From: Candidatus Hydrogenedentota bacterium
GTDB lineage: Bacteria > Hydrogenedentota > Hydrogenedentia > Hydrogenedentales > SLHB01
Assembly (NCBI GenBank): GCA_016215105.1
Contig: JACRLJ010000141.1
Location: 1 to 36,845, forward strand
Direction of reading: 5' to 3'
Length of the DNA stretch: 36,845 nt
The translations under genes were made by a program, and so were the position numbers. The notes below the pieces were generated by a model. It had not been told where the DNA came from, searched no databases, and worked only from the letters and a program-made list of their open reading frames with translations. Shown here one piece after another: positions 1-36,845 of the stretch (the stretch's first letter is position 1; each line of letters opens with the position of its first letter).

Positions 1-1009
1 GCCGCTTCTTTTCGGCTTCGAGCATTTGCTCGTACAACCGCACATTGTCTATCGCCAGGGCCGACTGCGAAGCGAGTGAGGCGAACAACTCGAGGTCTTC
101 CTCGCTGAACGTAACGCCGGGCTTGCGCGTATCCACGTAGATTGAACCGAGGATGCGGCTTTCAGCCCGGAGCGGAACGCACATCGCCGAGATAATGCGC
201 TGGCGGATGATGCTTTCCCGTCCGGAGAAACGGGCGTCGCTGTCCGCGCTGGTCATCAATACCGGTTCGCCGTCGATAGCCGCGCGTCCGGCGATTCCCA
301 TGCTCGGCGCGCTGGCGTGCAGTTCCTGCCCCATTTCGCGGGCGACTTTGACTTCGAGGTTGCCGGTCTGGTCATCGTGAAGCATCACGAACCCGCGCTC
401 GGCGTCCATCACTTCGATGGCCGTATCAAGCACGTCAGCCAGGCGCCTGGAGAGGTCGAAATTCGACGCGATCAATTTACTCGCCTGGTAGAGCGCGGAC
501 AAGCGGCGGTAGGCTTGGCCCATCGAGGCCAACTCCTCCGCCGGAACTACCGGGGTAGGCTCCGCGCTAGCCGGGGCGGGCGTTCGCGAGACGCGGCTGA
601 ACAGGGTCAAGTTTTGTCCGGCGCGATCCATTTCCTCGCGGATTTTGTCGAGACCCTTTATTAAGACGGAGCTGTCGCGGTTTTCCTCTTTTGGCGTTCC
701 CGGGCTGGCGCCAAAACTGGTGTCGTCGCGAAACACAATGCGGCACTTGCTGCCGAGGAACACTTCATCCAGATGGGACAGCACCCGTTCGACGATGCGT
801 TGCCGGTTCACATAAGTCCCGTTGAGGCTATTGAGATCGTAGAGCACCGTCTTGTCACCGCGCCGAATCATTTTGGCGTGGTGGCGCGAGACCTCGTCGG
901 CGACCAACACCACGGTGTTGCCCTCGGCGCGTCCCAAGTGAATCTCGGCTCCTGCGAGCGGGATGGTGATGGGCGCTACCCCCGGCTGTTCTATAATGAC
1001 TTGCGGCAT
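1..1009 (-). CDS. FHA-GAF domain signalling protein (partial, C-terminus beyond window)
   Basis: The frame starts at an ATG ending at 1009, behind an AAAGGA ribosome site, and stays open to the window edge (336 codons). Residues about 20-95 form an FHA domain, a phosphothreonine-binding module: GR at 26-27, SRH at 41-43 and NG at 63-64 are the classical binding-loop residues. After a Pro/Ala-rich linker (about 115-150), residues about 160-330 read as a GAF domain, with ERGFVML and the terminal ALAIDNVRLYEQ pattern. The visible end (MLEAEKKR) looks like the start of a coiled coil leading into an output domain that is not seen; in this family it is often SpoIIE/PP2C phosphatase, cyclase, HD-GYP or sigma-54 activator. 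The gene is divergent from a Ser/Thr kinase, so it is a natural phospho-partner of that kinase. FHA call firm, GAF call firm, output unknown. Confidence 0.9.
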   Translation of the reverse strand, partial: MPQVIIEQPGVAPITIPLAGAEIHLGRAEGNTVVLVADEVSRHHAKMIRRGDKTVLYDLNSLNGTYVNRQRIVERVLSHLDEVFLGSKCRIVFRDDTSFGASPGTPKEENRDSSVLIKGLDKIREEMDRAGQNLTLFSRVSRTPAPASAEPTPVVPAEELASMGQAYRRLSALYQASKLIASNFDLSRRLADVLDTAIEVMDAERGFVMLHDDQTGNLEVKVAREMGQELHASAPSMGIAGRAAIDGEPVLMTSADSDARFSGRESIIRQRIISAMCVPLRAESRILGSIYVDTRKPGVTFSEEDLELFASLASQSALAIDNVRLYEQMLEAEKKR

Positions 1010-1032
1010 ATGAATCCTTTCAGAATAAATGA

Positions 1033-1061
1033 ATGATACCAAGCCGGACCTGAATGGGTAA
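1033..1061 (-). promoter_or_regulatory. Candidate sigma-70 promoter for the FHA-GAF gene
   Basis: Read on the minus strand there is a TATCAT -10-like box (1033-1038), 17 bases from a weak TTACCC -35-like box (1056-1061). It lies 24 bases from the start codon, leaving room for the ribosome site. The -10 matches five of six consensus bases but the -35 only three, so this is tentative. Confidence 0.28.
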
Positions 1062-1124
1062 AGGACCGCCGATTTGCGTCCGCGGCGTCGTGAAAGGACT
1101 TCTTCGGTGATGGCGGGGCGCCTT

Positions 1125-1154
1125 TTTGCAAATCAGGCGCCGCGCTCCTAGAAT
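1125..1154 (+). promoter_or_regulatory. Candidate sigma-70 promoter for the Ser/Thr kinase
   Basis: TTTGCA (1125-1130) and TAGAAT (1149-1154) are separated by 18 bases and lie about 50 bases before the kinase start. Two GGCGCC palindromes (1117-1122 and 1136-1141) flank and overlap the promoter and could form an operator or hairpin. The boxes are seen directly; function is inferred. Confidence 0.38.
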
Positions 1155-1205
1155 GCAGGGTGTGCGACAAGCCTTTTTGCGCGGCATGGAAAGAGGGACG
1201 GCCCG

Positions 1206-2105
1206 ATGGAGGTATTCAAGCAAGGCGATCTCATCGCCGATCGCTACCAAGTTCAGGGAGTGCTCGGCCAAGGGGGGATGGGCGTAGTCTACCTGGTGAT
1301 GGATCAACTCGCCCAACAGCGTCTGGCGCTCAAGACCCTTCTTCCTCAGTACGTCTCGAACGAGCGCGCGGTTCAACGGTTCGTTCGTGAGGTCAAGACT
1401 GTCCGGCAGTTGGACCACCCCTGCATAGTGAAGATCCACGACGCGCAGAAGATCGGCAATCTGCTGTATTACACCATGGACTATGTCGAAGGGAAGAGCC
1501 TGCACACTTGGATACAACAGAGGGGCCGCCTGGGGCTTGGCTCGACGGTGCGTATTCTCAGCTTGCTTAGCCATGCTCTCGAACACGCCCATCAATACAC
1601 CATACACCGGGACATATCGCCCGATAACGTCATGGTCCTGGCGGACGGCAATGTGAAGCTGCTCGATTTCGGTTTGGCGAAGTTGACGAATACGGACCAG
1701 CAATTCACCATGTTTGGCGTGAGCCTGGGCAAGGCGCAGTACAATTCGCCTGAACAACGCGCCAGCGCGGCGGATGTGGATCTACGCGCCGATATCTTTT
1801 CGCTTGGGGTCATGTGCTTCGAAATGCTGTCAGGCGAGATTCCCAAGCTGGGCCAAAAGCTGACCGAAACGGTTCCCGGCTTGCCCAAGGAATGCGACGC
1901 GTTCTATACGAAAGCTACGGCGAGCGATCGGAACGACCGTTTTCAGAACGCGAATGAATTCCGCGTGGCTCTTGGCGCGTTGTATGAGAAGGTGGCGCCC
2001 AAGGGCGCGAAGGCGGCGCCACAAAAAGGCGCCGAAGAGCAGACGGCTGGCGGGTCGGTGATTCGCCGCGCGTGGTCATGGTTGAGGAGCAAGTTACGGT
2101 GGTAA
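1206..2105 (+). CDS. Soluble Ser/Thr protein kinase (Hanks type)
   Basis: This 299-residue protein is nearly all kinase domain (about 14-270) and would phosphorylate Ser/Thr on partner proteins in the cytoplasm. All main motifs are present: glycine loop GQGGMG at 21-26, ATP lysine K43 (ALKTL), Glu62 as likely helix-C partner, HRD at 134-136 with Asn141, DFG at 154-156, and an SPEQ variant of the APE motif at 181-184. The usual HRDxK lysine is Ser138 (HRDISPDN), a variant known in some bacterial kinases. There is no transmembrane helix or PASTA/sensor domain, unlike PknB; the basic, Trp-rich end (WSWLRSKLRW) could attach peripherally to membrane. The ATG follows GAGGGACG. The divergent FHA-GAF gene is the obvious candidate substrate or reader. 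Confidence 0.93.
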   Translation: MEVFKQGDLIADRYQVQGVLGQGGMGVVYLVMDQLAQQRLALKTLLPQYVSNERAVQRFVREVKTVRQLDHPCIVKIHDAQKIGNLLYYTMDYVEGKSLHTWIQQRGRLGLGSTVRILSLLSHALEHAHQYTIHRDISPDNVMVLADGNVKLLDFGLAKLTNTDQQFTMFGVSLGKAQYNSPEQRASAADVDLRADIFSLGVMCFEMLSGEIPKLGQKLTETVPGLPKECDAFYTKATASDRNDRFQNANEFRVALGALYEKVAPKGAKAAPQKGAEEQTAGGSVIRRAWSWLRSKLRW

Positions 2106-2163
2106 CAGGCGGACACAATACTCCAGCGAGACGGCGTTGCAGCCTTCGTGCGCGCGCGTGACT

Positions 2164-3006
2164 ATGGACAACGAGAAACCCCTCCCCACCGTTCCCTTTG
2201 GCGACATTACGATTAGCCGCTTGATCATCGGTGGAAATCCGTTTCGCGGCAACTCGCACTGGTCGCCCGAGATGAGCAGGGACATGGAAGGGTATTACAC
2301 CGTGGCGCGGGTCAAGGAGACTTTGCGCCACGCCGAATCGCACGGAATTAACACGGTGCAGGCGCGTGGCGACGCACTGATCCAAGCGTGCCTCCGTGAG
2401 TACTGGGCGGAAGGGGGAACGATTCAGTTCATTGTTCAAACCGCCTCGGAATTACGCGATCTGCGCGGGCACGTGCGCCAACTGGCGGCGTTTGGCGCGA
2501 AGGGTATCTACATCCACGGTACCTGGACCGACAACCAGTATCTCAGCGGAAATACGAGAGAGATCGAGGAACTGCTCAAGGCAATTCGTGACATGGGTGT
2601 TCAGGCCGGTCTCGGAACGCACATCCCCGAGGTCATCGACTTGGCCGAGGAAAAGGACTGGGACGTCGATTTCTACATGACCTGTATGTATAACATCAGC
2701 GTGGATAGACGGGAAAGCGCAGTGGTTTCCGGCGTGGCCGCTATCGAGCATTTTGATCACGGCGACAAGTTTGCCATGCTCGAGCGTGTTCGCGCGACCA
2801 CCAAGACTTGCCTCGCGTTCAAGGTGCTTGGCGCCAGCCGTCTGTGCGCGTCGCCTCAGCAGGTCAAAGACGCTTTTGCGGCGATTCTCAGCGGCATCAA
2901 ACCCTGTGACGCGATCGTTGTGGGTATGTTTCAAAAATACCGCGACCAAATTGCGGAGAACGCGCAGATCGTCCGCGACTACGTCAGGGAGTCGCGCGAG
3001 TTTTGA
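2164..3006 (+). CDS. TIM-barrel-like protein, possibly aldo/keto reductase-related; function unknown
   Basis: A 280-residue cytoplasmic protein of unassigned function. Its start resembles aldo/keto reductase-like barrels (ISRLIIGGNPFRGNSH), followed by alternating helix/strand segments that suit a TIM barrel: FIVQTASE, GAKGIYIHGT, GVQAGLGTHIPEVI, VDFYMTCMYNIS, FKVLGASR and the terminal DAIVVGMF. I cannot identify the Asp-Tyr-Lys-His tetrad of true aldo/keto reductases, so an oxidoreductase function should not be assumed. The ATG at 2164 is chosen because the protein begins naturally there; an in-frame TTG at 2137 would add nine residues, and neither has a strong ribosome site. It follows the kinase by 58 bases on the same strand and may share its transcript. 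Confidence 0.68.
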   Translation: MDNEKPLPTVPFGDITISRLIIGGNPFRGNSHWSPEMSRDMEGYYTVARVKETLRHAESHGINTVQARGDALIQACLREYWAEGGTIQFIVQTASELRDLRGHVRQLAAFGAKGIYIHGTWTDNQYLSGNTREIEELLKAIRDMGVQAGLGTHIPEVIDLAEEKDWDVDFYMTCMYNISVDRRESAVVSGVAAIEHFDHGDKFAMLERVRATTKTCLAFKVLGASRLCASPQQVKDAFAAILSGIKPCDAIVVGMFQKYRDQIAENAQIVRDYVRESREF

Positions 3007-3159
3007 CGTGCATTTGATGAGTCTCCCTCCGGATCCATGCGCGACGAGCGACGCCGCTGCTGCAATGCTTCGGCCTGCGGGTTCTTGTATCATGCCGCCA
3101 GTGGTGTCGCAGATGTACCCGTGTGTCCCGGAGCCTTTACCAGAAGAGGAACGTACTCG

Positions 3160-4875
3160 ATGACCAGTGACGCTCCGCGCGAAGCCGGGCCGCCTCAGAA
3201 TACTCGCGCGGAAAAGGAGTTTTTCGACCAGGCCGCGCGTGAGCAAGAGCATGGGTACTTCTCTGAGCGAGGTTGGCGGCGGTTGGCGCAACTGGCGCTC
3301 GATTTTGTCCCCGACAAGGAGAAGGTCCGTATTCTGGATCTCGGTTGCGGAACAGGGCGCCTGATCGCCGAGTTAGCGAAGGCATTACCGGGCGCCGATT
3401 TGTTCGGCGTGGATATTTCGGAACATTCAATCGAGTCCGCAAGCAAACGCGGCGTTGGGACGTTTCTGGTGGGGGACATCCTGGAGCTGGACCTCACTCA
3501 ACACTACGGCACGTTTGACCTTGTGATTCTCTCCTCCGTGCTGCACCATTTTGACGATTCGCGCGTGGTGGTTCGTTGCGCGAAGCGGCACATTGGCGCC
3601 AGCGGGCGAATCCTATCCTACGATCCCAATGACGTTAACCCCTTCTTCTTCCTGTACCGCTCTCCCGCCTCCCCGATATCATCCCGAAATGGACTGAGTC
3701 CCAACGAGCGTCTCATGTCCAGGCAGGAGCTAGAGCAAGCGTATGCGAGCGAGGGATTCGTGGCGGATTCCTTTGGCGCTTCCGGAATTAGTTTTGATTG
3801 GGTGCAGAGCGATACGGCGAAGTTCTTCCTGCCGGTGTTCAACTTCCTCGATCGATGGCTTTTTCAGGACACGCTTCTTGAAGAGCCCTATGGCTGTTTT
3901 CGCATCTGCGTGACGCGACCCGCCGAGCAGCAAGCCGCGCCCGCGTGTCTCGCGTGCCGTTCGTCGTCGGTGAAACGCCTATACTTTCTAATGCCTCGAA
4001 CGTTTTTCCGTTGTCTTGAATGCGGCACGCTATTTGCCCGGCCCCTCGCGAGTCTCAATTCGCGAAGCGCCGACTACCACTCGGCGTGGCACGCCACCTT
4101 ATATAGTCAGTACTACAGCCTTCTCAGGATCTCGCAGGCGCAAGCCATCTTGGATTGTTTGGACAAGAGCGCCGGGCATCCGCTCGATATCCTCGATGTG
4201 GGCTGCGGATACGGCTATTTTGTCTACGAAGCTCTTACGCGGGGCCACCGGGCGCGAGGGATTGATGTTTCTTTGCCGGAAGAAGTGTACCAATCACATC
4301 CGGAGGCGCTTAGCCGTCAGCCGTTGTCAGAGCTGATTCGGGATGGTGAACAATTCGATGTAGTCTGCCTGCTGACGGTTCTCGAGCACGTGCAGGAGCC
4401 GGAAGAACTCTTGGTGCAAGTCCGTGCTTTGCTTCGCGATGATGGCCAGCTCGTGCTTTCACTACCCTCCATCGAGCCTTGGTCGATCTATTGGCTGTTG
4501 CACCTTATCTTTCGTTCGTCGGGCGGCACGATTCGCTGGCCTTGGCGAACCCTGCTGCAATGGGGATCGCCCGCGCCGCACGTATTCATGCCCTCAAGAA
4601 AAGGGATGGAGTTGCTGGCAAAGCGCTGTATGGAATCGGAAACAGTCGCTTCATTTGGACAACCTATGACGCAGCCGGGGACCCTTGGGAAACGCGTAAG
4701 ACTGGAAGCCGAGCGGACCGGTTGCGGAACGCTCAAGCAGAGCTTGATGTACGTGGGCGGCCTGCTCGCGCATTGCTACGACCTGCTGACCATAAAGCTC
4801 GGGCGTCCGAACGAGATTGTCACATTCTTTAGGAAATCCGGGTCTCGGCGGCCGGAACGCGAAGAATCGCGATAG
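3160..4875 (+). CDS. Fused double class I SAM-methyltransferase with central zinc ribbon
   Basis: The 571-residue protein contains two Rossmann-type methyltransferases. The first (about 25-240) has motif I RILDLGCGTGRL and an acidic post-I loop FGVDIS. A short CxxC...CxxC segment follows (CLACRSS, then FRCLECGTLF), the zinc ribbon that usually precedes one class of small-molecule or sugar methyltransferases. The second catalytic domain (about 325-480) has motif I DILDVGCGYGYF and GIDVS, then VCLLTVLEHVQEP. Both SAM-binding glycines look intact, so both halves may be active. The C-terminal part has hydrophobic stretches (PWSIYWLLHLIF, LMYVGGLLAHCYDLL) suggesting membrane association. The chosen ATG follows AGAAGAGGAACG; an ATG at 3037 gives an implausible Cys-rich leader. 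The substrate is not evident; a lipid-linked or polysaccharide intermediate is a guess. Confidence 0.85.
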   Translation: MTSDAPREAGPPQNTRAEKEFFDQAAREQEHGYFSERGWRRLAQLALDFVPDKEKVRILDLGCGTGRLIAELAKALPGADLFGVDISEHSIESASKRGVGTFLVGDILELDLTQHYGTFDLVILSSVLHHFDDSRVVVRCAKRHIGASGRILSYDPNDVNPFFFLYRSPASPISSRNGLSPNERLMSRQELEQAYASEGFVADSFGASGISFDWVQSDTAKFFLPVFNFLDRWLFQDTLLEEPYGCFRICVTRPAEQQAAPACLACRSSSVKRLYFLMPRTFFRCLECGTLFARPLASLNSRSADYHSAWHATLYSQYYSLLRISQAQAILDCLDKSAGHPLDILDVGCGYGYFVYEALTRGHRARGIDVSLPEEVYQSHPEALSRQPLSELIRDGEQFDVVCLLTVLEHVQEPEELLVQVRALLRDDGQLVLSLPSIEPWSIYWLLHLIFRSSGGTIRWPWRTLLQWGSPAPHVFMPSRKGMELLAKRCMESETVASFGQPMTQPGTLGKRVRLEAERTGCGTLKQSLMYVGGLLAHCYDLLTIKLGRPNEIVTFFRKSGSRRPEREESR

Positions 4876-5051
4876 GGCGAGACACGGACCGTGATGGAAT
4901 AGCCGTCATGTGAACATCGTACGCGCGGTCAGTACGCTCGCTATCGCTCAAGTCGACAACCTGGCGGTCCCGCCTTCGACGGTGCGAGACAGGCCCTCAA
5001 GATGGGACCTGCCTTACACCGTACGTTCTTTGATTGCGGATGACCCACGCG

Positions 5052-8000
5052 CTAATGCCGTTTCTTCAATCCGAGGGCTGCGTTGATTGCCAATTGAACG
5101 TCTACGGCGTTCACCTGGCCATCGCCGTCAATGTCGCCATTATATGGGCTAATATCGATGCTCAACGCCCCGTTTATCACGAGCTGAATATCCACGGCAT
5201 TCACGACGCCATCGTAATTTACGTCACCGAGCGTGAGCATATCGCTGACGGCGAAAATGGTGAAGTGTGTCGTGTCAAACGTTACGAAGTCGTTCGGGGA
5301 GCCCGCCGTGTGTGTCACATTGGTGATTCCCGTCCGCTCCCATTTGTTGGTATCGGTGTTGTAATACAGCACGGCCAGCGTATCGGGATGCGCTGTCGCG
5401 GTGGGGTGCGGGATTGTTACCGTTACGGGTTGGCTGAATACCAGGCCCTTTGGACCGAGGTGAATGATAATCCCAAAGGTCCGCGGCTTGGGCGTAGGCA
5501 GGTTGAGCGCGGGGCCGACCGCAATCACCGCCGGACTGGACATTGCCCCCGCCGGTATCGTAACGATGACACCGTTGGTGGCGGCGCCGCCTTCCGTTAC
5601 CTGAACCACGGCTCCGCTATCCGGTTGCACAAGTTCGGCATGGTCAATTGCTTCCTCGGTCACCGTGAAATACGCGTTCGCGGTTCGCGACTTGCTGGTG
5701 TTGGTCGTCACTGTTAGTTTGAACGTGCGGCTGCCCAGGGGGACGCCCGCCGCAAGCGGGTACAGGGGACTTTGCGTCGAGTTGTCGGTAATACCATCGC
5801 CGTTGTAGTCCCACGCGAACGTTACCGGACCTCCGTTCGGGTCGGAACCGTCTCCAGAGAGGTGCAACGTCATGGGCGAGGGACCCGCCAGCGGAACGAC
5901 AGTGGCGGATGCGGTGGGCAGGCCGGTTCCGACCGTAATGGCGACGGTTGTGCTGGCGGAGTTGCCGTTGTTATCCACTACCGTCAATGTGGCCACGTAC
6001 ACGCCGTCAGTGGTGTACGTGTAAGTTGGCGTGGCGCCGCTCAAGTCGAGTTGGATTCCGTTGATGTCGTCCACGTCCCACGAGTAGGATGCGATGCCCC
6101 ATTCGTCACTCGATCCGTTTGCGTCAAAACCTACCAGAAGCGGCGCGCTTCCTGACACGGGCGTGGTGGCGGTGGCGACCGCGCTGGGCGCCAGGGTGTC
6201 GTGGGTTCCAAACGGACCGCCGTCCGCGCCGAGGTCATTTCTCGTGCCGTTTAGGTCGTTGTACGCCGAACTCGGGTCGCCGGCGTTGCGGCACGGCGAG
6301 ATATCACGCAGGTGGAAATTGTCCACGCTCGCATCCACGAACAGAGGATCGACCGACAGATTCGTGGGATCGGAGGGTGGGCCGGAAAGATCCGTCGCAT
6401 TGTTGTCGAAATCGTTGTAGGATCCATCTGTCAGAGCGCCCGCATCAGCGAACACCGCGGCCGTGTTCGACGAGAAGATACAGTTCTTCAGTTCTGGGAA
6501 TGTCGCTCCGGCAAGGCCACTTACGCCGGTCAGGTTAAAATACACGGTGTTGTTGGTGAACGTCACTTGGCTGCCGGCGTTGGCCGTCAATCCGATACCG
6601 TTCCCACGCAGGACGCAGTTGGTGATATCAAGCTGTGTCGAGGCCGGCACAGACACGGCGCTGGACGTGCCCGCGGACCCGATCGTGAAGCCGCGAACGA
6701 TACACTTCGTGGCTGATGTCAGGACGATCTGGTTTAGGCCGCCGCCACTGATGATGGTGCGGAAAGCGCCGCTTTCGCCGATTAGCGCCGTATTCCGCTT
6801 GAGCGTAACGTGTTCGGTGTACGTTCCCGGTTTAACGAAAATCGTGTCGTTGCGTCCGGCGGCCGTCGCGGCGATGCCGGCCGTGAGCGTAACGAATGGA
6901 TTGCCCGCCGACCCGTCGCCGGGCCCAGCCGCTGCTCCATCCACATAAATCGTGTTTCCATCGCCGTCACGCGCGCCGGTAAACGCCGCGGAGTTTGCGG
7001 CAGTGTCGACAGGGTTGCCCATCAGATCGGCCGGCGCAGCGCTTACCAGGGCGGTGTACGCGGCGCCGTCGAGCATGCCGGATACAGTGACGTTGACATT
7101 CGTCGAGTCAACCCGCGCTACGGCGGATGCGGCAAGCGTGACACCGTCCGAGCCGCCCGTGAAGGTGTAGTTGGCGGCGTTGATCAGCGCCGCGTCGTTC
7201 TTCATGGCCTCATTGAACGTAACGCGCACCAGCGTGTCGCTGAGCACGGACGCGCTGAATACTTGCGGTTTCTGCCCTATGCCGGTGAATGCGGCCGAGT
7301 TCGAGGAGCCGCTGATAGTGTTTCCGGCCAGGTCCGTGGGACCTGCCGCCGACACTGTCACGGTATACGAAGCGCCTTGGAGCATTTCGCTGGTGGTCAA
7401 GTCCAAGGACGTGTCGTCTATGCGCGTGGCGCCGAGCACGGACACGGAGCCGCCGCCTATCGCGTAATTGCCCAGCGTGACCAGCGCCAGGTCGTTCGTC
7501 ATCGGTTCGCTGAACTCGACGCGCACGGTCGTCGGATCCTGTGCCGAGGCGGAGGCCACCTGCGGCGCCACACCAATGCCGCTGAAGGTAGCGGTATTGC
7601 CACCCACCGCCACGAAGTTGTCGGACAAATCGACTGGACCGGAAGTTGACACGGTCACGATATAGGACTGGCCCTGTTTCATCTCCTGGGTGGTGGTGAC
7701 GTCGTAGGTCGTCGTGTTGACCGCGCTCACGGAAGAGGCCGTCAATCCGTTGTTGAATGTGTAACTCGCCGGATCCGCTACGGCGTTGTTGGTAATATCG
7801 TTTCGCATCGCCACGCTATACACCACGCGGACCGTCGTCGAATTGGCCGCGGTTGCAGACGAAACCTGTGGCAGCGATCCGCCGAACCCTACAAAGCTTG
7901 CCGTGCGCGCCGTGGAATCCACTGTATTGCCAACGGCGTCGGTTATGCCGCTGGTGGCCACGGTCACCGTATACACCGTGCCCGCGCTCATCGAATTTGT

Positions 8001-11000
8001 CAGCACATCTACGGTGGTGGAATTCACGACCGACACCGACGACGCGCTCAATCCATTGTCAAAGGTGTAATTGGACGCTGTCGACAGCGCCGCGTTGTTG
8101 GCCATTGCCTCATTAAATGCGACCCGAACGTGCGTCGAAGACGTTACGGTCGCCGAAATGACCTGGGGCTTCTGGCCCATTCCCGAGAACACCGCCGTAT
8201 TGTTGATCGGCGACACCGTATTTGACGCCAAATCGGTAGGTCCGGACGTGGACACGGTTGCAGTATAAGTCTGGCCTTGCAGCATTTCGCTTACCGTTAC
8301 GTCAATGTTGGTAGCGTCGGCGCGCGTCACGGAGGTCACCGTCAAGCCGCCGGTGAAATTGTAGTTCGCGGGTGTCGTCAATGCCGGGCTGTTGAGCATG
8401 GCTTCGTCAAATGTAATACGGACGGTCGTGGAATTCTGAGCCGCCGCGGAAGCCACGTTTGGAGCTCGGCCCGCGCCGGTGAAGGCGGCGCTGTTTGCGG
8501 AGGTGGACACGGTGTTTCCGGCCAGGTCCGCCGGGCCCGAGGTCGAGACTGTTACGGTATAGCTCACGCCATTGGTCATCTCATTCACGGTGACTTCGAC
8601 GGTCGTCGAGTTCACAACACTTACCGACGTGGCGGTCAGTCCACCCGTGAAGGTGTAATTGCCGGCGACCGTTAGTGCAGCGTTATTCAGCATCGACTCA
8701 CTGAATACGACGTTTACCTTGGTCGAATCGGTCGCCGATGCGAAGGCGACCTGGGGACGAACGCCAATACCTGTGAAGACACCGGTATTGGCGCTGACGG
8801 ACATAAGATTGCCTGCAAGGTCCGCGGGACCTGCGGTTGAAACCGTCACCGTATAGCTTTGGTCCTGCTTCATTTCGCCCGTGGTAACATCCACGGTCGT
8901 GGCGTTGACACGAGTCACCGAAGATGCGCTCAGGCCGTTATTGAAGACGTAGTTGCCCGCGGCCGTCAATGCGGCGTTGTTCAGCATTCCCTCGTTGAAA
9001 ACGACGCGAACCGAGGTCGACGACGTTGCTGTCGCCGACGCGACCTGGGGTGCTGTGGCGTCCGTAGCGATCGTGTCGGAGGACGCTACGTCCGCGGCGT
9101 ACTGTAACTCGATTGGGATTGAGGCGCTACGATCTTGCGCCGCGCTTCCGGATTCCGATGTGTGAGTGACGATGAAATGGTTAGGCGTCTGCAGCGAGGC
9201 GCTGGTCGTTAGTTTGGTCACCACAAAGTACACACGGGGCGTCCCCTGGGCGACTTGGACATTCGCATCCAAGTGCGCGAAGGAGACCGTCTCGACACCG
9301 CCGGTCAGCGAAAGGGGGCTGGCTGTCGTGACGAGCGTATCGCTGACACCGTTGAACACGCCGTCGCCGTTGTCGCGGTAGACATACAGCTTGTCAATAA
9401 GGGCGTTTGCCTCTACTGAAGAAAGGGGAGTTCCCGGCGCTGATTCAAAGAGAAGCGCCAATGTGGCGAGTTCGAGGTCGCTGTCACCGGACCTCCCATC
9501 GTGCGTCGCGAGGATCTTCAGCACGCTCTCAGCGCTGCCCTCCGGAATGCTGCCGTCGGAGACGTTAGCTGTCGTTAACCTGAATTGGCCGCCTTGATTC
9601 TGCCACCAGGTGATTGTGTGGGCGCCGTGCGCGACGCCTAGGATATCGACCTTGCCGTTCAGGTCAATGTCACCAGCGAAGACACCGGTGGGGCCAGTGA
9701 AGGAAGCCGCGACGCTGTGGCGGGTCCAACTGGTTCCGGCTCCGGTCAGATTCTCGTACCACGAGACCTCATTGCCGGTTTCCGCGGTTCCGGTGACGTC
9801 CAAGTCGCCATCGTTGTCCATGTCTATCACGAAAACGGCGCATGCGCCGAGCGAGGAGGCGTCGATGACGTTCTTGGTCCATGTCGCTCCAATACCGTCG
9901 GCGTTGCGCCACCATGCGAGCTGATTAGCGGTCGACGCCGACCCCACGATGTCGAGTTCCCCATCGTGATCGATGTCGGCCGCTCGAACGGCGTTGGCGC
10001 CGGAGAACGCGGCGTCTACCGTACGAGTAGTCCAGGAATTCCCATCGCCTCCGCCAGCGTTGTCTCGCGGCGATCCGTCATTTTGCCACCAGGCAATCTT
10101 GTTGGCCGTCGCGCCCGCGGCGATGATGTCGATAGATCCATCTTGGTTGACGTCCGCCGCGACCACGCTGCTCGCGCCGCCAAACGATCCGTTTACGGTG
10201 TGCGCGGTCCAAGCGGAGCCGTTCCCCGCAGTGTTTTCAAACCATAGCACGGCGCCGGAGCCCGATGCGGCGCAAACGACGTCCGCGTCTCCATCCCTGT
10301 CAATATCCGCGATGAACACCGACGATGCCCCGGCGGCCGACGACGAAATCGTGTGCGATGTCCAGGTCGCGCCGGTACCGGCCGTATTCTCAAACCAGAG
10401 CACGGAATTGCCGCTACTGGCGGCGGCCACGATATCGGGATCGCCGTCACTGTCCACGTCGGACACAGCCGCCGAAGCGGCGCCGCTCGCCGCGCCGACA
10501 ATGCGTTTCGTCCAGGAATTGCCGTCGCCCCCGAGGTCATCACTGGGAGTTCCGTCGTTTTGCCACCACGCGACGGCATTGCCTTCCGCCGCGACTCCGA
10601 CGATATCCTGGAAGCCATCCCGGTTCACGTCCGCCAGTACGGCCGCGCGGGCGCCTGTGAATGAGGCGTCCACGGTGTGCGCTGTCGGATGCGTCGCGGC
10701 TCCGTGGATGGTGTTGTTGCGGAACCAACTGACACGGTTGCCGCCGGCCGCAAAGCCTACCGCGGTCACGTCCGGGTCACCGTCACCGTCGACATCACCT
10801 ACATAGGAAGTATAGGCGTCGTTGAAACTGGATGAGATGACATGTTTGGTCAGTGAACTGCCGTCGCCCGTGGTGTTTTCCCACCAAGCCACGGTATTGG
10901 CGGTGCGCGCCGTCGCCACGATATCCATCGTGCCGTCTCTATTCAGGTCAACGGCGCGAATCGACGCGGCGCCGGTAAACGATGTGTCAATGGTGTGCTC

Positions 11001-11909
11001 GGTCCAGGCCAACCCGTCGCCGGACGCATTGGTGTTCTCGAACCACGAGATCGTGTTTGTGCCTTTGGATGCGCCCAGGACGTCGAGATGTCCGTCACCA
11101 TCGATGTCCGCCGCAAACACGCCTTCGGCGCTTGTGAAGCCGGTCTTGATCGAATGCTTGGTCCAGGAGGCGCCGTGGTTGACGTTTTGCCACCAGGCAA
11201 TCTCGTTCGCGGTGTCCCCTGCGCCGACGATATCCAATTGCCCATCACCATTCACGTCGGCGAGGTGAAGCGCGAAGGGATTTCCGAATGTGTTGTCCAC
11301 AGTATGGCGGGTCCACGTGCTACCGTCGCCTGAAGTGCTTTCCCACCAGTAGATGGTATTGGCGAGGAACGCAGTCCCCGCGATATCGACACGGCCATCT
11401 CCATTGATGTCTCCTGCCACGACGACGTTGGGAAGAGAAACCGTTGCATCAACATCGTGCAGGGTCCAGGAATTACCGTCGCCACCCAAGTTGTCGCGAG
11501 GCGTGCCGTCGTTCTGGAACCACACCACACGGTGAGACGCTCCGTTGAGTGACGTCGCAATAACGTCGGGGTACCCATCGCCGTTTACATCCGCGACAAA
11601 AACACTGCTGGCGTTGGAGAACGATGTCGCGATGGTATGACTAACCCAGGTAGACCCGTCGCCGTTGGTATTCTCCCACCATTTGATCGAGCCCGAGAGC
11701 CCCGTACCCACGGCGTCGAGATCTCCGTCACCGTCGATATCCGCCAAGACGGCGGAATTGGCGCTGCTGAAAGACGGTTCGATATCGCTGGCGGCGCCGA
11801 ACGGTATTTCAACCGCATAGGCGGACGATGCGGCGAAAAGCGCCGCGATTGCGACTATACCTCTGGCCGCGAATCCACAGATTTGGCCGTACCGAGTGTG
11901 CTTGTTCAA
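5052..11909 (-). CDS. Giant exported FG-GAP / Ig-like / beta-helix / PKD / dockerin protein
   Basis: A 2285-residue secreted protein. The start is taken as TTG at 11909, seven bases after GGAG, giving a clean signal peptide (basic start, GIVAIAALFAASS, AYA cleavage site near residue 32). Domains in order: 14 FG-GAP/VCBS-type propeller repeats (about 40-770) each with a DxDGDGxxD loop and a WWENT or WWQND strand; an unassigned beta-rich segment (about 775-945); seven Ig-like (SbsA/Big-5-like) repeats (about 947-1645); a right-handed beta-helix (about 1650-1890) with DTIFVKPGTYTE; two PKD domains (about 1910-2070); a ZU5-like domain (about 2090-2205); and a type I dockerin (last 60 residues) with GDVNYDGVVNAVD and GDIDGDGQVNAVD loops, ending KKRH. 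No catalytic residues are recognised. It is probably a surface or matrix adhesin or scaffold-bound binding protein. Transcribed alone, convergent with the methyltransferase gene. Confidence 0.92.
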   Translation of the reverse strand: MNKHTRYGQICGFAARGIVAIAALFAASSAYAVEIPFGAASDIEPSFSSANSAVLADIDGDGDLDAVGTGLSGSIKWWENTNGDGSTWVSHTIATSFSNASSVFVADVNGDGYPDVIATSLNGASHRVVWFQNDGTPRDNLGGDGNSWTLHDVDATVSLPNVVVAGDINGDGRVDIAGTAFLANTIYWWESTSGDGSTWTRHTVDNTFGNPFALHLADVNGDGQLDIVGAGDTANEIAWWQNVNHGASWTKHSIKTGFTSAEGVFAADIDGDGHLDVLGASKGTNTISWFENTNASGDGLAWTEHTIDTSFTGAASIRAVDLNRDGTMDIVATARTANTVAWWENTTGDGSSLTKHVISSSFNDAYTSYVGDVDGDGDPDVTAVGFAAGGNRVSWFRNNTIHGAATHPTAHTVDASFTGARAAVLADVNRDGFQDIVGVAAEGNAVAWWQNDGTPSDDLGGDGNSWTKRIVGAASGAASAAVSDVDSDGDPDIVAAASSGNSVLWFENTAGTGATWTSHTISSSAAGASSVFIADIDRDGDADVVCAASGSGAVLWFENTAGNGSAWTAHTVNGSFGGASSVVAADVNQDGSIDIIAAGATANKIAWWQNDGSPRDNAGGGDGNSWTTRTVDAAFSGANAVRAADIDHDGELDIVGSASTANQLAWWRNADGIGATWTKNVIDASSLGACAVFVIDMDNDGDLDVTGTAETGNEVSWYENLTGAGTSWTRHSVAASFTGPTGVFAGDIDLNGKVDILGVAHGAHTITWWQNQGGQFRLTTANVSDGSIPEGSAESVLKILATHDGRSGDSDLELATLALLFESAPGTPLSSVEANALIDKLYVYRDNGDGVFNGVSDTLVTTASPLSLTGGVETVSFAHLDANVQVAQGTPRVYFVVTKLTTSASLQTPNHFIVTHTSESGSAAQDRSASIPIELQYAADVASSDTIATDATAPQVASATATSSTSVRVVFNEGMLNNAALTAAGNYVFNNGLSASSVTRVNATTVDVTTGEMKQDQSYTVTVSTAGPADLAGNLMSVSANTGVFTGIGVRPQVAFASATDSTKVNVVFSESMLNNAALTVAGNYTFTGGLTATSVSVVNSTTVEVTVNEMTNGVSYTVTVSTSGPADLAGNTVSTSANSAAFTGAGRAPNVASAAAQNSTTVRITFDEAMLNSPALTTPANYNFTGGLTVTSVTRADATNIDVTVSEMLQGQTYTATVSTSGPTDLASNTVSPINNTAVFSGMGQKPQVISATVTSSTHVRVAFNEAMANNAALSTASNYTFDNGLSASSVSVVNSTTVDVLTNSMSAGTVYTVTVATSGITDAVGNTVDSTARTASFVGFGGSLPQVSSATAANSTTVRVVYSVAMRNDITNNAVADPASYTFNNGLTASSVSAVNTTTYDVTTTQEMKQGQSYIVTVSTSGPVDLSDNFVAVGGNTATFSGIGVAPQVASASAQDPTTVRVEFSEPMTNDLALVTLGNYAIGGGSVSVLGATRIDDTSLDLTTSEMLQGASYTVTVSAAGPTDLAGNTISGSSNSAAFTGIGQKPQVFSASVLSDTLVRVTFNEAMKNDAALINAANYTFTGGSDGVTLAASAVARVDSTNVNVTVSGMLDGAAYTALVSAAPADLMGNPVDTAANSAAFTGARDGDGNTIYVDGAAAGPGDGSAGNPFVTLTAGIAATAAGRNDTIFVKPGTYTEHVTLKRNTALIGESGAFRTIISGGGLNQIVLTSATKCIVRGFTIGSAGTSSAVSVPASTQLDITNCVLRGNGIGLTANAGSQVTFTNNTVYFNLTGVSGLAGATFPELKNCIFSSNTAAVFADAGALTDGSYNDFDNNATDLSGPPSDPTNLSVDPLFVDASVDNFHLRDISPCRNAGDPSSAYNDLNGTRNDLGADGGPFGTHDTLAPSAVATATTPVSGSAPLLVGFDANGSSDEWGIASYSWDVDDINGIQLDLSGATPTYTYTTDGVYVATLTVVDNNGNSASTTVAITVGTGLPTASATVVPLAGPSPMTLHLSGDGSDPNGGPVTFAWDYNGDGITDNSTQSPLYPLAAGVPLGSRTFKLTVTTNTSKSRTANAYFTVTEEAIDHAELVQPDSGAVVQVTEGGAATNGVIVTIPAGAMSSPAVIAVGPALNLPTPKPRTFGIIIHLGPKGLVFSQPVTVTIPHPTATAHPDTLAVLYYNTDTNKWERTGITNVTHTAGSPNDFVTFDTTHFTIFAVSDMLTLGDVNYDGVVNAVDIQLVINGALSIDISPYNGDIDGDGQVNAVDVQLAINAALGLKKRH
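6975..9070 (-). repeat. Seven tandem Ig-like (SbsA/Big-5-like) repeats inside the giant protein
   Basis: Seven units of about 100 codons follow the scheme PQVxSAxAxxSTxVRVxFxEAM, NYTFxxGL, TxVDVTxxEM, YTVTVSTSGPxDLAGN, FTGxG. Unit-to-unit identity is high, which suggests recent internal duplication. In known S-layer and cell-wall proteins such domains act as spacer stalks, which fits a position between the propellers and the beta-helix. Boundaries are approximate. Confidence 0.85.
9590..11790 (-). repeat. 14 tandem FG-GAP/VCBS-type repeats inside the giant protein
   Basis: Fourteen coding repeats of about 50-60 codons, each with an acidic calcium-binding loop (D-x-D/N-x-D-G type), a hydrophobic strand and an aromatic WW or WF strand before a T-W-T-x-H-T/S-V/I segment. 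Fourteen copies suit two seven-bladed beta-propellers. Repeats 2, 8 and 11 carry an extra GDGNSW insert, suggesting duplication of larger blocks. Boundaries are approximate. Confidence 0.88.
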
Positions 11910-12006
11910 GGACGTTCTCCCTCTTTCGTCTGCCGGGCGCCACCGGACCCGCGTCTTGCGGGCCAGATGACAATCGCTAACGCTTGGCGCTCCTAGTATA
12001 ACCCAA

Positions 12007-12029
12007 GGTATAGTTTGACTTAGTATACC
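12007..12029. promoter_or_regulatory. Inverted repeat GGTATA-N11-TATACC in divergent intergenic region
   Basis: The 277-base gap between the giant protein gene and the antiporter holds a perfect 6-base inverted repeat with an 11-base spacer. The same stretch gives two TATACT boxes on the minus strand (11995-12000 and 12022-12027) that suit -10 elements for the giant gene, though no good -35 is visible. TAGTATA also occurs twice 27 bases apart (11994, 12021). A regulator site covering the promoter is plausible. The rest of the gap is AT-rich, with a 10-base palindrome (12122-12131) and nothing else recognised. Confidence 0.4.
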
Positions 12030-12186
12030 GCAAAGCACTGTAGAAAGCACACAAACTGTGTATTGTGGACCTCTAGTCAATAAATTACCGAGATGCCGTT
12101 TTCGCGCTCGTCGTCTACTTCATGGTACCATCTGCCACGGTAAATTGTGTCAGACGGCGGGAAAATAGGGTAAGGGCGCAATTCCA

Positions 12187-13881
12187 GTGACTCGGCTTTC
12201 CGGAGAAGATATTGCTCACTTGCTCCTCCAGTTGGGGGCCATGCTGGCCCTGGCGCGGGCGCTCGGAGAAGCAGCGAAACGCTTGGGGCAGCCGTCGCTT
12301 TTGGGCGAAATGCTGGCGGGCGTGCTGCTCGGGCCATCCGTGCTGGGGCACCTGAGTCCGGACTTCGCCGCGTTTCTGGTTCCGTCCGAAGGGGGCGCCG
12401 CGTGGTTTACCAACGGTTTCTCGTCCCTCGCCGCGGTACTATTCATGTTGGTTGCAGGGATGGACGTGGACTTGTCGAGCGCGTGCCGGCAAGGCCGCTC
12501 CGTCGTCATTGTCAGCGCTTTGGGCATCGCGGTTCCATTCGGGCTTGGATTCATATGCGTCTGGGCGCTGCCGTCGTGGTTCGGAAAAGCCCCCGATGCC
12601 GATACCTTGATTTATGCTCTGTTCTTTGCGACCGCGCTATCCATTTCCGCGTTACCCGTCATCGCCAAGACCCTGATCGACCTGGGTATGTACCGCAGTG
12701 ATTTTGGAATGCTCATCGTGGCGGCCGCCGTCGTGGACGATTTGGTTGGCTGGATAGTCTTCGCGATGGTCTTGGGGATGATGGGCGCCCAACACGTAAG
12801 CGGGTTCTCTGTGCCGGTGACGATTGCTCTGACGCTTGCGTTTGCCGGTGGAATGCTTACGGCTGGCCGCTGGCTGATTCATCGTGTGTTGAGGTGGACT
12901 CAAGCGCATACCACGTGGCCCGCGGGGGTGTTGAGTCTTTCGGTCTCGCTGGCGCTGTTTGGCGCCGCATTCACGGAGTGGATTGGCATCCATGCCGTGT
13001 TTGGCTCGTTCATGGCCGGGGTGGCCCTGGGTGACTCGACCCACCTGCGGAAACGCTCCCGCGAGACCCTGGATCAGTTTATATCGTTCATCTTTGCGCC
13101 CTTGTTTTTCGCGAGCATCGGGTTGCGCGTCGACTTTGCGGAGAATTTTGATCCCGCGCTTACGGCAATGGTCGTGGCGCTGGGTTGTTTCACCAAGGTG
13201 ATCGGATGCGGGGCGGGCGCGCGCTTGTGCGGTATGTCTCTGCGCGAATCGGCGGCAGTCGGATTCGGCATGAACGCGCGCGGCGCGATGCAGATTATTC
13301 TGGGGCTCCTGGCCCTGCAATACGGCGTGATCGGGGATCGTATGTTCGTGACCATTGTCATCATGGCCTTGGTCACTACTGTCATGGCCGGACCAGCCAT
13401 CCAGCTTCTACTCCAGCGGCGAAAACGCCGTCCCATGACGGATTACCTCTCGGCGGATACGTTTATCGAGGCGCTTGGCGGGCATACGCGTCACGAGGTG
13501 GTACGGGAACTGGCTGAAGCCGTCGCCCGATCCGCCAAGCTCGATCCGGCGTCTGTCGAGGGGGCGGCGTGGGAACGGGAGAAACTGATGCCGGCCGGAA
13601 TCGGCATGGGGGTAGCAGTTCCGCAAGGGCGAGTCGCCGGCCTTGACGCGCCACTCATCGGTGTCGGGCTCTCACGGAGCGGTGTCGATTTCGACGCGCC
13701 AGATGGCCAGCCGGCCGATCTCATTTTCCTGGTGGTCACGCCCGAAGACGACGATGGAACGCAGCCCGCGATACTGGCGGACATCTCGAAGTTGGCGGGT
13801 GACCCGGAGATTCGTGAAAGCATCCACTCGGGGCCAGGCTTTGGCGAATTCCGCGGCCTGCTGCGGTCACACGGCTATTGA
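12187..13881 (+). CDS. CPA2-family cation/proton antiporter with degenerate PTS EIIA-like C-terminal domain
   Basis: An inner-membrane monovalent cation/H+ antiporter of 564 residues. Residues about 10-400 hold a dozen or so hydrophobic segments of the Na_H_Exchanger (KefB/NapA-like) fold, including the TM5 Asp pair D184-D185 (AVVDDLVGW), the LPVIAKTL segment, and GFGMNARGAMQIIL near the last helices. Residues about 420-564 form a PTS fructose/mannitol-type EIIA fold in place of the TrkA-N domain of KefB. In active EIIA the phosphorylated His sits in a G-x-A-x-P-H loop; here the loop is GVAVPQG with Gln480, so the domain should not carry phosphate and is probably a regulatory module. The start is GTG at 12187 with no strong ribosome site; no in-frame alternative looks better. 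Ion specificity cannot be told. Confidence 0.9.
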   Translation: MTRLSGEDIAHLLLQLGAMLALARALGEAAKRLGQPSLLGEMLAGVLLGPSVLGHLSPDFAAFLVPSEGGAAWFTNGFSSLAAVLFMLVAGMDVDLSSACRQGRSVVIVSALGIAVPFGLGFICVWALPSWFGKAPDADTLIYALFFATALSISALPVIAKTLIDLGMYRSDFGMLIVAAAVVDDLVGWIVFAMVLGMMGAQHVSGFSVPVTIALTLAFAGGMLTAGRWLIHRVLRWTQAHTTWPAGVLSLSVSLALFGAAFTEWIGIHAVFGSFMAGVALGDSTHLRKRSRETLDQFISFIFAPLFFASIGLRVDFAENFDPALTAMVVALGCFTKVIGCGAGARLCGMSLRESAAVGFGMNARGAMQIILGLLALQYGVIGDRMFVTIVIMALVTTVMAGPAIQLLLQRRKRRPMTDYLSADTFIEALGGHTRHEVVRELAEAVARSAKLDPASVEGAAWEREKLMPAGIGMGVAVPQGRVAGLDAPLIGVGLSRSGVDFDAPDGQPADLIFLVVTPEDDDGTQPAILADISKLAGDPEIRESIHSGPGFGEFRGLLRSHGY

Positions 13882-13885
13882 GTAG

Positions 13886-13925
13886 ATAGGACTATAGGTC
13901 ATATACGATCCATAAGTCCCATGGT
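13886..13925. repeat. Imperfect hairpin with CTATAGG-type repeat between convergent genes
   Basis: The 51-base gap between the antiporter and the oxidoreductase contains GGACTATAGG and, 11 bases later, CCATAAGTCC. These pair in seven of ten positions. The CTATAGG core recalls the tandem CCTATAGG at 36821-36837. It may be a bidirectional terminator or a degraded member of that repeat family. Confidence 0.35.
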
Positions 13926-13932
13926 GTTTCTG

Positions 13933-15087
13933 CTACCGGAATGACTTGAGCATGTCCGTTGCTACGCCGGAGCCCGTGGTCTTCTTTTCGAATTTTGATG
14001 CGGCAATGACGGACTTTAGCTTGGCCTCGTACGCTGCGCCGTCGAGGGGAATCTCGACCGTCTGGCCCAGCATCGACGAGTAGATCATCGCGTTCGCGAA
14101 CTCGACCGACCGAATACCTTCCTCCGCTGGAGCAATCAAGGGGACGCCATCGAGGATCGCGTCCACAAAGTTCTGCGTAATCACGGCGTGCCCGGTTCGT
14201 TCGCTACGTACGGGAATCTCGACGTTCCACACATCGGGGCGGTCAAACCCGCCGGAAGCAGTCCGGTTAAAGACTTTCGCGCCGACCTCGTTGCGGGTAA
14301 ACAAGATCTTCCCGTTTTCGTACACCAGCCGGCCCTTGTCCCCCGCGATTTCCAGGCGGTCGGTCCCCGGCGCTTCGCCGGTGCTGGCGACGAATACGCC
14401 GGTCGCGCCGTTTTCGTACTCGAAATAGGCGGTTACCTCGTCCTCGACCTCGATGTCGTGATATTTCCCATTGTGACAGAACGCCCGGACCTTCGTGGGC
14501 AACCCGCAGTACCACTGGAACAGGTCGAGGTTATGAGGGCACTGATTCAAGAGGACGCCGCCGCCTTCGCCTTTCCACGTCGCCCGCCAACCGCCGGAAG
14601 CGTAGTAGGCTTCGGTCCGGAACCACGCGGATACGATCCAATTGGTGCGCTGGATCTCGCCCAGTTCGCCGCTGTCAATCAGACTCTTGATCTTCTTGTA
14701 GACGGGTTCCGTGCGCATTTGGAACATGGCGCCAAACACCAGTTTCGGATTCCGTTTGTGCGCGGCGATGAGGCGCTCGCAATCCGCCTTATGCACCGAG
14801 ATCGGCTTCTCGACCAAGACGTGGATACCACGGTCCATCGCGTCGGCGCCGACGGTAGTGTGATCGTAGTGGGGCGTGGCCACGATGACCGCGTCCACTT
14901 CGCCCGAGCGGATCAGCGCCGCGCTGTCGGTGCAGGTCTTCAGATCGTCGAAACGGGTCAGCTTGGCCGGATCCACATCGCACACCGCGGTAAGTTCGCA
15001 GCGTTGCACTTCCCGATTTTGAAGGTAACGGCTGTGAGAAGTTCCCATATTGCCAACGCCGATAATTCCGAGACGAACGGATTTCAT
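13933..15087 (-). CDS. Gfo/Idh/MocA family NAD(P)-dependent oxidoreductase
   Basis: A cytoplasmic sugar or inositol dehydrogenase-type enzyme of 384 residues, the usual family length. The N-terminal Rossmann fold has G10-x-G12-x-x-G15 (GVGNMG), an acidic residue after the second strand (CDVD, D37), and the family signature EKP at 93-95. The C-terminal substrate domain contains GGGVLLNQCPHNLDLF, where the His lies in the usual catalytic position, and later EYENGATGVFVAST. The ATG at 15087 follows AAAGGG seven bases upstream; a longer frame reaching 15177 has no family homology in its first 30 residues. It is transcribed alone, convergent with the antiporter. Substrate unknown; the neighbouring glycan genes make a sugar likely. 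No Tat signal, unlike many exported members in these phyla. Confidence 0.93.
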   Translation of the reverse strand: MKSVRLGIIGVGNMGTSHSRYLQNREVQRCELTAVCDVDPAKLTRFDDLKTCTDSAALIRSGEVDAVIVATPHYDHTTVGADAMDRGIHVLVEKPISVHKADCERLIAAHKRNPKLVFGAMFQMRTEPVYKKIKSLIDSGELGEIQRTNWIVSAWFRTEAYYASGGWRATWKGEGGGVLLNQCPHNLDLFQWYCGLPTKVRAFCHNGKYHDIEVEDEVTAYFEYENGATGVFVASTGEAPGTDRLEIAGDKGRLVYENGKILFTRNEVGAKVFNRTASGGFDRPDVWNVEIPVRSERTGHAVITQNFVDAILDGVPLIAPAEEGIRSVEFANAMIYSSMLGQTVEIPLDGAAYEAKLKSVIAASKFEKKTTGSGVATDMLKSFR

Positions 15088-15236
15088 CTTCGTACCCTTT
15101 CTATAACGTGGGGCGCGTGGACTGCAGATTAGCGTCACGGCTGTGCGACGTGCATAGCCGAGGTGGTTTCGAGCCACTTACGATAGCGAAATTGCCCGGA
15201 AAAGGAAAGCGCCTGAATTGCCTCGAGTAGGATGTA

Positions 15237-15340
15237 ATTCTGAGCGCCAGCCAAGAATCTGACCCGTGCGCGCCCGGCGCTCGCGCTGTTACGCGCAGCC
15301 CTCGCACTGCGGCCGCAGATTCTTCGCTGGCGCTCAGAAT
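15237..15340. repeat. 25-base inverted repeat (REP/MITE-like palindromic element)
   Basis: Arms 15237-15261 and 15316-15340 are reverse complements with a single mismatch. The arm ATTCTGAGCGCCAGC followed by AAGAATCTG resembles a motif (ATTCTGAGCG...GCGAAGAATCT) that I recall as dispersed in many environmental genomes. The 54-base interior is GC-rich and partly self-complementary. It occupies the 403-base gap between the divergent oxidoreductase and hydrolase genes; the rest of that gap holds no gene, only the two leader regions. Confidence 0.8.
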
Positions 15341-15490
15341 GACACGTTAATTGGCGTGTGCTCGATTGGGAAATGCCGGAGCTTCTTGGGACACGGTGTC
15401 GTCCCAGACGGGATTTGCGGGACGGTACGCGTCGCACTACACTGGGATTCCGTTGTTTGTTCTCCAGCGGCCAAAGGGAGTTGGGATGCG

Positions 15491-17161
15491 ATGAAATACG
15501 TGACACGGCGCTGTGCCATTGCGTTTCCGTCGTTCGTTTGCGTGGTTCTGGTGGCGGCGGTTTACGCCCGGGCGGCGGAATCGCCCGGCAAGACCACCGT
15601 CATGGTTCCGATGAGTGACGGAGTCCGCTTGGCCACCGACATATATTTGCCTGAAGACGGGGCGAAAACGTGGCCGGCCATCGTGACGCGAACACCGTAC
15701 AACAAGGACAAGGATCTGGTCGCGACTCTGAAGTTCCCGGAGCGGGGCTACGCGGTGGTCGTTCAGAATGTGCGAGGGACGCGCGAGTCCGAAGGCGCAT
15801 GGACGGTATACGGCGCCGATGGATGGGGCGGGCCAGGCGAGCGCGATGGCGTCGATACGGTCGCGTGGATGCGGTCGCAGCCGTGGAGCAACGGAAAGGT
15901 TGGCGCGATAGGGTTTTCGGGCTCTGGAATTCCGGCGTTGATGTTGGTGGCGGCGGCGCCGGAGGGACTCGAGTGCGCCTTTGTCAACGCGGCGTCCGAT
16001 AACCTGTACGAAACGTTCTACTACAACGGCTGTTACCGGACGAATACCGCGGACACGTGGCCGCCGGCAGAGCGAATGCGTCCGGAATTGCGCAAGCATC
16101 CCGCGTACGACGATTTCTGGAAAGCGCGAGACGCCAGCGCGCGCTGGGGGCAGGCCAACGTCCCGGTATTCATGTCGGGTGGCTGGTTCGATCTCTTCGA
16201 ACGCAGCGCCGTGCGGACGTTTCAGTTGCTGCACAATAACGGTCTTATGCGTTCGAACGGAAAGTGCAAACTTGCGATGGGCCCTGTACCACACGCGGCG
16301 CCACCCGGACAACTTAAGTTCCCCGACAAATCGAACACCAACGTGGACGCGGCCGTGGGTTCGATGCCGGAATGGTTCGACCACTGGTTGAAAGGCGTCG
16401 ACAACGAGATCGAAAAGAAGCCGGCGGCGGCGCTATTCGTCATGGGAGACTCAAAACAATCGAATGCGCCAGGCAATGTGTACAAGTTGTTTTCGAATTG
16501 GCCACCACCGTCGACGCCGCGCACACTGTATTTCCAAAAAGGCAAGGGGCTGAGCGACGTGGCGCCAGGCGTAGACACGCCGCACATGGCATACACGTAT
16601 GATCCCAACGACCCGGTTCCGACCGTTGGCGGCGCCAACCTCTTTCCGCCGAGCGGGCCGCATGACCAGCGGGACATCGAGGCGCGGAAGGATGTGCTTG
16701 CTTTCACGAGCGAACCAATCATGGAGCCGCTCACGGTGATTGGCAATGTGCGCGTGAAGCTGTTCGCGTCGTCGGACGCGGTGGACACGGACTTTTCAGC
16801 GCGGATGTGCGACGTGTATCCGGATGGCCGCTCGATGCTGATGTGCGAGGGCATCGTGCGCGCCCGGTTCCGGGAGTCGCTGTCCGAAGAGAAGCTCATG
16901 CAACCGGGCACAGTCTACGGGTTCGACATCGATCTATGGGACACGGCCTTGGCGTTTGCGCCGGGACACCGCATCCGCGTGGATATCACGTCGAGCAGTG
17001 TTCCGCGCTACGATCCCAATCCGAACACCGGGGAGCCGATCTTGCGGCACACGCACACGGTCGCCGCGAAGAATACAATCTACCTCGACGCGGCGCATCC
17101 GAGTTGTTTGACGCTGTCGGTTGTCGAGCCGATCAAAGAAGCGCCATCTTCGGCGCCGTGA
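15491..17161 (+). CDS. Exported CocE/NonD family (X-Pro dipeptidyl-peptidase S15-like) hydrolase
   Basis: A 556-residue secreted serine hydrolase of the S15/CocE group, acting on esters, amides or peptides. The ATG at 15491 (AAGGGAG upstream) opens a signal peptide: RR at 6-7, hydrophobic FPSFVCVVLVAAVY, then an ARAAE cleavage region. The alpha/beta-hydrolase core begins with MVPMSDGVRLATDIYLP. The triad is visible: nucleophile Ser143 in GFSGS, Asp234 in GGWFD (CocE-type acid) and His268 in GPVPH. A lid region lies between, and residues about 370-556 form the PepX-C jelly roll (PLTVIGNVRVKLFASSDAVDTDF, FAPGHRIRVDITSSSVPRYDPN). The RR pair is not followed by a full twin-arginine consensus, so Sec export is more likely. 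The physiological substrate is unknown. Confidence 0.92.
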   Translation: MKYVTRRCAIAFPSFVCVVLVAAVYARAAESPGKTTVMVPMSDGVRLATDIYLPEDGAKTWPAIVTRTPYNKDKDLVATLKFPERGYAVVVQNVRGTRESEGAWTVYGADGWGGPGERDGVDTVAWMRSQPWSNGKVGAIGFSGSGIPALMLVAAAPEGLECAFVNAASDNLYETFYYNGCYRTNTADTWPPAERMRPELRKHPAYDDFWKARDASARWGQANVPVFMSGGWFDLFERSAVRTFQLLHNNGLMRSNGKCKLAMGPVPHAAPPGQLKFPDKSNTNVDAAVGSMPEWFDHWLKGVDNEIEKKPAAALFVMGDSKQSNAPGNVYKLFSNWPPPSTPRTLYFQKGKGLSDVAPGVDTPHMAYTYDPNDPVPTVGGANLFPPSGPHDQRDIEARKDVLAFTSEPIMEPLTVIGNVRVKLFASSDAVDTDFSARMCDVYPDGRSMLMCEGIVRARFRESLSEEKLMQPGTVYGFDIDLWDTALAFAPGHRIRVDITSSSVPRYDPNPNTGEPILRHTHTVAAKNTIYLDAAHPSCLTLSVVEPIKEAPSSAP

Positions 17162-17222
17162 TGGTTTTGCGGTATGCATGATATGGAGTGCGTGAAACTG
17201 GGCCGCCGTCTCGGAGGAAGTC

Positions 17223-17738
17223 ATGGAAATTGTCGGGAAACTGTGCGTCTTGCGTCCGCTACGTGTGGACGACGATGTTTCCATTGCGTCGCTCGGCAAC
17301 AACCGAAACATCTGGCTAAACGTAACGAATCATTTTCCGCATCCGTACACGATTGAGGATGCCCGAGCATTCATTGCCCGCCGTTTGGAGACACCAGGAC
17401 CGCCACGTACACTGGCGATTACACTGCAGGATACAGCCGTAGGCGTCATTGACGTAGATCTGAAGAGTGACGTGTACTGTCGGACAGCGGTGGCCGGGTA
17501 CTGGTTGGGCGAGCCGTATTGGGGACGCGGGATAGTCACCGAGGCGCTGCGTCTCATTACGAACTATGCGTTTCAAACGTTCGAGATTGATCGAATCGAA
17601 GCAAGTGTATTCGCGTGGAACGCGGCGTCCGCGCGCGTACTGGAAAAAGCCGGATACACGCTCGAGGGCCGGCACAGGAAGGCGAGCTTCAAAGACGGCA
17701 AAGTCACCGACGATCTGGTGTATGCCGTTGTCCGTTGA
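17223..17738 (+). CDS. GNAT N-acetyltransferase (RimJ/RimL type)
   Basis: A 171-residue acetyl-CoA-dependent acetyltransferase, a typical length for the RimJ/RimL-like branch. The start LCVLRPLRVDD is the usual first strand; motif A reads GYWLGEPYWGRGIVTEA with the pyrophosphate-binding WGRGIVTEA; the terminal NAASARVLEKAGYTLEGRHRKA is diagnostic of this subgroup. The target could be a ribosomal protein terminus, a free amino group on a small molecule or an amino sugar; the sequence does not decide. Start ATG has a strong GGAGGAAG site. It lies 61 bases after the hydrolase gene and may be co-transcribed with it. A palindromic element sits just after the stop. Confidence 0.93.
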   Translation: MEIVGKLCVLRPLRVDDDVSIASLGNNRNIWLNVTNHFPHPYTIEDARAFIARRLETPGPPRTLAITLQDTAVGVIDVDLKSDVYCRTAVAGYWLGEPYWGRGIVTEALRLITNYAFQTFEIDRIEASVFAWNAASARVLEKAGYTLEGRHRKASFKDGKVTDDLVYAVVR

Positions 17739-17750
17739 AACGAAGCGAGA

Positions 17751-17834
17751 TTGTTGTACCGGCTTTAGCCGGAGCGTTCGTTTTGCGTTGTACGGATTTC
17801 TACCCGGCCTCTCCGCCCACAGGGGGTACAACAA
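17751..17834. repeat. 84-base MITE-like element with perfect 10-base terminal inverted repeats
   Basis: TTGTTGTACC (17751-17760) is the exact reverse complement of GGTACAACAA (17825-17834). Inside the left end is a second palindrome, CCGGCT-TT-AGCCGG (17759-17772), and a further GTTGTAC lies in the interior. No coding frame and no clear target-site duplication are visible. The structure suggests a small non-autonomous mobile element or REP pair, and could also end transcription of the acetyltransferase gene. Confidence 0.7.
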
Positions 17835-17952
17835 ATTGTAACGTTGTGTGGTTCTGGGCGCTTGTCGTGACCGATTCCTGTTTGTTGTCTGAAACGGACC
17901 TCTCAAGGTAGGCTGTCAATGCTGACGCACTATACAAGGAGGGAGAACACCA

Positions 17953-19005
17953 ATGACATATACACCTCGGGCGCATTTCATCCATGCGCTCACGGCAATT
18001 CTTTTCGCTGCCGTTTCTATCCCGGCGCGGGCGGGGCTGGATTGGCAAGTGACAGCCTATGCGGATGGGAAACACAACGCCTTTACAGATCTCGCTTTCT
18101 GGAAAGGCGCGTACTACTTGTGTTTTCGGCATGCGACTGCGCACATGTCCATGGACGGTGAGATTCGAGTGATGAAGAGCGCCGATCTGAAGACGTGGAC
18201 ACTGTGCGGGACGCTCGACACGTTCGGCGACGATCGTGATCCACACTTTGCAACTACGGACGACTCGCTGTTTGTGTATTTCGGCGTGTGGGACCTCGCC
18301 CACGATTCCGGGACCGGTTTACCCGACCGCGGGCGGGTCCGGTCGTACGTGGCGTCGAGTACGGACGGCGAGCGTTGGTCGAAGATACAGGGTGTGTACG
18401 AACCGGGATTCTGGCTGTGGCGGGTGCGCCGTCATGACGGCGTATTCTATAGCGCGGCATACACCGCCGTCCGTCCCAAGCCGGAGGTACGCGAAACGCG
18501 CCTGCTGCGTTCGGAGGATGGGCTGAATTGGACTCAGATGGCGTTGGTGACGAACGAGCGCATGACGGGCGAGGCGGATTTTTGCTGGCGCCCTGACGGG
18601 CAAGTTTGGCTCATTTCGCGCGCCAACGACAGGAACGGTAAAGCGGAGTGGTTTCGAAGCGACGCGACAATGCGGACTTGGTCCGGAACCACCACGACCG
18701 CCTTAGTGCATTCCCCGGCGATTGAATCGTGGAAGGATCGCGTGTTTATGGCCGGACGCGGCAGTGGCGAAGGCTTCGAGACTATGCTATGGGAAATCAC
18801 CGACGGAAAGCTGACAGAATTAATGGTACTCCCCAGCGGCGGTGACAACGCCTACCCTGGCCTCGTGGCGGACCCGGCCTCGCTCGAGGCCGGTCCGCCG
18901 GCGTTCTTCATCAGTTGGTATTCTCAACACGAGACCGATCGAAATAACCCGGAGCAAAAGGACACCGCAAATATCTACGTTGGACGTGTCGTCCTTTCGA
19001 AGTAG
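17953..19005 (+). CDS. Exported beta-propeller-like protein (sialidase/glycosidase fold), function unknown
   Basis: A 350-residue exported protein. The ATG at 17953 follows AAGGAGGGAGAACACC and gives a signal peptide (ALTAILFAAVS, then IPARA cleavage). The mature part alternates short strands in blade-like units with BNR/Asp-box-like pieces: MKSADLKTWTLCGTL, SSTDGERWSKIQGVY, RSEDGLNWTQMALV, RSDATMRTWSG. These S-x-D-G-x-x-W motifs are typical of sialidase-type and five/six-bladed glycosidase propellers. I cannot assign catalytic residues, so it could be a glycoside hydrolase or only a binding protein. It is likely periplasmic or extracellular and fits the glycan theme of the neighbourhood. It converges with the small lipoprotein gene, 37 bases away. 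Confidence 0.85.
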   Translation: MTYTPRAHFIHALTAILFAAVSIPARAGLDWQVTAYADGKHNAFTDLAFWKGAYYLCFRHATAHMSMDGEIRVMKSADLKTWTLCGTLDTFGDDRDPHFATTDDSLFVYFGVWDLAHDSGTGLPDRGRVRSYVASSTDGERWSKIQGVYEPGFWLWRVRRHDGVFYSAAYTAVRPKPEVRETRLLRSEDGLNWTQMALVTNERMTGEADFCWRPDGQVWLISRANDRNGKAEWFRSDATMRTWSGTTTTALVHSPAIESWKDRVFMAGRGSGEGFETMLWEITDGKLTELMVLPSGGDNAYPGLVADPASLEAGPPAFFISWYSQHETDRNNPEQKDTANIYVGRVVLSK

Positions 19006-19042
19006 AGCAAAGTGTCCGACCTCGCGTCGTGCGGAGGAACGT

Positions 19043-19243
19043 TTACTTTGTGGTCTCGTCGGTCTTCTTGGCGCCCGCGTCCGCGGGTTTCTGTAGACCG
19101 GGGTCCGATCGGTGCTTCGTCTTGAGGGTCCCCTGACCGGTATCGGCGCTCGGCTTTGTGTTGTCGGCGCTCTCCTTGGCGCCGCATCCCGCGCTTACCA
19201 GCACAAACACCAGAGCGACGACGGTGACAAGTAACTTCTTCAT
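19043..19243 (-). CDS. Small lipoprotein, unknown function
   Basis: A 66-residue peptide beginning MKKLLVTVVALVFVLVSAGC, a lipoprotein signal with Cys20 as the probable lipidation site (the -3 residue is Ser, not the usual Leu). The remainder is Lys/Asp/Thr/Ala-rich, hydrophilic and low in complexity (TDETTK at the end). Start chosen at 19243 because AAGGAG precedes it; an upstream in-frame ATG adds an unsuited basic leader. It strongly recalls the lipoprotein at 24014-24232: both run on from the lipid Cys as CG(A/S)KE and then become charged tails. It follows the DUF4838 gene on the same strand after 155 bases. Function unknown. Confidence 0.8.
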   Translation of the reverse strand: MKKLLVTVVALVFVLVSAGCGAKESADNTKPSADTGQGTLKTKHRSDPGLQKPADAGAKKTDETTK

Positions 19244-19398
19244 TGCATAATTCTCCTTTATCGGGGTCGTGATCCGCATGCGCAATCCCCTACTCCGGGG
19301 ACTAGGCATGTCACCACTGCGTCGTTATCGGATTCACCATCGTTACACAGCGAGCGGAGCGCGTTCCTGAAAAACTGCCCCGCGAATTGCCACTAACT

Positions 19399-21423
19399 CT
19401 ACTCCTTTTTCTTCTCAACAAATAGGCCTTGCATGGTGTCCACAAACGAGGACACATCGAATACTATCTGTAAGTCCGACTCATGGTCCCAGGCGAATGT
19501 TTCGGCGTCCTTCCATGCCGCGGCGGCGGCGTCCTTCTTACCATCCTCTCGCGCCAACACCGCATTGACATAGCGCCGGCTCAATTCCGTGTGGCTCCGA
19601 AGAATCTGCCAGGAGCGCGCCTGGCACGGGTTTGATAGGCTCGAGTTGCGCGTGATTGTGGGCTCGAATTTGCCGAGGTGTTCGAGAACACCTTTCATAT
19701 CCGCGGCCAGTTTGACGGGCTCCGCGTCCCTGTCGTGCACAACGGGGGCGTGGTACAGCGACGTGAGCTGATCTACGTACTGGCGGCACGCCGAACCGTC
19801 GGCCCCGAAGGCGCTCTTGAAGTAGTCGTCCACGATCTCGTCAAAGTTCGCCTCGCGGTTCCACAAGGTCCGGCCCATGATCGTCATAAGGACGCCGGTC
19901 GGAAAGAACACGCGCTGCGGCTGGCAGCTCACATTCCCGTTTAGCCCGAGGTCCTTGAGATTCTTCATGTCGTCGTACAGCACTCGGGCGAGTTGCATCT
20001 GCCCGAGGTTCTCGTGCTGCGCGAAAATGTGATAGTCGTAATCGAAACTATCGCCCTTGAACATCTTTTTCCATGCTTGCAGAAACGCGACATTGCCATC
20101 AGCGGTTTCCGGCATCTTCAGCTTGTTCAGCGTAAACGGCGGCAAGTCCGACGACACCTTCTCCGCCCTATAGGCTTGGTCGTACGTGCGGGTATACGGC
20201 GCGAACATGAGCACAAAACGGTCGGGATGGGTGATTCGCCCGTGTTCCGGCGGCCACAGCAGGTCCACGTAGATCAGGAACACGATGCGCGTCTTCAATC
20301 CACGTTCGGACAGCGCCGCGTCCAGTTCATTCAGAAGGGTTACGTACCAATCCGACGGGCGCATCTTCCGGCACGCGTCGCACTCGCAGTGATTATCCCA
20401 TCCGTCCGCCAGCCACACGTGCAGGTAGTCCACGGCAGAGTGTTTCTGGGCGTAATCTACGATATAGTCGCGCATTCGGCGGCGCGCTTCGGGATTCGAG
20501 TAGCACAAATTCGTGCAGAGGGGCTCGCCACCGTCGTACCCCCGAACGCCGCCCATCTGTCTCAATAGGGGGACAATCTCGGGCGCGGGCGGCTCCTTGG
20601 CCTTTTGCCACCCCAGCGCCTGAACGCCAAATGGCATGCACGTCCATCCGTGACCGACTTTGTGGTAGAGCATGCCCCGCTTCTTAATCTCGGGTTCAAT
20701 CTTCGCCACGTATCCGTTGGCTTGTTCTACGGTAGGGTGGAAACCTTTCTGATTCGGACGATCACGCGAATACCATTGGTCAAAGAAGAAGTAGCCTTGG
20801 TCGAACTGGATGAAATAGCTGTTGAATCCGAGCTTCGGCATCCAGTCAATCAGCGTTTGGATGTGTTCGGCGCTGTTGGCCCCCTCGATGCAAATGCCAC
20901 GGTGGCGGTAGGACGCCGCTTCGTGAATCGAAACCGGTCGAAGGGTGGGTGACGATGGAATGAACTCGCCATCCGGACCGGGCCGGACCCAACGGCATCC
21001 TAGCGCGGTCAAGTACCGGTACACGCCCAGAAGCGCCGCGCGCGGATTTGTCCCGGCGATTACGCCCGAACCGTCTTGCACATCAACGTGAATAGCATCG
21101 TCAAGTTCCGGATCGGCCACTTTCGGGAGAGTGATGGTGGGGAAGTCGGCGGCCACTCCAATGCGGATGCCTTGCGCGCGCGGAGCGTCCGAGTCCAGCT
21201 TCGCGGAAGAAGCCAAGGCCGGTAACACCTGGACCGCCTTGCCGGTCATCACCCGAAGGTATTTCGCCAATTCCTCCGCGGCAAGAGAGATTGGCGCCGC
21301 CGGCGACGCCGGTATAATTGTGATTGTAGCCGCGGCGGAGGCGGCATTGCGCCCATCCTCCGCATGCGCGCAATGCGCGCAAATCAATGCCGCGCTGAAT
21401 GCGGCAATAGTCCGTTTAGTCAT
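19399..21423 (-). CDS. Exported DUF4838 protein with glycoside hydrolase-like N-terminal domain
   Basis: A 674-residue exported protein. A signal peptide (IAAFSAALICAHCAHA) is followed by a domain at about 30-150 like the accessory N-domains of GH67/GH20 enzymes (SLAAEELAKYLRVMTG, AALLGVYRYLTALGCRWVRPGPDGE). The large central part matches the DUF4838 pattern: RHRGICIEGANS, LGFNSYFIQF, then the characteristic cysteine cluster DNHCECDACRKM followed by a D-W-Y-V-x-L-L-N segment, and a barrel-like continuation. The C-terminal helices (about 560-674) resemble those of family members. Members are thought to act on uronic acid or amino sugar glycans, but activity is not established. ATG at 21423 follows AAAGGG. 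It lies 127 bases behind the AraC gene, so control by that regulator is likely. Confidence 0.87.
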   Translation of the reverse strand: MTKRTIAAFSAALICAHCAHAEDGRNAASAAATITIIPASPAAPISLAAEELAKYLRVMTGKAVQVLPALASSAKLDSDAPRAQGIRIGVAADFPTITLPKVADPELDDAIHVDVQDGSGVIAGTNPRAALLGVYRYLTALGCRWVRPGPDGEFIPSSPTLRPVSIHEAASYRHRGICIEGANSAEHIQTLIDWMPKLGFNSYFIQFDQGYFFFDQWYSRDRPNQKGFHPTVEQANGYVAKIEPEIKKRGMLYHKVGHGWTCMPFGVQALGWQKAKEPPAPEIVPLLRQMGGVRGYDGGEPLCTNLCYSNPEARRRMRDYIVDYAQKHSAVDYLHVWLADGWDNHCECDACRKMRPSDWYVTLLNELDAALSERGLKTRIVFLIYVDLLWPPEHGRITHPDRFVLMFAPYTRTYDQAYRAEKVSSDLPPFTLNKLKMPETADGNVAFLQAWKKMFKGDSFDYDYHIFAQHENLGQMQLARVLYDDMKNLKDLGLNGNVSCQPQRVFFPTGVLMTIMGRTLWNREANFDEIVDDYFKSAFGADGSACRQYVDQLTSLYHAPVVHDRDAEPVKLAADMKGVLEHLGKFEPTITRNSSLSNPCQARSWQILRSHTELSRRYVNAVLAREDGKKDAAAAAWKDAETFAWDHESDLQIVFDVSSFVDTMQGLFVEKKKE

Positions 21424-21550
21424 CGTAAGCCCTTTCTCCGTGTTTGAGATGCGGGCGGAGCGGGGCGGGATGACGAGGGATCATAGACGAAGCGGCGGCG
21501 CTAGAACAAGTTCTCTCGGAACCCGCTCGCGACGTGCGTCCGAAAGGCCG

Positions 21551-22420
21551 CTATAGGAAATCTCGAAACTTGCTCGGCGTGACGCCCGCAAAGCGCTTGA
21601 AGGCGACGGTGAATGCGAACTCGTTGTGATACCCCACCTTCGAGGCAATGTCGGCAATCTTTGCGCTGCGCATGACCAGCATCTCTTGTGCGCGTTCCAT
21701 GCGCAGACGAGTCACCAAACCCATGGGGGAGCCGCCGAGATGACGTTTCGTCAGCCGATACAGATACGGCGCCGAAACCCTGACCTCGCGCGCGAGCGCT
21801 TCCACCGTCCACGGCCGCTTCAGATCGGCGGTGACAATGGCGCAAAGCTGGTCAAGCCGGTTGGCCATACCCGGCTGCACGGAACTCGGATGCGCCAAGA
21901 GTTCCCGCTCGACGTACGCCACGAATAGCTGCGCATACAGGCGCACCACGCCGCGGTGCGATTCGGACTGTCCCCTGGACTCGACGATAAGTGCGTCGGC
22001 GATCGCCTCGATTCTCTCAGTCAACAGCGTTTTTCGAAGCAGTACGCCGCCACTTTTTAGCGTGTTCCATAGCTCGGACTCGGGTAGATGAAACCATACG
22101 AAACGCCAAAACTTTTCCGCCGGGACGTAGCCAAAATTCAAGCGGGCCGGCAAGAGCAGCACTTGGCCGCGGCGCACGGCGAAGGTGTCGCGTTCGGTGT
22201 ACACCTCGCCGGAACCGTGAGTGGTGTACAGCAGCAGGTGCGATCGAGGATAGATTCGTCCTAGTTCATAGCCGCGGCAGGCCTCGGTTACGCCGCCTTC
22301 CGATATGCAATCGGTCGCGTTCGTGCCCGCCGTCACCGAACGCCACGGAAAATAGTGTTCGCGGCAGTGGGGCGACCATTTCAGAACTTCGTGGATTGTG
22401 CGCTTTGCTTTGGCGCGCAT
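21551..22420 (-). CDS. AraC/XylS family transcriptional regulator with cupin-like sensor domain
   Basis: A 289-residue regulator of typical AraC length. Residues about 40-110 form a cupin-like ligand domain (SHLLLYTTHGSGEVYTERDTF, VRRGQVLLLPARLNFGY), and about 185-289 hold two helix-turn-helix motifs: LAREVRVSAPYLYRLTKRHLG and IADIASKVGYHNEFAFTVAFKR followed by GVTPSKFRDFL, the classical terminal signature. It probably senses a sugar or oligosaccharide. Start ATG follows GAAGGAG. A good promoter lies about 40 bases upstream. It precedes the DUF4838 gene on the same strand and diverges from the prepilin-like gene, so either or both could be its targets. Confidence 0.95.
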   Translation of the reverse strand: MRAKAKRTIHEVLKWSPHCREHYFPWRSVTAGTNATDCISEGGVTEACRGYELGRIYPRSHLLLYTTHGSGEVYTERDTFAVRRGQVLLLPARLNFGYVPAEKFWRFVWFHLPESELWNTLKSGGVLLRKTLLTERIEAIADALIVESRGQSESHRGVVRLYAQLFVAYVERELLAHPSSVQPGMANRLDQLCAIVTADLKRPWTVEALAREVRVSAPYLYRLTKRHLGGSPMGLVTRLRMERAQEMLVMRSAKIADIASKVGYHNEFAFTVAFKRFAGVTPSKFRDFL

Positions 22421-22460
22421 ATCACGACTCCTTCAGTACGGCGCTTCCTTAGCGTCATTG

Positions 22461-22489
22461 ATTCTATCCGGCACGGCCAAAAAGTTCAA
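22461..22489 (-). promoter_or_regulatory. Sigma-70-type promoter of the AraC regulator gene
   Basis: On the minus strand TTGAAC (22484-22489) is followed after exactly 17 bases by TAGAAT (22461-22466). Both are near consensus, four and five of six bases. The start codon is about 40 bases downstream with its ribosome site between. Confidence 0.6.
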
Positions 22490-22773
22490 GAAAGTATAGT
22501 CTCACAAATGCTTTTGTCACCTCCGCATATTGCGTAATTCCAGTTTTCATTGTTAAATACCAGTGTAGATGCGGTCGGAGATACGGGAGGATCGGGCTCG
22601 TGGCAGAATCGAGCCGGCTCGAACCGTAACGGTATTCAGAGAGTTTCTGTGGCAATGGGTGTCGATGGGAATCCGGAGGGTCAGCCGCCTGTGAGCTTGG
22701 GTAGGCGCCAAGGCGTGTTCGGGTGTGTTGCGCGCATTTATCTAGAGGTATATCAACAAAGGAGTTATACAAG
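22490..22773. other. Gap between AraC promoter and prepilin-like gene; palindrome and leader
   Basis: The first 60 bases are AT-rich and probably hold promoters. Further on GGCTCG (22595-22600) can pair with CGAGCC (22610-22615), and CGAGCCGGCTCG at 22610-22621 is a perfect 12-base palindrome, so alternative hairpins are possible in the leader of the prepilin-like gene. No gene is seen. Confidence 0.4.
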
Positions 22774-23733
22774 ATGAAGAAGAGAGGTTTTACGTTAATT
22801 GAGTTGCTGGTCGTCATCGCTATCATCGGTATTCTGGCGGCGATCCTTCTTCCCGCGCTGGCGCGCGCTCGCGAAGCCGCACACCGCGCAAGCTGTCAGA
22901 ACAATCTCAAGCAATTGGGCTTGGCGCTAAAGATGTTTGCCAACGCGAGTAGAGGACAGAGGTTCCCGCACGGCTGGTTCGATATGGCCAGCGATTACGA
23001 CCCGACCCTTCCAGCGACGAACGGAATCGAACTGGACGAGATTGTTCCCGAATACATGGCTGATCTGAAGGTAATTCTGTGCCCGTCAGACGCGGAAAGC
23101 GAAAAGGAAACAATTGGAAGTGGTTGGAATCACTGGGGTTATGGAGCGGGATGGAACAAGCCCGTGTACGTAGATACACCAGGTGGATGGGGTCCCTGGT
23201 GGGCGGAAGGATGCAATGATCCCTACACACCCCAGGCGTCCTGCTGGAATATTCAGGGTTGGGCGGTGTCCTACTCCTATTGGGAAAACATGATTCCCAC
23301 GGCCAATATCAAGAATCAGGCGGACATGGATGCGGTCTCCCGCGCTTTCTTGGGCAGTCAGGCGGTTCCGGACGCCACTGCTCAGCAGAAGACTACCGCC
23401 GGCAACCGGGAAAAGGATTTCTCGGTAACGCTGTCTGGTGGCAGCGTCAGTTGTCCCGCCTTGAGGGAAGGCATCGAACGGTTTATGATCACCGACATCA
23501 ACAACCCGGCGGGATCGGCGAAAGCGCAATCTGATGTCCCGTTAATGTGGGACAACTGGATCACGGTACAGGGCGTCGTCGACGCCACGGCTGTCAGTCA
23601 CATCCCCGGCGGTTCCAACGTCTTGTTCTTGGATGGCCACGTCGAGTTCGGCAAGTACTCGCAGCCGCTCGGATCGAAGTTCGTCATGCTGACCAAAGAG
23701 TCGCAGATGGACAACGTGCGGTCGTTCCCGTAG
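22774..23733 (+). CDS. Prepilin-type N-terminal cleavage/methylation protein (DUF1559-like)
   Basis: A 319-residue exported pseudopilin-like protein. It begins [18 protein letters not shown]: prepilin peptidase would cut after Gly5 and methylate Phe6, with Glu10 being the conserved +5 residue. The hydrophobic helix continues to [27 protein letters not shown], the signature of the large family in Planctomycetes and relatives. The C-terminal region carries the H-x-DG motif, [17 protein letters not shown], with ten residues between His and DG rather than the usual nine. These proteins are thought to be surface or pseudopilus components; function unproven. The mature body is rich in Trp and Gly. 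The ATG at 22774 follows AAAGGAG. A strong hairpin follows the stop, so it is likely monocistronic. Its cognate peptidase is not in the window. Confidence 0.95.
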
Positions 23734-23800
23734 GCCACTGAAGTACGTGGCCGTGATCGATGTTTCGCGCCACGTTGCAGCTGAGTAAATTGGAGACCCT

Positions 23801-23831
23801 GGGCGGCCCCGGCATGTTTTTGGGGCCGCCC
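23801..23831 (+). terminator. Strong hairpin downstream of prepilin-like gene
   Basis: GGGCGGCCCC (23801-23810) pairs perfectly over ten bases with GGGGCCGCCC (23822-23831), leaving an 11-base T-rich loop. The run after the stem (TCATTGTC) is only moderately T-rich, so it is a terminator-like structure 68 bases after the stop. Confidence 0.6.
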
Positions 23832-24013
23832 TCATTGTCAGCAGAAATTGGGGGCGACTGGCACGGCCGGCGCTCGAGGCGCAACGCCTCGGGGTTGATT
23901 CCGTTCTGAGTTTGGACTGGGCGGCGCCGGGATCAGACTAGTTTGTACTATAATGGGATCGGACCCACCGCATTTCTTGCGTGTGGGGGTCGACGGATCA
24001 GGAGGAGAACACC

Positions 24014-24232
24014 GTGAAAAGATCATTTGCTGTTGCCATCATCTGTGCGATCGGCTTCTTGGGCGGGGCTTGCGGTTCCAAAGAAGCTCCTGTGGATGCT
24101 CAGAAGAACGAGACGGTTGCCACGCCCAGGGAAAAGGCGATGGAAAAGCTCAAGGAGATTAAGCGTAACGCGAAAGACGCTCCGGCCAGTGCGGACAAGC
24201 AGGGAGCAGCCCAGACCGAGGACGCGAAATAG
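24014..24232 (+). CDS. Small lipoprotein, unknown function
   Basis: A 72-residue protein starting at GTG (24014) just behind a strong AGGAGGAGAACACC site. The first residues (KRSFAVAIICAIGFLGGAC) form a lipoprotein-type signal, with a somewhat unusual lipobox (Gly at -3). After the lipid Cys comes GSKEAP and a highly charged, probably helical tail (REKAMEKLKEIKRNAKDA). It resembles the 66-residue lipoprotein at 19043-19243 in size, in CG(A/S)KE and in its disordered Lys/Asp/Ala tail, so the two may be distant paralogues. It is convergent with the rhamnosidase gene. Function unknown; an envelope role is inferred. Confidence 0.78.
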   Translation: MKRSFAVAIICAIGFLGGACGSKEAPVDAQKNETVATPREKAMEKLKEIKRNAKDAPASADKQGAAQTEDAK

Positions 24233-24248
24233 CACGTCCATCCTCAAC

Positions 24249-24305
24249 CGGATTGTCCCCGATCTTGCTTCAGACGAAGGTGGGCTCTGCATGTGCGACA
24301 ATCCG
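24249..24305. terminator. 9-base inverted repeat between convergent genes
   Basis: CGGATTGTC (24249-24257) and GACAATCCG (24297-24305) are perfect reverse complements around a 39-base interior. They fill most of the 85-base gap between the small lipoprotein and rhamnosidase stops, where a bidirectional terminator would be expected. There is no T-run. Confidence 0.4.
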
Positions 24306-24317
24306 CGCGCGTCATCG

Positions 24318-27194
24318 TCACTGAGCCGAAACTCCGCACAACTTCGCTCTAAATTCGTGGCGGCCTGAACCGACCGAAAACACGGTATAACCGTCTTCGT
24401 CACGACTTGGTTCAGTATTCGTTGTGAGCGTTGAAGGGGTGGAACTGCCGGACACGAGTTCCGCATTTCCTCCGCGCACGTACACCTTTGCAATCGTATT
24501 GGGTGGAATCGTCACCTTGATCGTAACCACACCTCTGGACTTGCGCCACTCGGAGCGGACGGGGCCGCGCACGGAATTGTAGCTGGCGCGGACCCAGCTT
24601 AGCCCCTCCACGACGTGGGGCTTAATGGTGATGCGGTCGAAGCCCTTGGCGTCCGGCGCGGGGGCGATGCCGGCAAGGGCCTTGTAGAACCACTCGCTCA
24701 CCGAGCCGAACATGGGGTGGTTGTGCGAGAAGGTGTTGTCGCTGAATTCCCAGTGCTCCCATAACGTGGTTGCGCCGTTGGCGAGCATGTGTCCCCAGCC
24801 TGGGAACTCGCGCTGCTTGACGATGCCCGCGGCGACATCGGCGCGGACGGAGCCGCTCAGGGCCATCAGCATGAATTTCGTTCCGAAGATGCCGGTCGTC
24901 AGATGACCGCTGTGTGTCGTCTGAATGTCCTCCACCAACCGGTCCAGTACGCGTCCGCGGCTCTCAGACGGCGCCAGGTCGAGGTATAGGGCTGCGGCTT
25001 GGGAAACTTGGGTTCCGGCGTCCACGAGGCCGGTGTCGGCATGCAGGAACTTCGCGTTGAATGCCGCCTTGACGGACTCGGCGAGCTTCTCATAGTGTTC
25101 CGCATCGGCGGTATGGCCGAGAATGCGGGCGATTCGCGCCCCCAACACGGCGTTCCAATAGAAGAACGCCGTGCCCGTCACAGCGTTATTCTTGGGGACC
25201 AAGCTTTCGTGGTCGCCGATGCCGTTTGCGAGGATGAAGTCTTTCGCCTGGGACTCGAGCAGACTTAACCAGCGCCTGGTCTCCTCGTAGTGTTGCTCGA
25301 GAATGCGCGTGTTCCCGTAGTACTGGTAGAGTTGCCATTGGAGCAGGGGGTGAGCCGTGCCCCATTCGACGGGCCCTGATTTTTCTCCAAGCCCCTGGTC
25401 CGAGATGCCGACAAATGGCGCGGTCTCGGTGAAGCCGCCGTTGGCCCGCGCGGCGTCGGCGAGATCCTGAACGGCCTTCGCATAGAAGCGCTCCATATCG
25501 AAATTGAGGATCGCCATCTCGCTCGTTGCGACGATATCCCCGCCATATCCGAAGCGTTCGCGGTGCGGGCAATCGGACTGCACCGAGAACAGGTTGCTCA
25601 GTTCGGTCCACAGCACCGCGTCCTGAATCTGATTGAACATACTGTTCGAGCAACGGAACGCGCCCGCGGGTTCGACATCGGTGTTGAGCCGGTGGCCCTC
25701 GATGGCCTCCAACGGCGGCGCGCCCTGGTACCCGGTGACCTCGACATAGCGGAAGCCATGCCAGGTGAAACGCGGCGTATAACTCTCGATGCCGTGTCCA
25801 CGGCAGATATAGGTGTCGCTTTGCCACGCGGTAGGCGGCAGTTCGCTGTCTGGCGAAACCGGCTTGTTCTTGATCTGTCCCGCGACCGAGGTCATAGGAT
25901 TCAGCGAGCCGTCCGGGTGAAGCAATTCGCCGTATCGGAGTTGGATGTGCGCGCCTTCCGCGCCTTTGCAGCGCATCGTCACCCATCCGGCGAAGTTCTG
26001 GCCCAAGTCGAAGATGTATACGCCCGGGGCCGGTTCGGTGCGCGTGACGGGCTTCACAGTACGCGTGATACGCACCGGCGGCAGGGGCTGCGCCGTGAGC
26101 CGTCCACCGGGGGCCGCAGCCGCGGTCACACCGCGCCACGCCGAATCGTCGAACCCCGCGCGCGCCCAGCCCGGCAGTTCGCGCCGCGCGTCGTATACTT
26201 CACCGAGGTAGATATTATTCTTGCGGATGGGCCCGTCGGCGGCGCGCCACGACGTGTCCGTGACGACGCGGTCGCGCGAGCCGTCGGCGTATTCGATGTC
26301 GAGTTGCAGGATCGCCTTGGGAGCGCCGATGGGAAGATTCTCCCGGATGTTGATGTGTCCCCACATATTCAACGGCAGCGGATTGTACCAGCCATTTCCG
26401 AGCATGATGCCGAGGGCGTTGCGCCCTTCGCGAATTTCGCGCGTCACGTCGAAAGCCGAGTAATAGACCCGCTTCGAGAAATCCGTCCAGCCGGGGTCCA
26501 GGACGTGATCGCCAACCTTGTTGCCGTTGAGATACAGTTCGTAATAGCCCAAGCCGGTAACGTACGCGCGTGCGCTGCGGACGGTTTTTTGCGCGGAGAA
26601 TTCTTTGCGCAACAGCGGCGCCGGGTGTTCTGCGAAGGGGTCCGGACTCTCGTTTACGCCGGACTTGCCGGGTTCAATCCACTGCGCGGTCCAGTCGGCC
26701 GGACTCAGTATTCCCGTCTCCCACGACGCCGGGCGGCTGTAGCGGGAGGGCCGGTCGTGTCCGTCCCAAACGCGCACTTTCCAATATGCGCGGGCGCCAG
26801 AGCGAAGCGCCGCGCCCGCATACGGGATCTGTAGCGATTCCTTCGATGTGACTTTTCCGCTGTCCCACAAATCGGCGCGATTCGCTCTTAATGCATCTTC
26901 ACTCGAAGCGGCAAGGACTTGATACGCGGTCTGTGTCAAGTTATGCAGACCGCTGCGGGCAGGTTCCAGTGTCCAACTCAGCACGGGGTGCTCGATGTCA
27001 ATTCCGAACGGGTTTACCGCTGATTCGCATCGCAGATTCGAGGGCTTGATCCCGGCCACGGCAGATTCCTTCGTTGGAGAGGCGGCGGGCATTTCCCGGG
27101 TGAGCGAAATGGGCGCTGGCCGTGTGCCTGCGCATGCGGCCACAGTGACGAGCGCGAGCGGGGTGAGAACGAGCTTCAGATATCGAGAGGGCAT
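24318..27194 (-). CDS. GH78 alpha-L-rhamnosidase lipoprotein
   Basis: A 958-residue enzyme that should release terminal alpha-L-rhamnose from glycans or glycosides. The ATG at 27194 follows AGGAGAAC and opens a lipoprotein signal (LVLTPLALVTVAAC). The N-terminal part has the family start NLRCESAVNPFGIDIEHPVL followed by the beta-sandwich domains (YVTGLGYYELYLNGNKVGDHVLDPGWTDF). The (alpha/alpha)6 catalytic domain contains the canonical acidic cluster DCPHRERFGYGGD, giving Asp541, Glu546 and Asp553, aligned with the Asp/Glu/Asp set of characterised Bacillus RhaB. The inverting base equivalent is Glu813 in TTLWEHWEF. A C-terminal beta-sandwich follows (GLSWVRASYNSVRGPVRSEW). All key acids are present, so it is probably active at the cell surface or in the periplasm. 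Neighbouring STAS gene lies 84 bases upstream. Confidence 0.96.
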   Translation of the reverse strand: MPSRYLKLVLTPLALVTVAACAGTRPAPISLTREMPAASPTKESAVAGIKPSNLRCESAVNPFGIDIEHPVLSWTLEPARSGLHNLTQTAYQVLAASSEDALRANRADLWDSGKVTSKESLQIPYAGAALRSGARAYWKVRVWDGHDRPSRYSRPASWETGILSPADWTAQWIEPGKSGVNESPDPFAEHPAPLLRKEFSAQKTVRSARAYVTGLGYYELYLNGNKVGDHVLDPGWTDFSKRVYYSAFDVTREIREGRNALGIMLGNGWYNPLPLNMWGHINIRENLPIGAPKAILQLDIEYADGSRDRVVTDTSWRAADGPIRKNNIYLGEVYDARRELPGWARAGFDDSAWRGVTAAAAPGGRLTAQPLPPVRITRTVKPVTRTEPAPGVYIFDLGQNFAGWVTMRCKGAEGAHIQLRYGELLHPDGSLNPMTSVAGQIKNKPVSPDSELPPTAWQSDTYICRGHGIESYTPRFTWHGFRYVEVTGYQGAPPLEAIEGHRLNTDVEPAGAFRCSNSMFNQIQDAVLWTELSNLFSVQSDCPHRERFGYGGDIVATSEMAILNFDMERFYAKAVQDLADAARANGGFTETAPFVGISDQGLGEKSGPVEWGTAHPLLQWQLYQYYGNTRILEQHYEETRRWLSLLESQAKDFILANGIGDHESLVPKNNAVTGTAFFYWNAVLGARIARILGHTADAEHYEKLAESVKAAFNAKFLHADTGLVDAGTQVSQAAALYLDLAPSESRGRVLDRLVEDIQTTHSGHLTTGIFGTKFMLMALSGSVRADVAAGIVKQREFPGWGHMLANGATTLWEHWEFSDNTFSHNHPMFGSVSEWFYKALAGIAPAPDAKGFDRITIKPHVVEGLSWVRASYNSVRGPVRSEWRKSRGVVTIKVTIPPNTIAKVYVRGGNAELVSGSSTPSTLTTNTEPSRDEDGYTVFSVGSGRHEFRAKLCGVSAQ

Positions 27195-27278
27195 GGGTGT
27201 TCTCCTGATACCCGCCAATTCTACGCAAGCAAGGCGCGCGATACCAGACTCGAGGAGTCAGCCCAACTAGGAGAGGCG

Positions 27279-27842
27279 CTAATCGGTGGGGAGGTTTCGT
27301 CCGCGTTCGAGAACTGCTTTTCGGGCGGCCTCTTTTCGAATGATTTCGGATTCCAGGGCGTCAACGATATTCTGGAATCGGAGTTGATTATCGTCATTGA
27401 GTTCGCACAGCGTCTTGTGCGCTTTCAGTATCATGCGCGCGACATTCATCTCGGAGTCCGGGACGGGCGGCAGCTCGAGCATGGGAGCATCGAAATCCGC
27501 CGGACGATCCACGATGGTAAACAGGGCGTTGAAGCCAACCGTCTTGAGCGTGCGGGTCACTGTCCGGTTAGTCGAGATGATGGTCGCTTTGCTGTCGAAC
27601 TTGCGGATCATCATCTTGGCGATTTCGGCCAGCAGCCCGAGGTTCGTGCTGTCGATGCCGGTCGCCTCCGACAAGTCGATCAGGACGTATTCATAGTCCT
27701 TCTCGCGGGCCATCTGGTCAATAAAGAGTTGGAGTGACTTGCTAAGCGGAAAAGCCCAGTTGGAGGTGTACCCGATTCGGCCAACGAACTTCAGCGTATA
27801 GAGTCCTTCGTGTTTCGCGTAGAGAATCTTTCCTGCGTCCAT
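27279..27842 (-). CDS. STAS domain protein (anti-anti-sigma factor-like)
   Basis: A 187-residue cytoplasmic regulator. Residues 1-110 are a STAS domain: strands YTLKFVGRIGYTSN, YVLIDLSEATGID, then S65-T-N-L-G-L-L-A-E-I, where Ser65 is in the position phosphorylated by anti-sigma kinases in SpoIIAA/RsbV. The next strand (KATIISTNRTVTRTLKTVGFNALFTIVD) completes the fold. Unlike SpoIIAA (about 115 residues) it has a charged helical extension of about 75 residues, possibly a coiled coil. The ATG at 27842 follows GGGAAGG; a TTG seven codons earlier is possible. No anti-sigma kinase, phosphatase or sigma factor is adjacent; the FHA-GAF protein at the window start could carry such a phosphatase, but this is not visible. 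Confidence 0.88.
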   Translation of the reverse strand: MDAGKILYAKHEGLYTLKFVGRIGYTSNWAFPLSKSLQLFIDQMAREKDYEYVLIDLSEATGIDSTNLGLLAEIAKMMIRKFDSKATIISTNRTVTRTLKTVGFNALFTIVDRPADFDAPMLELPPVPDSEMNVARMILKAHKTLCELNDDNQLRFQNIVDALESEIIRKEAARKAVLERGRNLPTD

Positions 27843-28003
27843 CCCATTGCCTTCCCAGCGCAATCCCTAGGGTGGCTGAGTCGTAATTCCAGTTACTACT
27901 TTGCCGGCGTTCTCGGTTCTTCGCAGGCAAACTATGCCGACGAAGAAGCTAACCTATTGTACCCACAAATCCGCTAGACGTTTCCAGAAACGCTCAAATG
28001 CAA

Positions 28004-28042
28004 GAGCCGCCGCAAGGCTCTGCTCGAAACTTGCGACGGCTT
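28004..28042 (-). terminator. Stem-loop downstream of DUF1080 gene
   Basis: Arms 28004-28016 and 28030-28042 pair in 11 of 13 positions around a 13-base loop. A second small hairpin, CGGGAA-AGG-TTCCCG, lies at 28059-28073 directly against the stop codon. Neither has a T-run, so factor-independent termination is uncertain. The remainder of the 231-base gap to the STAS gene shows nothing else. Confidence 0.42.
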
Positions 28043-28073
28043 CACTATACCAAATCACCGGGAAAGGTTCCCG

Positions 28074-28964
28074 TTACTTCGCCGGATACTCCTGAATCCC
28101 GATATTCTTGAACGAGAGATCCGTGGTCGGGTCATGACCCTGCAAGTTAATCGTACCCGGGCCGGGAACGTATCCCGCCTTGCCCTGGGACTCCGGGGAC
28201 ACGGGCCGGGTATCGGTAAAGTCGCTCACCAGATACCCATCTACCCAGCACGCGGCGTGATTACCGTCAACGACGATGGTCTGCTGCCACCACTTGCGGT
28301 CGCTGGACACCACTTTACGGGCAGGCTGGTTGCCATAGTTGCCGCCGGTCCCAAAGTCATTTGGCTTCGTCCGGTCCTCTCCCTGCCAGTCATTGCGAAC
28401 CTGAGACTCGTACCCTTTCCAGAAGACATTGGGGGGCGAGTGGAAAAAAATACCGCTGTTCAGCTTGTCGCGGCTGCCGGCGGCTACTTCAACGGGTTTG
28501 CCATCGAGGGTCACGGTAACCTTCGGGCCGTCGGCGAGGACGTGAATCTCGCGAAATGGCGGTTCGGTCTTTTCCGGTTCACTCAGCGGAATCACAGTGG
28601 TCCCGTTCTCGGAGGGATGCCCTTCGAGGCCGGCGCGTACGACAAGACCGGCGGAAGTTCCCGCCTTGATCCGAACTTTCGCCGTGAGTTCGAAATTCAT
28701 GAACTGAGTGGTGGTGGCCAGCCATCCGCCCGCGCCGCTCTCTCCTACAATGGCCTTGTCCGCCACTCTCCACGGCACGTCGCCGAACTGCGTCCAGCCG
28801 TAGAGGGTCTCTCCATCAAAAAGATTGATCCAGCCGCCCGCGGCGCTTGCGCTGGTTGCCGCCTCTGCCGCCGCTGCATGCGCTTTGCTAGAAGCGTAAC
28901 TCAACGCAAGGATAGGCAAGAGCGCCAATCCGCATACGGACACAAATCTACGGTACGCGATCAT
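28074..28964 (-). CDS. Exported DUF1080 (3-keto-disaccharide hydrolase-like) protein
   Basis: A 296-residue exported protein. The signal peptide (FVSVCGLALLPILALS, then SSKAHA) is followed by one DUF1080 domain, about 42-296: GGWINLFDGETLYGWTQFGD is the family's opening signature, with FMNFELTAKVRIKAGTSAGLVVRAG, LNSGIFFHSPP and HAACWVDGYLVSDFTDTR as further concanavalin-like jelly-roll strands. Family members bind or cleave sugars, and some hydrolyse 3-keto-glycosides; whether this one does is unknown. The terminal LQGHDPTTDLSFKNIGIQEY is also standard. The ATG at 28964 follows AAAGGAAAC. It diverges from the sensor kinase and lies upstream of the STAS gene after a hairpin. Gfo/Idh/MocA dehydrogenases and DUF1080 proteins are often linked in 3-keto sugar metabolism, and one is present at 13933-15087. 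Confidence 0.9.
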   Translation of the reverse strand: MIAYRRFVSVCGLALLPILALSYASSKAHAAAAEAATSASAAGGWINLFDGETLYGWTQFGDVPWRVADKAIVGESGAGGWLATTTQFMNFELTAKVRIKAGTSAGLVVRAGLEGHPSENGTTVIPLSEPEKTEPPFREIHVLADGPKVTVTLDGKPVEVAAGSRDKLNSGIFFHSPPNVFWKGYESQVRNDWQGEDRTKPNDFGTGGNYGNQPARKVVSSDRKWWQQTIVVDGNHAACWVDGYLVSDFTDTRPVSPESQGKAGYVPGPGTINLQGHDPTTDLSFKNIGIQEYPAK

Positions 28965-29137
28965 GGTGAGTTTCCTTTCTGTTTCCGGAGTATGTGAAGA
29001 CGATTCTATTTGCGGAGTTTTCCAAATGATAGCAGAATCGAACCAAGAAAGTATGCACTCGGCGCGGAAGAATCGAATTAGGACTCCGAATGCGCTACTC
29101 TATCTGCCGCTACCGTCAAGAGGAGAACTAGAAGCGC

Positions 29138-30961
29138 GTGTGGGCGTTTGATGAGTTGAGTCCGTTACCCGTCATCCGGGTAAGTGAGGATGGGGAGATT
29201 CTGGCCGCCAATCCGGCTGCGGTCAGGGCGTTCGGCCCCGGGGCCGCCCCTGGATCACCGATTCGCGAGGTCTTGGGCGTATTTCAGGAAATCGACCTGC
29301 AGGAATGTGTTCGCGACCGATCTCCGATTGCCTTCTGCGCGTCGGTTGCCAAGGAATCGTTTAAGTTCTGGGGCATTCCCGACCCGGACGGTGGATTTGT
29401 CCAAGTCTATGCGGTGGACATCCCGCAGTCCGACCGGCGGGAAGAGCATCATCTCGTCGCCGATTTGCAGCAACGGATGAAGGAGCTTTCTTGCTACCAC
29501 GGCCTTGCCGAGGCGGTCCGGACGCGGCTCACCGTCGTGGAGATTTGCCAAGATCTTGCTGCGCTGATCCCACCCGCGTGGCGCTATCCCGCGCTGGGTC
29601 GGGGCCGCGTGATGCTGGACGGCGTTGCGTATGTCAGCGAGCCATTCCAAATTACTCCCTGGGGCCAATCGGCGGCCATCATCGCCAGCGGCGTGGCGCG
29701 GGGCATGGTCCAGGTTTTCTACACCGAAGATCCCCGTATCGACCCCGGCGACGATATATTCCTCTCGGCGGAGCGCCGTCTCCTCGATACGCTGGCCCGC
29801 ACTCTGGGCGAAGCCATCCAGCGCCGTGAGGCCGAAACGGAAATCCGCGTCAAGACCGTTACCCTCGCCCAGGAGCGGAACCGCTTCGAAACGATACTGC
29901 GCAGCATTGGCGAGGGAGTCGTCGTGACGGACGCGACGGACCACGTCTTGCTCATGAATCCGGCCGCGATCCAACTGTTGGGCATCGAAGACCGGGAACC
30001 CATAGGCGAGGATTTTCTGTTGTTGCTCAGGGACGACGCGTTTGTCCAAGTCTGGCGCAAGACCGCGCAGCGCGGCATTGATTTCGCCAAACAGGATCTG
30101 AAAGCGGGCGGAAGCGCAGAACGGACGCTCTGGGTGACGCGTTCCCGTATCCCCGATCTTCATCGTGGACAGGTTGGGCACGTCTCTATCCTTCACGACG
30201 TTACCCGTGAGCGCGAAATCAGCCGCATGAAAAGCGATTTCGTGTCTTCCGTTTCCCACGAATTGCGGACCCCTATGACCTCGATCAAGGGATTCGCGCG
30301 AACCCTGCTCGACCGGCCCGGTCTGGACGAAGCGCAGCGAGGCAAGTTCCTCGCAATCATTGACGACCAGGCGGATCGCATGATCGCGCTCATCGAGGAG
30401 TTGCTGGTGATTGCGCGGATCGAGTCCGGACACATTGTGGCGGAGCGCATTCCGGTGGATATCCCAAAACTTCTGGCCCGCGTCGTCCTCGCGCTTGAAG
30501 TCGAGGCGCTCAAGAAGAACATCCTGCTTCGCTACACCGTCACCGGTGAATTGGCCAAGCCCTTGGGCGACCCGGAGAAGATCCACATTGTGCTGTTCAA
30601 TCTCGCGGAGAATGCAGTGAAGTTTTGTCCGCCCGGAGGGCAGGTAACGATGCGCGCCCACAGCACGGTGGACTGGGCGGTCATCCGTGTTGAAGACACT
30701 GGCATTGGCATTCCGCAGCAGGAGCACGGGAAAATCTTTGATCGGTTCTATCGAGTACACCGGCCCGGCGCCCAAGACCCCGGCACCGGCCTTGGTTTGT
30801 ACATTGTGAAAGAAATGCTTAGACTTCATGGCGGACAGATCGACGTGGAAAGCGAGGTGGGGTCGGGCACGACCTTTACCGTGAGGCTTCCCCTCGGAAC
30901 GGTCCAGGGGGCAACAACGGCGGCAGCAGAAAGCGTGTTAGAGGAGGACAGCAATGGCTGA
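29138..30961 (+). CDS. PAS/GAF-like sensor histidine kinase
   Basis: A 607-residue kinase without transmembrane helices. Residues about 8-95 form a short PAS-like domain (LPVIRVSEDGEILAANPAAV). Residues about 115-235 match a GAF-like module seen in many sensor kinases (ELSCYHGLAEAV, LIPPAWRYPALGRGRVML, FLSAERRLLDTLARTLGEAI). A helical linker leads to a second PAS (about 255-360, GVVVTDATDHVLLMNPAAIQLLG). The HisKA domain has the phospho-acceptor His374 in SVSHELRTPMTSIKGF, and the ATPase domain has the N box (NLAENAVKF), G1 (DTGIGIP), F (FDRFYR) and G2 (GTGLGL). The start is GTG at 29138 behind AGGAGAAC. Its end overlaps the next gene by 8 bases (ATGGCTGA), so the pair is translationally coupled and is almost surely a cognate two-component system. 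The signal is unknown and probably cytoplasmic. Confidence 0.95.
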   Translation: MWAFDELSPLPVIRVSEDGEILAANPAAVRAFGPGAAPGSPIREVLGVFQEIDLQECVRDRSPIAFCASVAKESFKFWGIPDPDGGFVQVYAVDIPQSDRREEHHLVADLQQRMKELSCYHGLAEAVRTRLTVVEICQDLAALIPPAWRYPALGRGRVMLDGVAYVSEPFQITPWGQSAAIIASGVARGMVQVFYTEDPRIDPGDDIFLSAERRLLDTLARTLGEAIQRREAETEIRVKTVTLAQERNRFETILRSIGEGVVVTDATDHVLLMNPAAIQLLGIEDREPIGEDFLLLLRDDAFVQVWRKTAQRGIDFAKQDLKAGGSAERTLWVTRSRIPDLHRGQVGHVSILHDVTREREISRMKSDFVSSVSHELRTPMTSIKGFARTLLDRPGLDEAQRGKFLAIIDDQADRMIALIEELLVIARIESGHIVAERIPVDIPKLLARVVLALEVEALKKNILLRYTVTGELAKPLGDPEKIHIVLFNLAENAVKFCPPGGQVTMRAHSTVDWAVIRVEDTGIGIPQQEHGKIFDRFYRVHRPGAQDPGTGLGLYIVKEMLRLHGGQIDVESEVGSGTTFTVRLPLGTVQGATTAAAESVLEEDSNG

Positions 30962-31880
30962 GGCGGAACGGCAATACTCGGCGCTGGTGGTCGAAGATGA
31001 CCCGAGCGCTCGGGAACTGCTGCAATTCAACCTCACCGAGGCGGGATTTACAACGTTCGCGGTCGATTCCGCGCCCCATGGGTTTGATATCTTGCGGAAA
31101 GAGATCGTGGATATCATCGTGTGCGACGTCATGATTCCCGGTACGGACGGATTCGAATTTCGCGAGGAGATCCTAAAAGATCCTTCGTTGCGGGAGATCG
31201 CCTTTGTGTTTCTCACGGCGAAGACGATGGCGGAGGACCAAATTCGCGGACTCAGTTCCGGCGTGGACGAATACATCACGAAGCCCTTCGATCCTCAAGT
31301 GCTGATTGCGCGCATCCACGCCGTGCTTGCGCGCCGGGAGAGCTTTGCCCGGCTGGCGCGGCTCGATCCCTTGACGCAGCTCGCCAACCGTTCCACGCTC
31401 GAACGCGAAATCACGCGCGAACTTGATCGGCTCAAGCGATACCCTGATGTCGCGACACTCGTCTTTCTCGACGTTGACGGTTTCAAGAGCATCAACGATA
31501 GTCTCGGCCACGCCGAAGGCGACCGTGTGCTCGTGCATCTGGCGTCCGTTCTCAAAGCCAACAGTCGCGCTACGGATATCGTTGGCCGCTACGGCGGGGA
31601 GGAATTTGTAGTTTTTTTCCCGGCGACCTCGGAGGATCACGCGCGCGGCGTAGTCGAACGGATGCACGACGGCTTTCAACTCGCTTACGAGGGGTACGTC
31701 GGTAAACAACGGCTTACCTTCAGCGCGGGTCTTGTGGAAGCGCCACGCGATGGCGCCGACTTTCCCGCCTTGTGTGACCGCGCCGATACCGCTATGTATA
31801 CCGCCAAACGTAACGGAAAAGCGCGTCTCGTCGTCTGGACCCATGAACTGGATCCGATGGGCCAGTCCCTCTTTGGCTAA
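30954..31880 (+). CDS. Response regulator diguanylate cyclase (REC-GGDEF, PleD-like)
   Basis: A 308-residue output protein for the preceding kinase that should make cyclic di-GMP from two GTP. The receiver domain (about 9-125) has acidic residues D15-D16, phospho-acceptor Asp58 in VCDVMIPG, and the conserved Lys in YITKPF. The GGDEF domain (about 135-300) starts with the usual DPLTQLANR and has GGEEF at 214-218, the active variant. An RATD motif at 205-208 is exactly five residues before GGEEF, the layout of the product-inhibition I-site, so feedback control is expected. It has one receiver where PleD has two. ATG at 30954 follows AGAGGAGGAC and overlaps the kinase stop. No PilZ effector is nearby. 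Confidence 0.96.
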   Translation: MAEAERQYSALVVEDDPSARELLQFNLTEAGFTTFAVDSAPHGFDILRKEIVDIIVCDVMIPGTDGFEFREEILKDPSLREIAFVFLTAKTMAEDQIRGLSSGVDEYITKPFDPQVLIARIHAVLARRESFARLARLDPLTQLANRSTLEREITRELDRLKRYPDVATLVFLDVDGFKSINDSLGHAEGDRVLVHLASVLKANSRATDIVGRYGGEEFVVFFPATSEDHARGVVERMHDGFQLAYEGYVGKQRLTFSAGLVEAPRDGADFPALCDRADTAMYTAKRNGKARLVVWTHELDPMGQSLFG

Positions 31881-32210
31881 GAGTCGCGCAGGTCAAGCTC
31901 AAATACCCCCATGACCCTCGGGACCGCCGATCTCAGGTGTCTACTGGCATGCCTGCCGCGAATTAGGGTATCCTTATGGCCTCCTTGACTGTGTCTTCTC
32001 CGCAGGAAACGCGGCTGTCGCCGGCGAGGAGCGCAGTTGTTACTTGTGGAATCGTGGCTCAGCCGCCCCGGATCAGTCCGGGGCAAAGTTCAATGCGTTC
32101 GCGTTCGGCCAAACCGGGACGCCGGCGGGAATGGATCTCCCATTCATCGGCGCGCCAAATCCGGTTCGTGCCGCTTTCCGGGCGACCGTGCATAGTGTGA
32201 ACGGAACACC
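31881..32210. other. 330-base gap upstream of the hem operon; one perfect hairpin
   Basis: The gap probably carries the promoter and leader of the hem operon. A perfect hairpin, CCCCGGA-TCAG-TCCGGGG, lies at 32066-32083. One plus-strand frame is open from 31915 to a TGA at 32212-32214 that overlaps the hemX GTG in the GTGA style, but it has no ATG or GTG near its beginning and its only early start is a TTG at 32044 without a ribosome site, so I do not call a gene. No cobalamin riboswitch box was recognised. Confidence 0.45.
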
Positions 32211-32969
32211 GTGATTATTGCGACCGGCCTGTCCCGCCGCCTCAGTGTTGGCGGCGCACTTCTGTTGGCGCTCGTATTTGCGTTGCGCTGGGTCCACTGG
32301 GGACGGCTTCCCCTAACCACGCTCATGGACGTCCTCGACCTCATCGTCGTGCTGTCCACCATTGTAATGTTGGCCGTCTATCGGGACGAGTCCGCTCAGG
32401 CGCTGCAGTGTTTTTTTGCGCCGCCGCTTGCGTTGCTGGCCGCCATCAGCGGGTGTGTCGCTCCGGGGTATCTCTATGCCGAGCCCCGAAGTCTGCAAGG
32501 TGTATATCTCGCGGTGCATGTCGGCTTGGCCTTTCTGGCGTATTCGATGTTCCTTGCCGCCAGCCTTACCAGCGCGGGGTACATCTTCAAGGCGCAGCAG
32601 CTTAAGAGCCGGCGTCCCACGCGCCTGTTCAGCCAGCTTCCCGCCCTCGAACAACTCGATCAGAAACTGTTCTTCCTGATCCGCACCGGATATCCCATGT
32701 TCGCGATTACGCTGTTCATCGGCCTGTTGTGGGCGTGGCACGAACGCGACCTGCTGGGACCGCGGTGGTGGTTGTCCCCGAAAATCTTTCTTTCGTTTAT
32801 AATGGCTGGGTTCTATTCGGTGTCGTTCCATACGCGGCGATTCGGATTGCTTCGCGGCAGGCAATTGGCCTACTTGGTGTTCGTTGGGTTTAGCGTGCTA
32901 CTCGCTGCATTTCTGGCGCTCGGATTGTTCGATGTGATCAACTACAATTTCTGGGGCAGTGCGCAATGA
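32211..32969 (+). CDS. HemX/CcsA-like cytochrome c assembly family membrane protein
   Basis: A 252-residue integral membrane protein with about eight hydrophobic helices, of the CcsA/HemX family that handles heme or stabilises glutamyl-tRNA reductase. Features of the group are the early helices GALLLALVFALRWVHW and LDLIVVLSTIVMLAVY, a His in YLAVHVGLAFLAYSMF, GLLWAWHERDLLGPRWWLSPKI (a degenerate WWD-like stretch), and a second His in SVSFHTRRFGLL. Lacking a real WGxxWxWD motif and being just upstream of hemA, it is more like HemX than a full cytochrome c synthase. The start is GTG at 32211 with only a weak ribosome site. The stop overlaps the hemA start by four bases (ATGA), showing coupling. 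Confidence 0.86.
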   Translation: MIIATGLSRRLSVGGALLLALVFALRWVHWGRLPLTTLMDVLDLIVVLSTIVMLAVYRDESAQALQCFFAPPLALLAAISGCVAPGYLYAEPRSLQGVYLAVHVGLAFLAYSMFLAASLTSAGYIFKAQQLKSRRPTRLFSQLPALEQLDQKLFFLIRTGYPMFAITLFIGLLWAWHERDLLGPRWWLSPKIFLSFIMAGFYSVSFHTRRFGLLRGRQLAYLVFVGFSVLLAAFLALGLFDVINYNFWGSAQ

Positions 32970-34240
32970 CTCTCGCGGCCGTCGGCCTTAGCCATCATTC
33001 CTGCCCTATCGAGATCCGCGAGAAGCTGCTCTTCGCCGAGAAGTCCCTGCCTCAGGCGCTGACCCGGTTTCAGAAGCGCGTGCCGGACTCCGGCGTCGTG
33101 ATTCTCAGCACCTGCAACCGAGTCGAAGTCTATGCGAATGCCGCGCTGGGGCCCGATGAATTGCAGGCCGAGATTCGGTCCTTTCTTGCCGAGTGGCACA
33201 ACACTCCGGAAGCGGTCTTTACGCCTCACCTCTATCAGCACGCCGACAAGCAGGCCATTGGGCATCTCTTCCGCGTTGCGTCAAGTTTGGACAGCCTCGT
33301 GGTGGGTGAGGGGCAGATATTGGGCCAGGTTCACGATGCGTTCCTGCTGTCTCAGACGGAACAAGCTACCGACAAGATCATCAGCGCCCTGTTTCAGAAG
33401 GCGTTTACCGTCGCCAAGAATGTGCGCACGAAGACGAACATCAGCGCCGGCAAAGTGTCCATCAGCTCGGTTGCCGTCGATTTGGCGGTGTCCATTTTCA
33501 CCGATCTTGCTGACAAGACGGTGATGGTGATCGGCTCCGGCGAAATGGGGGAGCTGACCCTGAAGAGCCTGGTGTCGCACGGTGTTGGCCAGGTCCTGGT
33601 CGTCAACCGCAGTCCGGAGCGCGCCAAGGAAGTGGCCGCGGAGTACCGCGGCGAGCCGGTGCTCTTCGAGGGGCTGAAGGCCAACCTCCATCGCGCCGAT
33701 ATCGTCATCAGTTCCACGGCCGCGCCGGATTTCATCCTCGACGCGAGCGACTTTCAACACGCGCTCAAGTCGCGCGCGAAACGGCCCATGTTCGCGATCG
33801 ACATCGCGATGCCGCGCGACATCGATCCGGCGGCCAACGAATTGGATAACGTGTATCTCTACGACGTTGATGGTCTCCAGGAAGTCGCCAACGCCAACCT
33901 TGAGGCGCGCCGGGCCGAGGTCGCGCGGTGCATGGAGATCGTCGAAGATGGCGTCGAGCAATTTCATCACTGGATGCAGGGCCTGGTGGCCGAGCCGACC
34001 ATCGTCTCGATGTCGCAGGAACTCAACAGTATCCGCGAACGGGAACTGCAAAAGACTCTCTCCGCACTGCCCGACCTGACGGAAAAGCAAGCGGAGGAAG
34101 TTGCCTATCTGTCCAGACGTATCGTGAACGCAATCCTGCAGCGACCGATGTCTCAACTGAAGCATGAGGTTACCCACCACGATCCGCATGCCGTCCTGCA
34201 TCTGGTCAAACGCCTATTCGGCTTGAAAGAATCTCCGTGA
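32966..34240 (+). CDS. hemA: Glutamyl-tRNA reductase
   Basis: This 424-residue enzyme uses NADPH to reduce glutamyl-tRNA(Glu) to glutamate-1-semialdehyde, the first committed step of C5 tetrapyrrole synthesis. Visible motifs are the start VGLSHHSCPIEIREKL, the catalytic Cys50 in STCNRVEVY, the substrate loop VVGEGQILGQVHDAF, the NADPH Rossmann motif VMVIGSGEMGELTLKSL, and the C-terminal dimerisation helices (about 320-424) ending HLVKRLFGL. The length is normal and no key residue is missing. The N-terminal residues TLAAVG are short, so heme-dependent proteolysis signals of the enteric type are not evident. It overlaps hemX by ATGA and hemC by GTGA, so all three are translated from one message. 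Confidence 0.98.
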   Translation: MTLAAVGLSHHSCPIEIREKLLFAEKSLPQALTRFQKRVPDSGVVILSTCNRVEVYANAALGPDELQAEIRSFLAEWHNTPEAVFTPHLYQHADKQAIGHLFRVASSLDSLVVGEGQILGQVHDAFLLSQTEQATDKIISALFQKAFTVAKNVRTKTNISAGKVSISSVAVDLAVSIFTDLADKTVMVIGSGEMGELTLKSLVSHGVGQVLVVNRSPERAKEVAAEYRGEPVLFEGLKANLHRADIVISSTAAPDFILDASDFQHALKSRAKRPMFAIDIAMPRDIDPAANELDNVYLYDVDGLQEVANANLEARRAEVARCMEIVEDGVEQFHHWMQGLVAEPTIVSMSQELNSIRERELQKTLSALPDLTEKQAEEVAYLSRRIVNAILQRPMSQLKHEVTHHDPHAVLHLVKRLFGLKESP

Positions 34241-35157
34241 AATCTTCGCTCATCATCGGATCGCGAGGCAGCCGCCTCGCATTGACCCAATCCAACCATA
34301 TCGCGGACCGGCTTCGGGCCTTGCTTCCCGGCTTCGACATCCGCATCGAGATCATCACGACCACTGGCGATCGCATTCTTGACGCGCCGCTGGCCAAGAT
34401 TGGCGGCAAGGGGCTCTTCACCAAGGAGCTTGAGACCGCGCTCTTGGAGAAGCGCGTTGACCTCGCCGTTCACAGCCTCAAGGACTTGCCTACGGAAGTG
34501 CCCGAGGGCTTGGCCATCGCCGCCATCCCAGTCCGCGAGAATCCCGCCGACGTGTTTGTCAGCGCGCGGTACGCGTCGCTCGACGCGCTGCCTGATACCG
34601 CCACCATCGGCACATCGAGTCTCCGGCGCTCGGCGCAACTGCTGGCGTACCGTCCGTCGCTCAAGGTAGTGGACTTGCGCGGCAACGTCGATACGCGCCT
34701 CCGCAAAGTCGCCGAAGGCGAGCTTGACGCCGCGGTGCTCGCTTGCGCCGGGATCACGCGGATCGGCCGCGCCGACGCGATTACCCAAGTCTTGCCCGCC
34801 GAAATCATGATTTCTGCGCCCGGCCAAGGCGCGCTCGGCATCGAAATGCGGGCTGACGACGCGGAAGGACGGGCGCTCATCGCGCCACTCATCCACACCG
34901 ATACCACCATTGAAGTCACCGCGGAGCGCACGGTTCTCGCCGCGCTCGAAGGCGGATGCCAGGTGCCCATCGGCGCGTTGGCCCGCGTGCGCGGACAGGA
35001 AATGACGCTCAGCGCGTGCGTGTGCAGCTTGGACGGAAAACGCGTACTCAAGACCCGCGTCACCGGCTCCATCACGTCTCCCGTGGACCTGGGCATGCAG
35101 GCCACCGACGACCTCATCGCTCAAGGCGCCAGGGAGATCATGGCGGCCATTCGATGA
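34237..35157 (+). CDS. hemC: Hydroxymethylbilane synthase (porphobilinogen deaminase)
   Basis: This 306-residue cytoplasmic enzyme joins four porphobilinogens into hydroxymethylbilane. Standard motifs are visible: GSRGSRLALTQSNHIADRL near the start, GKGLFTKELETALL, AVHSLKDLPTEVPEG with the catalytic Asp and Lys, GTSSLRRSAQLLAYRP and LRGNVDTRLRK, APGQGALGIE, and Cys241 in LEGGCQVPIGAL, which anchors the dipyrromethane cofactor. The length is typical. Start GTG at 34237 overlaps the hemA stop (GTGA); an ATG lacking a better site is not seen nearby. After its stop a palindromic repeat separates it from the cobA-hemD fusion. No hemB is in the window, so the porphobilinogen synthase gene is elsewhere or further downstream. 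Confidence 0.98.
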   Translation: MKSSLIIGSRGSRLALTQSNHIADRLRALLPGFDIRIEIITTTGDRILDAPLAKIGGKGLFTKELETALLEKRVDLAVHSLKDLPTEVPEGLAIAAIPVRENPADVFVSARYASLDALPDTATIGTSSLRRSAQLLAYRPSLKVVDLRGNVDTRLRKVAEGELDAAVLACAGITRIGRADAITQVLPAEIMISAPGQGALGIEMRADDAEGRALIAPLIHTDTTIEVTAERTVLAALEGGCQVPIGALARVRGQEMTLSACVCSLDGKRVLKTRVTGSITSPVDLGMQATDDLIAQGAREIMAAIR

Positions 35158-35164
35158 ACGCTAA

Positions 35165-35218
35165 GCAAAACGGGGACTGTCCTCGCGAGTCTTCGAGCAG
35201 GGACTGTCCCTGTTTTGC
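35165..35218. repeat. 18-base inverted repeat (REP-like) within the hem operon
   Basis: Arms 35165-35182 and 35201-35218 match as reverse complements in 16 of 18 positions around an 18-base spacer. Each arm contains a smaller near-palindrome, GGGAC-T-GTCC. The sequence resembles GGGACTGTCCC repeats that I recall near REP-associated tyrosine transposase genes, though no transposase is in the window. It lies between hemC and the cobA-hemD gene and could act as an mRNA stabiliser, attenuator or simple insertion. Confidence 0.75.
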
Positions 35219-35269
35219 GGACATGAGCGCCAAACTCTATGCGGTCTTCAGCCCTGTTGGCGGTTACCA

Positions 35270-36781
35270 ATGAGCGTCGCATACGGCAAAGTCTTCCTCG
35301 TCGGCGCGGGCCCCGGCGATCCGGGGCTTATCACCGTGCGCGGACGCGCCTGCCTCGAGCGCGCCGACGTCGTTATCTACGATAACCTCGCCAACGACGC
35401 CCTGCTCGAATACGCGCCCAACGCCGAGCGCATTTTCGCTGGCAAGTCCACCGATCATCACACGCTGTTGCAGGACGAGATCAACGAACTTCTGCTCGAA
35501 CAGGCCCGTAAGGTGGCGCGCGTGGTCCGGCTCAAAGGCGGCGATCCCTTTGTGTTTGGGCGCGGGGGAGAAGAGGCCCTTTTCCTCGCCGAACACGGTA
35601 TCCCCTTCGAAATTGTGCCGGGAGTCACGTCGGGCATTGGCGCGCTTGCCTACGCTGGAATCCCCGTCACCCACCGCGGACTCGCCGGCAGCGTTACGCT
35701 CATCACCGGGCACGAAGACACTCAGCGCCACAAGCCCGCCGTCGATTTGGCGCAACTGGCCGTGCAAGGCACGTTGGTCTTCTATATGGGCGTCAAGAGC
35801 CTATCCCACATCGCCGCCGAACTCATCCGGCTTGGCCGCGCTCCTGAAACGCCTGCCGCGGCCATCGAGTGGGGGACCTTTCCTCGCCAACGCACCATTC
35901 ACGGCCGGCTCGATACAATCCACGAGCTATGCGAGCGCGAGCGCGTTTCGCCCCCGGCGCTGTTCGTCGTCGGCGCGGTCACGGCCCTAAGCGAGACGCT
36001 GAGCTGGTTCGAGAACCGGCCGCTCTACGGCAAACGCATTGCCGTCACCCGCGCGCGCGGACAGGCCAGCGAACTGGTGATCGCGCTACGCGAACTCGGA
36101 GCCGACGTGTTCGAGTTTCCCACGATCGAAATCGAGCGTGTCGAGGCGCCGCCGGACTTCGGCCCCATCGGCGCCTACCACTGGGTTATCCTGACCAGCG
36201 TCAATGGGGTCGACATGCTGTTCGAGCGCCTCGAAACCCTGGGCCTGGACGCTCGCGGCCTCGCCGGCGTCAAACTCTGCGTCATCGGCTCCGCCACGCG
36301 CGAGGCCGTCCAGAAGCGTTTTCTGCGCTGCGATCTCATGCCCGACAAATACGTCGCGGAGTCGTTGCTCGAGGCGCTGGTCGAACGCGAAGGCGCGCTC
36401 GAGGGAAAGCGTTTCCTGCTGCCCCGCGCCGACATCGCCCGCAGCTTCCTCCCGAAAGAACTGCGCGCGCGCGGCGCCGAGGTCACCGAACTCATCGCGT
36501 ACCGCACGGTCAAACCCCAGTCCTCCGAACAACTCGCCGACGCCCTGGTTGCCTACGCGCCCGACTTCGTCACGTTCACCAGTTCCTCGACCGCACGGAA
36601 TTTCTGCGAAATCCTCGGTCCCGCGCGCCTCGCCGCCCTCCAACCCAAAGCCGCTTTCGCCTCCATCGGCCCCATCACCACTCAGACCGCCCAAGACCTC
36701 GGACTAGCCGTCCGCGCCGAAGCCCAGGAACACGACATTCCCGGCTTGGTGCAGGCCATCGTCCGCGCCCTCAGCGCCTAA
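35270..36781 (+). CDS. cobA-hemD: Fused uroporphyrinogen-III C-methyltransferase / uroporphyrinogen-III synthase
   Basis: A 503-residue bifunctional enzyme. Residues about 5-245 are the SUMT (CobA) domain, which makes precorrin-2 from uroporphyrinogen III: VGAGPGDPGLITVRG, the second signature RLKGGDPFVFGRGGEE, and VPGVTSGIGALAYAGIPVTHR are all present. After ENRPLYGKRIAVTRARGQ, residues about 250-503 are the HemD domain that closes and inverts ring D of hydroxymethylbilane, with TSVNGVDMLFERL and FTSSSTARNF matching its usual pieces. Such fusions are common in several phyla. Joined to hemA and hemC, it takes the pathway to the branch point of heme, siroheme and cobalamin. ATG at 35270 has no clear ribosome site; it lies 112 bases after hemC, across the repeat. 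Confidence 0.96.
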   Translation: MSVAYGKVFLVGAGPGDPGLITVRGRACLERADVVIYDNLANDALLEYAPNAERIFAGKSTDHHTLLQDEINELLLEQARKVARVVRLKGGDPFVFGRGGEEALFLAEHGIPFEIVPGVTSGIGALAYAGIPVTHRGLAGSVTLITGHEDTQRHKPAVDLAQLAVQGTLVFYMGVKSLSHIAAELIRLGRAPETPAAAIEWGTFPRQRTIHGRLDTIHELCERERVSPPALFVVGAVTALSETLSWFENRPLYGKRIAVTRARGQASELVIALRELGADVFEFPTIEIERVEAPPDFGPIGAYHWVILTSVNGVDMLFERLETLGLDARGLAGVKLCVIGSATREAVQKRFLRCDLMPDKYVAESLLEALVEREGALEGKRFLLPRADIARSFLPKELRARGAEVTELIAYRTVKPQSSEQLADALVAYAPDFVTFTSSSTARNFCEILGPARLAALQPKAAFASIGPITTQTAQDLGLAVRAEAQEHDIPGLVQAIVRALSA

Positions 36782-36820
36782 GGACGTGGGCGCGCCTCCA
36801 TTTCCATCCTCGCCATATGT

Positions 36821-36837
36821 CCTATAGGACCTATAGG
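36821..36837. repeat. Tandem CCTATAGG palindrome
   Basis: CCTATAGG occurs at 36821-36828 and again at 36830-36837 with one base between (9-base period), in the tail of the window after the cobA-hemD stop. A related, degraded CTATAGG lies at 13886-13925. The array may continue beyond the window. The remaining bases hold no supported gene. Confidence 0.55.
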
Positions 36838-36845
36838 TTCCGTAG

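Follow-up and report, generated by a model that had tools for sequence, protein, structure and literature searches.

The window (the whole stretch of DNA analysed here, 36,845 nucleotides of a Candidatus Hydrogenedentota genome) carries on its minus strand the gene for an exported protein that is a mosaic of many domains and ends in a dockerin. Its features, from the N-terminus of the product to the C-terminus, are these:

5052..11909, minus strand: gene for the 2285-aa exported mosaic protein, with a TTG start at 11909 and the stop at 5052-5054
11814..11909, minus strand: signal peptide read from the sequence, LNKHTRYGQICGFAARGIVAIAALFAASSAYA before and VE after the putative cleavage site
9570..11792, minus strand: about 14 FG-GAP repeats (PF13517, 1.5e-83, 13 stretches; motif count)
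6975..9077, minus strand: seven Ig-like repeats of about 100 aa (Big_12/Big_5-type), from repeat spacing and weak Big_12; limits approximate
6195..6965, minus strand: right-handed beta-helix (NosD-like), from NosD-type homology; limits approximate
5685..6179, minus strand: two PKD domains, the first strong, the second degenerate and seen by eye (PF18911, PKD_4, 4.9e-12; PF00801, 2.4e-6)
5265..5672, minus strand: ZU5-like domain (PF00791, 18.9 bits, cut-off 21 bits); limits approximate
5067..5234, minus strand: type I dockerin of two calcium-loop/helix repeats (PF00404, lineage profile, model, Foldseek)
5055..5066, minus strand: KKRH, the four residues beyond the last dockerin helix, no common motif to judge from paralogue tails

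A Shine-Dalgarno-like GGGAG run lies upstream of the start, and the signal peptide and the minus-strand frame bear out the 2285-residue secreted protein of the initial annotation, which had given no strand; the mature protein is acidic, with a pI of about 4.2. The order of domains proposed there (14 FG-GAP repeats, seven Ig-like repeats, a beta-helix, two PKD domains, a ZU5-like domain and a dockerin) is confirmed by Pfam, NosD homology and motif count. By motif count there are 13 FG-GAP cores, which a degenerate first copy seen by eye brings to about 14, and these are likely to form two seven-bladed beta-propellers. A linker domain lies between them and the Ig-like repeats, which are visible in the sequence and yield a weak Big_12 match and nothing else in Pfam. 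The beta-helix has a homologous module in G002, G025, G027, G035, G038, G043 and G057, one PKD domain is clear from its PKD_4 match, and the label ‘ZU5-like’ is apt because the score falls below the ZU5 cut-off. The mosaic order had been called unusual, but such mosaics are ordinary in proteins of that sort, and the main interest lies instead in the genome-wide dockerin set, in a scaffold within an exosortase/exopolysaccharide (EPS) locus and in the exchange of dockerin and anchor. The neighbouring genes in the window (kinase, methyltransferase, Na/H exchanger, rhamnosidase) have no evident link to the mosaic gene. In their own right, the frame at 12187-13878 fuses a Na+/H+ exchanger to a PTS EIIA-2 domain, the one at 3037-4872 holds two methyltransferase domains, and a histidine kinase of the window gave no match in a search against viral contigs.

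The C-terminal domain is a genuine type I dockerin in sequence and in fold. It matches Dockerin_1 (PF00404) at 36.5 bits (5.5e-9), against a curated cut-off of 22.9 bits, and scores 90.8 bits against a lineage profile built from its paralogues, of which the window copy is itself one row. Both calcium-loop repeats are unmistakable in the profile search. Structure prediction upholds the call as well: the AlphaFold model (pLDDT 91.4) consists of two loop-helix units, with helices at 17-27 and 47-58, and its best Foldseek matches in the PDB are dockerins (6kgf, 3ul4 and 1ohz, TM about 0.7), headed by CaDoc0917 of Clostridium acetobutylicum, with clostridial dockerins as the nearest folds. The shortness of the domain keeps individual Foldseek E-values modest (1.2e-3).

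This dockerin is one of many. By the lineage profile the genome (6.68 Mb, 95% complete) holds 49 strong dockerins of one close-knit type, about 48 having come from the first profile search, and 39 of them sit within 2-12 residues of the stop, while the remaining 10 lie near the N-terminus, most directly behind the signal peptide, or internally. In the 38 aligned C-terminal copies the calcium ligands D1, N/D3, D5 and D12 are conserved in both repeats, and A10, Q14 and N18, none of them a calcium ligand, scarcely vary in either repeat (Q14 is present in 38 of 38 in each), as would be expected if one partner were common to all the dockerins. By analogy with clostridial dockerins, positions 10-11 and 17-18 or thereabouts presumably face the cohesin. 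The two repeats are on average 64% identical to each other, in which they resemble dockerins with dual binding. Two exported carriers, L060:5890-10185 and L071:3358-6237, combine an N-terminal dockerin with FGE-sulfatase-type domains, one of them with four.

There is no cohesin in the window, and the initial annotation had suggested looking for one elsewhere in the genome. Exactly one protein with cohesins was found, on contig C71, where it opens an exosortase/EPS locus:

L034:7285-10353, minus strand: three-cohesin scaffold of 1022 aa, with cohesins, IPT/TIG and Ig-like domains and a signal peptide
Locus order in G000: scaffold, sigma-54 regulator, Wza, Wzc, acyltransferase, WecG, PrsT-like TPR protein, exosortase, EpsI

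With several cohesins in one exported, non-catalytic protein, this has the make-up of a cohesin scaffoldin; the model of its second cohesin has a pLDDT of 95, and its top matches are solved cohesins, including 5nrm and 2xdh. The names Wza, Wzc, acyltransferase and WecG come from reading the sequences rather than from a profile, and the order of the first six genes, from scaffold through WecG, is kept in L179, a contig labelled Candidatus Hydrogenedentota. No membrane anchor, TM segment or CTERM is evident in the scaffold. Between its first two cohesins (aa 562-611) lies a divergent dockerin-like segment (14.6 bits), kept in orthologues (GDVDGDG...PVLG..DAALILK) and giving no match to the lineage dockerin profile; together with the EPS locus it offers hints only as to surface anchoring. 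A cohesin-free genome is ruled out by this scaffold. Indeed, since the genome has both a cohesin scaffold and 49 dockerins of the same type, neither of the two findings that might have spoken against a dockerin-attached protein, a lack of calcium loops or a genome with no cohesin and no shared C-terminal motif, was made, and the idea of a calcium-dependent surface or matrix protein, attached by its C-terminal dockerin, gains support as a prediction from sequence.

What the dockerins carry is mostly concerned with binding or structure. Pfam finds Kelch, NHL and other propellers, CarboxypepD_reg, TSP3, PKD, Big_12, VWA and beta-helix domains, besides the two FGE-sulfatase-type proteins and a handful of peptidases (three trypsin-like, one M4 and one M6). 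No clear catalytic glycoside hydrolase with a dockerin turned up among the proteins scanned by Pfam, the nearest being a GH20 non-catalytic domain and a partial PcRGLX match, which tells against a cellulosome as usually understood, and on carrier content we rule one out. The scaffold itself has no CBM match at E<=0.1.

We favour, as reasonably probable, the view that the dockerins form a non-cellulosomal code by which exported proteins are kept on the C71 scaffold, itself associated with the matrix. The dockerin, the scaffold, the set of paralogues, the locus, the co-occurrence and the exchange of tails are shown here, whereas binding, surface location and the attachment of scaffold to matrix are what we infer. 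The signal peptide would take the window protein out of the cell, and the C-terminal dockerin would keep it on the outside by plugging, with calcium, into a cohesin socket; the sockets would be the three cohesins of the scaffold, the only ones found in the genome, and the scaffold itself would be lodged within the exopolysaccharide layer or on its surface. There it would gather a changing set of the roughly 49 tagged proteins, among them propellers, PKD, TSP3, CarboxypepD_reg and VWA proteins and peptidases. Against this reading stand the three sockets for some 49 plugs and the lack of an evident anchor on the scaffold.

Relatives allow this reading to be weighed. Cohesins occur in 51 of 60 related genomes and dockerins in 46, and orthologues of the scaffold, some cut by contig ends, are present in G001, G002, G005, G009, G012, G017, G019, G022 and G023, all of the same family. 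With the scaffold, dockerin counts are 44 in G000 and 5, 15, 24, 51, 7, 11, 8, 15 and 2 in these nine; without it, they are 0-8 in 15 genomes of the family, so that dockerin proteins occur in scaffold-free genomes too. The medians are 13 and 2 (Mann-Whitney p = 2e-4, a statistic that ignores kinship). Because the RpoB tree has a weak backbone, with four changes of scaffold label, the relatedness of the species is still contained in this co-occurrence; the tree is compatible with a single origin of the scaffold without establishing one.

Common in the order, too, is a membrane-anchored single-cohesin protein (signal peptide, cohesin, Pro/acidic linker, TM segment and LRKRLF tail), which as family A1 or something similar is found in 49 of the 60 relatives at E<=1e-3, in many at E<1e-50. 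Conceivably the window dockerin binds such a protein, here lost to an assembly gap or diverged, and the C71 scaffold has other clients. We regard this as unlikely, albeit the most serious of the alternatives: the same dockerin consensus is found where that cohesin is the only one, a gap is conceivable in a genome 95% complete, and a conserved dockerin-bearing protein of many relatives across the order, whose orthologue here is a thermolysin-like (M4) peptidase, is the likely client of the membrane cohesin. However, the window genome gives no match to it even at E<=10, and dockerins stay few in the scaffold-free genomes, most of which have the membrane cohesin, and rise with the scaffold. Elsewhere in the order there are clusters of several short single-cohesin genes (G038:C87, G034:C33, G053:C634, G055:C60 and G043:C113), in some cases with a dockerin gene nearby, which are possibly a different cohesin system. 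The short single-cohesin proteins L086, L091, L094, L098 and L105 (from G057, G036, G046, G029 and G041) share a conserved C-terminal block of the type HSSDYxxPxWxIxLYElLRLIQxYNxGxYHxxxGxEDGF, which looks like a separate domain.

That the dockerin stands in for an anchor is hinted at most directly by the exchange of tails on one and the same body. This body, the beta-helix/PKD/ZU5 part of the window protein, was compared across nine genomes, its homologues being 34-47% identical to it. It ends in a dockerin in G000 (the genome of the window), G002 and G019, all of them scaffold-bearing and the only kind of genome with that ending; in a CFI-box-CTERM in the scaffold-free G038 and G043 (NCBIfam, 1.6e-23 and 2.5e-24); in a different membrane tail in G027 and G035; and in HAF-like repeats in G010 and G025. 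On the scaffold reading, the dockerin would do here the job that CFI-box-CTERM and other membrane tails do in scaffold-free relatives. The same exchange, the presence of an exosortase locus and the extreme C-terminal position of 39 of the 49 dockerins could also suit a sorting signal that some secretion or anchoring apparatus recognises, with no cohesin involved, which we think improbable. A CTERM-like signal would always be at the extreme C-terminus, and a C-terminal signal would not tolerate the N-terminal or internal position of the other 10 copies; moreover, the calcium ligands and both repeats are conserved, and cohesins are widespread among the relatives. Still less probable is that the dockerin does no more than stiffen the end of the protein with calcium and has no partner: common as other calcium-binding repeats (FG-GAP, TSP3) are in such proteins, the 38 paralogues hardly differ at residues outside the calcium loops, and a cohesin scaffold co-occurs. 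Finally, KKRH is the real C-terminus of the window protein, and a few basic residues follow the last helix in about 13 of 38 paralogues (any K or R counted) and many relatives end in Arg, but the other 37 C-terminal paralogues in the alignment all lack the tail, most of them stopping at AALGL or 1-2, at any rate few, residues beyond, and a basic helix end is ordinary, so that a common signal is ruled out and the lineage-specific sorting or anchoring signal suggested by the initial annotation is hardly credible: of the shared dockerin and basic tail that it had proposed to look for, the genome repeats the dockerin and not the tail.

Systems of this kind are already known, in that related proposals exist for Planctomycetes, Cloacimonadota and methanotrophic archaea (for the last, PMC9012536). 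Among the papers searched, none was found to deal with the dockerins of Hydrogenedentota; two contain both words, in neither case in the title or the abstract. Non-cellulosomal cohesin–dockerin systems (Peer et al. 2009, PMC3035643, as cited in PMC9012536) are, so far as they are outlined there, like ours in that type I-like dockerins and cohesins occur apart from any cellulose breakdown, on carriers of varied domain content, and unlike it in that here there is a multi-cohesin scaffold, its gene at the head of an exosortase/EPS locus, together with a large, uniform set of dockerins. The planctosome of freshwater Planctomycetes, a peptidase-linked cohesin–dockerin assembly proposed for an uncultured environmental lineage (PMC6461901), is similar in that a few peptidases bear dockerins here too, but its model has single cohesins on a lamin-tail anchor plus an adaptor, whereas we find a three-cohesin scaffold, mostly non-enzymatic carriers and an EPS locus. 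Ca. Stygibacter of the Cloacimonadota has a cellulosome-like complex whose scaffoldin bears several cohesins (PMC8542988) and shares with the present case a multi-cohesin scaffoldin and C-terminal dockerins on secreted proteins; that scaffoldin, however, has CBMs and a C-terminal attachment domain, with GH and peptidase clients, while the present scaffold gave no CBM match and dockerins sit on few enzymes. The clostridial cellulosome offers the same dockerin and cohesin folds, and differs in the dockerin-bearing catalytic glycoside hydrolases and the scaffold CBM that are absent, or not clear, among the proteins scanned here. With the CFI-box-CTERM and exosortase-linked sorting tails the dockerin has in common its C-terminal place on the same body in relatives, but those tails are membrane-embedded and the dockerin is a soluble, calcium-binding plug. 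What looks new here is that the scaffold belongs to an exosortase/EPS locus and that dockerins trade places with CTERM tails.

To our knowledge, non-cellulosomal dockerins occur in many lineages and their job is mostly unexplained. In Hydrogenedentota, we would tentatively entertain, as a possibility, that the three-cohesin scaffold of the exosortase/EPS locus serves specifically as a hub for docking to the matrix, and that the dockerin is an interchangeable anchor which replaces membrane CTERM tails across the whole exported proteome; if true, this would be a cohesin–dockerin counterpart of surface display of the sortase or exosortase type. A large, uniform dockerin set, a single scaffold, an EPS/exosortase locus and the trade of tails together yield a testable claim, namely that non-cellulosomal dockerins are able to provide surface and matrix proteins with a general means of display.
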